Below are positions 1-64,000 of a stretch of DNA of 64,000 bases, one piece after another. The notes below the pieces were generated by a model. The model made no database searches. It saw nothing but the letters and a program-made list of their open reading frames with translations, and was not told the origin of the DNA. Both the position numbers and the translations under genes were made by a program. Position 1 is the first letter of the stretch. Every line of letters starts with the position of its first letter. The stretch comes from Petropleomorpha daqingensis (GTDB lineage: Bacteria > Actinomycetota > Actinomycetes > Mycobacteriales > Geodermatophilaceae), in the NCBI RefSeq assembly GCF_013408985.1, contig NZ_JACBZT010000001.1, positions 1,736,001 to 1,800,000 of the forward strand. The letters are read 5' to 3'.

Positions 1-1
1 C

Positions 2-1960
2 AACGGCTCGGCCGGCATCGCGGTCGGCATGGCGACCAACATGCCCCCGCACAACCTGCGCGAGGTCGCCGACGCCGTCTTCTGGATGCTCGACCACCCC
101 GACGCCGAGGCCGAAGAGGCGCTCACCGCGTGCATGGCCCGCATCCAGGGCCCCGACTTCCCGACCTACGGCCTGATCGTCGGCCGCGACGGCATCGAGG
201 ACGCGTACCGCACCGGCCGCGGCTCGGTGAAGATGCGCGCCGTCGTCACCGTCGAGGAGGACTCCCGCGGCCGCGTGCAGCTCGTCGTCACCGAGCTGCC
301 GTACCAGGTCAACCCGGACAACCTGGCCGAGGCGATCGCCGACTCCGTCCGCGACGGCCGGCTGCAGGGCATCAGCGAGATCGCCGACGAGTCAAGCGAC
401 CGCGTCGGCCGCCGGCTGGTCATCACGCTGCGCCGCGACGCCGTCGCCAAGGTCGTGCTGAACAACCTCTACAAGCACACCCAGCTGCAGACGACGTTCG
501 GCTGCAACATGCTCTCGATCGTCGACGGCGTCCCCCGGACCCTCCGGCTCGACGAGCTGGTCCGGCACTGGGTCAACCACCAGATCGACGTCATCGTCCG
601 GCGCACCCGCTACCGGCTGCGCAAGGCCGAGGAGCGCGCGCACATCCTGCGCGGTCTGGCCAAGGCGCTGGACATGCTCGACGAGGTCATCGCCCTCATC
701 CGGCGCAGCGAGTCGGCCGACGCCTCGCGGTCCGGCCTGATGGAGCTGCTGGACATCGACGAGATCCAGGCCACCGCGATCCTGGACATGCAGCTGCGCC
801 GCCTGGCCGCCCTCGAGCGGCAGCGGATCTACGACGAGCTGGCCGAGCTCGAGGCGCGCATCGCCGACCTTCAGGCGATCCTCGCCTCGCCCGAGCGGCA
901 GCGGCAGATCGTCCGCGACGAGCTCAAGGAGATCGTCGACAAGTACGGCGACGACCGCCGCACCAAGTTCGTGCCGAACGAGGGCGACGTCTCCATCGAG
1001 GACCTCATCGCGGAGGAGGAGGTCGTCGTCACCATCACCCGCACCGGCTACGCCAAGCGGACGAAGAGCGACCTCTACCGGTCGCAGCGCCGCGGCGGCA
1101 AGGGCGTGATGGGGGCCCAGCTCAAGCAGGACGACATCGTCGACCACTTCTTCGTGGGCTCCACCCACGACTGGATCCTGTTCTTCACGAACAAGGGTCG
1201 GGTCTACCGGGCGAAGGCCTACGAGCTGCCGGAGGCCAACCGGACCGCGCGCGGTCAGCACGTGGCCAACATCCTGGCGTTCCAGCCCGACGAGCGGATC
1301 GCCCAGGTCATGCAGATCAAGGACTACGAGGTCGCCCCGTACCTGGTCCTGGCCACGGCGAACGGTCAGGTCAAGAAGACCCGGCTGACCGACTTCGACT
1401 CCCCGCGCAGCGGCGGCGTCATCGCGATCAACCTGCGCGACGGCGACGAGCTGGTCGGCGCGGCGCTGATCAACCCCGAGCAGGACCTGCTGCTGGTGAC
1501 CAAGAAGGCGATGTCGATCCGGTTCAAGGCCGACGACACCGCGCTGCGGCCGATGGGCCGGGCCACCGAGGGCGTCCGTGGCATCTCGCTGGTCGGCGAC
1601 GACGCCCTGCTGTCGATGATGGTCGTCGAGGAGGGCGTCGACGTCCTGGTCGCGACCGAGCGCGGCTTCGCCAAGCGGACCGGTATCGAGAACTACCCGG
1701 CGCAGGGCCGTGGCGGCAAGGGCGTGCTGACCGCCGACCCGAAGGCCCGCAAGGGCAACCTGGTCGGCGCGCTGGCGGTCACGCTCGGCGACGAGCTCTA
1801 CGCGATCACGTCGGGTGGCGGCGTCATCCGCACCCCGGTCAACGGCGTCCGGCACAACAAGGACCGTGCCACCATGGGTGTCAAGCTCATGAACTTGCCG
1901 GAGGACGTGAGCATCGTGGCGATCGCCCGTACGACGGACAATGACGAGGCCACAGCCTAG
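2..1960 (+). CDS. gyrA: DNA gyrase subunit A, 3' part (5' end outside window)
   Basis: Type IIA topoisomerase subunit that cuts and rejoins DNA and, with GyrB, introduces negative supercoils. The reading frame is open from base 2 and begins inside the conserved [14 protein letters not shown] segment, so the catalytic tyrosine and quinolone-resistance region lie upstream of the window. The visible part holds the tower and coiled-coil region ([20 protein letters not shown]) and the C-terminal DNA-wrapping beta-pinwheel. The GyrA-box QRRGGKG marks a supercoiling gyrase rather than ParC, and a second box-like QGRGGKG follows about 200 residues later. The last residues are DNDEATA, with a TAG stop. 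The downstream order (DUF3566, tRNA-Ile, tRNA-Ala) is the usual actinobacterial one, which places this segment near oriC. Confidence 0.98.
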
Positions 1961-2132
1961 GGTGATCCCCGATGACAGGCGCGTGCCCGGCCTCGCGACG
2001 TAACCTGCGACGGACGGACCGGGGCCTGTCGAGTCACGGAGCTGGACCGCTCCAGGGTGGCGGGAGAACCGTCACCCTGGGCGGTCGGGCAGCGAGCGGA
2101 CGGCGCGAGCCGCCGGGGATTGGGAGATCGGG

Positions 2133-2714
2133 ATGAGCGACCGGCAGAGCTCGGTGCGCACGCAGGACACCGCTGCCGGGGAACCGGCGCCGGGATCCGT
2201 CTCGACCACGCAGGCGATCCCGGGCACCGGAGGTCTGCGGGCGCAGGGCGGCGGTCTGCCGACCGGCACCGCCGGCACGCCGACCGGCTCCGCGCCGGCC
2301 GCGAAGAAGGCACAGGGTCGCGGGCGTGGCGGCAAGGCCGCCGGTCGCGGTCCGCGCCGGGCCCGCCTGCAGCTGCGGCACATCGACATCTGGTCGGCGT
2401 TCAAGATCTCGCTGGTGCTGTCGATCGCGCTGTTCTTCATCTGGATGGTTGCGGTCGGGATCCTCTACGGCGTCCTGTCCGCGCTCGGCGTCTTCGACAC
2501 CCTCAACGACCTGTTCGGCCAGCTGGGCAGCGCCTCCGGTTCGGGCGGCGGCAAGGACGTCATCACCCCCGGCATCGTGTTCGGCGGTGCGGCGGTCATC
2601 GGCGCGATCAACGTCATCCTCATGACGGCGCTGTGCACCGTCGGCACGTTCATCTACAACCTCTGCTCCGACCTGGTCGGCGGCCTGGAGCTCACCCTCT
2701 CCGAGCGGGACTGA
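2133..2714 (+). CDS. DUF3566 transmembrane protein
   Basis: A 193-residue protein of the DUF3566 family, which sits directly downstream of gyrA in most actinobacteria; its function is not established. Residues 1-85 are a low-complexity Ala/Gly/Pro/Thr-rich, basic cytoplasmic tail. The DUF3566 core follows, beginning near LQLRHIDIWSAFKISLVLSI, with two membrane segments: SLVLSIALFFIWMVAVGILY and, after an extracytoplasmic Gly/Ser loop, GGAAVIGAINVILMTALCTV. The ATG follows a GGGAGATCGGG ribosome-binding region. It is probably cotranscribed with gyrA across a 172-nt gap in which no strong terminator is apparent. Confidence 0.9.
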   Translation: MSDRQSSVRTQDTAAGEPAPGSVSTTQAIPGTGGLRAQGGGLPTGTAGTPTGSAPAAKKAQGRGRGGKAAGRGPRRARLQLRHIDIWSAFKISLVLSIALFFIWMVAVGILYGVLSALGVFDTLNDLFGQLGSASGSGGGKDVITPGIVFGGAAVIGAINVILMTALCTVGTFIYNLCSDLVGGLELTLSERD

Positions 2715-2764
2715 GGGGGGCTCCAGGGCCGAGAACGAACCCAGGTAAGCTGTTCGAGGTTCAC

Positions 2765-2838
2765 GGGCCTGTAGCTCAGACGGTTAGAGCGCATCCCTGA
2801 TAAGGATGAGGCCGGAGGTTCAAGTCCTCCCAGGCCCA
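2765..2838 (+). tRNA. tRNA-Ile (anticodon GAT)
   Basis: A 74-nt cloverleaf. The acceptor arm GGGCCTG pairs with CAGGCCC, followed by discriminator A. The anticodon stem CATCC/GGATG encloses loop CTGATAA with GAT at 2799-2801. The T arm contains GGTTCAAGTCC. CCA is not fully encoded (ACC follows). It is the first of two tRNA genes downstream of gyrA, in the usual actinobacterial arrangement. Confidence 0.97.
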
Positions 2839-2913
2839 CCCGTGTGCCGGCGCCCCCGGTGCCGAGACGCACGCGCGTCCCGCGGCGCGACGTGCTGCGA
2901 GGAGGTTCGACGC

Positions 2914-3057
2914 GTGCTGAAGAAGCTGGCATTCGCGGCGGTCATCGCCGGAGCCATCACCGCCATCCGCAAGCGCTCCGCAGGCAAGGCCGAGGCCGAC
3001 CTGTGGCACGAGGCCACCAGCGGCCCGGGCGCGGTCAGCACTCCGACCGCCCGCTGA
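2914..3057 (+). CDS. DLW-39 family micro-protein
   Basis: A 47-residue protein starting at GTG 2914 behind a clear GAGGAGG site (2899-2905). It begins MLKKLAFAAVIAGAITAIRK, a short hydrophobic helix followed by a basic stretch, and carries the signature ADLWHEAT near residue 30. The DLW motif identifies the DLW-39 family of about 40-residue actinobacterial proteins encoded between the tRNA-Ile and tRNA-Ala genes near gyrA; its function is unknown. An in-frame ATG at 2806 would lie inside the tRNA-Ile gene and is rejected as the start. Confidence 0.85.
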   Translation: MLKKLAFAAVIAGAITAIRKRSAGKAEADLWHEATSGPGAVSTPTAR

Positions 3058-3088
3058 GCTCCCTCCCCGCTCGCCGGGGACAGCTCAC

Positions 3089-3161
3089 GGGGACGTAGCT
3101 CAATTGGCAGAGCACCGCCTTTGCAAGGCGGGGGTTAGGGGTTCGATTCCCCTCGTCTCCA
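3089..3161 (+). tRNA. tRNA-Ala (anticodon TGC)
   Basis: A 73-nt cloverleaf. The acceptor arm GGGGACG pairs with CGTCTCC (one G-T pair), with discriminator A at 3161. The anticodon stem CCGCC/GGCGG encloses loop TTTGCAA with TGC at 3122-3124. The T arm is AGGGGTTCGATTCCCCT. It follows the DLW-39 gene by 31 nt, and CCA is not encoded. Confidence 0.97.
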
Positions 3162-3221
3162 CTCCTCGACGTCATCCGTCGGCTCGCTGAACCTCCCCGT
3201 GCGGGCGACCGCGGGCGCAGG

Positions 3222-3827
3222 ATGGTTCCCGTGCGGATCGTCGGCCCGGGAGCGCGCGTGGTGGTCGCGGTCCTGCTCGCCCTGCTCGTGACCGGCTGCT
3301 CCGACGCGGCCCGGTCCGCGGCCCCGACCACGCCGGCCACCACGTCGGCGACCGCGACGACGGTCGACCCGTCGGTGGCAGCCGAGCAGTACGCGAGCCC
3401 CACACCGCCGTCCTCGGCCACGATGATCTGCAGCGACGAGATCCGCAGCCAGGTCACGGGTGCCCTCGACCTGGACAGCACACCGACCCCGCAGTCCGCC
3501 TGGGCCGACCACGTCTACACGTGCACCTACGCCGTCCCGATGGGCACGCTCGTGCTGGCGGTGACCGTCGCGCCGTCGGTCGACGCCGCGGGCGCAGAGC
3601 TCGACGCTCTCCGCACCCAGGTCGGCGCCACCGCCCCGGAGCAGGGCTTCGGCGCGCGGGCCTACAGCGCGCCGGGCGGCGTCCTGGTCGCGGTCAAGGA
3701 CAACCTGGTGCTCACCGTCGACGCCACCGCCCTCCCCGACGACCTGGGGGCGGGCCACCAGCGGCGGATCGACGTCGTCCGGCTGCTCGCCGCCGGCGTG
3801 TTCGCCTGCTGGACGGGAGAGAGCTGA
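3222..3827 (+). CDS. Predicted lipoprotein of unknown function
   Basis: A 201-residue exported protein. The N-terminus has a signal peptide ending in the lipobox LVTGC (Cys about residue 26), followed by an Ala/Thr/Ser-rich linker (to about residue 60) that would tether the folded domain to the membrane. The rest is a small globular domain with two cysteines (MICSDEIR and VYTCTYAV) about 35 residues apart that could form a disulfide. No named family was recognised. It resembles the many actinobacterial lipoproteins of about 200 residues that carry a Cys pair around a CSDE-type motif. Confidence 0.8.
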   Translation: MVPVRIVGPGARVVVAVLLALLVTGCSDAARSAAPTTPATTSATATTVDPSVAAEQYASPTPPSSATMICSDEIRSQVTGALDLDSTPTPQSAWADHVYTCTYAVPMGTLVLAVTVAPSVDAAGAELDALRTQVGATAPEQGFGARAYSAPGGVLVAVKDNLVLTVDATALPDDLGAGHQRRIDVVRLLAAGVFACWTGES

Positions 3828-3876
3828 TCGACGGCCGTTTCCCGTGGAACAACCGTCGAGTGGGAGAGTGGACGTC

Positions 3877-4409
<533 letters not shown>

Positions 4410-4413
<4 letters not shown>

Positions 4414-5270
4414 GCGAGTCCCAGCCGGCCCCGCCGACCACCACCTGCTACCGGCACCCGGAGCGCCCGACCGGCATCGTCTGCACGCGGTGCGGCCGGC
4501 CGATCTGCCCCGAGTGCATGGTCCCGGCCTCGGTCGGGTTCCAGTGCCCGGAGTGCGTCCGGGCCGGGCAGGCGGGTGCCCGCGCGCCGAAGAGCGGCGG
4601 GCTGCGGGCGGCGGGCCGGCGATGGGGGCCGGTGACCCTCGTCCTCATCGGGATCAACGTCGCCGTGTACGTCGCGACGGCGATTTCCGCGGCGACGGTC
4701 GGCAGCAACCCGCTCACCCGCAACTACGTCTCCCCGCTGGGCGCCGCGCTCGTCCAGTTCCCGCCGGCGGTCGACGCGGGCGAGTGGTGGCGGATGATCA
4801 CCGCGGCCTTCCTGCACCTCGGCCCGTTCCACCTGGCGCTGAACATGCTGGCGCTGCTGGTGTTCGGGTCCGAGCTGGAGCGCGCGCTGGGCCGCTGGCG
4901 CTACCTGGCGGTGTACGGGGTGTCCATCCTCGGCGGCGCGGCCGCGGTCCAGCTCTTCACGGTCTCCGCGGTGGCCGGTGCCTCCACGGCGATCTGGGGG
5001 CTCATGGGCGCCTTCGGCGTGCTCATGCTCGCCCAGCGGCAGGACCTGCGCGGCATCGTCACGCTGGTGGCGCTCAACGTCGTCATCAGCGTGGTCATCC
5101 CGGGCATCTCGCTCGTCGGTCACATCGGTGGGTTCGTGGCCGGTGCGCTCGCCATGGCCGTGCTCGTCCTGACCAAGCGCACGAGGTCGCTGCAGATCGC
5201 CGGTACGGCGGTCCTCGCCGTCGCACTCGTCGTGGTCGCCCTGACCGTCCCGACGGTCGTCGTCCTTTAG
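4410..5270 (+). CDS. Rhomboid family intramembrane serine protease
   Basis: A membrane serine protease of about 286 residues. The N-terminal cytoplasmic Zn-ribbon-like motif (CYRHPERPTGIVCTRC, then CPEC and CPEC) is followed by six or seven helices. The catalytic Ser is in GASTAIWG and the catalytic His in GHIGGFVAG, with HLALNMLALLVFG as the HxxxN helix. The zinc-binding N-terminus is conserved in actinobacterial rhomboids but lies upstream of the first in-frame ATG (4518), and no in-frame ATG, GTG or TTG precedes it. The best start is CTG 4410, eight bases after GGAGGTG and overlapping the TGA of the cyclophilin gene, which implies translational coupling. The stop overlaps the convergent PH-domain gene by 4 nt. 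Confidence 0.9.
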
Positions 5271-5671
5271 GCCGCCAGGCCCCGGAGCACCCGGGCGACC
5301 TCCTCGGGATCGGCGCCGAGGTCGCGGCGGCCGAGCAGGACGAGGACGCCGTCGTCGTCCGGGCCGGTGGCGGTGTCCAGCTCGAGCGTGCGGCCCCGCA
5401 CGCCCCACCGCCTGGTGGCCCGCACCTGCACCCGCAGCCCGTGCCACGGCAGGTGCCGGCGCCCGGCCAGCGTGCGGACGACGACGCCGTCGGCACCGGC
5501 GGACAGCCTCGGCCGCAGCAGCGCGTCCCGGGCCGCGAGCCCGAGGACCAGCAGGGCGGCCGCACCGACGAGCAGCCGGCCCGCCGAGTCGACCAGGACG
5601 ACGGCGAGCGCCAGACCGAGCCCGATGACGGCGAGGGCGGCCGTCTCGGCCGGCCGCGGTGACCACTGCAC
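5267..5671 (-). CDS. PH-domain membrane protein
   Basis: A 134-residue protein with two N-terminal hydrophobic segments (TAALAVIGLGLALAVVLV and RLLVGAAALLVLGLAA), followed by a small beta-rich domain beginning PRLSAGADGVVVRTLAGRRHL with the W-H-G-L-R-V signature of the actinobacterial PH-like (DUF2581-type) family. It is usually found beside the rhomboid and crgA genes, as here. Function unknown; the family is thought to act at the membrane. Its TAA stop lies inside the end of the rhomboid gene. Confidence 0.8.
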   Translation of the reverse strand: MQWSPRPAETAALAVIGLGLALAVVLVDSAGRLLVGAAALLVLGLAARDALLRPRLSAGADGVVVRTLAGRRHLPWHGLRVQVRATRRWGVRGRTLELDTATGPDDDGVLVLLGRRDLGADPEEVARVLRGLAA

Positions 5672-6026
5672 GTCCCCAGGCTCCCAGGGCGCCCGCCCCG
5701 GGACGACGCCCGTCCACCAGGTGCAGCTACCGGTGCCTGCCTTACCCCTGGGGACGGCCGGCGAATCCGCAGGTCACCGCGTCGCTGGGGAGTACAAGTC
5801 GACTTCTCCACAGCTGGGTACACAGCTGGGGACAGACTCACATCGGTGTAGTTACGACGATGGCGAGGTCGTCACATCCGTCCCTTCTGCGGCGTCTGCG
5901 CAGGTCAGCGGTGTGACGACCCCGTCCCTCTCTCCACACGCGGTGGACAACCCTGGGGGTAGGGCGCCATGTCGACCTGTGGACGAAGCGCCCGGCTGTG
6001 CACAGCATCCACAACCCCGGGGACGA
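5672..6026. promoter_or_regulatory. Intergenic gap with clustered DnaA-box-like sequences
   Basis: The only gap above 300 nt in the window (5672-6081). No credible gene is present. Between 5804 and 6014 it holds four TCCACA cores (5807-5812, 5933-5938, TGTGGA 5978-5983, 6008-6013), the near-consensus box TTGTCCACC on the minus strand at 5942-5950, the variant CTGTGCACA at 5996-6004, and a 10-bp direct repeat CACAGCTGGG at 5809-5818 and 5821-5830. The actinobacterial DnaA box is TTGTCCACA. This could titrate DnaA or regulate the flanking genes. The true oriC should lie between dnaA and dnaN, outside this window. Confidence 0.5.
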
Positions 6027-6064
6027 CGAAGGCCCCCGTCCCCGGTGGGGGACGAGGGCCTTCG
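6027..6064 (-). terminator. Hairpin terminator after crgA
   Basis: The arms CGAAGGCCC-CGTCCCC and GGGGACG-GGGCCTTCG pair over 16 base pairs with a single C-A mismatch and a GGTG loop. It sits 17 nt beyond the crgA stop on the minus strand. No U-tract is obvious, as is usual for actinobacterial terminators. Confidence 0.7.
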
Positions 6065-6081
6065 GAGACCGAGCGGCGCGG

Positions 6082-6351
6082 TCAGCGCCAGCGCATCGAC
6101 ATGACCAGCCCGACGACCATCGCGCCGAAGCCGATCGCGAAGTTCCAGGCGCCGAGGGACACCATGAGCGGGATCTTGTCGCCGGCCACGTAGTACACGA
6201 CGATCCACACCAGGCCGATGAGCATGAGCGCGACCATGAGGATCGCGTACCAGCGCGGGCTGGGCTGGACCGCCTTGGCCCGCGAGCCGCGCGCCAGCAC
6301 GTCGCTCGGCGGCGTGTAGACCGACTTCTTGCGCACCTTGGACTTGGGCAC
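6082..6351 (-). CDS. crgA: Cell division protein CrgA
   Basis: An 89-residue membrane protein of the CrgA family, which bridges FtsZ, FtsQ, FtsI and related divisome proteins at the septum in actinobacteria. The start is GTG 6351 (VPKSKVRKKSVYTPP), with GGAGGG just upstream; the basic N-terminus with YTPP is the family signature. Two membrane helices follow (WYAILMVALMLIGLVWIVVYY and LGAWNFAIGFGAMVVGLVMS), separated by a short extracytoplasmic loop. It lies divergent from the DUF881 gene and close to the pknB block, the usual place. Confidence 0.95.
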   Translation of the reverse strand: MPKSKVRKKSVYTPPSDVLARGSRAKAVQPSPRWYAILMVALMLIGLVWIVVYYVAGDKIPLMVSLGAWNFAIGFGAMVVGLVMSMRWR

Positions 6352-6493
6352 GTGCGAACTCCCTCCGGGGGCCGGTTCGTCGTCCCCGGCCACTGCTGCC
6401 CTCCAGCCTAAGCTGGAAGTGGACGGCGGTGGCGGACCACCGTGCCGTAGCCACCCGACGTGCCGTCCCCGTCCAGTGTCCCGAGGAGGTGTC

Positions 6494-7240
6494 GTGGCCC
6501 GCATCCCCAGGCTCCGTCGTCCCTCGGGATGGGCCGCGCTCGTCCCTGTCGTCGCCCTTGCCGCCGGGCTGCTGTTCGCCACGTCGGGGCGCACCGCCCA
6601 GGGCACCGACCTGCGCGCCGGCGACGTCACCGAGCTGTCCGGCCTCATCTCCCAGCGGCAGGGGGCCATCGCCCGCCAGGAGCAGCAGTTCGCCGACCTG
6701 CAGCAGCAGATCCAGCAGCTCACCGACCAGGCCGCCTCCCGCAACTCCGGCGTCGCCCAGGCGAAGCAGGAGGGCGACTCGGGAGCGGTCTCGGCCGGGC
6801 TGGTCGCGCTGACCGGGCCCGGCGTGGAGATCACCCTCGACGACGCCCCCACGCGGCCCGACGGCACCCTGCCGGCCAACGCCCGTCCCGACGACCTGGT
6901 GATCCACCAGAGCGACGTCCAGGCGGTCGTCAACGCCGTCTGGGCCTCCGGGGCCGACGGCGTGGCGATCATGGACCAGCGGCTCGACGCGACCAGCGCC
7001 GTCCGGTGCGTGGGCAACGTGCTGCTGCTGCAGGGCCGGACGTACTCCCCGCCGTTCGTCATCACCGCGATCGGCGACGTCGACGCCGTCAAGGCGCAGC
7101 TGGCCGCCTCGCCGCAGGTGGACCTGCTCCAGCAGGCCGTGGACGCCTTCGGGCTGACCTTCTCCGTGAAGGCGAAGTCGCAGGTGACCCTGCCGAAGTT
7201 CACCGGTTCGCTGGACCTGCAGTACGCCGAGGCGCACTAG
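6494..7240 (+). CDS. DUF881 family protein
   Basis: A 248-residue protein starting at GTG 6494 behind GAGGAGG. One N-terminal membrane segment (WAALVPVVALAAGLLFATS) anchors an extracytoplasmic coiled-coil (ISQRQGAIARQEQQFADLQQ, about residues 50-85). The DUF881 domain follows, with the motif GPGVEITLDDA, then IHQSDVQAVVNAVWASGADGVAI and RCVGNVLLLQGRTYSPPFVI. DUF881 proteins resemble Bacillus YlxW/YlxX and sit by crgA and pabA in actinobacteria, where a division-related role is suspected but not proven. Confidence 0.9.
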   Translation: MARIPRLRRPSGWAALVPVVALAAGLLFATSGRTAQGTDLRAGDVTELSGLISQRQGAIARQEQQFADLQQQIQQLTDQAASRNSGVAQAKQEGDSGAVSAGLVALTGPGVEITLDDAPTRPDGTLPANARPDDLVIHQSDVQAVVNAVWASGADGVAIMDQRLDATSAVRCVGNVLLLQGRTYSPPFVITAIGDVDAVKAQLAASPQVDLLQQAVDAFGLTFSVKAKSQVTLPKFTGSLDLQYAEAH

Positions 7241-7257
7241 CCGTGTACACCTGAGGC

Positions 7258-7908
7258 GTGCCTGACAACCGGCCCGTCCTCGTCGTCGACAACTTCGACA
7301 GCTTCGTCTACAACCTCGTCCAGTACCTGGGCCAGCTGGGCGTGCGCTGCATCGTGCGCCGCAACGACGCCGTCACCGTGGACGAGCTGCCCGAGCTCGA
7401 CGTCGCCGGGGTGCTGCTCTCCCCCGGCCCCGGCACGCCGGCCGGCGCCGGCGTGACCGTGCCCATGGTCCGCGCCGCGGCCGAGGCCGGGACGCCGGTC
7501 TTCGGCGTCTGCCTGGGCCACCAGGCGATCGCGGAGGCCTTCGGCGCCGAGGTGGTGCGCGCGCCGGAGCTGCTGCACGGCAAGACGAGCGAGGTCGTGC
7601 ACGACGGCGTCGGCGTCCTGGCCGGGCTGCCCTCGCCGTTCACCGCCACCCGGTACCACTCCCTCGCGGTCGACCCGGCCACCGTGCCCGACGAGCTCGA
7701 GGTCACCGGGCACACGCCGTCGGGCATCGTCATGGCGCTGCGGCACCGGGAGCTGCCCATCGAGGGTGTGCAGTTCCACCCCGAGTCGGTGCTCACCGAG
7801 GGCGGGCACCGGATGCTGGCCACCTGGCTGGCCGCCTGCGGCCTCGCGCCGGACGAGGCGACCGTGGCGGCCGCCGAGGCCGGGATGCGCCGCCTGCTGC
7901 CCGCCTGA
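7258..7908 (+). CDS. pabA: Glutamine amidotransferase, aminodeoxychorismate/anthranilate synthase component II
   Basis: A 216-residue class I glutamine amidotransferase that supplies ammonia to a chorismate-using partner (PabB for folate or TrpE for tryptophan). It has the opening VVDNFDSFVYNLVQYL, the oxyanion strand SPGPGTP, the nucleophile Cys in GVCLGHQAIAEAFG, and the His-Glu pair in GVQFHPESVLTEGG. Its position between DUF881 and pknB matches the gene annotated pabA/trpG in mycobacteria; sequence alone does not separate the two roles. The GTG start at 7258 has only a weak, close CTGAGG; earlier in-frame codons run into a stop. Confidence 0.93.
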   Translation: MPDNRPVLVVDNFDSFVYNLVQYLGQLGVRCIVRRNDAVTVDELPELDVAGVLLSPGPGTPAGAGVTVPMVRAAAEAGTPVFGVCLGHQAIAEAFGAEVVRAPELLHGKTSEVVHDGVGVLAGLPSPFTATRYHSLAVDPATVPDELEVTGHTPSGIVMALRHRELPIEGVQFHPESVLTEGGHRMLATWLAACGLAPDEATVAAAEAGMRRLLPA

Positions 7909-7914
7909 GGGCCG

Positions 7915-7963
7915 GACGCGACGAGGGCCCCTTCCCGGTGTGGGAAGGGGCCCTCGTCGCGTC
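7915..7963. terminator. Perfect bidirectional hairpin terminator
   Basis: Two 22-nt arms (7915-7936 and 7942-7963) are perfectly complementary around loop GGTGT. It sits 6 nt after the pabA stop (+) and 12 nt after the pknB stop (-), so it would terminate both convergent units. Confidence 0.9.
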
Positions 7964-7975
7964 TCTGGGCGGGCC

Positions 7976-9880
7976 CTAGGCGGGTCCGACGACCAGGAGG
8001 GTGATCTGGTCGTCCTTGCCCGCCTGGGTGCCGGGCTGCGGGTCCGAGCCGACGACGGTGCCGGGGGCCTCGCCGTTGGGGGGCTCGGTCTGCAGCGACG
8101 TGACGTTCGTGAAGCCCGCCTGCTGCAGGATCGCCCGTGCCTGGGGCTCGGTCTTGCCGACGATGGACGGCGGGATCGTGATCTTCGTCGGCGCGGAGGC
8201 CACCGAGAGGGTGATCGCGGTGTCCGCGGTCGCCTGGGTGTTCTGCCCCGGGTCGACAGCCGTGACCGTGCCGGCCGGCTGCGAGGCGTCCTCGACCTGC
8301 TTGACCGTCACGTTGGTGAACCCGGCGTCCTTGAGCGCCTTCTGGGCCGCGTCCTGCTGCTGGCCCACCACCGCGGGGATCGGCGCGTCGCCGTCCGAGA
8401 CCGACAGGGTGATGGCGGCGTCGAGGGCGGCCTGGCTGCCCTGAGCCGGGTCGATCGCGACGACCTGGCCCTCGGGCTTGAGGCTGTCCACCTGCTCGGT
8501 GTTGATGTTCCCCGTGAAACCGGCGCCGGTGAGGTTGTCCTTGGCGTCCTGGACGTCCAGGCCGATGACGGCGGGGATGGCCTGGGTGTTCGGGCCGGCG
8601 CCGACGGCCACGTCGACCTTGGCGCCCTTGTCGGCCTTGGCGCCGCCGGCCGGGTTGGTGGAGAGCACCAGGCCCTTCTGCTGGTCGGTGCTGGGCTGGG
8701 GCGTCACGGCGCCGACGGTGAGCCCGGCGGCCTCGATCTGGGTGCGGGCGTCGGCCACCGCGACGTTGACCACGTTGGGCACGGTCACCTGGGTGGCGCT
8801 CGGCGGGGTGTTGTCGTCCTTGTTGTTGAGCAGGACGAACGCGGTGATCGCGCCCCCGACGAGCAGCACGGCGAGCACGGTGACCAGGGCGATGATCCGG
8901 TTCCGGCGCTTGCGGCGCGCGGCCTCGTCGTCCTCGTCGCCCCAGTCGTCGTCGTCCCGGCCGTAGCCGTAGCCGGCGGGCGCGGCGGCGAGCAGCGTCG
9001 TCTTCTCGTTCTCGCCCATGACCGGCGTCGCCTCGACCCGCTGCCCGGCCAGGGCCCGGAGCAGGTCGTTGCGCATGTCCGCGGCCGACTGGTACCGGTT
9101 GGCCGGGTTCTTGCTCATGGCCTTGAGCAGGATCGCGTCGAGCTCCGGCGGCACCGCAGGGTTGATCGACGACGGCAGCTTCGGGTCCTCGCGGACGTGC
9201 TGGTAGGCGACGGCCACGGGGGAGTCGCCGGTGAACGGCGGGGTGCCGGTGACCAGCTCGTAGAGCAGGCAGCCCACCGAGTAGACGTCGGAGCGGGCGT
9301 CGACGCCCTCGCCGCGGGCCTGCTCGGGGGAGAGGTACTGCGCCGTGCCGATCACGGCCGCGGTGGAGGTCATCGTCGCGGCGGAGTCGGAGACGGCGCG
9401 GGCGATGCCGAAGTCCATCACCTTGACGGTGCCCTGGGGCGTGATCATCACGTTCCCGGGCTTCACGTCGCGGTGCACGATGCCGTTGCGGTGGCTGAAG
9501 TCCAGGGCGCCGCAGATGTCGGCGGCCAGCTCCATCGCCCGGTCGGGGTCGAGGACCCCCTCGCGGCGCAGGACGTCGCGCAGCGTCTCGCCCTCGACGT
9601 ACTCCATGACGATGTAGGGCGTCGCGCCCAGCGCGGTGCGGTCCTCACCGGTGTCGTAGACCGCGACGATCGACGGGTGGTTGAGCGAGGCGGCGGCCTG
9701 CGCCTCGCGGCGGAAGCGCACCTGGAAGGAGGGATCGCGGGCGAGGTCCTGACGGAGCACCTTCACGGCGACCTCGCGGCCCAGGCGGAGATCGCGGCCG
9801 CGGTGCACCTCCGCCATGCCACCGCGGCCGAGCACCCCGCCGATCTCGTAGCGCTCGCCGAGCACCTGCGGGCTGGTCAT
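7976..9880 (-). CDS. pknB: Ser/Thr protein kinase PknB with four PASTA domains
   Basis: A 634-residue transmembrane kinase linking muropeptide sensing to cell-wall synthesis and division. The kinase domain is at about 11-280: Gly loop GRGGMAEV, Lys40 in VAVKVL, HRDVKPGN with catalytic Asp138, DFG 157-159, and a Thr-rich activation loop (SAATMTSTAAVIGTAQYLSPEQ). An acidic juxtamembrane linker follows (DDDDWGDEDDEA). The membrane helix is at about 329-351, and four extracellular PASTA repeats occupy about 362-634. The start is ATG 9880; a TTG immediately before it is not needed. It is last in the minus-strand operon, 121 nt after pknA. Confidence 0.97.
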   Translation of the reverse strand: MTSPQVLGERYEIGGVLGRGGMAEVHRGRDLRLGREVAVKVLRQDLARDPSFQVRFRREAQAAASLNHPSIVAVYDTGEDRTALGATPYIVMEYVEGETLRDVLRREGVLDPDRAMELAADICGALDFSHRNGIVHRDVKPGNVMITPQGTVKVMDFGIARAVSDSAATMTSTAAVIGTAQYLSPEQARGEGVDARSDVYSVGCLLYELVTGTPPFTGDSPVAVAYQHVREDPKLPSSINPAVPPELDAILLKAMSKNPANRYQSAADMRNDLLRALAGQRVEATPVMGENEKTTLLAAAPAGYGYGRDDDDWGDEDDEAARRKRRNRIIALVTVLAVLLVGGAITAFVLLNNKDDNTPPSATQVTVPNVVNVAVADARTQIEAAGLTVGAVTPQPSTDQQKGLVLSTNPAGGAKADKGAKVDVAVGAGPNTQAIPAVIGLDVQDAKDNLTGAGFTGNINTEQVDSLKPEGQVVAIDPAQGSQAALDAAITLSVSDGDAPIPAVVGQQQDAAQKALKDAGFTNVTVKQVEDASQPAGTVTAVDPGQNTQATADTAITLSVASAPTKITIPPSIVGKTEPQARAILQQAGFTNVTSLQTEPPNGEAPGTVVGSDPQPGTQAGKDDQITLLVVGPA

Positions 9881-9970
9881 CAAGGGTCCTCTCGGGTGGT
9901 GCCGTGCACGCCCCGCGGGGCGCCCGGCCGAGGCCGGAGGGGGCCGTCGGGCAGCCTAACGGCACGAGCC

Positions 9971-9991
9971 GCCGGATCCGGGGAATCCGGC
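9971..9991 (-). terminator. Short stem-loop in the pknA-pknB gap
   Basis: GCCGGAT (9971-9977) pairs with ATCCGGC (9985-9991) around a 7-nt loop. It lies between the pknA stop (10002) and the pknB start (9880) and could attenuate read-through or act on mRNA processing. The stem is short, so the function is uncertain. Confidence 0.35.
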
Positions 9992-10001
9992 AGGGCGTCG
10001 G

Positions 10002-11654
10002 TCACCCCGTCCCACCCGCCGCACCCGCCGCGTCACCACCCGGATCGACCGGCGGGCTGTCCGGTGGCACCGACGAACCCGGCGCCGTGTCCGTCGAGGG
10101 CGAGGTGGACGTCGAGGTCGACGTGGTGGTCGTGGACGTCGACGTCGAGGTGGTCGAGGACGACGAGCTCGAGGTGGACGACGGCGGCTCGGTGGTCCGG
10201 TGCGGCTGCGTCGTCTGCGCGGAGCCGTCGTCCGGCGTGAAGCCCTCGGAGGCGACGAACAGCGTGACGGACGAGCCGACCGGGACGGTGGTGTTCGCCG
10301 GGTCGGAGCCGGCGACGGAGTTCGGGTCGAGCCCCCGGCCGAGCGCCTCGAGCTGCGCGTCGGTCGCCTCGGCCCGGGTGACCTTCAGCCCGGCGCCCTC
10401 CAGCTGCGCCCGCACCGTGTCGAAGTCCTCGCCGATGAAGCCGTTGGTGTCGATGGCGACCGTGCCGGCCGGCGTCGTCCCCGTTGCCGACGAGCTGGTC
10501 GTGCTGCCGCCGTTGCCGCCGGAGTCGTTGCCGTTGCTGCTGAGCAGCAGCCACCCGCCGCCGCCGAGCAGGAGCACCACCGCGACGATGGCGGCCACCC
10601 AGATCCAGCGCCGGCTGGGCTTCTGCGGCTCGTCGTCCCAGGCGTAGGGCTCGTCGTCCTCCGGCCGCTGGAGCGGTGGCATCGGGCGGGGCGCGGTGCT
10701 GGGGCCCCCGGCGACCGCGGCGGCCGCGCCGGTCGCGCTCACCCGGGTGGCGCCCTCGGGGACGGCGATCACCTCGGTGGTCGCGCCGGTCGCCGGCACG
10801 GCGCCGCCGGGGGAGACCCCGGACGCGGCCACGGCCCGGATCGCCGCGGCGAACTCCGCGCCGTCGGCGAAGCGCTGCGCCGGGTCCTTGGCCAGGGCCC
10901 GCTCGATCAGCTCCCGCACCGCCCGCGGGACCTCGGCGGGCAGCGGCGGCGGCGGGCGGTTGATGTGCGCCAGCGCGATCGCGACCTGCGAGGTGCCGTC
11001 GAACGGCCGGCCGCCGGTCAGGCACTCGTAGGCGACGACGCCCAGGGAGTACACGTCGGAGGCGGCGGTGACCTCGAAGCCCTGCGCCTGCTCCGGGGAG
11101 AGGTACTGCGCGGTGCCGACGACCATGCCGGTGCGCGTCAGCGGCGCGGCGTCTCGGGCCTGGGCGATGCCGAAGTCGGTCAGCTTGACCACGCCGTCGG
11201 GGCGGACCATCAGGTTGCCCGGCTTGATGTCGCGGTGGACGACCCCGGCCCGGTGCGCGGCGGACAGGCCCTCGGCGGACTGGCCGAGCACGTGCAGGGT
11301 CCAGTCGACGGGGAGCCGGCCCTCCTCGTGCAGGATCGTCACCAGCGGCTGCCCGTCGACGAACTCCATGACGAGGAAGGCCAGGTTCGTGCCGGTGCGC
11401 TCGTCGACGGTCTCGCCGTAGTCGTAGACCGAGGCGATGTTCGGGTGGGTCAGCGCCGCGGTGTGCCGGGCCTCGTTGCGGAACCGGGCCAGGAAGTTCG
11501 GGTCGCCGGTGAACTCGCTGCGCAGCACCTTGGCCGCGACCGTGCGGTCGAGGACCCGGTCGCGCGCCTGCCAGACCTCGCCCATGCCGCCGACGGCGAT
11601 GGGGGCGGTGATCTCGTAGCGCCCGGCGAGCAGGGTGCCCAGCGACAGCGCCAT
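10002..11654 (-). CDS. pknA: Ser/Thr protein kinase PknA with one PASTA-like domain and Ser/Thr-rich tail
   Basis: A 550-residue transmembrane kinase. The kinase domain is at about 12-270: Gly loop VGGMGEVW, Lys42, HRDIKPGN with Asp142, DFG 160-162, activation loop LTRTGMVVGTAQYLSPEQ. After a Pro/Ala linker comes a membrane helix (WIWVAAIVAVVLLLGGGGWLLL, about 350-371), then a single PASTA-like domain (GEDFDTVRAQLEGAGLKVTR to GSSVTLFVASEG). The protein ends in a mucin-like run of Ser and Thr with Pro/Asp. Mycobacterial PknA has no PASTA domain, so the ectodomain is a lineage difference. The start overlaps the pbpA stop by one base (TGATG), indicating coupling. Confidence 0.95.
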   Translation of the reverse strand: MALSLGTLLAGRYEITAPIAVGGMGEVWQARDRVLDRTVAAKVLRSEFTGDPNFLARFRNEARHTAALTHPNIASVYDYGETVDERTGTNLAFLVMEFVDGQPLVTILHEEGRLPVDWTLHVLGQSAEGLSAAHRAGVVHRDIKPGNLMVRPDGVVKLTDFGIAQARDAAPLTRTGMVVGTAQYLSPEQAQGFEVTAASDVYSLGVVAYECLTGGRPFDGTSQVAIALAHINRPPPPLPAEVPRAVRELIERALAKDPAQRFADGAEFAAAIRAVAASGVSPGGAVPATGATTEVIAVPEGATRVSATGAAAAVAGGPSTAPRPMPPLQRPEDDEPYAWDDEPQKPSRRWIWVAAIVAVVLLLGGGGWLLLSSNGNDSGGNGGSTTSSSATGTTPAGTVAIDTNGFIGEDFDTVRAQLEGAGLKVTRAEATDAQLEALGRGLDPNSVAGSDPANTTVPVGSSVTLFVASEGFTPDDGSAQTTQPHRTTEPPSSTSSSSSSTTSTSTSTTTTSTSTSTSPSTDTAPGSSVPPDSPPVDPGGDAAGAAGGTG

Positions 11655-13123
11655 CAGCCCCCCTGTTCCCCGAGGTAGGCAGACATCACCTGCTGGGCGA
11701 TCGGCGCGGAGATGTCGCCTCCGGTGCCGGTGCCCTCGGTGCCGCTCTGCCCACCGTTCTTGATGAAGACGGCGATGGCGATCTGGCGATCGCCCTCCCC
11801 GGCATACCCAACGAACCAGGTGTGCGGATTCTGCCCGTCGCCGACCTCTGCGGTACCCGTCTTGCCCCCGACAGTGACACCGGGGATGCGGGCTTTCCGG
11901 CCGGTGCCGTGCTCGACGACGCTCACCATCATCTGCTGGAGCTCACCGGCGACCTGCTGGGAGACCGGCTTGTTCTTGACCTCGGGGTCGGTCTGGTCGA
12001 TGACCGTGAGGTCCGGGGCGCGGACCTGGTCGACCAGGTAGGGCTGCATGAGCGTGCCGTTGTTGGCCACCGCCGCGGCGATCATCGCGCCCTGCATCGC
12101 GGTGATCTGCACGTCCTGCTGGCCGATGGAGCTGATCCCGAGCTGGGCGTCGTTCTCGATCTCGCCGATGGTGCTGCCGACGACGGGCAGCGGCATGTCG
12201 AAGCCCTCGTCGTCGATGCCGAACGCCTCGGCCATGCTGCGCACCTTGTCCTCGCCGAGGTCGATGCCGAGCTGGGCGAACGCGGTGTTGCAGGAGATGG
12301 TGAAGGCGTCGATCAGCGACTGGTCGGCGCCGCCGTTGCAGGACTCGCCGTTGTAGTTCTCCAGCGTGGTGCGGGTACCGGGCAGCGTCAGCAGGTCCGG
12401 CGCCGGGATCGTCGTCTCGGGGGTGTAGCCGTTGCTCAGCGCGGCCGCCGAGATGATCGTCTTGAACACCGAGCCGGGGGAGTAGCGCTGGTTGATCGCC
12501 TGGTTCGAGCGCGGGTCGGGGTTGGCCTGGCCGAGCTGGTTGCCGTAGGCGCGGATCGCCGCGGGGTCGTGGCTGGACAGCTGGTTCGGGTCGTACGTGG
12601 GGGTGCTGGCCAGGCCGAGGATGGCCCCCGTCTTCGGGTCGAGGGCCACGACCGCGCCGGTCACCCCGTCGAGGGCGTCCATCGCCGTCTGCTGCACGGT
12701 CGGGTCGAGGGTGAGGACCAGGTCGCCGCCGGAGGGGTCGCGGCCGGTGAACAGGTCGGCCAGCCGCCGCGCGAACAGCCGCGGGTCGTTGCCGGCGAGG
12801 ACGTCGTTCTCGTACCGCTCGAGCGCCCAGGTGTTGTAGACCAGCGAGTAGTAGCCGGTGACCGGCGCGTAGACGGGCCCGTTCGAGTACTGGCGCAGGT
12901 AGGCCAGCCGGTCGTCGGTGCGCGTGGACTTGGCGATCTCCGTGCCGCCCTGGACGACGATCGACCCGCGCTCCCGGCTGTACTCCTCGATGAGCACGCG
13001 GGTGTTGCTCGGGTCGGTACGCAGCTTGTCGGCGCGCACCACCTGGATGATGTTGACGTTGATGATCAGCAGGGTGAACAGGACCAGCACGCTGATGGAG
13101 ACCCGGCGCAGCGGTGCGTTCAC
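11654..13123 (-). CDS. pbpA: Class B penicillin-binding protein PbpA
   Basis: A 489-residue peptidoglycan DD-transpeptidase. It has an N-terminal membrane anchor (VSISVLVLFTLLIINVNIIQ, about 8-28), a dimerisation/pedestal region, and the transpeptidase domain with Ser218 in the SVFK motif (YSPGSVFKTI), SCN at 277-279, and KTGT in VGGKTGTAEVG. It works with the RodA glycosyltransferase encoded immediately upstream. The GTG start overlaps the rodA stop by 4 nt (GTGA). The homologue in mycobacteria is a substrate partner of the PknA/PknB kinases. Confidence 0.96.
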   Translation of the reverse strand: MNAPLRRVSISVLVLFTLLIINVNIIQVVRADKLRTDPSNTRVLIEEYSRERGSIVVQGGTEIAKSTRTDDRLAYLRQYSNGPVYAPVTGYYSLVYNTWALERYENDVLAGNDPRLFARRLADLFTGRDPSGGDLVLTLDPTVQQTAMDALDGVTGAVVALDPKTGAILGLASTPTYDPNQLSSHDPAAIRAYGNQLGQANPDPRSNQAINQRYSPGSVFKTIISAAALSNGYTPETTIPAPDLLTLPGTRTTLENYNGESCNGGADQSLIDAFTISCNTAFAQLGIDLGEDKVRSMAEAFGIDDEGFDMPLPVVGSTIGEIENDAQLGISSIGQQDVQITAMQGAMIAAAVANNGTLMQPYLVDQVRAPDLTVIDQTDPEVKNKPVSQQVAGELQQMMVSVVEHGTGRKARIPGVTVGGKTGTAEVGDGQNPHTWFVGYAGEGDRQIAIAVFIKNGGQSGTEGTGTGGDISAPIAQQVMSAYLGEQGG

Positions 13124-14526
13124 GTGCTGACCACCTCGGTGGGCGCCTCACCCAGCCGCGGCGGCTGCGGGGCCGGCGGTGCCGCCGGCCGCCGGGCGGC
13201 GTCGCTGATCCGCACGAGCAGGGCCACCAGGGCGAAGTTGGCCACCAGCGAGGAACCGCCGTAGGCCAGGAACGGCGTGGTCAGGCCGGTCAGCGGCAGC
13301 AGCCCGGTGACGCCACCGAGGACGACGAACACCTGCCAGGCGATCGCGAAGGACAGGCCCGCCGCCAGCAGCTTGCCGAAGGCGTCCCGGACGATCAGCG
13401 AGGTGCGCAGCCCGCGCTCGACGAGGATCAGGTAGACGATGATCACGGCGACCAGGCCGAACAGGCCCAGCTCCTCGCCGATCGCAGAGGCGATGAAGTC
13501 GCTCTTGGCCACCGGCACCTGGTCGGGGCGGCCCCCGCCGAGCCCGGCGCCGAACAGCCCGCCGGTGCCCAGGCCGAACAGCGACTGGACCAGCTGGTAG
13601 CCGTCGGTGCTCTTGTACTTGAACGGGTCGAGCCAGACGTCGACGCGCTGCTGCACGTGGCCGAACACCTGGTAGGCCAGGAACGCGCCGGCGGCGAACA
13701 GCAGCAGGCCGATGACCAGCCAGCTCGCCCGCTCGGTGGCGATGTAGAGCATCACCACGAAGATGCCGAACAGCAGCAGCGAGCTGCCCAGGTCGCGCTC
13801 GAAGACGAGCACGAGGATCGACAGCCCCCAGATGACCAGCACCGGACCGAGGTCGCGGCCGCGGGGGAGCTCCAGGCCCACCACCCGGCGGCTGGCCAGC
13901 GCCAGCACGTCGCGCTTGTCGACCAGGTAGGCGGCGAAGAAGATGACCAGGCAGATCTTGGCGAACTCACCGGGCTGGATGGAGAAGCCGCCGACCAGGA
14001 TCCACAGCTTGGCGCCGTTGATCTGGGAGAACCGCGCCGGGAGGATCGCCGGGATGGCCAGCAGCACCAGCCCGGCCAGCACGAGGATGTAGGCGTAGCG
14101 GGCCAGCACGCGGTGGTCGCGGATCACCACGAGGACGGCGACGAACAGGGCCACGCCGATCGTCGCCCAGATCAGCTGGGTGGGCGCGCTCTCCGACCCC
14201 CTGCCGTTCTGGGCGTCGGCCAGGTCCAGCCGGTGGATCACCGACAGCCCCAGCCCGACGAGCAGGGCCACGGCGGGCAGCAGCAGCGGGTCGGCGTAGG
14301 GCGCCCACTTGCGGATCGCGAGGTGGGCCGCCGTCCACAGCGCGGTGATCCAGATGCCGAACTCGGCCAGCTCGGGGCGCAGCGACCCGGTGACGGTCAG
14401 GTCGACGATGCACTGCGCGGCCAGCGTGATGACCAGCGCGAAGGCAAGCAGGGCCAGTTCCGTACCGCGGCGCTTGGGCGCCGGGCCGGTCGCCGTCCCT
14501 CGCGGGTCGGTTCCCGGGCCAGCCAT
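13120..14526 (-). CDS. rodA: SEDS glycosyltransferase RodA/FtsW family
   Basis: A 468-residue polytopic membrane protein (about 12 helices) that polymerises lipid II into glycan strands. SEDS landmarks are present: GFSIQPGEFAKI, the FERDLGSSLLLFGIFVVML segment, VDVWLDPFKYKSTDGYQLVQ with the conserved catalytic-loop Asp, the GLGGGRPDQVPVAKSDFI loop and PFLAYGGSSL near the C-terminus. It lies between pstP and pbpA with one-base and four-base overlaps, so a RodA-PbpA pair is made together. The ATG is at 14526; the C-terminal tail is Pro-rich. Confidence 0.96.
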   Translation of the reverse strand: MAGPGTDPRGTATGPAPKRRGTELALLAFALVITLAAQCIVDLTVTGSLRPELAEFGIWITALWTAAHLAIRKWAPYADPLLLPAVALLVGLGLSVIHRLDLADAQNGRGSESAPTQLIWATIGVALFVAVLVVIRDHRVLARYAYILVLAGLVLLAIPAILPARFSQINGAKLWILVGGFSIQPGEFAKICLVIFFAAYLVDKRDVLALASRRVVGLELPRGRDLGPVLVIWGLSILVLVFERDLGSSLLLFGIFVVMLYIATERASWLVIGLLLFAAGAFLAYQVFGHVQQRVDVWLDPFKYKSTDGYQLVQSLFGLGTGGLFGAGLGGGRPDQVPVAKSDFIASAIGEELGLFGLVAVIIVYLILVERGLRTSLIVRDAFGKLLAAGLSFAIAWQVFVVLGGVTGLLPLTGLTTPFLAYGGSSLVANFALVALLVRISDAARRPAAPPAPQPPRLGEAPTEVVST

Positions 14527-15944
14527 CAGTTCTCCTCCCGGCAGTTCACTCCCGGTTCGGCGGACGAGGTCCGGGTGGTCGAGGAGGCGGTCGCCGTGCT
14601 GCCCGTCGGCACCGGGAAGCCCGACGCCGACGTGTCGGAGGGCAGCGTGTCCGAGGGCAGCGTGCCGGAGGGCAGGCCGACCGTCGGGCTCGCCGTCGTC
14701 GGCGACGCCGGCTCCTCCTTGCCGGTCGTCCGGCAGAGGGGCAGCCGGTGCGCGCGCAGGGTGGCGAGGATGCGCGCGGCGTCGTCCGCGTCGTTGGCCT
14801 CGATGCCGTCGCGGACCCGGCTGCGGTAGTCGGGGGTCAGGTCGCTCACGGCCAGGTCGGTGCTCGAGTCGACCCGGTACAGGTCGACGCCGAACGGCGA
14901 GGTGTGCAGCCCGCGGAAGACGGCGACGTTCTCGTCCTGGCCGGAGCCCTCGACACCGACGAACCAGTGCTGCAGCGCCCACGCGTAGGTGCCGACCCCG
15001 GCGCCGATCAGGACGACGACGAGGCCGAGCGCGATCAACGCCCAGCGCATCCGGCGCCGGCGGCGCGGCGGCGGGCTGACCGAGCTGGGCATCGCCGGCG
15101 GCGGGGGTGGCGGCGGATCGGCCAGCGCCGCGCGGCCCGCGGCGGACCGGTTGTCGACCTGCCGCTGGCCCACGTTGTCGCCGGCGGCGCCGTCGACGAC
15201 GGGTTCCATGAGCGCCGGGTGGCCGCCCTCCACCTCGATGACGTCGGCGACGATCACCGTGATGTTGTCCGGGCCGCCGCTGCGCAGGGCGAGCTCGATG
15301 AGCCGGTCGGCGGTCGACTGCGGATCGGGGTCCTTGAGGGCGTCGGCGAGGGTCTCCTCGCTCACCACGCCGGACAGGCCGTCGGAGCAGAGCAGGTAGC
15401 GGTCGCCGGCGCGCGCCTCGCGCATGGAGAGGTCCGGCTCGACGTCCTGGCCGTTGAGGGCGCGCAGCAGCAGCGAGCGCTGCGGGTGGCTGTTCGCCTC
15501 CTCCTGGGTGATCCGGCCGTCGTCGATGAGCGTCTGCACGAACGTGTCGTCGTGCGTGATCTGCGACATCTCGCCGTCGCGCAGCAGGTAGGCGCGGGAG
15601 TCGCCGACGTGGCACAGCGCCAGCCGGCCGCCGGCGAAGAGGATCGCGGTGAGCGTCGTCCCCATGCCCTCGAGCTGGGGCGCCTCGCGGATCACCTCGC
15701 GCAGGTGCTCGCTGCCCTCGAACACCGCGGCGCGCATCGACTGGAGCATGTCGCCGGACGGGGCGTCGTCGTCCAGGTGCTCCAGCGCGGCGATGACCAC
15801 CTTGCTGGCGACGTCGCCGGCCGCGTGCCCGCCCATGCCGTCGGCGACCGCGAGCAACCGGGGCCCGGCGTAGACCGAGTCCTGGTTGTTGCCGCGGATC
15901 AGCCCGCGGTCGGAGCGCGCGGCGTAGCGCAGGACCAGGGTCAT
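14526..15944 (-). CDS. pstP: PP2C-type Ser/Thr phosphatase PstP
   Basis: A 472-residue membrane phosphatase that reverses PknA/PknB phosphorylation. The cytosolic PP2C domain (about 1-240) shows the metal-binding motifs RGNNQDSV, ADGMGGHAAGD, GDSRAYLLR, CSDGLSGVV and GGPDNITVIV. A membrane helix (WALIALGLVVVLIGAGVGTY, about 310-330) leads to an extracytoplasmic domain of about 110 residues. The tail of about 60 residues is Ser/Thr/Pro-rich with a near-repeat LPSDTLPSDT. The start overlaps the fhaB stop (ATGA). Confidence 0.96.
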   Translation of the reverse strand: MTLVLRYAARSDRGLIRGNNQDSVYAGPRLLAVADGMGGHAAGDVASKVVIAALEHLDDDAPSGDMLQSMRAAVFEGSEHLREVIREAPQLEGMGTTLTAILFAGGRLALCHVGDSRAYLLRDGEMSQITHDDTFVQTLIDDGRITQEEANSHPQRSLLLRALNGQDVEPDLSMREARAGDRYLLCSDGLSGVVSEETLADALKDPDPQSTADRLIELALRSGGPDNITVIVADVIEVEGGHPALMEPVVDGAAGDNVGQRQVDNRSAAGRAALADPPPPPPPAMPSSVSPPPRRRRRMRWALIALGLVVVLIGAGVGTYAWALQHWFVGVEGSGQDENVAVFRGLHTSPFGVDLYRVDSSTDLAVSDLTPDYRSRVRDGIEANDADDAARILATLRAHRLPLCRTTGKEEPASPTTASPTVGLPSGTLPSDTLPSDTSASGFPVPTGSTATASSTTRTSSAEPGVNCREEN

Positions 15945-16405
15945 GTCCGCAGTTCCAGCGCCGTCTGGCCGATCCGGATCGGCTGGCCCGGCTGGACCAG
16001 CAGCGGGCCCTGCACGCGCTGCTGGTCCAGGTAGGTGCCGTTGGTGGAGCCGAGGTCCTCGACGTACCACTGGCCGCCGCGGTTGGTGAGCCGGGCGTGC
16101 CGCGAGCTGGCGAAGTCGTCGGTGAGCACGAGGGTCGAGTCGTCGGCGCGGCCGATGAGGATCGGCTGCTCGCCGAGCGTGATCTTGGTGCCGGACAGCG
16201 GCCCGGCGGTGACCACGAGCGTGCGCGGGCCGCGCTGACCCTTCTTCTTGGGCTGCTGGGCCGCCCGCGGGGGCACCGAGGAGACCCGGCCGGCCCGGCC
16301 GCCGAACAGGTCGGCCCGGACCACGCGGAAGGCCGCGAAGATGAACAGCCAGAGCAGCAGCAGGAAGCCGAACCGGAAGATCTGCAGCACGATCTCGGCG
16401 GTCAT
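15941..16405 (-). CDS. fhaB: FHA-domain membrane protein FhaB (FipA type)
   Basis: A 154-residue protein with an N-terminal membrane helix (IVLQIFRFGFLLLLWLFIFAA) and a C-terminal FHA domain that binds phosphothreonine: LIGRADDSTLVLTDDFASSRHARL and EDLGSTNGTYLDQQRV carry the Gly-Arg, Ser-Arg-His and Ser-Thr-Asn-Gly signature residues. The order fhaA-fhaB-pstP-rodA-pbpA-pknA-pknB is the conserved actinobacterial cluster. In mycobacteria the homologue links kinase signalling to division and wall assembly. Confidence 0.95.
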   Translation of the reverse strand: MTAEIVLQIFRFGFLLLLWLFIFAAFRVVRADLFGGRAGRVSSVPPRAAQQPKKKGQRGPRTLVVTAGPLSGTKITLGEQPILIGRADDSTLVLTDDFASSRHARLTNRGGQWYVEDLGSTNGTYLDQQRVQGPLLVQPGQPIRIGQTALELRT

Positions 16406-16457
16406 GCGGCGATCCCCTCGGGGTCCGCTCCGGCCGCTGCCGAGCGCCGGAGCGCCT

Positions 16458-17273
16458 TCACGCGCCGTCCTGCCGGTAGACCAGCACCGAGTGACCGATG
16501 CGGATCACGTCGCCGTCCGCGAGGGGCTGGCGGGTGATCCTCCGCCCGTTGACGAGCGTGCCGTTGGTCGAGCCGAGGTCCTCGCAGATCGCCGTGCCGC
16601 TGTCGAGGACGACGTCGACGTGCTTGCGGCTGACGCCGGTGTCGGGCAGCCGGATGTCGGCCTCGGTGCCGCGGCCGATGACGTTGCGGCCGGAGGAGAG
16701 GACGTGCCTGGTGCCCGGGCCGTCGACGACGAGCACGTGCTGGATCCGCGTGCCGGCCCGGCCGGAGACCGACGGCGACTGCCGGCCGGTGTCGGTGGCC
16801 ACCCGGCCGCGGATCGGCGGCAGCGGCGGGAGAGCCGGGTGCGCGACGCTGGGGAAGCCGTTCACCGGGGGCACCGGCGCCTCGCGCGAGGGCGGCCGGG
16901 ACGGGTCGGCGACGTGCGAGCTCACCTCGAACACGCCGGTCGGGAGGTCGTCGTCCTGCTCCAGGGTCACCTGGACGTCGCCGAAGGTCTGGTAGCCCTC
17001 GCCGGAGATGTGCTCGCTGACCATGTCGGCGAGCTCGGCCGCGAGCTGGTCGGACCACTCGGCGAGGTTGTCGTAGTCGACCTGGCCGAGGCGGACGACG
17101 TAGACGTTGGGCGCGAGCACCCGGCCCTCGCCCAGGACGTTGCGCTGCTCGTCGGCCTCGCGCTGCAGGGCCTTGGCGATCTCGGCCGGGTGGACCTTGC
17201 CCTTGAAGATGCGAGCGAAGGCCAGACCGACCATGCCCTCGAGTCGTCGCTCGAAGCGCTGCAGCACACCCAC
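16458..17273 (-). CDS. fhaA: DUF3662 and FHA domain protein FhaA
   Basis: A 271-residue cytoplasmic adaptor. Residues 1-120 are the DUF3662 domain (RFERRLEGMVGLAFARIFKG, then VHPAEIAKALQREADEQRNV). A Pro-rich linker of about 60 residues leads to a C-terminal FHA domain with VIGRGTEADIRLPDTGVSRK and EDLGSTNGTLVNGRRI. The start chosen is GTG 17273 (MGVLQRFERR), with AAGGGAG upstream, matching the family N-terminus; in-frame sequence further upstream is atypical. First gene of the kinase operon, so its promoter should lie between 17274 and 17443, where a perfect 7-bp stem (17368-17385) is also seen. Confidence 0.95.
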   Translation of the reverse strand: MGVLQRFERRLEGMVGLAFARIFKGKVHPAEIAKALQREADEQRNVLGEGRVLAPNVYVVRLGQVDYDNLAEWSDQLAAELADMVSEHISGEGYQTFGDVQVTLEQDDDLPTGVFEVSSHVADPSRPPSREAPVPPVNGFPSVAHPALPPLPPIRGRVATDTGRQSPSVSGRAGTRIQHVLVVDGPGTRHVLSSGRNVIGRGTEADIRLPDTGVSRKHVDVVLDSGTAICEDLGSTNGTLVNGRRITRQPLADGDVIRIGHSVLVYRQDGA

Positions 17274-17443
17274 AGTCGCTCCCTTGCGCTCGCCGCCGAC
17301 GGTCTGAGTCGTGATCCCCTCTTGGATCGTAGCCGTGCGTACCACCACGGACCGGCCAGGAAGGCGCGACGCCCCGGTGGGCGTCGTCCAACCAGGCCCT
17401 TCGCGGGTCCGCGATCCGGGGCTGCTAGTGTTTTCCCTCGCCA

Positions 17444-17526
17444 GGGCAAGTGGCGGAATGGCAGACGCGCACGGTTCAGGTCCGTGTGTCCGAAAGGACG
17501 TGGGGGTTCAACTCCCCCCTTGCCCA
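17444..17526 (+). tRNA. tRNA-Leu (anticodon CAG)
   Basis: An 83-nt class II tRNA. The acceptor arm GGGCAAG pairs with CTTGCCC, discriminator A at 17526. The anticodon stem CACGG/CCGTG encloses loop TTCAGGT with CAG at 17477-17479. The variable arm is TGTCCGAAAGGACG and the T arm is GGGGGTTCAACTCCCCC. The 3' end is 1 nt from the stop of the convergent lipoprotein gene. Confidence 0.96.
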
Positions 17527-17527
17527 C

Positions 17528-18058
17528 TCAGGACGAGTGCTCGACCAGTCGGTCGGGCCGCACGCCCTCGTAGGTGCGGATCGGCACCGAGAGGGTCACC
17601 GCGCCGGCGTCGCGGAACTCGAACGTCACCGGGACGCTGAAGCCGCTGCGCAAGGTCTCGCGCAGCTGGGTCAGCTCCAGGTGCGCCCCGGTGACCTCCC
17701 GCAGCACGGCCACCCCACCGGCGGGCACGGCCACGTCGAGCCGCTCCTCCGCCGCGCCGTCGCCGTCCCGGAACACGACCTTCTCGGCCACGGCGGTCTC
17801 GGCGCCGGTGAGCACGTCGTCGTCCTGACCGTCGTTCGCCACCGTCAGCAGGAGCGCGGCGGTGTCCCCGGCGAGGTGCGTGCTGCCGCGCGGACCGGGC
17901 GAGGCGATGGAGACGCTGAGCAGCCGCAGGTCGCCCACCCGCCCGTCCACGCTGTCCAGCCCGATCCGGGCGCGCTCGAGGTCGGTCGTGCCCGACTGGA
18001 CGCCGCAGCCGGCGGTCAGGACGACGGTGAGCAGGACAGCTGCTCCGATGCGGTGCAT
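17528..18058 (-). CDS. LpqE-like lipoprotein (copper-chaperone-like fold)
   Basis: A 176-residue exported lipoprotein with signal peptide and lipobox LTAGC (Cys about residue 18). The mature part resembles actinobacterial LpqE: a strand-rich domain with DLRLLSVSI near the start, ALLLTVANDGQDDDVLTGAE in the middle, then VTFEFRDAGAVTLSVPI at the end. LpqE-like proteins are related to the PCu(A)C copper chaperone fold, but the Met/His copper ligands are not evident here, so metal binding is uncertain. Confidence 0.75.
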   Translation of the reverse strand: MHRIGAAVLLTVVLTAGCGVQSGTTDLERARIGLDSVDGRVGDLRLLSVSIASPGPRGSTHLAGDTAALLLTVANDGQDDDVLTGAETAVAEKVVFRDGDGAAEERLDVAVPAGGVAVLREVTGAHLELTQLRETLRSGFSVPVTFEFRDAGAVTLSVPIRTYEGVRPDRLVEHSS

Positions 18059-18070
18059 GCCGACCCCCGG

Positions 18071-19552
18071 TCAGATCGCGATGAAACCGGTCGCGAGGCC
18101 GACCACGCCGGTGATCCCGCCGCCGACGATCACGGCGCAGAGCACGACCTCGGTCGGCGTGAACAGCCGTCGGCCGCGCTCGCTGCGCGCCTTGACGTAC
18201 AGCAGCGTGGCGGGGGCCAGGAGCACCGTCGCCAGCAGCAGGAACTCCAGGCCGGCGGCGTCGAAGAGGAACAGCGTGTAGGCGGTGGCGATCCCCGCGA
18301 AGACCGCCTCCTTGCGCCGGGTCCTGCGGTCCACGTCCTCGTAGGCCTCGCCGGTCAGGCAGAGCTTCAGCGCGTACGCGGCGGCGAGGAAGTACGGGAT
18401 CAGCGCGAGGCTGGTCGACAGGTCGAGCATGAAGTTCAGCGCGTCGGTCAGCACGAGGGTCGCGCCCAGCAGCGCCTGGATCGCCAGCGAGGTCACGACG
18501 AGCGCGGTGATCGGCGTCTTCTGGTCGTTCTCCCTGCCGAGGAAGGCGGGGAAGTCCTCGTTGCGGGCCGGGATGTACATCACCTCGGCAGCCATCAGCG
18601 TCCAGGCCAGGTAGGCGCCGAGGACCGAGACGATGACGGCGATGCTGATGAACCAGCGGCCCCAGTCGCCGACGACGGACTCGAAGACGCCGATCATGGA
18701 CGGCTGGCGGGTGGTGGCGAGCTCCGGCTGCGGCAGCACCGAGTAGCTCGACAGCGTCACCAGGGCGAAGACCGCCAGCACGCTGAGGAACCCGAGCACG
18801 GTCGCCCGGCCGACGTCCTCGCGGCGCTTGGCGTAGCGGGAGTAGACGCTCGCCCCCTCGATGCCGATGAAGACGAACGTCGTGATGAGCATGGTGTTGC
18901 GCACCTGCTCGTTCAGGTTGCCGAGGTCGCCGTAGCCGGTGGCGATCCAGTTGTCGGAGAAGACGCCGGCGTCGAAGGCGAAGAACAGCACGACGATGAA
19001 GACCAGGATCGGCAGGATCTTGAAGACCGTGACGATCCGGTTGATGACGGCGGCGTCCCGGACCCCGCGCGCGATCAGGTAGTGGAAGAACCAGACGCCG
19101 GCGGTGCCGAGCGCGACGGCGAGGACCGTGTCGCCGTCGCCGAACGCGGGGAAGAACGCGCCGATGGTCGCGCTGATGAACACCCAGTAGAAGGTGTTGC
19201 CGGCGACCGCGCTGGCCCAGAAGCCGATCGCGGAGTTGAAGCCGACGTAGTCGCCGAAGCCGGCCTTGGCGTAGATGAAGACCCCGGAGTCCAGGTCCGG
19301 CTTGCGGATGGCCAGGGTCTGGAACACGAAGGCGAGCATCAGCATCCCGGTGCCCGCGACCGCCCACGCGATCAGCGACCCGAGGATGCCGGTGGCCACG
19401 CCGAAGCGGGCGGGCAGCGAGAAGACCCCCGCGCCGACCATGCTGCCGACCACCAGCCCGGTCAGCGTGGGCAGGCTCATCGTCCCCGGCGTCGTGACCG
19501 GGGCCTCGGCCGCCAGCTCGCTGACCCGCGGGGGCGGGACCGTGTCGACCAT
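18071..19552 (-). CDS. arcD: Arginine/ornithine (basic amino acid) antiporter, APC superfamily
   Basis: A 493-residue membrane transporter with about 12-13 helices. The opening helix carries GLVVGSMVGAGVFSLPARFG, the substrate-binding signature of the APA family, and GIEGASVYSRYAKRREDVGR is the basic-amino-acid antiporter loop. It is the last gene of a minus-strand unit beginning with arcA. The expected role is to import arginine in exchange for ornithine or citrulline produced by the deiminase pathway. The ATG is at 19552, 20 nt after the SHOCT gene. Confidence 0.9.
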   Translation of the reverse strand: MVDTVPPPRVSELAAEAPVTTPGTMSLPTLTGLVVGSMVGAGVFSLPARFGVATGILGSLIAWAVAGTGMLMLAFVFQTLAIRKPDLDSGVFIYAKAGFGDYVGFNSAIGFWASAVAGNTFYWVFISATIGAFFPAFGDGDTVLAVALGTAGVWFFHYLIARGVRDAAVINRIVTVFKILPILVFIVVLFFAFDAGVFSDNWIATGYGDLGNLNEQVRNTMLITTFVFIGIEGASVYSRYAKRREDVGRATVLGFLSVLAVFALVTLSSYSVLPQPELATTRQPSMIGVFESVVGDWGRWFISIAVIVSVLGAYLAWTLMAAEVMYIPARNEDFPAFLGRENDQKTPITALVVTSLAIQALLGATLVLTDALNFMLDLSTSLALIPYFLAAAYALKLCLTGEAYEDVDRRTRRKEAVFAGIATAYTLFLFDAAGLEFLLLATVLLAPATLLYVKARSERGRRLFTPTEVVLCAVIVGGGITGVVGLATGFIAI

Positions 19553-19572
19553 CGTGACCTCCTCCCGTCCGG

Positions 19573-19782
19573 TCAGGGGGCCAGCAGCCGGGCCTGGTAG
19601 GTGGCGAACTCCTCGTCGGTGAGCAGGCCGACCTGGCGGAGCTCTGCCAGCTTGGTCAGCTGGACCTCCACGCTCGCCGCCGCGGTCACCGCGGGCGGTC
19701 CCTGCGGAGGCGCCGCAGGCACCGGCGCCGCGGTGCCCAGCAGGCTCGGTCCGCTGCGCCCCCGGCCCTGCGCGGACCTCAT
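19573..19782 (-). CDS. SHOCT-domain small protein
   Basis: A 69-residue protein: a basic, low-complexity Pro/Ala-rich N-terminal half, then a C-terminal SHOCT motif (QLTKLAELRQVGLLTDEEFA followed by TYQARLLAP). SHOCT domains are short oligomerisation helices found at protein termini. The ATG overlaps the stop of the DUF6325 gene (ATGA), and the gene lies between arcA and arcD, so coexpression is expected. Function unknown. Confidence 0.82.
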   Translation of the reverse strand: MRSAQGRGRSGPSLLGTAAPVPAAPPQGPPAVTAAASVEVQLTKLAELRQVGLLTDEEFATYQARLLAP

Positions 19783-20213
19783 GCCGACGCCCCTGCCAGC
19801 GGGGCCCGGTGCAGCGCGGGGTCCACCCGTTCGGTCGGCACCCGGTCGTAGGCCGACAGGACGCCGCCGGCCCGGCGCACCGAGTCGGCGAACGCCGCGG
19901 CCCACCGGTTCTCCCAGACCAGCACGAGCGTGGTCGTGCCGGGCGCCAGGCTGGCCGCGATGGCGATCAGGTCGTCGTCGCTGAGCAGCTCGAGGACGTC
20001 GCCGTCGAGGTCGTCGAAGGCCTGCACGCCCTCGGTCTCCAGCTCCGACTCCGTCATCACGCCGTCGGCGTCCTTGTGCAGCACGGCCGCGTCCAGCAGG
20101 CGGACGGTGCCGGGATCGACCAGTTCCTTGAGCGGCGGTACCACCCGGGCGTCGAGGGAGCTGCCGGGGAAGGTGAGCGCCACCCACTCCACCGGGCCGA
20201 CGGGCTGTTCCAC
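19779..20213 (-). CDS. DUF6325 family protein
   Basis: A 144-residue protein starting at GTG 20213 with AGGAGAAGG upstream. It opens MEQPVGPVEWVALTFPGSSL, has an acidic middle (DDLDGDVLELLSDDDLIAIA), a predicted helix-strand APGTTTLVLVWENRWAAAFA, then RAGGVLSAYDRVP. This matches the DUF6325 (DUF1269-like) family, often encoded beside SHOCT proteins. The function is unknown. The placement between arcA and arcD hints at an accessory role in the arginine deiminase operon. Confidence 0.8.
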   Translation of the reverse strand: MEQPVGPVEWVALTFPGSSLDARVVPPLKELVDPGTVRLLDAAVLHKDADGVMTESELETEGVQAFDDLDGDVLELLSDDDLIAIAASLAPGTTTLVLVWENRWAAAFADSVRRAGGVLSAYDRVPTERVDPALHRAPLAGASA

Positions 20214-20227
20214 GAGGCCTTCTCCTC

Positions 20228-21511
20228 TCAGAAGTCGACGGGGTCGCGGATGATCGGGCAGGTCATGCAGTGGCCGCCACCCCGGCCCCGCCCGAGCTCG
20301 GCGCCCACGATGGGCAGCACCTCGACCCCGGCCCGGCGCAGCACGTCGTTGGTCTGGGTGTTGCGGTCGTAGGCGAAGACGACGCCCGGCGCGACGGCGA
20401 CGACGTTGTTGCCGGAGTCCCACTGCTGCCGCTCGTTGGCGTAGGCGTCGCCGCCGGTGCCGAGCACGCGCAACTGCGGAAGGCCCAGGGCCTCGGCGAC
20501 GACGTCCGGGAACCGCCGGTCCTTCTCGTCGGTGACCTCCACCGGCTCCTTGTCGCCCGGCCGCAGGCTGAAGGTGTGCAGCCCGTCGACGATCTCGAAG
20601 TAGGCGGTGGCGAGGTCGCGGTCGGCGAAGGTGAACACGGTGTCCAGGTGCATCGCCGCGCGCAGCTTCGGCATGCCGGCGACGATCACCCTGCTCGCCC
20701 CGCCCGCGGCGAACAGGGCCGCGGCGACCTGGGTGATGGCCTGCCGCGACGTCCGCTCGCTCATGCCGATGAGCACCACGCCGTTGCCGATCGGCATGAC
20801 GTCGCCGCCCTCGAGCGTGGCCAGGCCCCAGTCCTGCTCCGGGTCGCCCCACCACACGGTGGAGCCGACGAAGTCCGGGTGGAAGGAGTAGAGCGCCTTC
20901 ATCAGCAGCGTCTCGTCGTGGCGGGCCGGCCAGAACAGCGGGTTGAGCGTGAGGCCGCCGTAGAGCCAGCAGGTGGTGTCCCGCGTGTAGAGCGTGTTGG
21001 GCAGCGGTGGCATCAGGTACTCGCGCACGCCCGTGGACTCGCGGGCCAGCGCGAGGTAGTCCGGCCGGAAGTCGTCGGGCAGGTCCGTGGTGGCCAGGCC
21101 GCCGACGAGGAACTCGGCGAGCCGCCGGTCCTCCAGGCCCTGCAGGAACTCGCGGGTCGCGTCGACCAGGCCGATCCCCACCTCGTTGGCGGTGATCTTG
21201 CGGTCCAGCAGCCAGTCCCTCGCCTCGGGGATCGCCATGGTCTCGGCGAGCAGGTCGTGCAGCTCGACCACCTCGATCTCGCGCTCGCGCATCACCTGGA
21301 CGAACTCGGCGTGGTCGCGGCGGGCGTTGTCCACCCACAGCACGTCGTCGAAGAGCAGGTCGTCGCAGTTGCGCGGGGTCAGCCGCTCGTGGGCCAGTCC
21401 CGGCGCGCAGACCAGCACCTTGCGCAGGACGCCGACCTCCGAGTGCACGCCGTATGCCGCGGACGTGCGGGGCGGGATCGCCGTGGGCGGGGCGACGGTC
21501 GTGGTCGTCAT
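20228..21511 (-). CDS. arcA: Arginine deiminase
   Basis: A 427-residue enzyme that hydrolyses arginine to citrulline and ammonia. The start is ATG 21511 behind GGGAGGTG. Conserved features are the N-terminal [16 protein letters not shown], the substrate loop [12 protein letters not shown], the general His in [16 protein letters not shown], and the nucleophile Cys415 in [14 protein letters not shown]. Length matches the family. It heads the operon arcA - DUF6325 - SHOCT - arcD. Neither ornithine carbamoyltransferase nor carbamate kinase is present here, so ATP yield would depend on genes elsewhere. Confidence 0.96.
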
Positions 21512-21573
21512 CGGCGCACCTCCCGAGAAAGGGAGGGACCACGACAGCAGCACGGGAACCGGGCAGTCCTCAT

Positions 21574-21593
21574 CCGCCGAGGGTGATCGGCGG
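21574..21593. promoter_or_regulatory. Inverted repeat in arcA divergent promoter gap
   Basis: CCGCCGA (21574-21580) and TCGGCGG (21587-21593) form a perfect inverted repeat with a 6-nt spacer in the 120-nt gap between arcA (-) and the small Cys/His protein gene (+). It may be an operator or a leader hairpin. No known regulator consensus was matched. Confidence 0.3.
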
Positions 21594-21631
21594 GGGTTCG
21601 AACCGGCCGGGGGACCGCCGATGAGAGAGGC

Positions 21632-21949
21632 ATGCGCTCTCGGGTCGTCACCGCTCTCGTCGTCACCGCCGCCGGGCTGACCGTCTCGGCCGCACTCCGC
21701 CGCATCCGCGGCCGCCGGGCCGGTGCGCCCGCGGTCTCGGCACCGGCCGTCCAGGCCCCGGTCGTGCCGGTCGTCGAGCGCGACGCCGTCATCCTGCCGT
21801 TCCCCCGCCCGGCCGTCGCGCCGCAGCCCGCGCAGCCGGCCGCGCCGGCCCGCTGCGGCGACAGCGGTGGCCGCACCAAGGCCGGCGCGCCGTGCGCCGC
21901 CCGGGCGACCGCCGGTGGCCGCTGCCACCACCACCGGCTGGCCGCCTGA
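21632..21949 (+). CDS. Small membrane protein with C-terminal Cys/His motif
   Basis: A 105-residue protein with GAGAGAGG just before the ATG. A single N-terminal hydrophobic helix ([18 protein letters not shown]) is followed by basic residues, a Pro/Ala/Val linker, and a compact tail: [20 protein letters not shown] then [11 protein letters not shown]. The Cys-x13-Cys-x8-Cys-His-His-His spacing suggests metal binding, resembling the RCG-TKAG-PC-GGRC-HH tails found in other small actinobacterial proteins. Function unknown. It lies divergent from arcA. Confidence 0.65.
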
Positions 21950-22001
21950 TCCCACGGCCTCCGGGGTTCCCCGGGGGTCGTCCGCGGTCGAGAATGCGGC
22001 G

Positions 22002-24593
22002 GTGCCGCTGCTCGAACGCGCTGCCTTCCTCGCGTCGCTCGCGCAGCACGCCGCGGAGGCGCGCGCGGGCGACGGCCGGCTGGTGCTGGTCTCCGGCGAG
22101 GCCGGGGTCGGCAAGACCGCGCTGGTCGAGCAGCTCGAGGCCGAGCTGCCCGACGCGGAGTGGGCCTGGAGCGCCTGCGACGGCCTGTTCACACCGCGCC
22201 CGCTCGGGCCGCTGTTCGATCTCGCCGAGCGCCTGGGCGGGGAGCTGCGCGCGGCCGCGGCCGGCGGTGCGGACCGCGACGCGCTCTTCGCGACCCTGCT
22301 GCGGCAGCTGAGCGCCGCCGCCGGTCACCTGCGGGTGGTCGTCGTCGAGGACGTGCACTGGGCCGACGAGGCCACGCTCGATCTGCTGCGATACGTCGGG
22401 CGCCGGTTGCGCGGCCTGCCCGTGCTGCTGGTCGCCACGTTCCGGGACGACGGGCTGGCTCCCGACCACCCGCTCCGGGTCGTGCTGGGGTTCCTCGCCA
22501 CCCAGCGGACGACGCGCCGCCTGGCCCTGCCGCCGCTGTCCGAGGCCGCCGTCGACTCCCTCGCCGCCGCCTCGCCGGTCGCACCCGACGAGCTGTTCCG
22601 GCTCACCGGGGGCAACCCCTTCTTCGTCACCGAGGTGCTCGCGGCCGGCGGCGGGGCGCTGCCGGTGTCGGCGCGGGAGGCCGTGCTCGCCCGGGTCGCC
22701 CGCCTGGACGCCGGCGCCCGGCGGCTGGTCGAGTACGCGGCCCTGGCCGGTGCGCGGATCGACCCGCCGCTGCTGGAGCGCCTGGTGCCCGACGCGGCGG
22801 CCGGGCTGGAGGCCGGCCTGGCCGGCGGCGTCCTCACCGCGGACGAGGCCGGGCTGCGGTTCCGGCACGAGATCTCCCGCCTCGCGGTGGCCGACGCCGT
22901 CCCGGCGCACCGGCGCGGCCGGATGCACGCCGACCTGCTCGAGGCGCTGCACGAGATCGGCTCGGAGGACGACGCCCGGCTCGCCCACCACGCCGAGGGT
23001 GCGGGCAACGCCATCGCCGTCGTCGTCCACGCCCCGCGGGCCGCGCGGAAGGCCGCCGCGCTGGCCTCCCACCGCGAGGCGGTCGCGCAGTACGAGCGGG
23101 CGCTGCGCTTCGCCACCCACCTGGACCCGGCCGCGCAGGCGGCGCTGTGGGACGGGCTGGGCTACGAGACCTCGCTGGTCGACCGCTGGGCCGACTCGGC
23201 CGCCGCCCGGCAGGCGGCCCTGCCGCTCTGGCGGTGGGTGGGCGACCGGACGCGCGAGGGCGACAGCCTGCGGGCGCTGTCCCGCGCGCTCTACCGGCTC
23301 TGCCGCGGCGCGGAGGCGGAGGAGGCCGCGCAGGAGGCGCTGGTCGTGCTGTCGGCGCAGTCGCCGGCGGGGCCGGAGCTGGCCTGGGCGCACGCCAACC
23401 TGGCCGTCCAGCAGATGCTGCACCGGCGGCTGGACTCCTCGATCGTGCTCGCCCGGCAGGGGCAGCAGCTGGCCGAGCGGCTGGGCGACGCGACGATCCT
23501 CAGCGACGCGCTCAACTCCGAGGCCTGCGCGACGGCGTTCTCCCGGCGGGAGTGGCGCCCGACCATGCTCCGCGCGCTGGAGGTCGCCGTCGAGGCGGAC
23601 CGCGAGGAGCAGGCCGGCCGGGCGTACGCCAACCTGCACGGGTTGTCCTGCGCCGAGCGGCGCTACGGGGACGCCGACCGCTGGTTCACCGAGGGCGTGG
23701 CCTACTGCGACGACCACGACGTCGCCACGTTCGGCACGTGCCTGCGCGGCGAGCGGACCAACTGGCTGGACCAGCGGGGACGCTGGGACGAGGCGGTCGC
23801 GCTGTCGACGGCGCTGCTGGCCGACCCGGTGATCTCACCGGTCAACCGGATCAACCCGCTGATCAGCCTGGGCCGGATCCGCGCGCGGCGCGGCGAGGCC
23901 GAGGCGGCGGCCGACCTCGACGAGGCCGCGCGGCTGGCCGACGGCACGGGGGAGCCGGACTGGATCGCCCAGGCCCGGCTCGCCCGCGCGGAGGCGGCCT
24001 GGCTGACCGACCAGCCGCAGGCGGCGGCGGACGAGCTGGCCCGCGTGGCGGAGGTGGCCGACCGCTGCGACCCCTGGGTCCGCGGGGCGGTCGCGGTCTG
24101 GCGTTCCCGCCTTGGCCGGGCGGGGGAGCCGGCCGCCGGGCTGCCCGAGCCGCGCGCCCTCGAGCTGGCCGGCGATCCGCAGGGCGCCGCCGCGGCCTGG
24201 CGCGCGGTGGGCTGCCCGTACGAGGCGGGCCTGGCGCTTGCCGGGTCCGACGACGAGGCGGCGCTGCGCGAGGCGCTCGCCGTCTTCGACGAGCTGGGGG
24301 CGCTGGTGCCGGCCCGGCGGACGCGGCGGCTGATGCGCCGGCGCGGGCTCACCGGCGTCCCGGTCGGCCCGCGGGCGGCGACCCGCCAGCACCGGCTGGG
24401 GCTGACCCGCCGCGAGCAGGAGGTCCTGGCCCTCGTCGCGGCCGGGCTGCCCAACGGCGACATCTCCCGGCGGCTGTTCATCTCCCAGCGGACGGTCGAC
24501 CACCACGTCTCCGCGCTGCTGACCAAGATGGGCGTCGCCTCGCGCACCGCCGCGGCCCGGGAGGCCGAGCGGCTGGGGCTGCTCGACGCCTGA
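22002..24593 (+). CDS. Large ATP-binding LuxR-family transcriptional regulator (LAL type)
   Basis: An 863-residue STAND/LAL regulator. The GTG start at 22002 gives [15 protein letters not shown]. An AAA-type ATPase region (about 1-330) has Walker [11 protein letters not shown] and Walker [13 protein letters not shown] long TPR-like helical sensor fills about 380-780, and the C-terminal LuxR helix-turn-helix is [20 protein letters not shown] followed by [23 protein letters not shown] proteins bind a ligand or partner through the helical part and activate nearby promoters on ATP binding. The genes just downstream (two small peptides and DUF4242) are the likeliest targets; inducer unknown. Confidence 0.93.
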
Positions 24594-24597
24594 AACC

Positions 24598-24652
24598 TGG
24601 GCACCGGCGCGCGCGAATCTGGGCACCGCTCGCCGATCCGGGCTCCTGCCCA
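24598..24652 (+). promoter_or_regulatory. Repeated TGGGCA motifs upstream of the peptide/DUF4242 genes
   Basis: CTGGGCACCG occurs twice as a direct repeat (24597-24606 and 24619-24628), 22 bp apart, about two helical turns. An inverted TGCCCA follows at 24647-24652. This is the only spacer between the LAL regulator and its downstream genes, so the repeats are candidate binding sites for the LAL protein. Confidence 0.45.
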
Positions 24653-24706
24653 TCGTTCCTAGCGTCGGTCGCGTCCCTTTCCGACGCGAGAGATCGAGGG
24701 TCCGAC

Positions 24707-24877
24707 ATGAGCCTCCGGTGGTTCATCGCAGCAGGCGCCGCGCTGCTCGTCCTGGCCGGCGTCCTGGTGGCTCTGGTCGTCTCCGGTCCGTCGTCGGCGT
24801 CCGAGCCGGCCCCGGCCCCGCACACGACGACGATCGAGAACCACTGCACCGGGATCAGCCGCGACAAGCCCTGCTGA
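24707..24877 (+). CDS. Short membrane-anchored peptide with C-x7-P-C terminus (copy 1)
   Basis: A 56-residue predicted protein. It consists of one N-terminal hydrophobic helix (WFIAAGAALLVLAGVLVALVV), a Ser/Pro/Ala linker, and a short extracytoplasmic tail HTTTIENHCTGISRDKPC that ends on Cys. The tail has two Cys ten positions apart inclusive, with Pro before the last. The same pattern closes the peptide encoded at 25166-25381. Function unknown; a disulfide loop or a processed extracellular peptide are possibilities. No homologous family was recognised. Confidence 0.65.
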   Translation: MSLRWFIAAGAALLVLAGVLVALVVSGPSSASEPAPAPHTTTIENHCTGISRDKPC

Positions 24878-24912
24878 TGCGTCGACCTTCCCCAACCCGA
24901 GGAGCAGTCCCC

Positions 24913-25164
24913 ATGCCGTTGTTCATGGACGTCCACCGCATCGACGGCGGAGCCACCCTGGACGCCGTCGCCCAGGCCCACCAGGCCGACCTGGAGGTGC
25001 AGGGCGGGCACGACGTGTCCTACCTGCGCTACTGGGTCGACGAGCCGGCGGGCACGATCTTCTGCCTGGTCGAGGCCCCGTCCGCCGAGGCGGCGGCCAC
25101 CGTGCACCGCGAGGCGCACGGCCTCGTCGCCGACGAGATCCACGAGGTCCGGGAAGGGGCGTGA
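24913..25164 (+). CDS. DUF4242 (SCO4226-like nickel-binding) protein
   Basis: An 83-residue ferredoxin-like-fold protein. It opens MPLFMDVHRIDGGATLDAVA and contains VSYLRYWVDEPAGTIFCLVE and AAATVHREAHGLVADEIHEV. These match DUF4242, whose Streptomyces member SCO4226 binds nickel; several His and the FCLVEAP strand are conserved features of the family. The start is ATG 24913 after GAGGAG. The gene lies between two tiny membrane peptides, 35 nt after the first and 1 nt before the start of the second, downstream of a LAL regulator. Confidence 0.85.
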   Translation: MPLFMDVHRIDGGATLDAVAQAHQADLEVQGGHDVSYLRYWVDEPAGTIFCLVEAPSAEAAATVHREAHGLVADEIHEVREGA

Positions 25165-25165
25165 G

Positions 25166-25381
25166 ATGTCGTCGTCCGTGCGCCTGCCCCGTCCGTTCCG
25201 CTCGCCCCCGCAGCGGGCGCTCGTCGCGGCCGCGTTCGTGCTGCTCACCGCGGCCGTCGTCGTCCTGACCCTGCTGCTGGTGCGGACGCCGTCGGCGGCC
25301 GCGCCCCCGCCCGTGCCCACCCACTCGCTGCAGATGGTGTCCGACGAGTGCTACGAGGCGGGTCCGGCCACTCCCTGCTGA
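25166..25381 (+). CDS. Short membrane-anchored peptide with C-x7-P-C terminus (copy 2)
   Basis: A 71-residue predicted protein. It has a basic N-terminus, one hydrophobic helix (ALVAAAFVLLTAAVVVLTLL), a Pro/Ala linker, and the tail HSLQMVSDECYEAGPATPC. Like the peptide at 24707-24877, it ends C-x7-P-C with a His about ten residues before the first Cys. The ATG is 1 nt after the DUF4242 stop, so the two are almost certainly cotranslated. Function unknown. Confidence 0.65.
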   Translation: MSSSVRLPRPFRSPPQRALVAAAFVLLTAAVVVLTLLLVRTPSAAAPPPVPTHSLQMVSDECYEAGPATPC

Positions 25382-25402
25382 GGGCCCACCGGGTCCGCGC
25401 CG

Positions 25403-25876
25403 TCAGACGCGGTTGTGCGGGCGGTGGTGGCGGCGGGACCGTCCGCCACCGCCGCCCAGCGTCTGGGCCAGCAGCACCGCGCCCCACGGGCCGATCACCC
25501 AGATCGGCCAGAAGTAGAGGAACGCCCCGGCCGACAGGCAGGTGATCAGCCAGATCGCGGTGACGATGATCGCCGTGCTCAGCCAGCTGCCCCACACCGC
25601 CCGGCGCCAGGGGGCGGCCGTCCACGAGCCGCCCCAGGGCGCAGGACCGCACGGACCCGCGGCAGCGGGCCGCGGAGCCGGCCGGTAGGTCGGGCGCTCC
25701 GACGGGAGGTCGCGGGTGAGCTCGGACAGCTCGCCGTAGGTCTTCGCCGAGTAGGCCCGCGCCACGCGCTCCTCGTACTCGGCCACGCTCAGCCGGCCCG
25801 CGGTCATGTGCTCGCCGAGTCGACTGGCCACGGCCTCGCGGTCGGTGTCGGCAGCGCGCATCTGGGGGTCGGGCAT
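25403..25876 (-). CDS. DUF1707 (SHOCT-like) and 2TM-domain protein
   Basis: A 157-residue membrane protein. Residues 1-60 are the DUF1707 domain (MRAADTDREAVASRLGEHMT, then GRLSVAEYEERVARAY), a short helical module. After a Pro/Ala linker, two membrane helices (GSWLSTAIIVTAIWLITCLS and AFLYFWPIWVIGPWGAVLLA) form the 2TM domain, ending in a Gly/His/Arg tail. Such proteins are common in actinobacteria and of unknown role. The start is ATG 25876; longer in-frame extensions upstream look non-coding. Confidence 0.85.
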   Translation of the reverse strand: MPDPQMRAADTDREAVASRLGEHMTAGRLSVAEYEERVARAYSAKTYGELSELTRDLPSERPTYRPAPRPAAAGPCGPAPWGGSWTAAPWRRAVWGSWLSTAIIVTAIWLITCLSAGAFLYFWPIWVIGPWGAVLLAQTLGGGGGRSRRHHRPHNRV

Positions 25877-25967
25877 GGTCACCGCTCTCCTGGTCCGGGG
25901 AGCTCCAGTCTTCGTCGCCGCAGGCCCGAGCGGCACTGACGAACGTCATCACTTCCGCCGTGAGATC

Positions 25968-26447
25968 TCACTCGCGACGCGTCTCGCGGAGCCCCGCGCC
26001 CGGCCGCCACGACGTGATGACCAGCGCGTCCTTGGCCTCGCTGAGCGCGGTGAGCACCACCTGCTCGAGCTCGATGCGGAACAGCTCGAACGACGGCTCG
26101 CCCTCCGGGACCTCCGTCCCGCCGTCGAACCGGGCGAGCTCGGACCGGTCGGTGACCTCCACCGCCCGGCCGGCGAGCTTCGCGTCGGCGGCGAACGTGT
26201 CGGGGTCGTCGCTGCCGCTGTGCAGGGCCATGCGCGGGTCGCGGCGCAGGTCGGCGAACTTCACCGACCCGGTCATCCCGGCCAGCCACAGCTCGCCGTC
26301 GGCGAAGCGGGTCTCGATGCCGCTGACCCGGGGTGCGCCGTCCGTGCGCAGGGTCGCGAGGATCTTGTGCACGTGCGCGTCGAACGCCGCCTTCACGCGC
26401 GCGGCGAAGTCGGGTTCTTCCTTCTCGAGCTGGGAGAACGACGCCAT
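25968..26447 (-). CDS. Pyridoxamine 5'-phosphate oxidase-fold (FMN/F420-binding) protein
   Basis: A 159-residue split-barrel flavin or deazaflavin-binding protein. The N-terminal helix ARVKAAFDAHVHKILATLRT leads to GAPRVSGIETRFADGELWLA, the strand pair that binds FMN or F420, then ADLRRDPRMALHSGS. Actinobacterial members often use F420 or bind haem; the sequence does not decide which. It stands alone between the DUF1707 gene and a 17-nt-arm inverted repeat. Confidence 0.85.
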   Translation of the reverse strand: MASFSQLEKEEPDFAARVKAAFDAHVHKILATLRTDGAPRVSGIETRFADGELWLAGMTGSVKFADLRRDPRMALHSGSDDPDTFAADAKLAGRAVEVTDRSELARFDGGTEVPEGEPSFELFRIELEQVVLTALSEAKDALVITSWRPGAGLRETRRE

Positions 26448-26491
26448 GCGCGCGATCGTGCACCCGAACGCCGACGGTTCGGGCCCTCCGG

Positions 26492-26559
26492 CGAGTGAGC
26501 AGTTGCGGTCGTCCCGGACGGCGGGTCGGCGCGTGTCGCCGTCCGCAACTGCTCACTCG
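26492..26559. repeat. 17-nt inverted repeat with 34-nt loop
   Basis: The arms CGAGTGAGCAGTTGCGG (26492-26508) and CCGCAACTGCTCACTCG (26543-26559) are perfectly complementary. The element lies 6 nt beyond the acyl-CoA dehydrogenase stop and upstream of the PPOX gene on the same strand. It may be a terminator or mRNA 3' end structure; the long loop is unusual for a simple terminator. Confidence 0.7.
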
Positions 26560-26565
26560 ACCGCG

Positions 26566-27732
26566 TCAGGCCCTCGCCGGCACGGCCTTCCTGGTGCCGG
26601 CTTCCTTGGCGAGGTGGCGGCCGATGACCATCCGCTGGATCTGGTTGGTGCCCTCGAAGATCTGGAAGACCTTCGCCTCGCGCATGTAGCGCTCGGTGGG
26701 GTGGTCGCGGGTGTAGCCGGCGCCGCCGAGCACCTGGACGGCGTCGGTGGTCACCTTCATCGCCGCGTCGGTGGCGACCAGCTTGGCGATCGAGGCCTGC
26801 CGCGAGTACGGCTGGCCGGCGTCGCGGCGCCGGGCCGCGGCCAGGTAGGTGGCCCGCGCCGACTCGACGGCCGCCGCCATGTCGGCCAGCAGGAACTGCA
26901 GGCCCTGGTGCTCGGCGATGGGTCGCCCGAAGGCCTCCCGGTCGACGGCGTACTCGACGGCGACGTCGAGGGCCGCCTGGGCCAGGCCGACGGCGACCGC
27001 GCTCACCCCGAGCCGGCCGGAGTCCAGCGCCGAGAGGGCGATGTTCAGCCCGCGGCCCGGCTCACCGACCAGCCGGTCGCCCCGGATCGGGACGTCGTCC
27101 AGCCGGATCGCCGCGGTGTGCGAGGCGGTCAGCCCCATCTTCTCCTCGGGCTTGGCCGGCTCGAAGCCGGTCATGTCCGGGGTGAGGTGGAAGCAGGAGA
27201 TGCCCTCGGGGGTGCGCAGGAACGTCGAGTAGAAGTCGGCCTGCCCGCCGTGCGTCACCCAGGCCTTCTCGCCCCGGGCGATCCAGCCGCCGTCGGTGGG
27301 GGTCGCCGAGGCGCGCATCGCGGCAGGGTCGGAGCCGGCGTGCGCCTCCGACAGGCAGTAGGCCCCCAGCAGCTCGCCGCCGACCATCGCCGGCAGCAGG
27401 TCGCGGCGCTGCTCGTCGGTGCCGAAGTACGCGATCGGCGAGCAGGCGAGCGTGTGCACGCTGATGCCGAGCGCGATGCTGGCCCAGCGCATGGCCAGCT
27501 CCTCGAGCACCTGCAGGTAGACGGCGTAGGGCTGGCCGCCCCCGCCGGCCTCCTCCGCGAAGGGCAGGCCGAGCAGGCCGGCCTCGCCGAGGGTGCGGAA
27601 CACCTCGCGCGGGAAGCGTTCCTCCCGCTCGTACTGCGCCGCCCGGGGCGCGAGCTCGGCGTCGGCCAGCTCGCGGGTGAGCGCGATCAGGTCGCGCGCC
27701 TCGTCCGTCGGTAGTTCTCGCTCGACCTGCAC
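26566..27732 (-). CDS. Acyl-CoA dehydrogenase
   Basis: A 388-residue FAD enzyme oxidising acyl-CoA to enoyl-CoA. Start GTG 27732. Family signatures are CLSEAHAGSDPAAM (FAD and substrate loop), WVTHGGQADFY, GLTASHTAAIRLDDV, and the C-terminal QVLGGAGYTRDHPTERYMRE with EGTNQIQRMVIGRHL. The Glu in FEGTNQ is at the position of the catalytic base in short-chain enzymes. Substrate is not determined. It is divergent from a tetR gene with a palindromic operator between them. Confidence 0.93.
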   Translation of the reverse strand: MQVERELPTDEARDLIALTRELADAELAPRAAQYEREERFPREVFRTLGEAGLLGLPFAEEAGGGGQPYAVYLQVLEELAMRWASIALGISVHTLACSPIAYFGTDEQRRDLLPAMVGGELLGAYCLSEAHAGSDPAAMRASATPTDGGWIARGEKAWVTHGGQADFYSTFLRTPEGISCFHLTPDMTGFEPAKPEEKMGLTASHTAAIRLDDVPIRGDRLVGEPGRGLNIALSALDSGRLGVSAVAVGLAQAALDVAVEYAVDREAFGRPIAEHQGLQFLLADMAAAVESARATYLAAARRRDAGQPYSRQASIAKLVATDAAMKVTTDAVQVLGGAGYTRDHPTERYMREAKVFQIFEGTNQIQRMVIGRHLAKEAGTRKAVPARA

Positions 27733-27753
27733 GATGCCCCTCGCTCCCCGAAA

Positions 27754-27783
27754 ACAGTACTGAGGACGATACCGCAGTACTGT
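27754..27783. promoter_or_regulatory. TetR-type operator
   Basis: A perfect inverted repeat, ACAGTACTG (27754-27762) and CAGTACTGT (27775-27783), with a 12-nt spacer; each arm itself contains the palindrome AGTACT. It lies between divergent acyl-CoA dehydrogenase and tetR starts, as expected for an autoregulated TetR repressor controlling both. Confidence 0.75.
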
Positions 27784-27821
27784 CTTTAGTCCAGCCGTCA
27801 TGCTGGTGTCGAGGAGGTGCC

Positions 27822-28415
27822 ATGACCACGACCGTCGTGCCGTCCGACGAGGCCGGCATGACCCGCCGCCAGGCGCAGCTGCTCGACCAGCTCGAGGCGC
27901 TGTTCCTCGCCGAGGGTTTCGCCCGGTTCACCCTCGAGGACATCGCCCTCCGCCTGCACTGCTCGAAGAGCACCCTCTACACGCTGGCCGGCAGCAAGGA
28001 GCAGCTCGCGCTGCGGGTGGTCCGGCACTTCTTCCGGCAGGCCACCGAGGCGGTCGAGGCGGAGACCGCGCGGGAGACCGACCCGGCGCTGCGGGTGACC
28101 GCCTACCTCGCAGCGGTCGCCCGCGCGCTCGTCCCGGCGACCCCGGCGTTCCACCGTGACCTCGACGCATTCCCGCCCGGCCGCGCGGTCTACGAGCAGA
28201 ACACCGCCGCGGCCGCCGATCGGGTCCGCCAGCTGATCGACGAGGGCGTCGCCGCCGGTCACTTCCGCGCGGTGCACCCGGCGCTCATCGCCGACACGGT
28301 GACCACGCTGATGTTCCGCATCGGTCGCGGCGAGACCGCCCGTGCGACCGGCCTGGACGACGCCGCGGCCTACCGCGAGCTCGCCGCGCTCCTGCTGCAC
28401 GGGATCAGCCTGTGA
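27822..28415 (+). CDS. TetR family transcriptional regulator
   Basis: A 197-residue repressor. The DNA-binding helix-turn-helix is at about 19-65 (LEALFLAEGFARFTLEDIAL, then CSKSTLYTLAGSKEQL). The C-terminal ligand domain is helical and not assignable to a substrate. It is divergent from an acyl-CoA dehydrogenase, so an acyl-CoA or fatty acid inducer is plausible. Its stop overlaps the GNAT gene (GTGA), indicating coupled translation. Confidence 0.92.
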   Translation: MTTTVVPSDEAGMTRRQAQLLDQLEALFLAEGFARFTLEDIALRLHCSKSTLYTLAGSKEQLALRVVRHFFRQATEAVEAETARETDPALRVTAYLAAVARALVPATPAFHRDLDAFPPGRAVYEQNTAAAADRVRQLIDEGVAAGHFRAVHPALIADTVTTLMFRIGRGETARATGLDDAAAYRELAALLLHGISL

Positions 28416-28873
28416 CGCCGGAGGCCGTGGCCTGGGACGACGCCGACGTCCAGCGGCTCACCACCGACCAGCAGGCCGAGGTCCGGGCGCGCTACGACGG
28501 CAAGAACGAGCCGGGCACGCCGCCGTCCGCCTCCGACGTGAGCGTCGTCCTGCTGGTCCGGGACGAGGACGGGACGGCGCTCGGCTGCGGCGCCCTGCGC
28601 GCGCTCGGGGACGGCGTCGCCGAGGTCAAGCGGATGTACGTCGTCCCCTCCGCGCGCGGCCGGGGCGTCTCCAAGGCGGTGCTGCGCGGCCTGGAGGACG
28701 CCGCCCGCCGCAACGGGTGGACGACGCTGCGCCTGGAGACCGGGCCGCGCCAGCCCGAGGCGATCGGCCTCTACACCCGCGCCGGCTACCGGCCGATCGA
28801 GGCGTTCGGCGCCTACCGCGGCGACCCGGCGGCCACCGATTCGCTGTTCTTCGAGCGGGTCCTCGACCAGTAG
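28412..28873 (+). CDS. GNAT family N-acetyltransferase
   Basis: A 153-residue acetyl-CoA-dependent acyltransferase. Motif A (VKRMYVVPSARGRGVSKAVL) holds the Arg/Gly-x-Gly acetyl-CoA pyrophosphate loop, followed by the motif B region ETGPRQPEAIGLYTRAGYRP. The GTG start overlaps the tetR stop by 4 nt. The acceptor substrate is unknown. Confidence 0.9.
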   Translation: MTPEAVAWDDADVQRLTTDQQAEVRARYDGKNEPGTPPSASDVSVVLLVRDEDGTALGCGALRALGDGVAEVKRMYVVPSARGRGVSKAVLRGLEDAARRNGWTTLRLETGPRQPEAIGLYTRAGYRPIEAFGAYRGDPAATDSLFFERVLDQ

Positions 28874-28884
28874 CGTCGGCGCGC

Positions 28885-29487
28885 ATGTCGACCGGTCGGT
28901 TGGAGGCGTTCAGCGACGCCGTCATCGCCATCGCGATCACCGTGATGGTCCTCGAGCTGCCCAGACCGGAGGGCGTGACCTGGTCGGCGCTGCACGACGA
29001 CCTGCCGGTGCTGCTCGCCTACGTGCTCAGCTTCGCCTACCTGGGCATCTACTGGAACAACCACCACCACATGCTCCAGGCGACCGACCGGGTGACCGGC
29101 GGCATCCTCTGGGCCAACCTGCACCTGCTGTTCTGGCTGTCGCTGATCCCGTTCACCACGTCCTGGCTGGGGGAGAACCACCTGGCCGCGGTGCCGGCGG
29201 CCGCGTACGGGATCGTCCTGCTGGCCGCCGCGCTGGCGTACTACCTGCTGCAGACGCTCATCGTCCGCGACCAGGGGGAGGGGTCCCTCGTCCGGACGGC
29301 GGTCGGCCGGGACCTGAAGGGCAAGCTCTCGCCGGTCCTGTACCTGGTGGGCATCGGGCTCTCGTACGTCTCGGCCACGCTGGGCGTCCTCGTGTACGCT
29401 GCCGCGGCCCTGATCTGGCTCGTGCCCGACCGGCGGATCGAGCGCACCGTGCAGCACCGGGCGGACGGCGACCGAGCCGTGTCGTAG
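28885..29487 (+). CDS. TMEM175-family potassium channel (DUF1211)
   Basis: A 200-residue membrane protein with about six helices. The first carries RLEAFSDAVIAIAITVMVLE, containing the FSD signature of TMEM175/DUF1211 proteins, and WNNHHHMLQATDRVTGGILW is the following conserved loop. Bacterial TMEM175 proteins form tetrameric K+-permeable channels. The ATG is 12 nt after the GNAT stop. Confidence 0.9.
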   Translation: MSTGRLEAFSDAVIAIAITVMVLELPRPEGVTWSALHDDLPVLLAYVLSFAYLGIYWNNHHHMLQATDRVTGGILWANLHLLFWLSLIPFTTSWLGENHLAAVPAAAYGIVLLAAALAYYLLQTLIVRDQGEGSLVRTAVGRDLKGKLSPVLYLVGIGLSYVSATLGVLVYAAAALIWLVPDRRIERTVQHRADGDRAVS

Positions 29488-29528
29488 GGATCGGGCAGAC
29501 TGCGCGTCCCGAGACGCAGGAGGTCGGC

Positions 29529-29924
29529 ATGCCGCAGGTGGAGGTCCCGTTCGAGGTCACCGGCTGGGAGCCGGCGCCGCTGGAGCTCGGCGAGCCGGGG
29601 GCCGTGACCTTCGGCCGGGTCGGGCTGCGCAAGACGTTCTCCGGACCCCTGACCGGCACCAGCGTGGTGTCCATGACCAGCGCAGCCGTCGGGGAGGCAC
29701 CGGTCGGGTACGTCGCCGTCGAGCTGGTCACCGGCACGCTCGAGGGCCGCACCGGTTCGTTCGTCCTCCAGCACACCGGCGTCGTCGACGACGGCGCCCC
29801 GCCGCCGAGCGGCGTCGTCCTGCCCGGCACGGGGACCGGTGAGCTCGAAGGCCTCCGCGGCACGATGACCATCGCGCACGGCGAGTCGGGGGCGGTGCTG
29901 ACCCTCGACTACGACCTGCCCTGA
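29529..29924 (+). CDS. DUF3224 family protein
   Basis: A 131-residue cytosolic beta-barrel-type protein. The conserved pieces are KTFSGPLTGTSVVSM, GYVAVELVTGTLEGRTGSFV and LQHTGVV, then the closing GTGTGELEGLRGTMTIAHGE. It matches the DUF3224 (allene oxide cyclase barrel-like) family, whose function is unknown. Confidence 0.87.
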   Translation: MPQVEVPFEVTGWEPAPLELGEPGAVTFGRVGLRKTFSGPLTGTSVVSMTSAAVGEAPVGYVAVELVTGTLEGRTGSFVLQHTGVVDDGAPPPSGVVLPGTGTGELEGLRGTMTIAHGESGAVLTLDYDLP

Positions 29925-29935
29925 TCTGTGGTGAG

Positions 29936-30886
29936 GTGAGCCCCGTGTCGATCTCCCCTCGGACCTCCCCCGAGTGGCCGGTCACCGAGCCGGCCGAGGC
30001 CCGCATGCTCTGCGGCGACGACGTGCGCCTCGACGTCGACCTGCGCGGCGGCGGCCTGCGCCGGCTCGTCGTCGGCGGCTGGCACGTGCTCGACGGCTAC
30101 CCGTCCGGCACGATCCCGCACGGCCGCCGCGGCCACCTGCTGCTGCCCTGGCCCAACCGGCTGCGCGACGGCCGGTGGGAGTGGGACGGCGAGCAGCACC
30201 AGCTGGAGATCTCCTCGCCCGAGCGGCCGGTGGCCATCCACGGCCTGGTGTCGTGGCAGCCGTGGACGATCCTCGAGCGCACCGAGGGGGTGCTGTCGGT
30301 GGGCACGGTCGTCGAGCCGCGCCCGGGCTACCCGTTCCGCCTGGTCGCCGCGCTCGACTACGCCCTGTCGGCCGACCGGCTCGACGTCACGCTGCGGGTG
30401 GGCAACGCCGGGCACTCGCCCGCGCCGTTCGGCGCCGGCATGCACCCGTACCTGTCCGTCGGCGCCACCGAGGACGGCGGTCTGGCCGAGGCAGAGCTGA
30501 CCCTGCCCGCCCGCACGCTGATGGTCGTGGGCGAGGACGGTCTGCCCACCGGCGAGACGCGGGACTTCGACGGCGCCGTCGGCCGGATCGGCGAGCGCCG
30601 CTTCGACGACCCGCTCACCGACCTGGTCCGGGACGACGACGGCTGGGCGCACGTCGAGCTGCGCGGCTCCGCCGGAGCGCTGCGGCTCTCGGTCGACCGG
30701 AACTGGCCGTGGCTGCAGGCCTACAGCGGCGACACGCTGCCCGCCGGCGAGCGCCGTCGCAGCCTCGCGGTCGAGCCGATGACCTGCCCGCCGAACGCCC
30801 TGGCCGACAAGGTGGACCTCGTCGTCCTCGAGCCCGGCCGGCAGTGGCAGGGCAGCTGGTCGCTGGCCTGGACGCCGGCCGGCTGA
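29936..30886 (+). CDS. Aldose 1-epimerase family protein
   Basis: A protein of up to 316 residues of the galactose mutarotase fold, interconverting alpha and beta anomers of sugars. It shows GGGLRRLVVGGWHVLDGYPS, LLPWPNRLRDGRWEWDGEQH, AIHGLVSWQPW (catalytic His) and FGAGMHPYLSVG (second His), with the late Glu in AVEPMTCPPNAL. An alternative GTG start at 29945 is closer to the GAGGTGAG ribosome site. It lies upstream of the MOSC gene by 1 nt. Confidence 0.88.
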   Translation: MSPVSISPRTSPEWPVTEPAEARMLCGDDVRLDVDLRGGGLRRLVVGGWHVLDGYPSGTIPHGRRGHLLLPWPNRLRDGRWEWDGEQHQLEISSPERPVAIHGLVSWQPWTILERTEGVLSVGTVVEPRPGYPFRLVAALDYALSADRLDVTLRVGNAGHSPAPFGAGMHPYLSVGATEDGGLAEAELTLPARTLMVVGEDGLPTGETRDFDGAVGRIGERRFDDPLTDLVRDDDGWAHVELRGSAGALRLSVDRNWPWLQAYSGDTLPAGERRRSLAVEPMTCPPNALADKVDLVVLEPGRQWQGSWSLAWTPAG

Positions 30887-30887
30887 C

Positions 30888-31598
30888 GTGCGCGTCACCG
30901 AGCTCTGGCGCTACCCGGTCAAATCCCTGCAGGGGGAACGGCTCCGGACGGCGGAGCTCGGGCCGCTCGGCGTCGCCGGCGACCGGCAGTGGGCGCTGTT
31001 CGACCTCGAGACCGGCTTCGGCCTGACCGCCCGCCGGGTGCCCGACCTGCTGTTCGCCGCGGCGCGCATCCGGGACGGCGCGGTCGAGGTCGTCCTGCCC
31101 GACGGCACGGCCACCACCGACGACGCCGTCCTGTCGGACTGGGCGGGCCGGCGGATCGCGCTGCGCCCGGCCACCGACGCCGCGCCGCGGTACGAGAACC
31201 TCGACGACGCCTTCGACGAGTCGAGCCCGTGGCACGCCTGGGAGGGCGCGAGCGGGGCGTTGCACGACAACCCCGACTTCCGGGTGACGCTGGTGTCCAC
31301 CGGCACGCTGGGCACGTGGGACCGCCGGCGGTTCCGGGCCAACGTCGTCCTGGACGGCGAGGGGGAGGACGCGCTGGCGGGTACCCGGCAGCAGCTGGGC
31401 ACCGCGGTCCTCGACCTGGTCGAACCGGTGCCGCGCTGCGTGATGGTCACCCGCCCGCAGCCCGGCGGGATCGGCCGCGACAACGGCGTCCTGAAGACCA
31501 TCCACCGCGAGCGGGACGGCCTGCTCGCCGTCGGCGCCGGCGTGCTGCGGCCGGGCACGGTGGCGGTCGGCGACGAGCTGCAGCCGGTGGTGGACTGA
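30888..31598 (+). CDS. MOSC domain-containing protein
   Basis: A 236-residue protein with an N-terminal MOSC beta-barrel domain (VTELWRYPVKSLQGERLRTA, GVAGDRQWALFDLETG) and the MOSC domain proper (DGEGEDALAGTRQQLG, VPRCVMVTRPQ with the conserved Cys). MOSC proteins resemble the C-terminus of molybdenum cofactor sulfurase and often act as molybdenum-dependent reductase components (YiiM/MARC type). The stop overlaps the S4 gene by one base. Confidence 0.88.
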   Translation: MRVTELWRYPVKSLQGERLRTAELGPLGVAGDRQWALFDLETGFGLTARRVPDLLFAAARIRDGAVEVVLPDGTATTDDAVLSDWAGRRIALRPATDAAPRYENLDDAFDESSPWHAWEGASGALHDNPDFRVTLVSTGTLGTWDRRRFRANVVLDGEGEDALAGTRQQLGTAVLDLVEPVPRCVMVTRPQPGGIGRDNGVLKTIHRERDGLLAVGAGVLRPGTVAVGDELQPVVD

Positions 31599-31819
31599 TG
31601 CGCACGGTCTCGCTGCGCCCGGGGGAGGAGAGCATCCGGCTCGGGCAGCTGCTCAAGCTGGTCGACGCCGTCCCGACCGGTGCCCAGGTCAAGGACGTGC
31701 TGCTGACAGGCGCCGTGCGGGTGAACGGCGAGCCCGAGGAGCGCCGCGGGCGGCAGCTGCGCGGCGGCGACGTGGTGTCGATCGAGGGGATGGAGGACGT
31801 CCGGATCGACCTCGGCTGA
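31598..31819 (+). CDS. RNA-binding S4 domain protein
   Basis: A 73-residue protein of the YbcJ/S4 type: LGQLLKLVDAVPTGAQVKDV, then LLTGAVRVNGEPEERRGRQL and GDVVSIEG form the alpha-L RNA-binding motif. The ATG overlaps the MOSC stop (TGATG), suggesting coupled translation. RNA target unknown. Confidence 0.85.
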   Translation: MRTVSLRPGEESIRLGQLLKLVDAVPTGAQVKDVLLTGAVRVNGEPEERRGRQLRGGDVVSIEGMEDVRIDLG

Positions 31820-31888
31820 CCGGTGGACGGCGCCGGGGTCTGGCGCTTGTATGAGGAGATTCCGACGCCGCTGTCGAGGGGGATCTCC

Positions 31889-33550
31889 ATGACCACGTAC
31901 GACGACCGACCCTGGCTGGCCCTCTACACCTCCGACCAGACCCCTGACGTCGCCGTGGAGTTCGACGACGCCCTCGCGATGGTCCGCGCCACGTTCGCCG
32001 CCCGGCCGGACGACGCGGCGATCAAGTACTTCGACGGCGTCCTCACGTGGCGCCAGCTCGACGAGCAGTCCACCGCGCTGGCCGCGGGGCTGCGGGAGCA
32101 CGGGTTCGAGCGCGGTGACCGCTTGGCGGTCTACCTGCAGAACGTCCCGCAGTTCGTGATCGCCATGGTCGCCACCTGGAAGGCCGGCGGGATCATGGTC
32201 TCGATCAACCCGATGAACCGGGAGCGGGAACTCGCCTACCAGCTCGAGGACTCCGGCGCGAAGGTGCTGCTCTGCCTCGAGTCGCTGTACGACTCGGTCG
32301 CGCGCAAGGTCGTCCCCGACACCGACGTCACCCTGGTGCTGACCACCTCGGAGCTCGAGTACCAGAACCGGCACGACTCGCGGCTGTTCGGGTCGGTCTC
32401 CCGGCAGCGCTCCGACGGCACCACGGACCTGGTCGAGCTGATCGAGGCACACCTCGGCGAGTCGGTGCCCGACGTCTCCTACGGGGTGGACGACGTCGCG
32501 TTCCTGACCTACACGTCCGGGACGACGGGCGTGCCCAAGGGCGCGATGAACACCCACGGCAACGTCTGCTTCACCGCGCAGGTCTACCGGGACTACGCCG
32601 GCGTCGGCAGGGACGGCTCGGTGCTCGGCGTCGCACCGCTGTTCCACATCACCGGCCTGATCGGGCACATCGGCGTCTGCCTGCTGTCGGGCTCCTCGCT
32701 CGTGCTGGCCTACCGCTTCGAGCCGCAGGTCGTGCTCGACGCGATCCGCGAGCACCGGCCGACGTTCACCATCGGCGCGATCACCGTGTTCATCGCGCTG
32801 ATGAACGCTCCGGGCTTCGCCCGGGAGGACTTCGAGTCGTTCGAGTGGATCTACTCGGGCGGCGCGGCGATCGCGCCGTCCGTCGCCGAGGCGTTCGAGA
32901 AGGCGACCGGCCTGCCCATCCACAACGCCTACGGCCTTACCGAGACGACCTCGCCGATGACGCTCACCCCCCGCGGCGTCGCCTCGCCGGTCGACCAGAC
33001 CTCGGGCGCCTTCTCCGTCGGCTGCCCGGTCAACAACACCGTCGTCCGGATCCTCGGCGAGGACGGCGAGCCGGTGCCGCTGGGCGAGGTCGGCGAGATC
33101 TGCGCGAAGGGGCCGCAGGTCGTGCTCGGCTACTGGGGCAAGGAGAAGGAGACCGAGGAGGCGCTGCCGGGTCGCGAGCTGCGCTCCGGCGACGTCGGGT
33201 TCATGAGCCCCGAGGGCTGGATCTTCATCGTCGACCGCAAGAAGGACATGATCAACGCGGCCGGCTACAAGGTGTGGCCCCGGGAGGTGGAGGACGTCCT
33301 CTACGGGCACCCGGCGGTGCGCGAGGCCGCGGTCGTGGGCGTTCCCGACGAGTACCGCGGGGAGACGGTGAAGGCGTTCGTGTCGCTCAAGCCGGGAAGC
33401 CAGGCCACGCCCGAGGAGCTCATCGCGTTCTGCAAGGAGCGGATGGCGGCCTACAAGTACCCGCGCTCGATCGAGCTGGTCGGCGAGCTGCCGAAGACGG
33501 TGACGGGCAAGATCCTGCGGAGGGAGCTGCGCGAGCCCGCCGGCAGCTGA
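31889..33550 (+). CDS. Long-chain fatty-acid-CoA ligase (class I adenylate-forming)
   Basis: A 553-residue acyl-adenylating enzyme. Core motifs: A3 YTSGTTGVPKGAM (ATP phosphate loop), A5 NAYGLTETTSPM, A7/A8 around SGDVGFMSPEGWIFIVDRKK and DMINAAGYKVWPREVEDVL, and A10 PKTVTGKILRREL with the catalytic Lys. The ATG at 31889 follows GAGGGGG. Chain-length preference cannot be read from sequence. An 82-bp palindromic element begins 24 nt after its stop. Confidence 0.92.
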   Translation: MTTYDDRPWLALYTSDQTPDVAVEFDDALAMVRATFAARPDDAAIKYFDGVLTWRQLDEQSTALAAGLREHGFERGDRLAVYLQNVPQFVIAMVATWKAGGIMVSINPMNRERELAYQLEDSGAKVLLCLESLYDSVARKVVPDTDVTLVLTTSELEYQNRHDSRLFGSVSRQRSDGTTDLVELIEAHLGESVPDVSYGVDDVAFLTYTSGTTGVPKGAMNTHGNVCFTAQVYRDYAGVGRDGSVLGVAPLFHITGLIGHIGVCLLSGSSLVLAYRFEPQVVLDAIREHRPTFTIGAITVFIALMNAPGFAREDFESFEWIYSGGAAIAPSVAEAFEKATGLPIHNAYGLTETTSPMTLTPRGVASPVDQTSGAFSVGCPVNNTVVRILGEDGEPVPLGEVGEICAKGPQVVLGYWGKEKETEEALPGRELRSGDVGFMSPEGWIFIVDRKKDMINAAGYKVWPREVEDVLYGHPAVREAAVVGVPDEYRGETVKAFVSLKPGSQATPEELIAFCKERMAAYKYPRSIELVGELPKTVTGKILRRELREPAGS

Positions 33551-33551
33551 G

Positions 33552-33565
33552 GTTCCACGTGGAAC
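33552..33565. promoter_or_regulatory. parS-like palindrome (candidate ParB site)
   Basis: GTTCCACGTGGAAC is a perfect 14-nt palindrome. It differs from the ParB-binding core GTTTCACGTGAAAC at two symmetric positions. It sits just after the acyl-CoA ligase stop in a window that also contains gyrA, so within the origin-proximal zone where parS sites cluster. Only one copy was found here. Confidence 0.5.
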
Positions 33566-33574
33566 GGCAGCCGG

Positions 33575-33656
33575 TGATCAGGTTCCCTGATCACCGGCTG
33601 TCCTACCTCACCAGCATTGGTGCGGGAGGACAGCGTTTGATCAGGTGACCTGATCC
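33575..33656 (+). repeat. 82-bp composite palindromic element, copy A
   Basis: Three stem-loops in a row: TGATCAGG-ttc-CCTGATCA, a central CTGTCC...CACCA-gcat-TGGTG...GGACAG hairpin, and TGATCAGGTGACCTGATC. Spacers are ccgg and cgtt. The reverse complement of 40185-40266 matches at 72 of 82 positions with the same spacers. The left hairpin extends outward to 15-nt arms (33568-33582 and 33586-33600). It lies between the acyl-CoA ligase and RNB genes. Confidence 0.85.
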
Positions 33657-33684
33657 ACGCCAGGACGACAGGAGGACGACACCG

Positions 33685-35109
33685 ATGGAGCGTCCTCCGC
33701 GGCATCCGTTGCGCGTGCCGAGCTGGCCGCGGCCGGCGCCGTCCCCACCGGACTTCGCGGCGATCCGGGCCGAGCTCGGCGTGCCGGAGGACTTCCCCGC
33801 GGATGCGCTGGCGGAGGCGGAGGCAGCCGCGGCGCGCCCGCCGCTGCCCGAGCTGGACGCCACCGACGTCGAGCTGGTCACCCTCGATCCGCCGGGCAGC
33901 CGCGACCTCGACCAGGCGGTGCACCTCGCCGAGCGCAACGGCGGCTTCCGGGTCACCTACGCGATCGCCGACGTCGGCGGCTTCGTGCGGCTCGGCGGGG
34001 CGCTGGACGCCGAGGCCCGCCGCCGCGGCCAGACCGTCTACAGCCCCGACCGGCGCGTGCCGCTGCACCCGACCGTGCTCAGCGAGGGCGCGGCCAGCCT
34101 GCTGCCCGGCCAGGTCACGCCCGCCGTCGTCTGGACCCTCGACCTGGACGGCGACGGCGAGCTGACCACCTCCGACGTCCGCCGGGCGCGGGTGCGCAGC
34201 CGCGCGCAGCTGGACTACCCGGGCGTGCAGGCGCAGGCCGACGCCGGCACGCTGCCCGGCGCCCTGGCCCTGCTGCCGCGGATCGGCCGGCTGCTGCTGG
34301 AACGGGCCGCCGACCGCGGCGCCATCGAGCTGGGCACCCCCGAGCAGGAGGTGCAGCCCACGCCGGACGGCGGCTGGACCCTTGTCTTCCGCGGCGACCT
34401 GCCCGTCGAGACGTGGAACGCGCAGATCTCGCTGCTCACCGGCCGGTGCGCGGCCGGGCTGATGCTCGACGGCGGGGTCGGCATCCTGCGCACGCTCCCG
34501 CCGGCCCGCCCCCAGGACGTCGAACGGCTGCGGCTGCTGGCGCCGGCGCTCGGCGTCGACTGGCCGGCCGGTGCGAGCCCCGGCTCGGTGATCAGCGGCC
34601 TGGACGCCGGCGACCCCCGGCACGCGGCGTTCCTCGAGGAGGCGGCGACGCTGCTGCGCGGCTCGGGCTACACCGCCTTCGACGGTGCGCCCCCCGCGCA
34701 GCCGCTGCACAGCGGGGTCGCCGCCCCGTACGCGCACGTCACCGCGCCGCTGCGCCGGCTGGTCGACCGGTTCGGCACCGAGGTCTGCCTGGCGCTGGCC
34801 ACCGGCCGCGGTCCGGGCGACGAGCTGCGCGCGGCCCTGCCCCTGCTCCCCGAGCTCATGGCGACCTCCGACCGTCGCACGCACGAGGTGGAGCGCGCGG
34901 TCGTCGACGCCACGGAGGCGTGGCTCCTGCACGGCCGCGAGGGCGACCGCTTCCCGGCGGTCGCGCTCGACGAGGGCACCGTGGTCCTGGACGAGCTGGC
35001 CGTGCGCGCCCGCTGCGCCGGCCCCCTGACGCCGGGCACCCGGGTGGAGGTCCGGCTGGTCGAGGCCGACGTGGCGAGCCGTAGCGTGCGCTTCGAGGTG
35101 GTGACATGA
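33685..35109 (+). CDS. RNB-domain ribonuclease (RNase II/R family)
   Basis: A 474-residue 3'-5' exoribonuclease-type protein. The catalytic RNB domain has LDPPGSRDLDQAVHLAER (Asp metal ligands in a D-PPGSRDLDQ motif), AIADVGGFV, RRVPLHPTVLSEGAASLLPG, the RARVRSRAQLDYPGVQAQAD segment and APYAHVTAPLRRLVDRFGTE. There is no N-terminal cold-shock domain, and the S1-like end is short, as in the compact actinobacterial form. The stop overlaps the aminotransferase start (ATGA), an unexpected metabolic partner. Confidence 0.9.
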   Translation: MERPPRHPLRVPSWPRPAPSPPDFAAIRAELGVPEDFPADALAEAEAAAARPPLPELDATDVELVTLDPPGSRDLDQAVHLAERNGGFRVTYAIADVGGFVRLGGALDAEARRRGQTVYSPDRRVPLHPTVLSEGAASLLPGQVTPAVVWTLDLDGDGELTTSDVRRARVRSRAQLDYPGVQAQADAGTLPGALALLPRIGRLLLERAADRGAIELGTPEQEVQPTPDGGWTLVFRGDLPVETWNAQISLLTGRCAAGLMLDGGVGILRTLPPARPQDVERLRLLAPALGVDWPAGASPGSVISGLDAGDPRHAAFLEEAATLLRGSGYTAFDGAPPAQPLHSGVAAPYAHVTAPLRRLVDRFGTEVCLALATGRGPGDELRAALPLLPELMATSDRRTHEVERAVVDATEAWLLHGREGDRFPAVALDEGTVVLDELAVRARCAGPLTPGTRVEVRLVEADVASRSVRFEVVT

Positions 35110-36293
35110 CCCGCGTGCCCTACCTGTCGGCCCGGCTGCAGGGCTTCGGGACGACGATCTTCGCCGAGATGAGCGCCCTGGCCGTGGCCACCGGCGCGGT
35201 CAACCTCGGCCAGGGCTTCCCCGACTACCCCGGCCCCGACGAGGTGCTCGACGTCGCCCGCGCCGCGATCGGCACCGGGCACGACCAGTACCCGCCCGGC
35301 CCGGGCATCCCCGAGCTGCGGCTGGCGATCGCCGACCACGTGCAGCACTTCCGCGGCCTCGGCTACGACCCCGACACCGAGGTGCTGGTCACCGCCGGGG
35401 CCACCGAGGCGCTGGCCGCCGCGCTGATCGCGCTGCTCGAGCCCGGCGACGAGGTCGTGCTCTTCGAGCCGATGTACGACAGCTACGCCGCGGGCGTGGC
35501 CATGGCCGGCGGCGTGCTGCGGCCGGTGCCGCTGCGCCCACCGGCCGGGGACGACGGACCGTGGAGCTTCGACCCCGACGAGGTGCGGGCCGCCGTCACG
35601 CCGCGGACGAAGCTGCTGCTGCTCAACACCCCGCACAACCCCACCGGCAAGGTGTTCACCGCCGAGGAGCTGGGCCAGCTGGCCGCCCTGGCCATGGAGC
35701 ACGAGCTGCTGGTGCTCACCGACGAGGTCTACGAGCACCTGGTCTTCTCCGGGGCCGAGCACCGCTCGATCGCCACCCTGCCGGGCATGCGCGAGCGCAC
35801 GATCGTCGTCAGCAGCGCCGGCAAGACGTTCAACACCACCGGCTGGAAGATCGGCTGGATCTGCGCGCCGGCCGAGCTGGTGACCGCCGTCCGCACGGCC
35901 AAGCAGTTCCTCACCTACGTCAGCGGTGGGCCGTTCCAGCCCGCGATCGCCGCCGGGCTGCGGCTGCCCGACGAGTACTTCACCGGGATCGCCCGCGACC
36001 TCGAGTACCGGCGCGACGTCCTGGTCCAGGGCCTGCGCGAGGCGGGGCTGCCGGTGATCAGCCCGGAGGCCACGTACTTCGCGACGGTCGACGTCCGCCC
36101 CGTGCAGCCGGACGGCGACGGGCTGGCGTTCTGCCGCTCGCTGCCGGAGCGGGCCGGTGTCGTCGGCGTCCCGACTGTGGTGTTCTACGACCCGGCGCAC
36201 GCGCACCTGGGCCGGCACCTGGTCCGGTTCGCGTTCTGCAAGCGCGACGAGGTGCTCGGCGTTGCGGTGAAGCGGTTGAGGGAGATGGCATGA
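35106..36293 (+). CDS. PLP-dependent class I/II aminotransferase (glutamine transaminase/DapC-like)
   Basis: A 395-residue fold-type I enzyme. NLGQGFPDYPGPDEVLDVAR and HDQYPPGPGIPELRLAIADH open the protein; LLLNTPHNPTGKVFTAEEL and TDEVYEHLVF hold the PLP-ring Asn and Asp; and SSAGKTFNTTGWKIGWICAP carries the Schiff-base Lys. It belongs to the kynurenine/glutamine transaminase K and methionine transaminase (YbdL) group. It overlaps by 4 nt with the downstream carbon-nitrogen hydrolase, a common pairing in which the hydrolase removes the alpha-ketoglutaramate made by transamination. Confidence 0.92.
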   Translation: MTRVPYLSARLQGFGTTIFAEMSALAVATGAVNLGQGFPDYPGPDEVLDVARAAIGTGHDQYPPGPGIPELRLAIADHVQHFRGLGYDPDTEVLVTAGATEALAAALIALLEPGDEVVLFEPMYDSYAAGVAMAGGVLRPVPLRPPAGDDGPWSFDPDEVRAAVTPRTKLLLLNTPHNPTGKVFTAEELGQLAALAMEHELLVLTDEVYEHLVFSGAEHRSIATLPGMRERTIVVSSAGKTFNTTGWKIGWICAPAELVTAVRTAKQFLTYVSGGPFQPAIAAGLRLPDEYFTGIARDLEYRRDVLVQGLREAGLPVISPEATYFATVDVRPVQPDGDGLAFCRSLPERAGVVGVPTVVFYDPAHAHLGRHLVRFAFCKRDEVLGVAVKRLREMA

Positions 36294-37051
36294 GGATCGC
36301 GGCGGTGCAGCACGACATCGTGTGGGAGGACCGCGACGCCAACTTCGCGCGGCTCGCCCCGTGGATCGCCGGCGCGGCGGGCGCCGGTGCCGAGCTTGTG
36401 CTGCTCACCGAGACGTTCTCGACGGGCTTCTCGATGACGCCGGGCATCGGCGAGCCCGAGGGCGGCCCGTCCGCGCAGTTCCTGCAGGCGCAGGCCGCCG
36501 AGCACGGCGTCTGGGTGGGCGGCACCTGTCCCGAGATCGCCGCGGACGGCGAGCTGCCCTACAACTCCTTCGTCCTGGCCGGGCCGGACGGGACGACGCA
36601 CCGCTACCGCAAGCTGCACCCGTTCACCCACGCCGGCGAGCACGAGCGGTTCCGGGCGGGGGAGAAGCCGACCAGCGTGGAGATCGGGGGCCTGCGGATC
36701 ACGCCGTTCATCTGCTACGACCTGCGCTTCGCGAACGTGTTCTGGGACGCCGCGCCGGCCACCGACGTCTACCTGGTGCCGGCGAACTGGCCCAGCCCGC
36801 GCCGGCACCACTGGCAGACGCTGCTGCAGGCCCGCGCGATCGAGAACCAGGCGTACGTGGTCGGCGTGAACCGGGTCGGCGCCGACGGCAACGGTCTCGA
36901 GCACCTCGGCGACAGCCGGATCGTCAGCCCGATGGGCGAGCTGCTGGCCACGGCGGCCGGCGTCGAGACGATGCTGCTCGCGGACGTCGACGCGGCTGAG
37001 GTCGCCGCGACCCGCGAGAAGTTCGCCTTCATGCCCGACCGCAGGCCCTAG
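36290..37051 (+). CDS. Carbon-nitrogen hydrolase (omega-amidase-like)
   Basis: A 253-residue nitrilase-superfamily amidase. The catalytic Glu-Lys-Cys triad is in LLTETFSTGF, YRKLHPF and ICYDLRF. It resembles YafV/Nit2 omega-amidases that hydrolyse alpha-ketoglutaramate or alpha-ketosuccinamate. The ATG overlaps the aminotransferase stop (ATGA), so the two are translated together; together they would recycle glutamine-derived ketoacids or salvage methionine. Confidence 0.9.
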   Translation: MRIAAVQHDIVWEDRDANFARLAPWIAGAAGAGAELVLLTETFSTGFSMTPGIGEPEGGPSAQFLQAQAAEHGVWVGGTCPEIAADGELPYNSFVLAGPDGTTHRYRKLHPFTHAGEHERFRAGEKPTSVEIGGLRITPFICYDLRFANVFWDAAPATDVYLVPANWPSPRRHHWQTLLQARAIENQAYVVGVNRVGADGNGLEHLGDSRIVSPMGELLATAAGVETMLLADVDAAEVAATREKFAFMPDRRP

Positions 37052-37092
37052 CGGAGTGCCACGGCGCGGAAAGCGCGCCCGTGGCACTCCGC
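37051..37092. terminator. Bidirectional hairpin terminator
   Basis: GCGGAGTGCCAC (37051-37062) pairs perfectly with GTGGCACTCCGC (37081-37092). The inner GGCGCG/CGCGCC extends the stem with one bulged C around loop GAAAG. It fills the whole 41-nt gap between convergent hydrolase (+) and antiporter (-) stops. Confidence 0.88.
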
Positions 37093-38697
37093 TCAGTCGT
37101 CGTCGACGGGGCCGGAGAGGCGGACCTCCTCGGCGTCCAGCTGGTTCTGCATGCGCACCAGCACCAGGTCGTCGATGCGGCGGTCGTGGCGCAGTTGGGC
37201 GAGCGCCCGGCGCTTGTCCGCGAGCAGCGCCACCCGCAGCCGGCGTGCGGCCTTGAGCGCGGCCAGGGAATCGCGGTCGCGATCCTCGGCCTCGCCGTCC
37301 AGCACCGCGTACTTCAGCTCCAGCTCGCGCAGGTGCTCCTCGTAGTCGGCGTGCACCTGCTTCCAGACGTCGTCGGGCACGCCGAGCTCGGCGGCGCGGT
37401 CCTCCATCGCATCCATGGCCGCCCGGGTCGCCTCGCGCTGGGCCAGCCGCTGCTCCTCGGTCTCGCGGCTGTCCTCCGGCAGGTGCGCCCAGCGGACGAC
37501 GGCCGGCAGCGTGAGGCCCTGCACGACCAGCGTGAACACGATGACGCCGAAGGTCACCAGCAGCACGAGGTCGCGGCCCTCCAGCGGCCCGCCGCCGTCC
37601 ATGGTGGCGGGGATGGCGAGCGCCGCGGCCAGCGAGACCGCGCCGCGGAAGCCCGCCCACGCCAGCGGCTGGCGCTGGCGAAAGCCCACCCGGCGCAGGC
37701 GCTGCGCCGGTCGGCGGTCGATCGCCCGGATCAGGTACGGCGTCGAGTTCGACCACACCAGCCGGGTGCCGACGACGACGAGCGAGACCAGCAGCGCGAT
37801 CGCCGAGCCCGCCAGCAGCTCCGACGCGCTGCGGCCGGCCACCACGGCGTGCAGCTCCAGGCCGATGAGCACGAACAGCGCCCCGTTGAGCACGTAGCTG
37901 GTCAGGGTCCAGAAGGCGCGGGACTGGACGCGCGTGCGGGCCGGGATCAGCGTCGGCGGGATCTGGGTGAGCGCCAGCCCGGCCGTGACGACGGCGACCA
38001 CCCCGGAGGCGCCCAGCAGCTCGGCGGGGAGGTAGGCGACGAACGGGGTGAGCAGCCCGACCAGGTTCTCCAGCCGGACGTCGTGCAGCCGCCGGCGCAC
38101 GAGCACGGCCAGGCTGGCGACGGCCAGGCCCGCGGCGATGCCCCCGACGTAGGACCACGCCAGCCGCCACGCGATCCCGCCCGCGCCGATCTCCAGGGTG
38201 CCGACGGCGATCCCCACCGCGACGCCGTAGACGGCCAGCGCGGTGCCGTCGTTGATCAGGCTCTCCGCGCGCAGCAGCGTGGCCTGGCGCCGGGGCAGCC
38301 GGCCGGCGACGGCGGCGACCGCGGTCGCGTCGGTGGGCGCGAGGACGGCGCCCAGCACCCAGGCCATCGGCCAGGACAGGCCCAGCGCGTGCCCGACCAG
38401 CGCGACGGTCGTCGCCGTGACCAGCACGAGGACGACCGACGACAGGAAGATCACGCGGACGTTCGCCCGCGCTTCGCGCAGCGACGTGTTCAGCGACTCC
38501 CAGTACAGGAGGGCCGGCAGGAAGAGGAACAGCACCACCTCGGGCGGCATCTCGACGTCGCCGAGGCCCGGCACGAAGCCGACGGCGACGCCGAGCAGCA
38601 GCTGGACGAGGGGCGCCGGCAGCCTCAGCCACGGGGCCAGGACGCCGCCGAGCAGCACCAGCACCCCGATGACGACGACGATCTCCAGGCCTCGCAC
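37093..38697 (-). CDS. Na+/H+ antiporter, CPA1 (NhaP/NhaG) family
   Basis: A 534-residue protein with about 12 membrane helices (residues 1-400) and a cytosolic C-terminal helical tail (about 420-534) rich in charged residues. Diagnostic segments are LFLFLPALLYWESLNTSLRE, VLGAVLAPTDATAVAAVAGR (the TD ion-binding helix) and LLRAESLINDGTALAVYGVA (ESLINDGTA motif), then WAGFRGAVSLAAALAIP. It exchanges cytoplasmic Na+ for H+ and supports pH and salt homeostasis. Start is GTG 38697. Confidence 0.93.
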   Translation of the reverse strand: MRGLEIVVVIGVLVLLGGVLAPWLRLPAPLVQLLLGVAVGFVPGLGDVEMPPEVVLFLFLPALLYWESLNTSLREARANVRVIFLSSVVLVLVTATTVALVGHALGLSWPMAWVLGAVLAPTDATAVAAVAGRLPRRQATLLRAESLINDGTALAVYGVAVGIAVGTLEIGAGGIAWRLAWSYVGGIAAGLAVASLAVLVRRRLHDVRLENLVGLLTPFVAYLPAELLGASGVVAVVTAGLALTQIPPTLIPARTRVQSRAFWTLTSYVLNGALFVLIGLELHAVVAGRSASELLAGSAIALLVSLVVVGTRLVWSNSTPYLIRAIDRRPAQRLRRVGFRQRQPLAWAGFRGAVSLAAALAIPATMDGGGPLEGRDLVLLVTFGVIVFTLVVQGLTLPAVVRWAHLPEDSRETEEQRLAQREATRAAMDAMEDRAAELGVPDDVWKQVHADYEEHLRELELKYAVLDGEAEDRDRDSLAALKAARRLRVALLADKRRALAQLRHDRRIDDLVLVRMQNQLDAEEVRLSGPVDDD

Positions 38698-38752
38698 AGA
38701 ACAATCCTGCCGCGCGGGGGGCCCGGAGCGGAGCCCCCTCCGGAACCTCGGC

Positions 38753-39118
38753 TCAGTAGGAGAACGTCACCGCGGGGTCGTCGCCGATCCACTGCCACAT
38801 GGGCACGGTGCCGCCGAGCTCGGCGCCCTCGATGAGCATGCCCTTGTCGAGCTTCCTCGAGTCGAAGCAGATCGGGCAGACCAGGAACGTCCCGCCGGCC
38901 TTGCCGTACCGCTCGAGCAGGGAGGGCAGCGGCGGGCAGCCCTCGCACGCCGTGCCGGTCGCGACCCCTTCCGTGGCCAGCCGGACGGCCTCCTTGGTCA
39001 GGAACATCAGCGTCTGCCGTCCCTGCTCGGCGGCCCCGACCGCGACGAGGAACGCGATCATGACCTTCTCCGGGTCCTCCATGCCCGTGGTCAGGCTGAT
39101 GACCGACTTGTTCGCCAT
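38753..39118 (-). CDS. DsrE family protein
   Basis: A 121-residue DsrE/DsrF-like protein. It opens MANKSVISLTTGMEDPEKVM, has LVAVGAAEQGRQTLMFLTKE, a Cys-x2-Cys (ACEGCPPL) and FLVCPICFDSRKLDKGMLIE with a second Cys pair. DsrE-fold proteins carry persulfide sulfur or act in redox signalling. The ATG follows GGAGGTGGAG. It is divergent from a tetR gene and flanked by its operator. Confidence 0.88.
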   Translation of the reverse strand: MANKSVISLTTGMEDPEKVMIAFLVAVGAAEQGRQTLMFLTKEAVRLATEGVATGTACEGCPPLPSLLERYGKAGGTFLVCPICFDSRKLDKGMLIEGAELGGTVPMWQWIGDDPAVTFSY

Positions 39119-39135
39119 GGCTCCACCTCCGGCTA

Positions 39136-39189
39136 GTTAGCACGACCGTTCGTGCTATGGCAGAGGAAAGTACGAACGGTCGTGCTAAC
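39136..39189. promoter_or_regulatory. Double TetR operator between dsrE-like and tetR genes
   Basis: A perfect 18-nt inverted repeat, GTTAGCACGACCGTTCGT (39136-39153) and ACGAACGGTCGTGCTAAC (39172-39189). Each half is itself a palindromic operator: AGCACGA-ccgt-TCGTGCT at 39139-39156, and AGTACGA-acgg-TCGTGCT with one mismatch on the other side. Two TetR dimers could bind and repress both divergent genes. Confidence 0.8.
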
Positions 39190-39197
39190 TTGTCAAG

Positions 39198-39845
39198 GTG
39201 AGTGCCGCTCCCTCGGAGGACGTCCTCCTCGAGCCGCTGCCGCGGGCGCGCAAGACGCGCTCCGACGGCCAGCGCACGCGCGCGGCGATCCTGCGCGAGG
39301 CCGTCTCCCTCGCTACCGTCGACGGGCTGGAGGGGCTGTCCATCGGCAACCTCGCCGACGCCCTGAAGATGAGCAAGAGCGGCCTCTACGCCCACTTCGG
39401 CTCGAAGCAGGAACTGCAGCTGGCCACCGTCGACGAGGCGGGGCGCATCTTCCAGCTGGAGGTCATCGGCCCCGCCCTGGCCGCGCCCACGCCTGTGGCC
39501 CGGCTGGTCGCCGTCTGCGACGCCTTCTTCGACCACTTGGAGCGCCGCACGTTCCCCGGCGGCTGCTTCTTCGCGGGGGCGGCGCTGGAGATGGGCACCC
39601 GCCCCGGCCCGGTGAAGGACCGGGTGGCCGCCTTCCAGTCGCGGTTCCACCAGCTGCTGCAGCAGGTCGCGGCCGCGGCGGTGCAGCAGGGCGACCTGCC
39701 CGACGACGAGGACCCGGTGGCCCTCGCCTTCGAGCTGAACGGGATCATCCTGGCCGCCGACACCAACTTCGTGCTGCACGACGACCCGGGGGCCCTCGAG
39801 ATCGCCCGGAAGGTGGTCCGCCGGAGGCTCGGCGTCAGCGCGTAG
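39198..39845 (+). CDS. TetR family transcriptional regulator
   Basis: A 215-residue repressor with its helix-turn-helix at about 25-75 (AILREAVSLATVDGLEGLSI, then LKMSKSGLYAHFGSKQELQL) and a TetR_C-type ligand domain with RRTFPGGCFFAGAALEMGTR, resembling the YcdC/LfrR-like group. GTG start at 39198. Divergent from the DsrE gene with paired operators between, so autoregulation is expected. Ligand unknown. Its 3' end overlaps a small convergent gene by 11 bp. Confidence 0.92.
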   Translation: MSAAPSEDVLLEPLPRARKTRSDGQRTRAAILREAVSLATVDGLEGLSIGNLADALKMSKSGLYAHFGSKQELQLATVDEAGRIFQLEVIGPALAAPTPVARLVAVCDAFFDHLERRTFPGGCFFAGAALEMGTRPGPVKDRVAAFQSRFHQLLQQVAAAAVQQGDLPDDEDPVALAFELNGIILAADTNFVLHDDPGALEIARKVVRRRLGVSA

Positions 39846-40074
39846 CCGCCTCCTGGTGGGTCGCGCCGTTGGACCGCTGCCGGGCGCTGGCCATCTCCGG
39901 CATGGGACCGCCGGCGGCGAGCCGGTAGGCCTCGGCCAGCTCCAGGAGGAGATGGGCCTTCTCCGGCGCCCGCAGGGCCGACTTCATGTTCGTCTCGGCC
40001 TGGTCCTTGATCGCCGTGAACAGGGCTTCCTGCGCTTCTCGCTTCGCCTCGTGTGCCAACGGACGCTCCCTCAT
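39835..40074 (-). CDS. Small conserved hypothetical protein
   Basis: A protein of 79 residues from ATG 40074, or 74 from TTG 40059, which has the better ribosome site GAGGGAG six bases upstream. The core is a helical HEAKREAQEALFTAIKDQAE and LRAPEKAHLLLELAEAYRLA, followed by a polar tail. No function recognised. It overlaps the convergent tetR end by 11 bp. Confidence 0.65.
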   Translation of the reverse strand: MRERPLAHEAKREAQEALFTAIKDQAETNMKSALRAPEKAHLLLELAEAYRLAAGGPMPEMASARQRSNGATHQEAATR

Positions 40075-40184
40075 CCTGGGTCGGCCCGGCGCCGATGTCC
40101 CCCCGAGGCTGACCGACCAGACCCTCGGGTTAGCCGAGGATCGCGAGCGCAAAACGCCGGTCCGTGCGGCAGGGTGCCGGACGG

Positions 40185-40266
40185 TGATCAGGTGACCTGA
40201 TCAAACGCTGTCCGACCGCACCAACGCTGGTGCAGGAGGACAGCCGGTGATCAGGTCACCTGATCA
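40185..40266 (-). repeat. 82-bp composite palindromic element, copy B
   Basis: Reads as the reverse complement of 33575-33656. The outer 19-nt palindromes TGATCAGGTGACCTGATCA (40185-40203) and TGATCAGGTCACCTGATCA (40248-40266) flank the central CTGTCC...GGACAG hairpin (40208-40243). It ends 12 nt from the stop of the minus-strand acyl-CoA dehydrogenase, so relative to that gene it has the same orientation as copy A has to the acyl-CoA ligase. Confidence 0.85.
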
Positions 40267-40278
40267 ACGCCTGCCCTG

Positions 40279-41496
40279 TCAGCGGGCGCGCAGCTCGCGC
40301 CGGGCGATGACCATCTCGTGCACCTCGTCCGGGCCGTCGGCGATCTGCAGCAGCCGCGCCTGCGCGTAGAGCGACGCCAGGGGGGTGTCCTGGCTGACCC
40401 CCATGCCGCCGTGCGCCTGGATCGCCCGGTCGACCACGTACTTGGTCACCTCGGGGGTGGCGACCTTGATCGCGGCGACCTCGGTGCGCGCGCCCTGGTT
40501 GCCGACGGTGTCGATCAGCCACGCCGTCTTGAGCACCAGCAGCCGGGCCTGCTCGATCCGGATGCGGGACTGGGCGATCCAGTGCTGGACGACGCCCTGC
40601 TCGGCGACCGGCTTGCCGAAGGCGACCCGCTGCTTGACCCGGTCGACCATGAGGTCCACCGCCCGCTCCGCCATGCCCAGCAGCCGCATGCAGTGGTGGA
40701 TCCGGCCGGGCCCCAGCCGCGCCTGGGCGAGCGCGAAGCCGGAGCCGGGCTCGCCGAGCAGGTTGGACGCCGGCACCCGGACGTCGTCGTAGTGGATCAC
40801 CGCGTGCCCGCCGTGCGCGGCGTCGGAGTAGCCGAACACGCTGGTCGAGCGCTCGATCGTGACGCCGGGGGTGTCCATCGGCACGAGGATCATCGACTGC
40901 CGGCGGTGCGGCTCGGCGTCCGGATCGGTGACGCCCATGACGATCGCGATCCGGCAGTTGGGGTTCATCGCACCCGAGGACCACCACTTGCGCCCCTGGA
41001 TGACGTACTCGTCGCCGTCCCGGCGGATCTCGGTGCGGATGTTCGTGGCGTCGGACGATGCGACCGCGGGCTCGGTCATCGAGAAGACCGACCGGATCTC
41101 CCCGGCGAGCAGCGGTTCGAGCCACTCCGCGCGCTGCTGCTCGGTGCCGAACAGCGACAGCAGCTCCATGTTGCCGGTGTCCGGCGCCGCGGAGTTCACC
41201 GCCTCGGGGGCCAGCGCGGGGCTGCGCCCGGTGAGCTCGGCCAGCGGGGCGTACTGCAGGTTGGTCAGCCCGGCGCCGTAGCCGTGCCGCTCGTGGTGCT
41301 CCTTGGGCAGGAAGAGGTTCCACAGCCCCCGCGAGCGCGCCTCGGCCTGGAGCTCCTCGATGATCGGCGGGCGCGCCCAGCCCGACTCCTGCACCTGCTC
41401 GTCGAACGCCGCTTCCGCGGGGTAGATCCGCTCGTCCAGAAAGGCCTGGAGCTGCTCGGCGAGCTCGGTGGTCCGGGGATCAGGGGCGAAGTCCAC
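40279..41496 (-). CDS. Acyl-CoA dehydrogenase (ACAD10/11-like)
   Basis: A 405-residue FAD enzyme of the long N-terminal helix subgroup. It contains SLFGTEQQRAEWLEPLLAGE, SMTEPAVASSDATNIRTEIR, GRKWWSSGAMNPNCRIAIVM and the C-terminal AIQAHGGMGVSQDTPLASLY with ADGPDEVHEMVIARREL. The ADGPDEVH segment is characteristic of ACAD10/11-type enzymes, which in bacteria and animals can act on 4-hydroxyacyl-CoA derivatives; the exact substrate here is not known. Start is GTG 41496. It is followed by the palindromic element. Confidence 0.9.
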   Translation of the reverse strand: MDFAPDPRTTELAEQLQAFLDERIYPAEAAFDEQVQESGWARPPIIEELQAEARSRGLWNLFLPKEHHERHGYGAGLTNLQYAPLAELTGRSPALAPEAVNSAAPDTGNMELLSLFGTEQQRAEWLEPLLAGEIRSVFSMTEPAVASSDATNIRTEIRRDGDEYVIQGRKWWSSGAMNPNCRIAIVMGVTDPDAEPHRRQSMILVPMDTPGVTIERSTSVFGYSDAAHGGHAVIHYDDVRVPASNLLGEPGSGFALAQARLGPGRIHHCMRLLGMAERAVDLMVDRVKQRVAFGKPVAEQGVVQHWIAQSRIRIEQARLLVLKTAWLIDTVGNQGARTEVAAIKVATPEVTKYVVDRAIQAHGGMGVSQDTPLASLYAQARLLQIADGPDEVHEMVIARRELRAR

Positions 41497-41505
41497 CCCG
41501 GCACG

Positions 41506-42309
41506 CTAGCGAGCGGGGCCCTGCTGGTCGACGGCGATCTGCTCGCGCTGCACCTGGCGGGTCACCGTCTCCTGGCCCGCCACGACCTCGGTGCGCAGGC
41601 GCACCCGCTCGGTGGGCACGACCTCCACGCCCACCACCGGCCGCTCGGTGTGCAGCACGATCTCGTCGGGCAGCTCCCCACCGGCCCCGGTCGGGACCAG
41701 CGACTCCCCGGGCTCGTCGGGCGCGTCCAGCGGCACCTCCTCGACGCGGATCTCCTCGCGCCGGATCGGGACGGTGAGCTGCACCTCCTCGGTGACGACG
41801 TACTTCACGACCCGGACCCGGGTGGCGGCGACCTGCTCGGTGCCGACCCGCAGCTGCTCCTCGGAGCGGACCATCCCCCCGTCCGTGGCCTGGTCGGGGG
41901 CCGCGTGCCGGCCGCTGTGCTCCTCCTCGTCCGGCCCGGCGCCGGCGGGGGTGAGGCCCGTGGCGTCCGCCGTCCACGCCGGCTCGCCGGTGCCGGCCGG
42001 CTCGAGGCCGTAGTGACGGCGCAGCTGCGCCTCGTCGTCCGGGCCCAGGTGGCCGCCGTCGCCGACCTCGGGAGCCGATCGGACCGCGTCCTTGGTCACC
42101 GGCAGGACCAGCCGGCCCTCGGACAGCGAGGCGCTCTGCACGGGCACCAGCGACGTGCGGGTGCCGAACAGGCCCGTCGTCACGGCGACCCACGTGGGTG
42201 TGCCGGTGCGGTCGTCGGCGAAGAAGTGCTCGACGGTGCCGAGCTTGCCGCCCTCGGCGTCGTAGGCGGTGCCGCCGACTGCGGCGGACACCTCGCGCTC
42301 GGTCAACAT
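41506..42309 (-). CDS. PRC-barrel and DUF2382 domain protein
   Basis: A 267-residue protein. Residues 1-85 are a PRC-barrel (GGTAYDAEGGKLGTVEHFFA, TGTPTWVAVTTGLFGTRTSL). An acidic, Gly-rich linker follows, then the DUF2382 region (VPIRREEIRVEEVPLDAPDE, RVRLRTEVVAGQETVTRQVQ with the repeated VxxExVxxxR pattern). This is the common actinobacterial stress-associated pair of domains; molecular role unknown. The ATG at 42309 lies 125 nt from the divergent CYTH-CHAD gene. Confidence 0.9.
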   Translation of the reverse strand: MLTEREVSAAVGGTAYDAEGGKLGTVEHFFADDRTGTPTWVAVTTGLFGTRTSLVPVQSASLSEGRLVLPVTKDAVRSAPEVGDGGHLGPDDEAQLRRHYGLEPAGTGEPAWTADATGLTPAGAGPDEEEHSGRHAAPDQATDGGMVRSEEQLRVGTEQVAATRVRVVKYVVTEEVQLTVPIRREEIRVEEVPLDAPDEPGESLVPTGAGGELPDEIVLHTERPVVGVEVVPTERVRLRTEVVAGQETVTRQVQREQIAVDQQGPAR

Positions 42310-42434
42310 GGGTGGGCTCCCCTCGACTGTGGTGCCGGGAGTGCCCCGTCGGGTCGACCGGCGAACATCGGAGGCGCATCCGCCCTGGTGGGGTGGCATC
42401 GTTCCGGTTGTCCCCCGCAGCGAGGAGGCGCGCC

Positions 42435-43964
42435 ATGCCCGCGGTCCACGTGGAGGTCGAGCGCAAGTTCGACGTGCCCACGGATTTCGTCCTGCCCGAC
42501 CTGGCCGGCGTGGACGGGGTGGCCGGCGTGGACGCCCCCGAGGAGCGGCAGCTGGAGGCGGTCTACCACGACACCCCCGATCTGCGGCTGGCCCGCGCCC
42601 GCGTGACGATGCGCCGGCGCACTGGCGGCCCGGACGCCGGCTGGCACGTCAAGCTGCCCGAGACGGCCGGCGCCCGCCGGGAGCTGCACTCCCCGCTGGG
42701 CCGGGCCGGGCGGACGCCGCCCAAGACCGTGCAGGAGCCGGTGACGGGGATCGTGCGCGGCGCGCCGGTCGGGCCGGTCGCCTCGCTGCAGACCCGCCGG
42801 CTGGTCACCCTGCTGCGTGCCGACGACGGCCGGGTGCTCGCCGAGGTCGCCGACGACACGGTCACCGGCACCGCGTTCGCCGCCACCCCGGACGAGCCGG
42901 CCACCGTGCAGGTGTGGCGCGAGCTCGAGGTGGAGCTGGTGGACGGCGACGAGGCGGTGCTGGCCGCGGTCGCCGAGCGCCTGGTGGCGGCCGGTGCCTC
43001 ACCCTCGCCGTCGCCGTCCAAGCTCGCCCGCGTGCTGACCGACCGGCTGGCGGCGGTCGACGGCGGGCCGGCGCTGCCGAAACCGACGAAGAAGACCCCC
43101 GCGGGACAGGTGGTCCTGGCCGCGCTGGCCACCCAGGTGCAGGCGCTGCAGGACGCCGACCTGCTGGTCCGCACCGACCAGGCCGACGGCGTGCACGACC
43201 TGCGCGTCGCCTGCCGCCGGCTGCGCAGCATCCTCGCCGCCTACCGCCCGGTGGTCGACCGGGCACGCACCGACCCGCTGCGCGACGAGCTGAAGTGGGT
43301 CGGCACGGAGCTCTCGGGCGCCCGCGACGGGCAGGTCGCCCTCGCGCACCTGCGCGAGCTGGCCGCGGCCCAGCCGGACGAGCTGCTGGTCGGGCCGGTG
43401 ATCGCCCGCCTGCAGCAGGCCGAGATCAAGGACGCCGAGGCCGGCCGGCGTGCGGCCGCCCGCACGCTCGCCGGCGCGCGGTACCGGCAGCTGCTCGACG
43501 ACCTGCACGCGCTGCTCGACGACCCCCCGTACGGCGACCGCGCGGGGGACCCGGCCCGCCCCGTGCTCGCCGACGCCGTCCGGCGCGCCGGCAAGCGGCT
43601 GCGCAGGCGGATCGCGGCCGCGCAGGACGAGTCGGCGAGCGGCTCCCTGCACGAGGTGCGCAAGGCGGCCAAGCGGGTGCGCTACACCGCCGAGGTGGCC
43701 GCCCCCGTGCTCGGCAGCCGCGCCGACGCCCTGGTGGACCGCATGAAGACCGTGCAGGACCTGCTGGGAGAGCGGCAGGACACCGTCGTCACCCGCGACT
43801 GGTGCCGCCGGCTCGGCATGGCCGCCTCGGCCGCGGGCGAGAACGGCTGGACCTTCGGCCGGCTGCACGCGCTGGAGGAGGCGCGCGCCACCGCGGCGGA
43901 GGCGGGGTTCTGGGAGCTGGAACCGACGCTGTCCAAGGCCGTCCGCAAGGCCGGGAAGAAATGA
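42435..43964 (+). CDS. CYTH and CHAD domain protein
   Basis: A 509-residue protein with an N-terminal CYTH triphosphate-tunnel domain (VEVERKFDVPTDFVLPDLAG, the ExExK signature; later VWRELEVELVDGDEAVLAAV) and a C-terminal CHAD helical domain (VHDLRVACRRLRSILAAYRP, LHEVRKAAKRVRYTAEVAAP with conserved His and Arg). CHAD domains bind inorganic polyphosphate, and CYTH domains hydrolyse tri- or polyphosphates, so a polyphosphate-linked role is likely. The ATG follows GAGGAGG. Confidence 0.92.
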   Translation: MPAVHVEVERKFDVPTDFVLPDLAGVDGVAGVDAPEERQLEAVYHDTPDLRLARARVTMRRRTGGPDAGWHVKLPETAGARRELHSPLGRAGRTPPKTVQEPVTGIVRGAPVGPVASLQTRRLVTLLRADDGRVLAEVADDTVTGTAFAATPDEPATVQVWRELEVELVDGDEAVLAAVAERLVAAGASPSPSPSKLARVLTDRLAAVDGGPALPKPTKKTPAGQVVLAALATQVQALQDADLLVRTDQADGVHDLRVACRRLRSILAAYRPVVDRARTDPLRDELKWVGTELSGARDGQVALAHLRELAAAQPDELLVGPVIARLQQAEIKDAEAGRRAAARTLAGARYRQLLDDLHALLDDPPYGDRAGDPARPVLADAVRRAGKRLRRRIAAAQDESASGSLHEVRKAAKRVRYTAEVAAPVLGSRADALVDRMKTVQDLLGERQDTVVTRDWCRRLGMAASAAGENGWTFGRLHALEEARATAAEAGFWELEPTLSKAVRKAGKK

Positions 43965-43974
43965 GGAGCCGGCC

Positions 43975-45180
43975 CTGACCCTCGTCCGCCTGCTCGGGTT
44001 CGGCACCGTCGTCCTGCTCGCCGTCGTCCTGCTGCACACCTACCTGTGGTGGCGGCTGGTGCGCGGCACCACCCGGCCGGGCCGGGCCCGCCGGTGGCTG
44101 ACGCTCACGACCGTCGTGCTGGCGGTCCTGCTGCCGCTGGCCGTGACGCTGGGCCGAGGCCTGCCGAACCCGGTCGCCGCGCCGCTGGACTGGATCGCCT
44201 ACAGCTGGCTCGGGGTGGCGTTCTACGCCTTCCTGACCCTCGTGGTGCTGGAGCCCGTGCGGTGGGCGCTGCGGCGCTGGACCCGGCGGCCGCTCGCCGA
44301 CGGGCCCGGCGCCGCCGTCGTCGAGGAGGCCGTGGTCGATCCGGCCCGCCGGCTCTTCCTCGGTCGGAGCCTGGCCGCGACGGCCGGCGTCGTCGCGCTC
44401 GCCACCGCCGGCACCGGTGCCTACCTGGCCAACTCACCGCCGCGGGTGCGGCGGGTGCCGATCACGCTGCCCCGGCTGGACCCGGCGCTGGACGGCCTGC
44501 GGATCGTCACCTTCTCCGACGCCCACCTGTCGGCCACCTACGGCGGACGGCGCTTCGAGCGGGTGGTCGAGCTGGTCAACCAGCAGCGGCCGGACGTCGT
44601 CGCGATCGTCGGCGACCTGGTCGACGGCGAGGTGGCCCAGCTGCGCGGTGAGGTGGCGCCGCTGGCCGACCTGGTGAGCGAGCAGGGCGTCTACTTCGTC
44701 ACCGGCAACCACGAGTACTTCGTCGACACCCGCGCGTGGCTCCGGCACCTGCCGACCCTGGGCATCGACGTGCTGCACAACGAGCGGGTCGCGATCCGCC
44801 GGGGGAGCGCGTCGTTCGACCTGGCCGGCATCGACGACCGGACGGCGGCCTCCTCCGGGATCCCCGGGCAGGGCGCGGACCTCGACGCGGCGCTGGACGG
44901 CCGCGACGACAGCCGGCCGGTCGTGCTGCTGGCCCACCAGCCGGTGCAGGTGGAGCAGGCCGCAGCCGCCGGGGTGGACCTGCAGCTGTCCGGGCACACG
45001 CACGGCGGGCAGCTGTGGCCGTTCGACCACGTCGTCCGGCTCGACCAGCCGGCGGTCGAGGGCTGGTCGAGACAGGGGCCGACGCAGCTGTACGTCACGC
45101 CCGGGGTGGGGTTCTGGGGGCCGCCGATGCGAGTCGGCGCCACCCCCGAGGTCACCGTGATCGAGTTGAAGGCTCCTTAG
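43975..45180 (+). CDS. Membrane-anchored metallophosphoesterase
   Basis: A protein of about 401 residues with several N-terminal membrane helices (LVRLLGFGTVVLLAVVLLHT, TLTTVVLAVLLPLAVTLGRG, WLGVAFYAFLTLVVLEPVRW) and a YkuE-like calcineurin phosphatase domain: TFSDAHLSATYGG, IVGDLVDGEVAQL, VTGNHEYF, and SGHTHGGQLWPF provide the two-metal site. The first membrane helix precedes the only in-frame GTG (44059), and the sole plausible start is CTG 43975, six bases after AGGAG; no in-frame ATG, GTG or TTG occurs before it. The stop overlaps a convergent tetR gene by 4 nt. Confidence 0.9.
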   Translation: MTLVRLLGFGTVVLLAVVLLHTYLWWRLVRGTTRPGRARRWLTLTTVVLAVLLPLAVTLGRGLPNPVAAPLDWIAYSWLGVAFYAFLTLVVLEPVRWALRRWTRRPLADGPGAAVVEEAVVDPARRLFLGRSLAATAGVVALATAGTGAYLANSPPRVRRVPITLPRLDPALDGLRIVTFSDAHLSATYGGRRFERVVELVNQQRPDVVAIVGDLVDGEVAQLRGEVAPLADLVSEQGVYFVTGNHEYFVDTRAWLRHLPTLGIDVLHNERVAIRRGSASFDLAGIDDRTAASSGIPGQGADLDAALDGRDDSRPVVLLAHQPVQVEQAAAAGVDLQLSGHTHGGQLWPFDHVVRLDQPAVEGWSRQGPTQLYVTPGVGFWGPPMRVGATPEVTVIELKAP

Positions 45181-45758
45181 AGTTCGCGGAGGGCGTTGAG
45201 CACGTCCTCGGCGACCTCCTCGAGGGACAGCGTCCCGCCCGCCTCGGCCCACCGCAGGATGATCTGGGTGTAGGCCGACAGGCTGGCGGTGACGACGACG
45301 TCCATCGCGACCGGCGAGCTACCCGGCTCCGCGTCGGCCTTGAGGGCGTCGGAGACCAGGCCGGCGGTGGCCCGCTCGAACGTGGCGGCCTGGTTGCGCA
45401 GGCCCGGGGTGGCCACGACGATCCGCCAGCGCTGCAGCAGCTGCTCGCGCTCCTCGGGGCCGTAGTGGTTGATCCAGGCCATGATCCCGCTGCGGATGCG
45501 CTCGGCCAGCGGCACGTCCGTCGGCTGCGCGGAGAGGATCGTGTCGATCTCCTCCTGCGCCGGCATCTGCATCACGATGTGCTCTTTGTTCTCGAAGTGC
45601 GCGTAGAACGTCGGCACCGAGACCTTGGCCTCGCGGGCGATGTCGCCGACGCTCACACGGTCGAACCCGCGCTCGGCGAACAGGCGCATGCCTGTGTCGT
45701 AGATGCGCTGGTGCGTCTCCTCGCGCTTCTGGGCGCGCCAGTCCGGCGTTCCGCTCAC
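45177..45758 (-). CDS. TetR family transcriptional regulator
   Basis: A 193-residue regulator. The DNA-binding domain at about 10-60 has TGMRLFAERGFDRVSVGDIA, then EAKVSVPTFYAHFENKEHIV. The C-terminal domain resembles the MftR-like class; ligand unknown. Start is GTG 45758. It lies upstream of no obvious target on its own strand; its 3' end overlaps the metallophosphoesterase gene. Confidence 0.9.
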   Translation of the reverse strand: MSGTPDWRAQKREETHQRIYDTGMRLFAERGFDRVSVGDIAREAKVSVPTFYAHFENKEHIVMQMPAQEEIDTILSAQPTDVPLAERIRSGIMAWINHYGPEEREQLLQRWRIVVATPGLRNQAATFERATAGLVSDALKADAEPGSSPVAMDVVVTASLSAYTQIILRWAEAGGTLSLEEVAEDVLNALREL

Positions 45759-45810
45759 GCGCAGATCGTGCTCCGTCGCGCACGGTCCTGACCAGGCACC
45801 TCTCCACGCA

Positions 45811-46074
45811 TCACTTCTTGCGGGGGCGCTCGTTGCCCCCGTACCGCTGCCGGAAGCGTTCCACGCGACCCGCGGTGTCCAGCACGCGCTGGTTGCCGGT
45901 CCAGAACGGGTGCGAGGCGGCGGAGATGTCGACGACCACCAGGGGGTAGGTACGCCCGTCGGTCCACTCGACCGTCTGGTCGCTGTTCATGGTCGACCGG
46001 GTCTTGTAGGTCGCTCCGCTCGCGGCGTCGCGGAAGACGACCTCGCGGTACTCGGGGTGGATGCCCTTGCGCAT
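45811..46074 (-). CDS. rpmE2: 50S ribosomal protein L31, type B (zinc-independent)
   Basis: An 87-residue protein with the family pieces [40 protein letters not shown] and [20 protein letters not shown]. It lacks the Cys residues of the zinc-binding type A form, so it is the alternative (YkgM-type) paralogue that replaces L31 when zinc is scarce. Such genes are often under Zur. Here it lies 16 nt after pfkA on the same strand. Confidence 0.95.
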
Positions 46075-46090
46075 GCGCTCACGCTACGGC

Positions 46091-47119
46091 TCAGCCGGTG
46101 AACGCGCCGGTCTCGGCCATGCGCCGTGGCGGAACGGTCTTCAGCTTCGCCACGGCGCGGGCCAGCGGCACCAGCTCGATCTCCGTCCCGCGCAGCGCCA
46201 CCATCTGCCCGTGGGCGCCCTCGTGCGCGGCGATCGTCGCGTGCAGACCGAACCGGGTGGCCAGCACGCGGTCGAACGACGTCGGCGTCCCGCCGCGCTG
46301 CACGTGGCCGAGCACGGTGGTGCGCACCTCCTTGCCGGTGCGCCGCTCCAGCTCCTCACCCAGCTGCTGGGCGACCCCGGTGAACCGGCGGTGGCCGAAC
46401 TCGTCCAGCCCGCCGTCCCGCAGCGGCATGCTGCCCGGCCTGGGGTGGGCACCCTCGGCGACGACGCCGATCACGTGGGTGTCCCCGCGGTCGAAGCGGC
46501 CCTCGACGATCTTCGCCACCTCGGCGACGTCGAACGGCTCCTCGGGCACCAGGGTCAGGTGGGCGCCCGCGGCCAGGCCGGCGTGCAGCGCGATCCAGCC
46601 GGCGTGCCGGCCCATCACCTCGACCAGCAGCACCCGCTGGTGCGACTCGGCGGTCGTGTGCAGCCGGTCGATCATCTCGGTGGCGATGCTGACCGCGGTG
46701 TCGAAGCCGAAGGTCAGGTCGGTGCCGTCGATGTCGTTGTCGATGGTCTTGGGGACGCCGACCACCGGGACGCCGGCCTGCGAGAGCAGGTGCGCGGCGG
46801 TGAGCGTGCCCTCCCCGCCGATCGGGACGAGGACGTCGACCCCGTGCGCGGCGAGCACGCCCTTCATCTGCGCGATCCCGGCGTTGAGCGTCTCGGGTGC
46901 CACCCGCGCCGAACCGAGCGTCGTCCCGCCGCGGGTGAGCAGGCCGTCGACGGCCGCGACGTCCAGCGGCGTCGTCCGGTCCTCGAGCAGCCCGCGCCAG
47001 CCGTCGCGGAAGCCGAGCACCTCGCTGCCGTAGTGGGTGGTCGCCGCGCGCACGACCGAGCGGATGACGGCGTTGAGGCCGGGGCAGTCGCCGCCGCCGG
47101 TCAGGATCCCGAGTCGCAC
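46091..47119 (-). CDS. pfkA: 6-phosphofructokinase (group III)
   Basis: A 342-residue glycolytic kinase phosphorylating fructose 6-phosphate. It has the nucleotide loop GGGDCPGLNAVIR, IGGEGTLTAAHLL, PKTIDNDIDGTDLTFGFDTA, EVMGRHAGWIALHAGLAAGA, and VLGHVQRGGTPTSFDR. Gly after the GGE motif together with Lys in PKTIDND is the group III pattern found in actinobacteria, which is ATP-dependent but structurally close to PPi-dependent enzymes. The GTG start follows AAGGAGAGG. It is divergent from a gntR gene with palindromic sites in between. Confidence 0.95.
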   Translation of the reverse strand: MRLGILTGGGDCPGLNAVIRSVVRAATTHYGSEVLGFRDGWRGLLEDRTTPLDVAAVDGLLTRGGTTLGSARVAPETLNAGIAQMKGVLAAHGVDVLVPIGGEGTLTAAHLLSQAGVPVVGVPKTIDNDIDGTDLTFGFDTAVSIATEMIDRLHTTAESHQRVLLVEVMGRHAGWIALHAGLAAGAHLTLVPEEPFDVAEVAKIVEGRFDRGDTHVIGVVAEGAHPRPGSMPLRDGGLDEFGHRRFTGVAQQLGEELERRTGKEVRTTVLGHVQRGGTPTSFDRVLATRFGLHATIAAHEGAHGQMVALRGTEIELVPLARAVAKLKTVPPRRMAETGAFTG

Positions 47120-47159
47120 GGGGGTCCTCTCCTTGGGGAACCGTGGGCGAGACGACAGT

Positions 47160-47180
47160 ACGTCATGACGTCTAGACGTC
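47160..47180. promoter_or_regulatory. Overlapping palindromes, candidate GntR operator
   Basis: ACGTCATGACGT (47160-47171) and GACGTCTAGACGTC (47167-47180) are perfect palindromes that overlap. A related AGACGTCT occurs at 47239-47246. The central GTCTAGAC matches the HutC/GntR operator pattern GT-N-TA-N-AC. The gap is shared by divergent pfkA and gntR. Confidence 0.6.
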
Positions 47181-47268
47181 TCGACCTCTTCCGCGTTAAA
47201 CTCCCGCGCTGCCGGACGTCCGAGACGACATGACGACCAGACGTCTTTCCTTCCAGTACCTTTGAACC

Positions 47269-48009
47269 GTGACGACCACGCCCGCGGGACCGAAGTACCT
47301 CTCGGTCCGGGAACACCTGCGGCGGCGCGTCTCGGCCCTGCCCGAGCACACCCTGCTGCCCCCCGAGCCGCAGCTGTGCGCCGAGTACGGGGTCAGCCGG
47401 ATCACCCTGCGCCGCGCGGTCGACGGCCTGGTCGCCGACGGCCACCTGGTGCGCGAGCAGGGCCGCGGCACGTACGTCACCCGCCCGGCCATCCGGCACG
47501 AGTACCGCGAGAGCTTCGTGCACCGGATCGCCGGCTTCACCTCGGTCATGACCGAGCAGGGCGCCCAGGTCGGCACGACGGTGCTGACCCAGCGCGTCGT
47601 GCCGGCGCCGTCGTCCGTGGCCGGCGAGCTCGCCCTCGCGGTCGCCGACGACGTCGTCGAGCTGGTGCGGCTGCGCAGCGTCGACGGCGCGCCCAACCAC
47701 GTCGCGCACAGCTTCCTGCCCGCCGCGGTCTACCCGAAGGCGGCCGAGGCCGACCTCTCCCAGGGCTCGCTGTACGAGTACCTGCGCCGCGAGTACGCCG
47801 CCGACCTGGCCCACGCCCGGATCGTGGTCGACGTCGGCATGGCCGCTCCCGACGAGGCCGAGCTGCTCGACGTGGTCGCCGGCTCCCCGCTCCTGGTGGT
47901 CCGCACGACCGTGCACGACAGCGGGGGCCACCCCCTGGTGCACAGCTTCTCCCGCCTGCGACCGGACGTGAGCCAGGTCGAGTTCGAGGTCTCCGTCGGC
48001 GGCAAGTGA
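47269..48009 (+). CDS. GntR family regulator, HutC subfamily (UTRA domain)
   Basis: A 246-residue regulator. The N-terminal winged helix has LSVREHLRRRVSALPEHTLL, PEPQLCAEYGVSRITLRRAV and GHLVREQGRGTYVTRP. The UTRA ligand domain (about 85-245) has GAQVGTTVLTQRVVPAPSSV and ends HPLVHSFSRLRPDVSQVEFE. HutC-type proteins sense sugar phosphates, histidine intermediates or similar. Its location opposite pfkA with palindromes between suggests control of itself and possibly of pfkA. GTG start at 47269. Confidence 0.92.
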   Translation: MTTTPAGPKYLSVREHLRRRVSALPEHTLLPPEPQLCAEYGVSRITLRRAVDGLVADGHLVREQGRGTYVTRPAIRHEYRESFVHRIAGFTSVMTEQGAQVGTTVLTQRVVPAPSSVAGELALAVADDVVELVRLRSVDGAPNHVAHSFLPAAVYPKAAEADLSQGSLYEYLRREYAADLAHARIVVDVGMAAPDEAELLDVVAGSPLLVVRTTVHDSGGHPLVHSFSRLRPDVSQVEFEVSVGGK

Positions 48010-48020
48010 AAGATGGCCTC

Positions 48021-48491
48021 ATGACGACGGCGAGCGGTAGCCGCGAGGTCCCCTTCCCGCGCGCGCGGGTGTGGCAGGCGCTCGCCGTCCTCTCCCCGTA
48101 CTGCGCGGTCTGCGACGTCTCCTACGTGGTCTCCGGCTCGCCGACGGCGGGCACCGGGACGACGTTCGTGTGCGTCCCGGGCCGGCTGGAAGGCGGCCGG
48201 GCGCCCGACGCGGGCGCTCCGCAGGGCGAGATCGTCGACTGGGTGCCCAAGAAGGTCGTCGCGACGCGACTGGAGCTCACGCCGGAGACCTGGACGACGC
48301 GGATCGAGCTGGCCGACGCCGGCCCCGGGGCGACCCGGGTGACGATCACCCTGACGCACGAGGCGAAGCGCGGCAGCCGGGTGGTGCAGCGCATCCAGCA
48401 GGGGGCGATGCGGCGGCTGGTGCAGCGCACCGTCGACGCCGAGCTCGACAAGCTGCCCGCGCACGTCGACCAGGTGGCCGAGACCGCCTGA
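48021..48491 (+). CDS. SRPBCC (START-like) family protein
   Basis: A 156-residue hydrophobic-ligand-binding helix-grip protein: VPFPRARVWQALAVLSPYCA at the start, GEIVDWVPKKVVATRLELTP, TRIELADAGPGATRVTITLT and a C-terminal helix RLVQRTVDAELDKLPAHVDQ. The domain is used for lipids, polyketides or as a toxin-antitoxin-type fold; no specific ligand can be assigned. The ATG is 12 nt after the gntR stop, so it may be cotranscribed. Confidence 0.85.
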   Translation: MTTASGSREVPFPRARVWQALAVLSPYCAVCDVSYVVSGSPTAGTGTTFVCVPGRLEGGRAPDAGAPQGEIVDWVPKKVVATRLELTPETWTTRIELADAGPGATRVTITLTHEAKRGSRVVQRIQQGAMRRLVQRTVDAELDKLPAHVDQVAETA

Positions 48492-48501
48492 GCGCCGTCC
48501 C

Positions 48502-48517
48502 CGGTTCGGGGGAACCG
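48502..48517 (+). terminator. Short hairpin after SRPBCC gene
   Basis: CGGTTC pairs with GAACCG around GGGG, 11 nt after the SRPBCC stop. A plausible weak terminator upstream of the GlsB-like gene. Confidence 0.35.
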
Positions 48518-48619
48518 TGCATCGGGCCCGGTCGTCAGGGTAGGTGCGGCGCAACTGCACCGGCGCCGTGCAGCCGGCTGACCGCCGGCACGCGCCGGTC
48601 CGACCCGGAGGAGACGGAC

Positions 48620-48886
48620 ATGATCGGCTTTCTCGTCGCAGGACTCGTCATCGGCGCCCTGGCGCGGCTCATCATGCCGGGCAAGCAGAACCTGTCGATC
48701 CTGGCCACGCTCGGCCTGGGCCTCGTCGGCTCGCTGATCGGCGGCACGATCGCCTGGATGCTCGGCACCGGCAGCATCTGGGAGCTCAACGTGCTGGGCT
48801 TCATCCTGGCCGTGGTCGCCAGCGTGCTGCTCGTCGGCACCGCGGAGGCGATCACCGGCGGCTCCCGCCGCCGGGCGATCAGGTAA
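48620..48886 (+). CDS. GlsB/YeaQ/YmgE family membrane protein
   Basis: An 88-residue membrane protein with three short helices: MIGFLVAGLVIGALARLIMP, ATLGLGLVGSLIGGTIAWML and LNVLGFILAVVASVLLVGTA. GlsB-like (transglycosylase-associated) proteins are small Gly-rich membrane proteins linked to general stress. The ATG follows GGAGGAGACGG. Function is otherwise unknown. Confidence 0.9.
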   Translation: MIGFLVAGLVIGALARLIMPGKQNLSILATLGLGLVGSLIGGTIAWMLGTGSIWELNVLGFILAVVASVLLVGTAEAITGGSRRRAIR

Positions 48887-48893
48887 CTCGGAC

Positions 48894-48930
48894 CCCCGGG
48901 GGACTCACAGGTCGACCGAGTCCCCCGGGG
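48894..48930. terminator. Hairpin spanning the convergent gene ends
   Basis: CCCCGGGGGACTC (48894-48906) pairs perfectly with GAGTCCCCCGGGG (48918-48930) around an 11-nt loop. Most of the hairpin lies inside the last codons of the minus-strand hydrolase gene (stop 48905), so it can terminate the GlsB gene (+) but would be translated from the other strand. Confidence 0.6.
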
Positions 48931-49543
48931 ACAGCCGGCTGTAGGGGGTGGGGGTGCCCGGGCCCCGCTCGCCGAGCAGCCCGGTGAGCACGCCGAGCCC
49001 GCTGTCGTTGAGCAGGCCGTCGTGCAGCGCGTACGCCTGGTCGGCGCGCACCTCGCGCACGTAGTCGATCACCTCTGCCGCCTTCGACCAGGGGGCGTGG
49101 ATCGGCAGCAGGAGCGTGGCCACCGGCTCGTCGGGCACGGTGAACGCGTCGCCCGGGTGGAAGACCTGGCCCTCGACCAGGAACCCGACGTTGGCGATCC
49201 GCGGGATCTCCGGGTGGATCTGCGCGTGCAGCTCGCCGTGCACGTGCACCTCGAAGCCGGCCGCGGTCACCGCGTCTCCCGCGCCGACCACGTGCACCCG
49301 CGACCCGGCGCCGTCCAGCAGCTCGGCGACCGACCGGTTGGTCCACACCTCCAGCGCCGGGTCGGCCTCCAGCGCCGCCTTCAGCTGGTCGGGCACGACG
49401 TGGTCGAAGTGCTCGTGGGTCACCAGGACGGCGCTCGCGCCCTGCAGCACCGACGGATCGGTGAAGGCCCCGGGATCGATGACGAGCCGGCGGTCCCCGT
49501 CGCTGAGGACGACGCAGGCGTGCCCGTGCTTGGTGAGCTCCAT
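48905..49543 (-). CDS. MBL-fold metallo-hydrolase (UPF0173/UlaG-like)
   Basis: A 212-residue beta-lactamase-fold hydrolase: MELTKHGHACVVLSDGDRRL, then VTHEHFDHVVPDQL (HxHxDH), NVGFLVEGQVFHPGDAFTVP and the later LLPIHAPWSKAAEV His. This resembles the UlaG/UPF0173 group of metal-dependent hydrolases; the substrate is unknown. Start ATG 49543. The C-terminal codons are shared with a hairpin. Confidence 0.9.
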   Translation of the reverse strand: MELTKHGHACVVLSDGDRRLVIDPGAFTDPSVLQGASAVLVTHEHFDHVVPDQLKAALEADPALEVWTNRSVAELLDGAGSRVHVVGAGDAVTAAGFEVHVHGELHAQIHPEIPRIANVGFLVEGQVFHPGDAFTVPDEPVATLLLPIHAPWSKAAEVIDYVREVRADQAYALHDGLLNDSGLGVLTGLLGERGPGTPTPYSRLSPGDSVDL

Positions 49544-49661
49544 GACCGCATCCTGCACCGGACGGGCTCGGGATGTGCAGGGGCGTCCGTCTCCCCCTTC
49601 GGGGGGAGGGGACCCGGGGGGACCGTAACCAGCGGACGGCGACCTGCCGACCGTTCGGGAC

Positions 49662-49898
49662 ATGACGACCCCGACCGTCGCCCCGGCGCCCGCCACCGTC
49701 TACGCCGCCGCGCGCAGCCGCGCCCACGGCCCCACCACCGCCCTGTGGCACGCGGTCGAGGTGCACCGGCCGACCCCCGAGGTCGACGGCGCCTGCGAGC
49801 TGACCCTCTGCGGCTCGCTCGCCCGCATCATGACCGACGTGGAGTGGCCGACCGTCGCCCGTGACGTCTGCCCCGCCTGCGTCACCCTCGCCCGCTGA
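49662..49898 (+). CDS. Small Cys-containing hypothetical protein
   Basis: A 78-residue protein. The conserved-looking features are TALWHAVEVHRPTPEVDGAC, ELTLCGSLARIM, WPTVARDVCPACVTLAR. The C-terminal Cys-Pro-Ala-Cys and the upstream Cys pair suggest a small zinc ribbon with four cysteines (AC, LCG, CPAC). No named family is recognised. A typical ribosome site is weak, so it is supported mainly by coding character. Confidence 0.6.
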   Translation: MTTPTVAPAPATVYAAARSRAHGPTTALWHAVEVHRPTPEVDGACELTLCGSLARIMTDVEWPTVARDVCPACVTLAR

Positions 49899-49982
49899 CG
49901 CGGCGCCCCTGAACGCCCTGTCGCCGGGTGGGGGGACACGCCCCGGCGGCAGGCGCACGCCTCCTCCGGCCGCGGCCCGCCG

Positions 49983-52529
49983 TCAGCTGCCGAGCGCGAG
50001 TTCGGCTCTCAGCCGGGCGAGCAGGTCCGACCGGTTGCTCGCCCCGAGCCGCTGCCGGATGCGGGCCACGTGGTGCTCCACCGTCTTCGCCGAGATGAAC
50101 AGCTTCCCGCCCACCTCGCGGTAGGTCTGCCCGGCCACCAGCAGCTCGGCCACCTCCCGCTCCCGCGAGCTGAGCTGGCAGCCGCGGATCGGCTCCGGGG
50201 CGGCCTCGGCCGTGGCGCTCCGGGGCGCCGGCGCCGCCTCGTCGTCCTCGGCCAGCGACCGCGCGCACGACAGCAGCGCCGTCCGGTCCCGCGGATCGGC
50301 GGCCCGCGCCGCCGCCTGCCCGGCGAGCCGGGAGCCGTCCCAGGCCAGTCCCACCGCGCCCAGCCCCTCGGCGGCGGCCACCACCGCCATCGCGTCGATG
50401 TCGTCGTTGAGCACGTGCAGCCACGAGCGGCCGGCGGCGGCCAGCGCGGCGGCGAACCGGTTGGTGCGCGCCGCGGCCACCAGCGCCGTGGCGTGCGGGC
50501 CGAGCGCGGCCGGATCGCCGCTGAGGATCGCCGCCTGCACGCCGCTCCAGTGCAGCGACGTGGCCCACAGCGGCGCGCCGCCGAGCCGACCCAGCAGCTC
50601 GGTCGTCGCGGCCCGGTGCGGAGCCAGGACGCCGCCGGTGCCCAGCCGCGCGCCGGCGACCACCAGCTCACCGAGCGGCAGCAGGCTGAACAGGTCGATG
50701 GGGTGGCGCAGGACCGCCTCGCGGGCGTGGTCCCAGGCGCGGGCGAGGCCCGGCAGGTCGCTGTTGCGGCGGGCCAGCCCGACCTCGAGCGCCCGCAGGA
50801 AGAGCTCGTCGCGCGGCTCCAGCGGCGAGCCGGCCGCCTCCGTCGCGTGCGCCCGGGCGGCGTGCAGCCGGCCCCGCAGCATCGAGGCCCAGGCGAGCAG
50901 CAGCAGGTGCCGGGGGTGGGCCGGACGGCCGCCGAGCTCGTGCGCCAGCGCCCGCCGCAGCACCGACTCCGCGATGCCGAGCTCGCCGTTGTGCAGCGCG
51001 ACCAGCCCGGCCAGCGCCGCCGGGGTGTCGGCGAGCAGCACGCCGCTGCCGAGCGGCTCGAGCAGCTGCGTCGCCTGGGACAGCAGCGACAGCGCCCGCG
51101 GGACGTCGTCCGACCCGGCCGTGCCGAGCGAGGCGAGCACGCCCTGGGCGGTGAGCACCTGCCCGGCCGCGACCAGGCTCGGGGCCGCCCAGTTGCCCTC
51201 GGCCGGGGCCAGGACCGCCTCCGCCTCGGCGCGTGCGCCGGCGGCCGTCAGCACGAGCGCCAGGGCGCCGGTGGCGTCACCTCCGGCCTGCCGGAGCAGG
51301 TCGGCGCTGCGCCCGAGCAGCCCTCGGCCTGCCAGGACGGCACCGGCCACCCGCGCCGCGCGGTCGTGGTCGGGGACCGTGGCGTCCTGCAGCGCCGCGT
51401 CGGCCAGCGACAGGGCGGCGTCGAACTCGCCGAGCAGCGCCGCGGCCTCGGCCCGGCGGGCGGTGAGCGCCGGCTGCCCGGTGGCCGCCGCCTCGGCGAG
51501 CAGCTCGCCGGCCAGCCGCGGGTCCGCGGTCAGCGCGAGGCCGCCCTGCTCGGCCAGGAGGGCGCCGGCGCGGGGGTTGCGGTCCCCCTCGCGGGCGATC
51601 GCCCGGGCCAGCTCGAGCGGTCGTTCGCCCCTGTCCAGCAGCAGGTTGAACAGCCGGCGCCGCAGGCCGCGCACGCCCTCGCGCGGTGCGGCGGCGAGCA
51701 GGATCCGGCGGACCAGGGGCACGACCTCGCCGGAGGCCAGCAGGAAGCCGGTGGCCCGCGCGCAGGCGACCAGGTCGCCGGCCTGCGCGACGGGGACCTC
51801 GAGCGCGTCGGCCAGCAGGTCGGGGTCGAGCGGGGCGCCGACGGCCAGCGCGCAGAGCACCGCGCGGCCGGCGTCGTCGAGGGCGGCCAGGTCGGTGCGC
51901 ACCCGGCCGGAGACCTCCGGGGGGATCTCGAGCCGCACCGGTTGCGCCGCGGTGAGGCGGGCGGCCGGCCGGGCGGCGGCGCGCAGCAGCGGCAGGGCGA
52001 GGGCCGGCACGCCGCCGGTCTCGCGCAGCACGGCCTCGACCACCTGCGGCGCGGCGGGCACGCCGAGCGCGCGCAGCGACCATCGCTGCAGGGCGGACCG
52101 CGACAGGTTGCCCAGGACGGCGGAGTCCCCGACCGCGGTGACCGCCATCAGCTCGGGCGGTCGCGGCCACGGCCGGTAGGCCAGCGCCACCCGGACGGCG
52201 GGGTCGCCCGCCAGCTGCCGGACGCGGGTCAGCGACGGCGCGTCCAGCCGGTGCGCGTCGTCCACGAGGACGGCGATCGGTCGGCCCGTCGCGTCGGCAA
52301 GGGGGACCCGGCGCAGGTCGAGCACCGGCACCCCGGCGTCCGCCCACAGGCCGCCGAGCTCGGCCAGCAGCGCGGTCTTGCCCGTGCCGCCCGGCCCGCG
52401 GACCGAGACCACGGTCCCGCCGCTCTCGGGGCCGCCCACGTCGTCGAGCAGCCGTTCGGCGGTGGCCTGCAGGTCCGGGTCGGCCTCGGTCGGCGCGGAA
52501 TCCAGCGCCCAGCCGTCGAGGAGGCTCAC
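49983..52529 (-). CDS. IniR-like LuxR-family ATP-binding regulator
   Basis: An 848-residue LAL regulator. The N-terminal ATPase has Walker A RGPGGTGKTALLAEL and Walker B PIAVLVDDAHRLD. A long TPR-like helical region follows (about 300-770). The C-terminal LuxR domain is LSSREREVAELLVAGQTYRE then KLFISAKTVEHHVARIRQRL. In mycobacteria the corresponding IniR (LAL type) controls the iniBAC operon; here the iniBAC-like genes lie about 2 kb away and divergent. The GTG start overlaps the Hsp70-like gene stop (GTGA), so it is the second gene of a two-gene unit. Confidence 0.85.
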   Translation of the reverse strand: MSLLDGWALDSAPTEADPDLQATAERLLDDVGGPESGGTVVSVRGPGGTGKTALLAELGGLWADAGVPVLDLRRVPLADATGRPIAVLVDDAHRLDAPSLTRVRQLAGDPAVRVALAYRPWPRPPELMAVTAVGDSAVLGNLSRSALQRWSLRALGVPAAPQVVEAVLRETGGVPALALPLLRAAARPAARLTAAQPVRLEIPPEVSGRVRTDLAALDDAGRAVLCALAVGAPLDPDLLADALEVPVAQAGDLVACARATGFLLASGEVVPLVRRILLAAAPREGVRGLRRRLFNLLLDRGERPLELARAIAREGDRNPRAGALLAEQGGLALTADPRLAGELLAEAAATGQPALTARRAEAAALLGEFDAALSLADAALQDATVPDHDRAARVAGAVLAGRGLLGRSADLLRQAGGDATGALALVLTAAGARAEAEAVLAPAEGNWAAPSLVAAGQVLTAQGVLASLGTAGSDDVPRALSLLSQATQLLEPLGSGVLLADTPAALAGLVALHNGELGIAESVLRRALAHELGGRPAHPRHLLLLAWASMLRGRLHAARAHATEAAGSPLEPRDELFLRALEVGLARRNSDLPGLARAWDHAREAVLRHPIDLFSLLPLGELVVAGARLGTGGVLAPHRAATTELLGRLGGAPLWATSLHWSGVQAAILSGDPAALGPHATALVAAARTNRFAAALAAAGRSWLHVLNDDIDAMAVVAAAEGLGAVGLAWDGSRLAGQAAARAADPRDRTALLSCARSLAEDDEAAPAPRSATAEAAPEPIRGCQLSSREREVAELLVAGQTYREVGGKLFISAKTVEHHVARIRQRLGASNRSDLLARLRAELALGS

Positions 52530-54214
52530 GGCGTGGCCGGTGCGGTGTCGGCCGGCGGCGTGTCAGCGGGCGGCGGTGGCGGCGGGTCGCTCGTCACCGG
52601 TGGCGGGTCGCTGGTCACGGGCGGCGGGTCGCTGGTCACGGGCGGCGGGTCGCTGGTCACCGGTGGCGGGTCGCTGGTCACCGGTGGCGGGTCGCTGGTC
52701 ACGGGGGCGGGATCGGTCACCGGGGCCGCCGCCGTCGTGCCCGGGTCGGTCGTCGCGACCGTGGTGTCGACCGGGGCGGCCGCGGCCGACGCGGCTGCCG
52801 GAGATGACGCCGCAGCGGCGGCCGCCCTCGAGGCGGTCGAGCCGCCGGTGCCGGCCTTGCTGCTGCTGCGGGGGCTCGCGGCCCGGGTCGAGTGCCCGGC
52901 GGAGCGGGACGTCCCGTGGGCGGCGGCGGTCGTGCCGGCCGGTCCGGTGGCCGCGGCCGGGGAGTCCGGGCCGGTCGTGCCGGCCGCCGGTGACGAGTCG
53001 GCCGCGCTGGCGGCGCCCCCGCCGTGGGAGGCCAGCACCCCGGAGTCGAGGGCCGCGAGCAGCGTGACCGGGGTGGCCAGGATGGCGACGAACAGGGCCG
53101 CGACCAGGGCGACCCGGCTGAGCGCCGCCGGCCCGGTCGGGCGCCGGCGGCGCCGTCCGGCCAGTTCGTCGTCCTCGTAGGGCTCGTCGTCCTCGGGGAC
53201 GTCGTCCTCGACGAATGCGTCGCCGGGTTCCTCGTCGGCGACGACCGCGAGCTCGACGGTCGGCACCGCGGGCGCCTCGATCAGGTCGAGCGCGAGCTCG
53301 GCGGCACCGCAGGCGGCGGCCTGCTCCGGTTCGTCGGTCATCAGGACGGGTAGGCCGAGGTCGGCCGACAGCGCCTCGGCCACGGCGGGCAGGCGCGCGC
53401 CACCGCCGGCGAGCACGATCCCGTCCAGCTCGGAAGGCTCCAGCCCGGCACCGGTCACGGCGGCGCGCAGGGCGCCGACCGACTCGGTGACCGCGTCGGC
53501 GAGCAGCTCGTCGAGGTCCTCGCGGACCAGGCGGATCGGCCGGGTCTGCCCGTCGATCTCGACGCGGACGTCGGTCTGTGTACTCAGCGCCTCCTTGGCG
53601 GCCACGCACGCGGTCCGGAGCGCCGTCGGGGTGGTGGGCAGGAAGCTGCGGACGTGCTCGACGACGGCGTCGTCGACGTCCCGGCCGCCCCAGGGCAGCG
53701 GCGCCGGCGGGGGCGCGACGTGCGCGAGGTCGCCGTCGGCGTCGGCCCGGACGACGGCGGTGTCGAGCGTGCTCGCGCCGAGGTCGTACACCGCGACCGT
53801 CGCGACGGCGGGCACGGTGCCGGTCGCGCGGCCGTGGCGGGTGACGGCGACCGCGCTGGAGACCAGCGTCGCGGTGCCGTGCAGCGCCTCGTCGAGAGCC
53901 TGCCGGCGGTGCTCGCTCCAGGACGGCGGCACGGTGACGACGGTGGCCGCCGCGGGCCCGCGCTGCTCGGCGACCCGCTCGACGACCTCGGCGATCACGG
54001 CCGCGACCGCGTCGGCGGCCGGGCGCGGCCGCCCGTCCACGTAGAGCGGGACCGGATCGCCGACCCGGTCGAGCAGGGCGCCGGTGCACCCGGTGTCCGG
54101 AAGAGGTGGCAGACGCAGCGGCTCGGCGCAGCGCTCGTCGCCCGGAGAGCACGCGGCGACCGTGATGGTCGCGTCCCCCAAGTCGATCCCGAGTCCGTAT
54201 CCGTCTGCGCTCAT
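52526..54214 (-). CDS. Membrane-tethered Hsp70/actin-like ATPase with Pro-rich repeat tail
   Basis: A 562-residue protein. Residues 1-310 are an Hsp70-type nucleotide-binding domain: phosphate-1 GLGIDLGDATITVAA, phosphate-2 VAVYDLGASTLDTAVV, adenosine loop GIVLAGGGARLPAVAEALSA. The usual substrate-binding domain is absent. An acidic linker (VEDDVPEDDEPYEDDELAGR) leads to a membrane helix (ALVAALFVAILATPVTLLAA, about 378-398), then a long Ala/Ser/Thr region and a C-terminal array of PPPVTSD heptads. The predicted topology places the ATPase inside and the Pro-rich tail outside. Hsp70-like proteins of this shape recur in actinobacteria; partner unknown. It is divergent from the iniBAC-like operon. 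Confidence 0.85.
   Translation of the reverse strand: MSADGYGLGIDLGDATITVAACSPGDERCAEPLRLPPLPDTGCTGALLDRVGDPVPLYVDGRPRPAADAVAAVIAEVVERVAEQRGPAAATVVTVPPSWSEHRRQALDEALHGTATLVSSAVAVTRHGRATGTVPAVATVAVYDLGASTLDTAVVRADADGDLAHVAPPPAPLPWGGRDVDDAVVEHVRSFLPTTPTALRTACVAAKEALSTQTDVRVEIDGQTRPIRLVREDLDELLADAVTESVGALRAAVTGAGLEPSELDGIVLAGGGARLPAVAEALSADLGLPVLMTDEPEQAAACGAAELALDLIEAPAVPTVELAVVADEEPGDAFVEDDVPEDDEPYEDDELAGRRRRRPTGPAALSRVALVAALFVAILATPVTLLAALDSGVLASHGGGAASAADSSPAAGTTGPDSPAAATGPAGTTAAAHGTSRSAGHSTRAASPRSSSKAGTGGSTASRAAAAAASSPAAASAAAAPVDTTVATTDPGTTAAAPVTDPAPVTSDPPPVTSDPPPVTSDPPPVTSDPPPVTSDPPPVTSDPPPPPPADTPPADTAPATP
52581..52706 (-). repeat. Six 21-bp tandem repeats in the Hsp70-like gene
   Basis: The unit GGCGGGTCGCTGGTCACSGGY begins at 52581, 52602, 52623, 52644, 52665 and 52686, exactly 21 bp apart and in frame, encoding the heptad TSDPPPV on the minus strand. 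A coding repeat of this size can change length by slippage without a frameshift. Confidence 0.9.
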
Positions 54215-54487
54215 CCGTCCCCCTGGTCTGCTCCGACCCGGACGCCCCTAGCGCGAGGACGTCGCGGGCGGACGCTAACGGTCCGCAACCGGGTGGCGGG
54301 CCGATGACGGCCCCCCGGGGGGCAAGAGGGGGGCGACACCCCGAATCCCCTAACGCTGTGTGCGGGGGATCCCCCCGGTACGGGGTCGTCTCGTCGCGGG
54401 CTGCCACCCGATGCCCGGGCTCGCCCCGGCACCGAAGACTCCCGACCAGCAGCCGGACACCAGCGGACGGCGCGACTCAGGGATCAG
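54215..54487. promoter_or_regulatory. Divergent promoter gap of the iniBAC-like locus
   Basis: A 273-nt gap between the Hsp70-like/iniR unit (-) and the IniB-like gene (+). It contains C- and G-tracts forming palindromes (GCCCCCCGGGGGGC at 54310-54323, GGGGGATCCCCCC at about 54364-54376). No recognised operator consensus was found. This is where an IniR-type activator would be expected to bind. Confidence 0.5.
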
Positions 54488-55546
54488 GTGACGATGTCCA
54501 ACATCACGAGCACGCTGCTCGACTTCATCCTCTCGCTGCTGAAGGACCCCCAGCAGGCGCAGGCGTTCAACGAGCACCCGGAGCAGGCGCTCCACGACGC
54601 CGGCCTCAGCGACGTGTGCGGCGCCGACGTCCAGGCGATCATGCCGATGCTGTCGGACTACGCACCGGCCGGTGTCTCCCCGTACCACGCCCACAGCAGC
54701 GGCTACTCGCCCAGCTACTCGAAGCACAACCAGGGCCGGGACAACTACCAGCACGGTCCCGAGCACGACGGCGGCTACCAGGCCATCGAGCACATCAAGT
54801 ACGTGCAGCAGAACTACAGCTACTCGCACACGCAGGTCCTCGACTTCTCGCACAGCGTGTGGGGCGACCAGTACAACGTGTGGGCCGAGGACTCGGCCGT
54901 CGCGATCAACGGTGGCGTCGCGGCCGGCGACGACATCAAGGACTCCGAGGTCAAGGCCGTGAACAACACCGGCGACGGCTCGGCCGTCGGCTTCGGCAAC
55001 ACGGTCCAGAACTCGGACTCGTTCAACCACATCGCGAACAGCGGGGACGGCGCGACGGTCGGCGTCGGGAACACGTCGGACTACGAGGGCGCCTTCAACC
55101 ACAACAGCGGCGACGGCGCTGCTGTGGGCTACGAGAACACGACCGACGACTCGGGCAACAGCGCTGACAACGGCGGCAACTCGGGCGAGGGCGGCACGGT
55201 CGACAACTCGGTCCACGACTCGAACAACTCCGCCGACCACGGGGGCGTCTCGGGCGAGAACAGCAGCGCGGACAACTCGCACGTCGACGTCGGCCCGATC
55301 GACGTCGGTGGCGTCGCCATCGCCGGCCAGAACGCGGTCGCCGGTGAGGACAACACCAACGTGAACGACTCCAACGGTGTGGTCGCGGCCGGCGACGACA
55401 TCAACCACTCGCTGGACGACAACTTCTCGCCGTCGGACAACTTCTCGCACAACGACACCGACATCCTGTCGCACAACTTCAACGGCAACGAGGTCGAGCA
55501 GGGCCACGGGCCGATGGGCCCGCCCGAGATGCACATGGCGCCCTGA
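54488..55546 (+). CDS. IniB-like N-terminal domain protein with acidic Gly/Asn/Asp repeat region
   Basis: A 352-residue protein (GTG 54488; ATG 54494 is an alternative start). Residues 1-60 resemble the IniB N-terminal helix bundle: TSTLLDFILSLLKDPQQAQA then FNEHPEQALHDAGLSDVCGA. The middle part is rich in Tyr/His/Ser. From about residue 130 it is a low-complexity acidic region with loose repeats such as VAAGDDIKDS, GDGSAVGFGNT, GDGATVGVGNT, GDGAAVGYENT and VAAGDDINHS, likely a beta-solenoid. The C-terminus is Met/Pro/His-rich. There is no classic signal peptide. It heads the operon with two dynamin-like genes. Confidence 0.8.
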   Translation: MTMSNITSTLLDFILSLLKDPQQAQAFNEHPEQALHDAGLSDVCGADVQAIMPMLSDYAPAGVSPYHAHSSGYSPSYSKHNQGRDNYQHGPEHDGGYQAIEHIKYVQQNYSYSHTQVLDFSHSVWGDQYNVWAEDSAVAINGGVAAGDDIKDSEVKAVNNTGDGSAVGFGNTVQNSDSFNHIANSGDGATVGVGNTSDYEGAFNHNSGDGAAVGYENTTDDSGNSADNGGNSGEGGTVDNSVHDSNNSADHGGVSGENSSADNSHVDVGPIDVGGVAIAGQNAVAGEDNTNVNDSNGVVAAGDDINHSLDDNFSPSDNFSHNDTDILSHNFNGNEVEQGHGPMGPPEMHMAP

Positions 55547-55566
55547 TCCGCACAGCCGCACCGGCC

Positions 55567-55604
55567 CAGTCCGGCTCCGATCTCGGGGGATCGGGGCCGG
55601 ACTG
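55567..55604 (+). terminator. Strong stem-loop between iniB-like and iniA-like genes
   Basis: A 16-bp stem with one G-U pair: CAGTCCGGCTCCGATC (55567-55582) and GATCGGGGCCGGACTG (55589-55604), loop TCGGGG. It starts 20 nt after the IniB-like stop. It may partially terminate or stabilise the upstream mRNA, giving more IniB-like protein than GTPases. Confidence 0.7.
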
Positions 55605-55670
55605 CTGTGCGCGGTGGGTCGGAGCTGATGGGATGCGGACGGGCTCTCGTCCGCTCGTGGGGGAGGAAGC

Positions 55671-57500
55671 GTGAGCACACCGATCGGCCTGCTGGAGCGG
55701 GCGCAGACCCTGGCCGCCCGGTGCGAGCGGCCGGAGCTGGAGCGCCGGCTGGGCGCGACCCGCGAGCGGCTGGCCCGTTCCGCCGTCCGGGTCGTCGTCG
55801 CCGGGCAGGCCGGCAAGGGCAAGAGCGCGCTGGTGAACGTCCTGGTGGGGGCACCGGTGTGCGGTGTCGCGGGGGACACCGTGCCCATCGGCCCGGCCGG
55901 CGTCTCCACGCCGGTGCCCACGCTGGTGCGCGGCGGCCCGGCACCCACGGCGGCGCTGGTCCTCGCCCGTCCCGGGCAGCCCGGCGAGCTAGAGCGGTCC
56001 GCCGTCCCGGTGGAGACGCTGGCCACGCAGCTGGTCCGGATCGCCGACGACGCGGCCGGCCGGCTGGTGCGGGCCGAGGTGGAGCTGCCTCGGCAGTGGC
56101 TGGCCGGCGGCCTCGAGGTCGTCGACACGCCGGGCGTCGGCGGTGTCCGGGTGACAGCGACCCTGGGCACCGTCGACCTGCTGCCGACGGCGGCCGCCGT
56201 CCTCGTCGTCACCGACGCCTCGCAGGAGTTCACCGCCCCCGAGCTGGCCTTCGTGCGCCAGGCGGTCGCGCTCTGCGAGCACGTCGTCGTCGTGGAGGCG
56301 AAGACCGACCTCTACCCGTCCTGGCGCCAGATCGCCGAGCTGGACCGCGGCCACCTCGCGCGGGCCGGTCTCGACGTGCCCGTCTTCTGCGTCTCCACCG
56401 TGCTGGAGGTCGCCGCGCTCGCCGCCCGCGACGCCGAGCTGCACGCCGAGTCCGGCATCGGCCCGCTGCGCGAGCACCTGCGCGAGGAGGTGGTCGAGCG
56501 CGCCGCGGAGCGGCGGGAGCGGGCCCTCGTGCACGACGTCGCCTCGGTCACCGAGCAGCTGAAGCTGGCCGTCAAGGCCGAGCTGGCGGCGATGGAGGAC
56601 CCCGCGTCGGTCGCCGACATCGCCCAGCGGGCGGAGGCGGCCTCCGCCCGCATCCAGGAGCTGGGCCGCAACAGCGCGCGGTGGCAGCAGATGCTCAACG
56701 ACGGGGTCACCGACCTCATGGGCGACATCGACTACGACCTGCGCGACCGGACCCGGGTCATCGCACGCGAGGCCGAGGAGACGATCGAGGCCAACGACCC
56801 CGGGCAGATCTGGGACGAGATCGCCGACTGGCTCGAGGTGCGGGTCGCCGGGGCGATGACCGACAGCTTCGTGTGGGCCGCCCAGCGCTCGGAGTGGCTC
56901 GCCGCGCAGGTGGTGGAGCAGTTCGCCGAGGAGCGCGCCGCCGTCGTCCCCGAGCTGGCGGTCGGCACCCCGGACGAGGTGCTCGACGACATGGTCGAGG
57001 TCGCCGACCTCGACCGCGGGAACATGCGGGTCCGCGAGCGGCTGATCGTGGGGATGCGCGGGTCCTACAGCGGCGTGCTCATGACCGGGCTGGTCACCAG
57101 CCTGGCGGGCATGCCCCTGCTCAACCCGGTGTCGCTCATCGCGGGCGTCGTCCTGGGCCGCAAGGCGTACAAGGACGACGCCGAGAACCGCAAGCAGCGG
57201 CGGCAGAACGAGGCGAACAACATCGTGCGGCGGCACCTCGACGAGGTCGTGTTCCAGGCGGGCAAGGTGCTCAAGGACCGGCTGCGCACCGTCCAGCGGA
57301 CGCTGCGCGACCTGATCTCCGAGACCGTGACGGAGCTGTCCGCCACGCTGGCCGAGGCGAACCGCGCGGCGCAGCTGGCGATGCGCACCGTCGCCGCCGA
57401 GCGGGAGAACAGGCTCCGCGAGCTGAGGATCCGGCTCGACCTGCTCGACCGGCTCGGCACCGACGTGCGCCGCCTGCCCGGCGCGGCGGTCGCCCGGTGA
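55671..57500 (+). CDS. Dynamin-like GTPase, IniA-like
   Basis: A 609-residue bacterial dynamin-like protein. The GTPase domain (about 35-290) has G1 VVVAGQAGKGKSALVN, G3 VVDTPGVGG and G4 VVEAKTDLY. Helical stalk regions follow, including ISETVTELSATLAEANRAAQ near the C-terminus. A hydrophobic hairpin (YSGVLMTGLVTSLAGMPLLN, then PVSLIAGVVLGRKAY, about 465-500) is the predicted membrane paddle. Mycobacterial IniA is a membrane-associated dynamin-like protein with fission activity. GTG start after GGGGAGGAAGC. It overlaps the next GTPase gene by 4 nt. Confidence 0.88.
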   Translation: MSTPIGLLERAQTLAARCERPELERRLGATRERLARSAVRVVVAGQAGKGKSALVNVLVGAPVCGVAGDTVPIGPAGVSTPVPTLVRGGPAPTAALVLARPGQPGELERSAVPVETLATQLVRIADDAAGRLVRAEVELPRQWLAGGLEVVDTPGVGGVRVTATLGTVDLLPTAAAVLVVTDASQEFTAPELAFVRQAVALCEHVVVVEAKTDLYPSWRQIAELDRGHLARAGLDVPVFCVSTVLEVAALAARDAELHAESGIGPLREHLREEVVERAAERRERALVHDVASVTEQLKLAVKAELAAMEDPASVADIAQRAEAASARIQELGRNSARWQQMLNDGVTDLMGDIDYDLRDRTRVIAREAEETIEANDPGQIWDEIADWLEVRVAGAMTDSFVWAAQRSEWLAAQVVEQFAEERAAVVPELAVGTPDEVLDDMVEVADLDRGNMRVRERLIVGMRGSYSGVLMTGLVTSLAGMPLLNPVSLIAGVVLGRKAYKDDAENRKQRRQNEANNIVRRHLDEVVFQAGKVLKDRLRTVQRTLRDLISETVTELSATLAEANRAAQLAMRTVAAERENRLRELRIRLDLLDRLGTDVRRLPGAAVAR

Positions 57501-59002
57501 CCGCGCCGGGGCCGGGGATCGGCGAACTCCTCGACGACGCGATCGGGTTGTACGCCGACGTGCCCGCGGCGGCGGCCCGGTTGCGCGCGCAGCGGGACCG
57601 GCTGGACGAGCCGCTGCGGGTCGGGCTGGTCGGGCGGGTCAAGGCCGGCAAGTCCACGCTGCTCAACGCCCTGGTCGGCGAGCGGCTGGCGCCCACCGAC
57701 GCCGGCGAGTGCACCCGGGTGGTCACCTGGTACCGCAACGGGCCCATCCCCCGGGTGGTGCTGCACCCGGTCAGCGGGCCGCCGCGGGTGCTCCCGGTCC
57801 GCCGGTCCGACGGCGCCCTGCGGCTCGACCTCGGCGGCACGCCGGTGGCCGACGTCGACCGGCTGGCGGTCGACTGGCCGACCACGGCGCTGGCCCCGAT
57901 GACCCTGGTCGACACCCCGGGGGTCGCCTCGCTGACCGAGTCGGCCGGGGCGCGCACCAAGGCGTTCGTCGCCACCGACGAGGTCCCGGCGCCCGACGCG
58001 CTGGTCTACCTGACCCGGCAGCTGCAGCCCGAGGACCTCGGTGTCCTGAACGCCTTCCGGGCCGCCACCGGCGGCGCTGCCCTGGCGACGACGACCCTGG
58101 TGGTGCTCTCCCGGGCCGACGAGGCGGCGGCGGGGCGGCTGGACGCGCTCATCGCCGCCGACGACCTGGCCCACCGCACCGCCGAGGACCCGGCGCTGCG
58201 CGCGCTGGGCGCCGGCGTGCTGCCGGTCTCGGGGCTGCTCGGGCTGGCCGGCCGTACGCTGCGGCACCGCGACTTCGTGGCGCTGGCCACGCTCGCCGAC
58301 GCCGACCGTGCCGATGCCGAGCGCATGCTGGTCAGCGCCGACCGGTTCGCCCGCCCGGAGGCGCCGGTCCCGATCTCGGCGGCCATCCGCGTCGCGCTGC
58401 TGGAGCGGCTGGGGCTCTTCGGCGTCCGGCTGGCGGTGGCCCTGGTCCGCGGGGGCGCCCGCTCGGCCGACGCGCTCGCCGACGAGCTGGTGACCCGCAG
58501 CGGACTGGCCGAGCTGCAGCGGCTGCTCGCCGTCCGCTTCGTGCACCGCGCGGCCAGCGTCCGGGCGGGCACCGCGCTGGCCACCGTCGAGCAGGTGCTG
58601 CGGGCCACCCCGGTACCGGGCGACCAGCGGCTGTGGGCGTCCCTGGAGCGGGTGCGGCTGGCCCGCCACGACGTCCGCGAGCTGGCGCTGCTCGGCCGGC
58701 TCGCCGCCGTCGACGTCCCGCTGCCGGCCGCGCTGCGCCCGGTGGCCGAGCGGATGCTCGGCGGCGCCGGTCCCGCGGCCGCCGACCGGCTGGGCCTGCC
58801 GCCCGACACCCCGGACGACGAGCTGCGTGCCGCCGCGCTGGTGGAGCTGGACCGCTGGCGGACGCTGGCCGCCGATCCGGAGGCCACGCGCGCCACGGTG
58901 GACGCGTGCGCCGTCCTCGGCCGGGCGACCGAGGGCCTGCTCGCCGCGCTGGACGGCGTCCTGACGCCGGTCGGGTCAGTGGCGGCGCAGCCAGGCGCGT
59001 GA
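57497..59002 (+). CDS. Dynamin-like GTPase, IniC-like
   Basis: A 501-residue second dynamin-like protein. G1 LVGRVKAGKSTLLNALVG, G3 LVDTPGVASLTES and G4 VVLSRADEAAAG are visible, with a Thr in the switch I region GECTRVV. The remainder is helical (AAIRVALLERLGLFGVRLAV, then VRGGARSADALADEL). The GTG overlaps the IniA-like stop (GTGA). Paired dynamin-like genes are typical of bacterial systems in which two subunits assemble on membranes. The 3' end overlaps the convergent membrane protein gene by 27 nt. Confidence 0.88.
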   Translation: MTAPGPGIGELLDDAIGLYADVPAAAARLRAQRDRLDEPLRVGLVGRVKAGKSTLLNALVGERLAPTDAGECTRVVTWYRNGPIPRVVLHPVSGPPRVLPVRRSDGALRLDLGGTPVADVDRLAVDWPTTALAPMTLVDTPGVASLTESAGARTKAFVATDEVPAPDALVYLTRQLQPEDLGVLNAFRAATGGAALATTTLVVLSRADEAAAGRLDALIAADDLAHRTAEDPALRALGAGVLPVSGLLGLAGRTLRHRDFVALATLADADRADAERMLVSADRFARPEAPVPISAAIRVALLERLGLFGVRLAVALVRGGARSADALADELVTRSGLAELQRLLAVRFVHRAASVRAGTALATVEQVLRATPVPGDQRLWASLERVRLARHDVRELALLGRLAAVDVPLPAALRPVAERMLGGAGPAAADRLGLPPDTPDDELRAAALVELDRWRTLAADPEATRATVDACAVLGRATEGLLAALDGVLTPVGSVAAQPGA

Positions 59003-59590
59003 GGCGCGCACCGGCAGCAGCACCAGGCCGGCGAGCACGCACGCGCCGAAGACGAGGAACGACCAGCGGTCGAGGTCCGTGGCGCCGCCGGCGACCAGGT
59101 TCTGGTCGAGGACCGCGGCCGCGAGCGCGAGCACGCCGGCCACCGGCAGCACCCAGAGAGCGGCCCGGCGGCGGCGGTTGAGCAGCACCGTGCCGATCAG
59201 CACGCCGAGCAGGACCACCCCGGTGAAGACCGCCGCGGCGGCGATGGTCACGGTGACGCTGTCGTGCAGCACCGCCGCCGTCCGCTTCGGAGCAGCCGCG
59301 CGGGCGGAGAGGTAGAGCTCGTCGCGCAGGCCGGTGGAGTCGATCGCCGACGTGGCCACCGCGACCACCCCGGCCCCGACCGCGAACGTCCACAGGACGG
59401 CCCCGGCGCGGACCGGCCACGGGGTGCGCGGCGTGGCGCTGCGCAGACCCGGCAGCGGCAGATCGCTGGTGACACGCGGTCGAGGGGGAGGTGCCGACGG
59501 CGCAGCGGTGCGCGGACGCGGGGGCATCGGGGCTCCAGTCGACCTCGTCGGCGTCGTCGCGGTCGAGGGGCGGTCCTGGGCAAGGGTCAC
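58976..59590 (-). CDS. Four-helix membrane protein of unknown function
   Basis: A 204-residue protein starting at GTG 59590 behind GGGAGG. The N-terminal 70 residues are Pro/Ala/Arg/Thr-rich and cytoplasmic. Four membrane helices follow: AGAVLWTFAVGAGVVAVATS, VTVTIAAAAVFTGVVLLGVL, ALWVLPVAGVLALAAAVLDQ and FLVFGACVLAGLVLLPVRAS. No named family was recognised. Convergent with, and overlapping the end of, the IniC-like gene, so it may belong to the same locus. Confidence 0.75.
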   Translation of the reverse strand: MTLAQDRPSTATTPTRSTGAPMPPRPRTAAPSAPPPRPRVTSDLPLPGLRSATPRTPWPVRAGAVLWTFAVGAGVVAVATSAIDSTGLRDELYLSARAAAPKRTAAVLHDSVTVTIAAAAVFTGVVLLGVLIGTVLLNRRRRAALWVLPVAGVLALAAAVLDQNLVAGGATDLDRWSFLVFGACVLAGLVLLPVRASRAWLRRH

Positions 59591-59719
59591 GGACGCCTCC
59601 CTTCCTGCCGGGGAGACTCGCACCGCCTCCGGCCGGGAAGCGAGCCGGCCACGTCCGGTACGCGGAGTACCGGCGGGTACCCAGCAGGTCGGCACCGCGC
59701 GCCACGGGCGCGGTTGCGG

Positions 59720-60496
59720 TCAGTGACCGGTGAACCGGGCCGGGCGCTTCTCCAGGAAGGCCTCGACCGCCTCGCGGTGGTCGGCGGTCTGCCCCAGCTC
59801 GGTCTGCAGCCGCGCCTCGAGCGCCAGGGTCTCCTCCAGGGAGGCGGTGGCCGCGGTCGCGAGCACGGTCTTCACCGCGCGGTAGGCGGCGGTCGGGCCG
59901 GCGGCGAGCCGGGTGGCCAACGCCTGGGCCTCGGGCAGCACCTGCTCGGCCTCGACGACGCGGTGCACCAGGCCCCACTGCGCCGCGGTCTCGGCGAGGA
60001 ACGGCTCGGGCAGCAGGAGCAGCTCGGTGGCGCGCGAGACGCCGACCGCGTGCACCAGCCGGGCGGCCAGCGCCGAGTCGCTGGACAGCCCGATGCCGGT
60101 GAACGCGGTGGTGAACTTCGCCCCGGCGGCGGCGATCCGCAGGTCGCCGGCGAGCGCGATGCCCAGCCCCGCGCCGGCGGCGGCGCCGTTGACGGCGACC
60201 ACGACCGGCACCCGCAGGCCGGCCAGCGCCAGCATCAGCGGGTTGTACTCGTCCTCCACCACCGACAGCGAGGTGGCGGCGTTGCCCCGCAGCGACTCGA
60301 CGTGCTCGGCGAGGTCCTGGCCGACGCAGAACGCCCGGCCGGTCCCGGTGAGGACGACGGCCCGCACCGATTCGTCGCCGGCGATCTCGGTGACCGCGGC
60401 GAGCAGGTCGCCGCGCAGCGCGTGCGAGAGCCCCGGCCGCTGCATGGTGATCGTGGCGACGCCGGCAGCGTCCTCCCGGGTCACGGTGTCGGACAT
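59720..60496 (-). CDS. Enoyl-CoA hydratase/isomerase family, PaaG-like
   Basis: A 258-residue crotonase-fold enzyme. AFCVGQDLAEHVES and YNPLMLALAGLRVPVVVAVN, then GAAAGAGLGIALAGDLRIAA form the CoA and oxyanion site, and the C-terminus DHREAVEAFLEKRPARFTGH matches the PaaG (1,2-epoxyphenylacetyl-CoA isomerase) subgroup. The usual second catalytic Glu is not evident, as in PaaG where Asp is used. Physiological substrate not proven; no paa cluster is in view. Confidence 0.85.
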   Translation of the reverse strand: MSDTVTREDAAGVATITMQRPGLSHALRGDLLAAVTEIAGDESVRAVVLTGTGRAFCVGQDLAEHVESLRGNAATSLSVVEDEYNPLMLALAGLRVPVVVAVNGAAAGAGLGIALAGDLRIAAAGAKFTTAFTGIGLSSDSALAARLVHAVGVSRATELLLLPEPFLAETAAQWGLVHRVVEAEQVLPEAQALATRLAAGPTAAYRAVKTVLATAATASLEETLALEARLQTELGQTADHREAVEAFLEKRPARFTGH

Positions 60497-60532
60497 CGTC
60501 GTCGTCCCGCCTTCCTTCTGGGCTGCTCGGGT

Positions 60533-60595
60533 CAGGCATGGGAAGCCTTACATGCGTTTTCGCGGTGAGAACACAGGTATCGCTTCCCATGCCTG
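60533..60595. repeat. 14-nt inverted repeat with 35-nt loop
   Basis: CAGGCATGGGAAGC (60533-60546) and GCTTCCCATGCCTG (60582-60595) are perfectly complementary. The loop is AT-richer than the surroundings. It lies between the cyclase-family stop and the PaaG-like start, both on the minus strand; it may be a terminator for the former or an operator for the latter. Confidence 0.65.
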
Positions 60596-60614
60596 GGAGC
60601 CCGGGCGGGTCAGG

Positions 60615-61574
60615 TCACTTGATGGCGAGGGGGTTGACCGGGGAGCCGGACGCCTCGTGCACCTTCAGCGGGGCGGCCGCGTAGAGGAACGTGTACTGCC
60701 CGTCCTCGGCGCAGCTCGCGGCCAGCTTCTCCAGATCGGCGATCTCGGTGAGGGTGACCCCGAGGTTGCGCATGAGCGCGCAGTGCAGCGGCAGCGCCAC
60801 GCCGCTCTCGGGGTCGGTGGTGACCTCGTTGGCGATGGTGTCGGTGACCAGGTTCGGGATCTCCATCTCCTGGAACCAGCGCACCAGCTCGGGGCTGTAG
60901 GTCAGACCGGGCTCGTTGAAGCCCTCGTAGAACGCCGGGCCCTGGTCGAAGAACAGCTGCAGGAAGTTGGTCCGGATGACCAGGACGTCGCGCTTCTCGA
61001 TCTGCACGCCCTGCGCCTCCGCGCACGCGATCAGGTCCTCGTGGGTGAACGTCTCGCCCTTGTCCAGGGTCGGCTTCCCGCGGAAGCGCGCCATGTCGAG
61101 CAGGATCCCGCGGCCGACCACGCCGCGCTGGGCGATCGGCTCGACGCTGGCCTTCTTCAGGCCGCCGACCGTCGTCCGGGCGTCGTAGCCGTTCCAGATC
61201 TTGCCGCCGTACCAGACGTGCCCCAGGGCGTCGTACTGCGTGGAGCCCTGCAGGAAGGCGTTGATCTTGTCGTCGGCGTAGTGCAGGCCGCCGGGGAACG
61301 CCGGGGCGTCGGCGCCGTCCCAGCTCGACTCGTCGAGGATCTGCGTCCGCTCGGCGGGCGAGCGCCCCGGCCAGACCGGGTCGCCCTTCGGGTCGCCGAT
61401 CAACCGCTGCAGCGCGAAGACCTCGCCCTTCTTCACGTGCCGCACACCGCGCAGGACCTCCTCCGCGGTCAGGTAGTTGAGCGCCCCTACCTCGTCGTCG
61501 TCCCCCCACTTCCCCCAGTTGGTCGGGGCGTCGGCCAGGACCTCGGTCATGTCGGGGGCGGTGGTCTGGGTCAT
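60615..61574 (-). CDS. Cyclase family protein (kynurenine formamidase-like)
   Basis: A 319-residue metal-dependent hydrolase of the cyclase/KynB fold: NWGKWGDDDEVGALNYLTAE at the start, QYDALGHVWYGGKIWNGYDA with the family His, RGVVGRGILLDMARFRGK, then ALMRNLGVTLTEIADLEKLA. The family includes kynurenine formamidase and related ring-opening enzymes. ATG 61574 is preceded by GGGAGATC. Function specific to this gene is uncertain. Confidence 0.87.
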   Translation of the reverse strand: MTQTTAPDMTEVLADAPTNWGKWGDDDEVGALNYLTAEEVLRGVRHVKKGEVFALQRLIGDPKGDPVWPGRSPAERTQILDESSWDGADAPAFPGGLHYADDKINAFLQGSTQYDALGHVWYGGKIWNGYDARTTVGGLKKASVEPIAQRGVVGRGILLDMARFRGKPTLDKGETFTHEDLIACAEAQGVQIEKRDVLVIRTNFLQLFFDQGPAFYEGFNEPGLTYSPELVRWFQEMEIPNLVTDTIANEVTTDPESGVALPLHCALMRNLGVTLTEIADLEKLAASCAEDGQYTFLYAAAPLKVHEASGSPVNPLAIK

Positions 61575-61739
61575 GAGGGATCTCCCGTCGACTCGGCAGT
61601 GAGAAGACGAGCCGAGCGCACTCCCCACCCGGCCCGGTGGCCCCACCGTCACAGCGGGTGGGGAGTGCGTCAAGTCGTCGCCCCGGGGCCCGGACGACGG
61701 CGTGCGCGGGGGCCTGGACGGCGGTCCAGGAAGCGTGAG

Positions 61740-61758
61740 TAAGGTAAGCCTTCCCTCA
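61740..61758 (+). promoter_or_regulatory. DtxR/IdeR iron box upstream of efeU
   Basis: TAAGGTAAGCCTTCCCTCA matches the DtxR/IdeR consensus TWAGGTWAGSCTWACCTWA at 17 of 19 positions (differences at positions 14 and 18). It lies 42 nt before the efeU start and would repress the operon when iron is plentiful. Confidence 0.8.
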
Positions 61759-61800
61759 GGCCATCCGACCTGGGCGATGTCGACAGAGAGTGGTCGTGCG

Positions 61801-62724
61801 ATGGGTCAGGCGTTCCTCGCCAGCTACCTCATCGGGCTCCGCGAAGGCCTGGAGATGGTCCTCGTGGTCAGCATCCTGGTCGCGTACCTGGTGAAGACGG
61901 GACGCCGCAAGCAGCTCCTGCCGGTCTGGCTGGGCGTGCTCGCCGCGGTGATCGTGAGCCTCACCTTCGGCTGGGTCCTGACCTACGTCTCCTCGACCGT
62001 CCTCTACGGCCCGCAGCACGAGCTGTTCGACGCGATCACCTCGACGATCGCCGTCGCCCTGGTCACCTGGATGATCTTCTGGATGCGCCGCACCGCGCGC
62101 CGCCTGTCCGGCGAGCTGCGCGGCCGCCTCGACGGCGCGATCGGGATGGGCGTCGGCGCCGTCGTCGGCATCGCCTTCCTCGCCATCGTGCGCGAGGGCC
62201 TGGAGACGACGCTGCTGTTCTTCGCCTCGGCGCAGGGCGCGACCACCGCCGCCCCGCTGGTCGGCATCGGCGCCGGGCTGCTCACCGCCGTCGGCATCGG
62301 CGTGCTGCTGTACGTCGGCGCGATCAAGATCAACCTGTCGAAGTTCTTCACCGTCAGCGGCGTCCTGCTCATCTTCGTCGCCGCCGGGATCTTCAAGTAC
62401 GCGATCCACGACTTCCAGGAGGCCGGCGTCCTGCCCGGCCTGAACCACCTCGCCTACGACGCCAGCGGCTGGCTGGACCCGGCCAGCTGGTACGGCGCGG
62501 TCGTCTCCGGCCTGTTCAACATCACCCCGCAGCCGTCGGTGCTCGAGTCGATCGCCTACGTCGTCTACCTGGTGCCCGTGCTGACCATCTTCCTGTGGCC
62601 GTCCCGGAAGAAGACCGCCACGGCCGCCCCCGCGGCGCCCGCGACCGCGGCCCCCAACGTCGTCGCCGACGTGGCGCCGGCCGTCCCCGCTCCCACGGAG
62701 AAGCCCTCGCATGCGCGTGCGTGA
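61801..62724 (+). CDS. efeU: Iron permease EfeU/FTR1 family
   Basis: A 307-residue membrane permease of the EfeUOB system that imports iron. Two REGLE motifs, IGLREGLEMV (helix 1) and AIVREGLETT (helix 4), supply the Glu residues for iron passage. About seven helices, then a cytosolic Ala/Pro-rich tail. The start chosen is ATG 61801; ATG 61777 is an alternative. The 3' end overlaps the efeO start by 14 nt. An IdeR box precedes the operon. Confidence 0.93.
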   Translation: MGQAFLASYLIGLREGLEMVLVVSILVAYLVKTGRRKQLLPVWLGVLAAVIVSLTFGWVLTYVSSTVLYGPQHELFDAITSTIAVALVTWMIFWMRRTARRLSGELRGRLDGAIGMGVGAVVGIAFLAIVREGLETTLLFFASAQGATTAAPLVGIGAGLLTAVGIGVLLYVGAIKINLSKFFTVSGVLLIFVAAGIFKYAIHDFQEAGVLPGLNHLAYDASGWLDPASWYGAVVSGLFNITPQPSVLESIAYVVYLVPVLTIFLWPSRKKTATAAPAAPATAAPNVVADVAPAVPAPTEKPSHARA

Positions 62725-63850
62725 CCGCCGGATCCTCCTGCTCACCGCCGGCACCGTCGCCGCCCTGAGCACCGCCGCCTGCAGCAGCTCCGGCGGATCA
62801 GGAGGGTCGCAGAAGGCGCAGGACACGATCGCCGTCTCCGCGACCGACACCACCTGCGACGTCAAGGCCGACACCCTGAAGGCCGGCACCCACGAGTTCA
62901 CGATCACGAACAACGGCTCCAAGGTGACCGAGTTCTACGTCTACGCCGAGGGCGACCGGATCATGGGCGAGGTCGAGAACATCGCCCCGGGCGTCGCCCG
63001 CCGGCTGCTCGTCGAACTGCCGGCCGGCGACTACCAGGCCGCCTGCAAGCCGGGCATGGTCGGCGACGGCATCCGGCACGACCTGACGGTCACCGGCAGG
63101 AGCACCCAGCTCTCGGACGACGAGGAGCTCTCCGCCGCCGTCGACAGCTACGCGCAGTACGTGCAGACGCAGGTGAGCGCGCTGCAGGAGAAGGCCCAGG
63201 AGTTCGCCGACGCGATCAAGGCCGGCGACATCCCGAAGGCCCAGGCGCTCTACCCGGTCGCCCGCTCCTACTACGAGCGCATCGAGCCGGTGGCCGAGAG
63301 CTTCGGCGACCTCGACCCGAAGATCGACGCCCGCGAGAACGACGTCGAGCCCGGGGACACGTGGACCGGCTTCCACGTGCTCGAGCGCGACCTGTGGCAG
63401 ACCGGCGACGTCTCGCAGTCCGGCCCCGTCGCCGACCAGCTGGTCAGCGACATCGACGACCTCGCCACCCGGGCCGAGGACCTCGAGCTCCAGCCGCTGG
63501 ACCTGGCCAACGGAGCGCTCGGCCTGCTCGACGAGATCGCCACCGGGAAGATCACCGGCGAGGAGGACCGCTACTCGCACACGGACCTGTACGACTTCGC
63601 GGCGAACCTCGAGGGGTCGCAGCAGGCGGTGCAGTCGCTGCGGCCGGTCATCGCCGACCGGGACCCGGAGCTGGCGACCGCTCTCGACGAGCAGTTCAAG
63701 GCCACCGCGGCCGAGCTGGAGAAGTACCACACCGGCGACACCTGGACGACGTACACGGACCTCACGCAGGACCAGCTGCGCGCGCTGTCCGACGCGCTCA
63801 ACGCCCTGGCCGCGCAGGTCAGCCAGGTGCCCGCGGTGATCGCGCAGTAG
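62711..63850 (+). CDS. efeO: Iron uptake protein EfeO (cupredoxin and M75 peptidase-like)
   Basis: A 379-residue exported protein. The signal peptide is MRVRDRRILLLTAGTVAALS, then TAAC, a likely lipobox. The N-terminal cupredoxin-like domain (about 35-135) has CDVKADTLKAGTHEFTITNN and ends VGDGIRHDLTVTGR, and the C-terminal M75 domain contains the metal-binding HxxE in WTGFHVLERDLW. EfeO binds iron outside the cell and hands it to EfeU. The gene overlaps efeU and is followed by efeB. Confidence 0.93.
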   Translation: MRVRDRRILLLTAGTVAALSTAACSSSGGSGGSQKAQDTIAVSATDTTCDVKADTLKAGTHEFTITNNGSKVTEFYVYAEGDRIMGEVENIAPGVARRLLVELPAGDYQAACKPGMVGDGIRHDLTVTGRSTQLSDDEELSAAVDSYAQYVQTQVSALQEKAQEFADAIKAGDIPKAQALYPVARSYYERIEPVAESFGDLDPKIDARENDVEPGDTWTGFHVLERDLWQTGDVSQSGPVADQLVSDIDDLATRAEDLELQPLDLANGALGLLDEIATGKITGEEDRYSHTDLYDFAANLEGSQQAVQSLRPVIADRDPELATALDEQFKATAAELEKYHTGDTWTTYTDLTQDQLRALSDALNALAAQVSQVPAVIAQ

Positions 63851-63857
63851 GAGCCCC

Positions 63858-64000
63858 ATGAGCGAGCAGGACACGGCGACCGACCGGCCGGCGCGGGGGA
63901 TCTCCCGGCGCCGGCTGTTCGGCCTGGCGGGGATCGGCGCGGCCGGGGTGGCCGTCGGCGGCGTGGCCGGCGGGGCCATCGCCCGGGCCACCGACGACCC
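63858..64000 (+). CDS. efeB: Deferrochelatase/peroxidase EfeB, 5' part (3' end outside window)
   Basis: Only the first 47 residues are in view. It starts ATG 63858 with GGAG 63850-63853 upstream and carries a Tat signal peptide (GISRRRLFGLAGIGAAGVAV, RRxLF motif). Position immediately after efeO and the Tat leader identify EfeB, a dye-decolourising-type haem peroxidase that oxidises iron or removes it from haem during uptake. Confidence 0.85.
   Translation, partial: MSEQDTATDRPARGISRRRLFGLAGIGAAGVAVGGVAGGAIARATDD

Follow-up and report, generated by a model that had tools for sequence, protein, structure and literature searches.

A dispersed three-hairpin element at gene 3′ ends in the Geodermatophilaceae: a possible bidirectional transcription stop with REP-like spread

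Introduction

According to two accounts, REP sequences are defined by a tag, GTAG (or GTGG/CGTC), at the hairpin foot (PMC3733652, PMC6006769), and in the first of these GTAG repeats are also described as providing the TAG stop codon of the flanking gene. In REPINs, as portrayed in PMC3116915, two such sequences are joined; the GI type of P. fluorescens SBW25 is an inverted REP pair 71 nt apart, the spacer is variable and carries compensatory changes, and the doublets are randomly distributed in extragenic space.

The element described here was found in a 64,000-nt stretch of the Petropleomorpha daqingensis genome (the window) and consists of a palindrome P (core GATCAGGNNNCCTGATC), a hairpin H with a 16 bp stem and a 4-nt loop, and a second P. 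Like a REPIN, it has an inverted pair of conserved palindromes at a fixed distance with a variable, compensating spacer between them, and is dispersed and extragenic. In contrast to a REPIN, its P units are palindromic themselves, the tag is rare, a 16-bp/4-nt hairpin of unvarying geometry fills the spacer, the copies are anchored behind stop codons instead of being randomly placed, and the 23 family genomes searched have no Y1 transposase. With REP and BIME sequences the element shares short, dispersed extragenic palindromes in many copies, a mosaic build and an apparent supply of stop codons, whereas the tens of copies, the central H module and a core spanning 8 of the 12 family genera set it apart. 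Bidirectional intrinsic terminators likewise place a GC-rich hairpin where convergent genes end, with T-rich sequence 3′ of it on either strand, and the element shares orthologous places with other terminator-like hairpins; it differs in that its T-rich stretch is 5 nt only, that two sequence-conserved P hairpins flank H, and that it forms genome-wide repeats of fixed geometry. The MITEs of DNA transposons are comparable in being short, symmetric, multicopy and non-coding and in having empty sites, but the element shows no clear target duplication, and no transposase family was found at E ≤ 1e-8 among the 28 genes beside its copies in the same genome. Among the matches listed, the element is undescribed in titles and abstract openings of publications.

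Results

Judged from its sequences, the element is multicopy, anchored at gene 3′ ends, rigid in geometry, covarying across genera, and present, absent or exchanged at orthologous gene ends. Copy A (33575-33656, plus strand, as are its parts) comprises a left P hairpin (33575-33593), the H hairpin (33598-33633, with a 16-bp stem that includes mismatches and a 4-nt loop) and a right P hairpin (33638-33656, final base C, not A). Copy B (40185-40266, minus strand, as are its parts) has its H hairpin (40208-40243) between a P hairpin far from the gene (40185-40203) and one adjoining the acyl-CoA dehydrogenase stop (40248-40266). The two are as alike as the first-pass annotation held, being 82 bp each and identical at 72/82 bases with B reversed, and having the same spacers, ccgg and cgtt. 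That annotation had also placed two palindromes in each copy, which is correct except for one base: the TGATCAGG-CCTGATCA palindrome occurs 3 times in the window, where shuffling predicts 0.00 matches, and the fourth P, at the right end of copy A, closes in CCTGATCC, 1 base short of the motif. The stem of the left P in copy A continues across ccgg on either side (CCGGTGATCAGG-TTC-CCTGATCACCGG), and an H pattern with a 3-nt loop gave 0 matches because the loop of H is 4 nt. Both copies are close to dyad symmetry, copy A matching its own reverse complement at 62/82 positions and copy B at 68/82, so that their shared orientation relative to the gene, pointed out earlier, is little informative; among 17 other copies between tandem genes 9 have the same orientation, 7 the opposite and 1 is a tie, and an orientation bias was therefore dropped.

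Copy A starts 24 nt past the stop of an acyl-CoA ligase (AMP-binding) gene (31823-33550, plus strand, start codon uncertain; the stop ends at 33550), and copy B 12 nt past the stop at 40279 of an acyl-CoA dehydrogenase gene (40279-41496, minus strand), which agrees with the distances reported before. Pfam supports the identities proposed for both genes, the ligase matching AMP-binding at 6e-92 with its start taken as 31889 for the scan. Downstream of copy A lies a gene for an RNB/RNase II-type exoribonuclease (33685-35109, plus strand), and the 24-nt gap between the ligase stop and copy A contains a palindromic 14-mer, GTTCCACGTGGAAC (33552-33565, without strand), which we take to be a parS-like site. 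A similar site is found 20-86 nt ahead of the matched point of the RNase II-type gene in 14/19 relatives' loci examined, and no element is visible between the two in those 14 loci. An association with fatty-acid genes, of the kind seen at copies A and B, did not hold up and was dropped: the 28 scanned genes adjoining copies in the same genome include rtcB, PEPCK, bipA, ndk, greA, cyclophilin and PDH-E1, and 4 of them look like acyl-CoA or fatty-acid metabolism genes, while 2 have no family match.

Further copies are found both in the genome and in relatives. Searches of the 5.38 Mb genome yielded at least 30 H-bearing copies, a lower bound for which BLAST scored 40 of 57 first-look candidates and the weak places 1413811 and 3738888 were left out; tallies by site comprise 33 sites, three of them solo or partial P. 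The exact P core is present in 82/112 genomes of the family Geodermatophilaceae, is common to 8 of its 12 genera and occurs in 5/392 sampled genomes outside it, and a reversed control pattern is found in 0 of the 112 family genomes. Over the family genomes the number of exact cores ranges from 0 to 60, and within genera it is uneven, for example 0 to 44 in genus g11. The relatives' copies are best BLAST or covariance-model matches, with at most 39 candidates per genome scored in the model search, and divergent copies are consequently under-represented among them. Carriage by phages or plasmids was rejected, copy A being unmatched in phage and plasmid collections, and so was identity with a known RNA, as Rfam has no match above the gathering threshold in 33000-41000 (the best, a microRNA model, reaches 24.6 bits against a 100-bit cut-off).

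The distance from P core to P core is exactly 63 nt in 88 distinct elements (reduced from 183 pairs, in which overlapping loci could repeat one copy), and this spacing is broken twice, by one element at 62 and one at 107. The H palindrome keeps an identical best register in 87/88 elements, with 10 to 16 of the 16 pairs formed. Between genera the P core is almost unchanged and H varies, conserved cores being favoured by a sampling in which copies were partly located via P. The arrangement is mosaic, with P-H-P, P-H-h, h-H-P and solo P forms, and one P is missing or broken in 8/30 copies of the genome.

A stop codon lies within 21 nt of 27/30 copies in the genome, measured from a 90-nt element and with gene calls from a custom script; of the remaining three, 2 lie in divergent gaps and the third is 342 nt from a stop. 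Among relatives 67/75 sampled copies are at most 21 nt from a stop codon, the other 8 overlapping a called gene (5), lying between divergent genes (1) or standing 37 and 66 nt away (2). Gene ends matter to placement, and orientation does not. Even in tandem gaps, 17/18 copies of the genome fall at most 20 nt past the upstream stop against 6.8 expected from uniform placement in the same gaps, and 21/22 copies of relatives against 8.9 expected from uniform placement. Divergent gaps are depleted of copies, with 2/30 in the genome against 40/133 of gaps ≥85 bp in the fetched loci, and 1/70 in relatives against 69/223; convergent gaps are enriched (10/30 against 13/133, and 47/70 against 54/223), in a comparison that omits the 5 gene-overlapping copies of relatives and counts element-holding gaps in the background.

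Across genera, the three-hairpin structure scores 0.213 in covariation against 0.093 shuffled (0/500) in 54 relatives' copies, all but one (L159) of the 55 classed P-H-P, and 11/16 H pairs are altered on both sides. The basal stems of P pair inside P at 58.8 and 52.3%, where shuffling gives 46.7 and 44.1% (0/300 for either stem), in 81 distinct elements reduced from 105 pairs, in which overlapping loci could repeat one copy. Together with the anchoring at gene 3′ ends, this covariation lends part support to the earlier suggestion that the element may be a shared 3′ regulatory structure. The copies of the genome itself show no covariation, either for three hairpins (82.6% paired against 82.4% shuffled) or for one long hairpin (83.8 against 85.4%), and these copies could therefore be decaying. 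RNA folding gives z values of -6.0 and -8.2 for copies A and B, respectively; for copy A, the minimum-energy fold is three hairpins and the centroid a long hairpin.

As the structure under selection across genera, a single 82-nt hairpin is not the preferred candidate, since its inner spacers are without covariation (46.4% paired against 50.5% shuffled). It keeps some support from its outermost 5 columns, which pair above chance (68.6 against 61.9%, 0/300, and 47/300 under shuffling within H subfamilies), from a near-equal score in the cross-genus alignment (0.201 against 0.106 shuffled, H and the P cores being common to both structures), and from copy B, the best fold of which is one long hairpin.

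In the P-H-P copies of the genome, the pentamer directly 3′ of H, taken on both strands, is 45.9% T and 2.7% A, compared with 13% T in the window and 30.5% in the outer arms of the same P (p=0.001), and in relatives the corresponding figures are 34.2% T 3′ of H and 24.4% in the outer P arms (p=0.0004). The T-rich stretch spans just 5 nt and is weak in genomes G002, G028 and G033, and a standard terminator scan, which requires ≥5 T among the 8 nt beside a hairpin, gave 0 hits in 33400-40500. A GC-rich hairpin at gene 3′ ends in both directions is a feature of intrinsic bidirectional terminators that the element possesses.

Orthologous convergent gene ends in relatives are occupied by this element, by a second type that shares its geometry but not its H, or by some other hairpin (in some cases T-rich at the end, judged by eye), or they are empty. 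The empty sites to be looked for in related strains exist: in sister pairs, one site is filled in G016 and empty in G024, or filled in G031 and empty in G005, and since several close relatives lack any replacement for it, the element is dispensable. At site 1 of a Modestobacter block the element is identical at 88/88 positions between G016 and G031 while the flanking coding DNA differs by 4-5%, and G024 resembles a deletion scar by eye; at site 2 the same two genomes are identical at 74/88 positions, and the tree points to either two gains or three similar losses. An ortholog pair surpasses the best within-genome copy in both genomes in 1/16 pairs, a test weakened by saturation at constrained positions and by the small number of copies sampled per genome.

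The Y1_Tnp/RAYT family (PF01797) is found in 0/23 family genomes at E ≤ 0.001, the genome itself and copy-rich ones included, and a RAYT-driven REPIN was dropped on this ground; the same search was positive in 5/14 control genomes and had a match in 2/14 genomes of other families. A GTAG/GTGG/CGTC tag at most 11 nt 5′ of the core is rare, with 2/51 outer P feet in the genome and 11/130 in relatives. The number of copies, out of 30, with a flanking direct repeat shows no clear excess over shuffled partners, at 30 for 3-mers (shuffled mean 26.8), 17 for 4-mers (14.8), 3 for 5-mers (6.1), 1 for 6-mers (2.0), 1 for 7-mers (0.7), 0 for 8-mers (0.2) and 0 for 9-mers (0.1), counts that are compatible with a target duplication of 3 or 4 nt. 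The proposal of a mobile REP/MITE-like repeat accordingly gains support from the dispersal, patchiness and empty sites and none from the target duplication and the Y1/RAYT family.

Discussion

Both alternatives offered in the first-pass annotation, a mobile repeat and a 3′ regulatory structure, are partly right. The reading that we hold with about even confidence is that of a dispersed, family-specific three-hairpin cassette, which would serve as a bidirectional transcription stop and mRNA 3′-end structure and would spread and be exchanged in a REP-like manner; both termination and movement are what we infer from the sequences. RNA polymerase arriving from either side would transcribe H, and the GC-rich hairpin followed immediately by a T-rich pentamer would cause it to stop or pause, while the P hairpins would cap the 3′ end of the transcript. 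The P core may in turn be read by a protein that either spreads the element or binds transcript ends, and the cassette would be spread and exchanged among gene ends in the style of REP elements. Termination does not explain the 63-nt spacing and the P core, and a mobile repeat tolerated at gene ends alone would present a near-identical picture.

It is possible, and we consider it tentatively, that the element is a REPIN-like non-autonomous mobile element of no host function, whose inverted P units would act as DNA hairpins for a putative transposase and whose copies would persist at gene 3′ ends alone because they are harmful elsewhere. The inverted doublet, fixed spacing and compensatory changes are as in the description of REPINs (PMC3116915), and the copy number patchy within genera, the filled and empty sites of sister pairs and the lack of copy A ahead of the RNase II gene in most relatives' loci are consistent with such an element. 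However, the family genomes searched lack the Y1/RAYT transposase, the target duplication is not clear, the tag is rare, and one site is fully identical between G016 and G031 despite diverged flanks; moreover, REPINs are described in the same text as random in extragenic space, whereas the copies here stay close behind stop codons also where a tandem gap leaves ample room. Sequence recognition on duplex DNA is unlikely by comparison: a dimeric protein would sit on both P, 63 bp (~six helical turns) apart and on the same face, for instance in nucleoid organisation at gene ends, which would suit the constant spacing and a P core that hardly varies between genera, unlike H (in copies partly found through P), but a duplex site would need neither the covarying basal P stems nor the maintained H palindrome, and the copies with one P absent or broken also speak against it. 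Chance, a compositional artefact or local duplication of an ordinary terminator has no point in its favour and is already refuted by the shuffles and the reversed control on the one hand and by the 30 dispersed copies on the other.

A more far-reaching form of the cassette reading, which we regard as rather doubtful, would see in it a new repeat class, a three-hairpin cassette of 17-5-36-5-17 nt in which the hairpins drift under compensation and the length, spacing and P core are fixed. A dedicated non-RAYT factor would bring it to gene 3′ ends and exchange it there for other terminators, so that the terminators themselves would be the mobile unit. If the cassette reading is true, an exchangeable repeat would supply transcription-end signals across a whole bacterial family, and gene ends could be rewired with the genes untouched. 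The conserved P core and the fixed 63-nt geometry offer handles toward a partner protein, and filled and empty pairs of sister species such as G016 and G024 make mobility and effect testable. By eye, TGATCAGG apparently provides the stop codon of a flanking gene.

Architecture of the element

The two copies that were first noticed, copy A (33575-33656, plus strand), located between an acyl-CoA ligase gene and an RNase II-type gene, and copy B (40185-40266, minus strand), behind an acyl-CoA dehydrogenase gene, are indeed each 82 nt long with the same spacers and are identical at 72 of 82 positions once B is reversed, as the first-pass annotation had stated. Each consists of a palindrome P, a central hairpin H and a second P, and the palindrome as stated occurs three times in the window versus none in shuffles. 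The element closely resembles its reverse complement and so has scarcely any orientation.

P is built on a 7-bp stem (GATCAGG/CCTGATC) that hardly varies and closes a 3-nt loop. A variable basal stem adds about 5 bp, and its pairing within P exceeds chance (58.8% versus 46.7% when shuffled, and 52.3 versus 44.1). H comprises a 16-bp stem and a 4-nt loop. Among 88 distinct elements, 87 share the same best register, and between 10 and 16 of the 16 pairs form; across genera, both sides have changed at 11 of the 16 pairs. The two P cores are 63 nt apart, and 63 bp corresponds to about six turns of B-DNA. A second type in Modestobacter (genomes G132 and G005) differs in H sequence and keeps both the 16+4+16 geometry and the 63 nt; variant P cores (GATCAGCTNNGCTGATC) are found at loci L146 and L328, the latter with a spacing of 62. 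Two results speak against this structure: the own-genome copies by themselves show no covariation in either the three-hairpin or the long-hairpin form, and the cross-genus whole-structure score is nearly as high for the long-hairpin form as for the three-hairpin form.

In the P. daqingensis genome (5.38 Mb), searches by BLAST and by half-hairpin pattern returned at least 30 copies with H, which align without gaps, and three further solo or partial P sites; exact P cores number 53. By our own scoring scheme, 22 of the 30 copies are P-H-P, while one P is missing or broken in seven and both in one. At 21 of 29 tested P-lacking sides, pooled over genomes, an extra H arm (h) is set off from that of H by exactly 20 nt, so that P-H-h and h-H-P make up a second architecture. 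Two elements 1.2 kb apart (3758668 and 3759873, locus L095) enclose a single 338-codon gene, and in one relative (G028, locus L158) a protein 56% identical to its product likewise adjoins an element.

Distribution and genomic position

A covariance model built from 22 own-genome copies matches 81 of 112 Geodermatophilaceae genomes in 8 of 12 genera, and the exact P core is present in 82 of the 112, likewise in 8 genera, with none for the reversed control. A class-wide draw of 394 genomes, two of them family members, yielded one to five cores in 5 of the 392 others. A scan of named genomes with a pattern that joins P to the beginning of H, and is thereby biased toward the own-genome type of H, gave 45 stretches, 44 from Modestobacter and one from a Klenkia MAG, both Geodermatophilaceae. 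Outside the family, locus L263 of G226 (family f43 of the class) holds five GATCAGG-NNN-CCTGATC palindromes with other loops, possibly an unrelated repeat.

A stop codon lies within 21 nt of 27 of the 30 own copies with H and 67 of 75 copies in relatives. The own copies occupy 18 tandem, 10 convergent and 2 divergent gaps, and those of relatives 22, 47 and 1, respectively, with five overlapping a called gene. Even in roomy tandem gaps the copies stay close against stop codons, and the adjoining genes are diverse. Judged by eye, the TGA of TGATCAGG sometimes resembles the gene's own stop codon, as in G031 at site 2, one of the orthologous gene ends compared among Modestobacter.

Turnover of the element

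Among the relatives' matches listed for copy A, none covers the ligase gene together with the RNase II gene. Of 19 loci inspected in relatives, 14 have a parS-like site 20-86 nt ahead of the matched RNase II point, two gave distances of 159 and 163 with anchors that look misplaced, and three could not be placed, the anchors scoring modestly (32-43 of 60); at copy A the distance is 148 nt, with the element in between. No own-type P-H-P was seen behind the ligase gene in 10 relatives' loci inspected, two of which (L226, L228) carry related hairpin elements there. The element of copy B is absent from an 85% identical ortholog (L234), and remoter matches (73-76%), which we suppose to be partly paralogs, show by eye related or degenerate elements at L238, L245 and L248.

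Seven exact matches to the parS-like motif GTTYCACGTGRAAC lie within 118 kb (1652150-1769565) of the 5.38 Mb chromosome, with no others found, and this cluster should mark the origin region. An element copy immediately adjoins two of the seven, namely copy A (site at 33552-33565 of the window) and the copy at 1652164.

In a block compared among six Modestobacter, orthologous gene ends differ in what they hold: some have the element or its second type, others a different hairpin or nothing at all. One site followed through 30 loci holds the element in three (G016, G031, G021), a P variant in G008, a diverged relative in G113, other hairpins in five (G134, G133, G126, G120, G135), short gaps in six (G024, G132, G005, G129, G112, G028), a possible remnant in G121 and a 700-960 nt insertion in six, the flank not being found in seven. 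In the flank tree, empty G024 is the neighbour of filled G016 (support 0.875) and empty G005 that of filled G031 (0.999).

Possible mechanism

Gene-end anchoring, two-way symmetry, exchange with other hairpins and, on either strand, a T-rich pentamer following H suggest that the element may act as a bidirectional terminator or 3′-end cassette, a functional reading of the sequence to which we give an even chance. Its placement is like that of bidirectional terminators, although it fails the U-tract test of a classical one. The main rival, a REP-like dispersing element without function, appears rather less probable. Dispersal with a partner factor would fit the conserved P core, rigid spacing and patchy copy number. 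In layout the element is like REP/BIME or REPIN, but it does not show the REPIN features tested, namely the linked Y1 transposase (RAYT, sought in 23 family genomes), the tag at the hairpin foot and random placement, and no clear target duplication is seen at element copies. We take both the 3′-end cassette and REP-like dispersal to be plausibly true of one object.

Other repeats

A second hairpin family occupies the same convergent gene ends (L319, L323, L325, L334, and the G005 and G132 blocks, L364-L369 and L358-L363, respectively), its members having similar centres (in L319 about GGGGCCCGCGCCGAGCGTGCGAGGCGTGGGGGGC), complementary variable arms and a T-rich terminus; judged by eye, it is a repeated ordinary bidirectional terminator. 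Within the window, a repeat scan also revealed a tandem array of a 21-nt unit (about GGCGGCGGGTCGCTGGTCACG) at 52557-52724.
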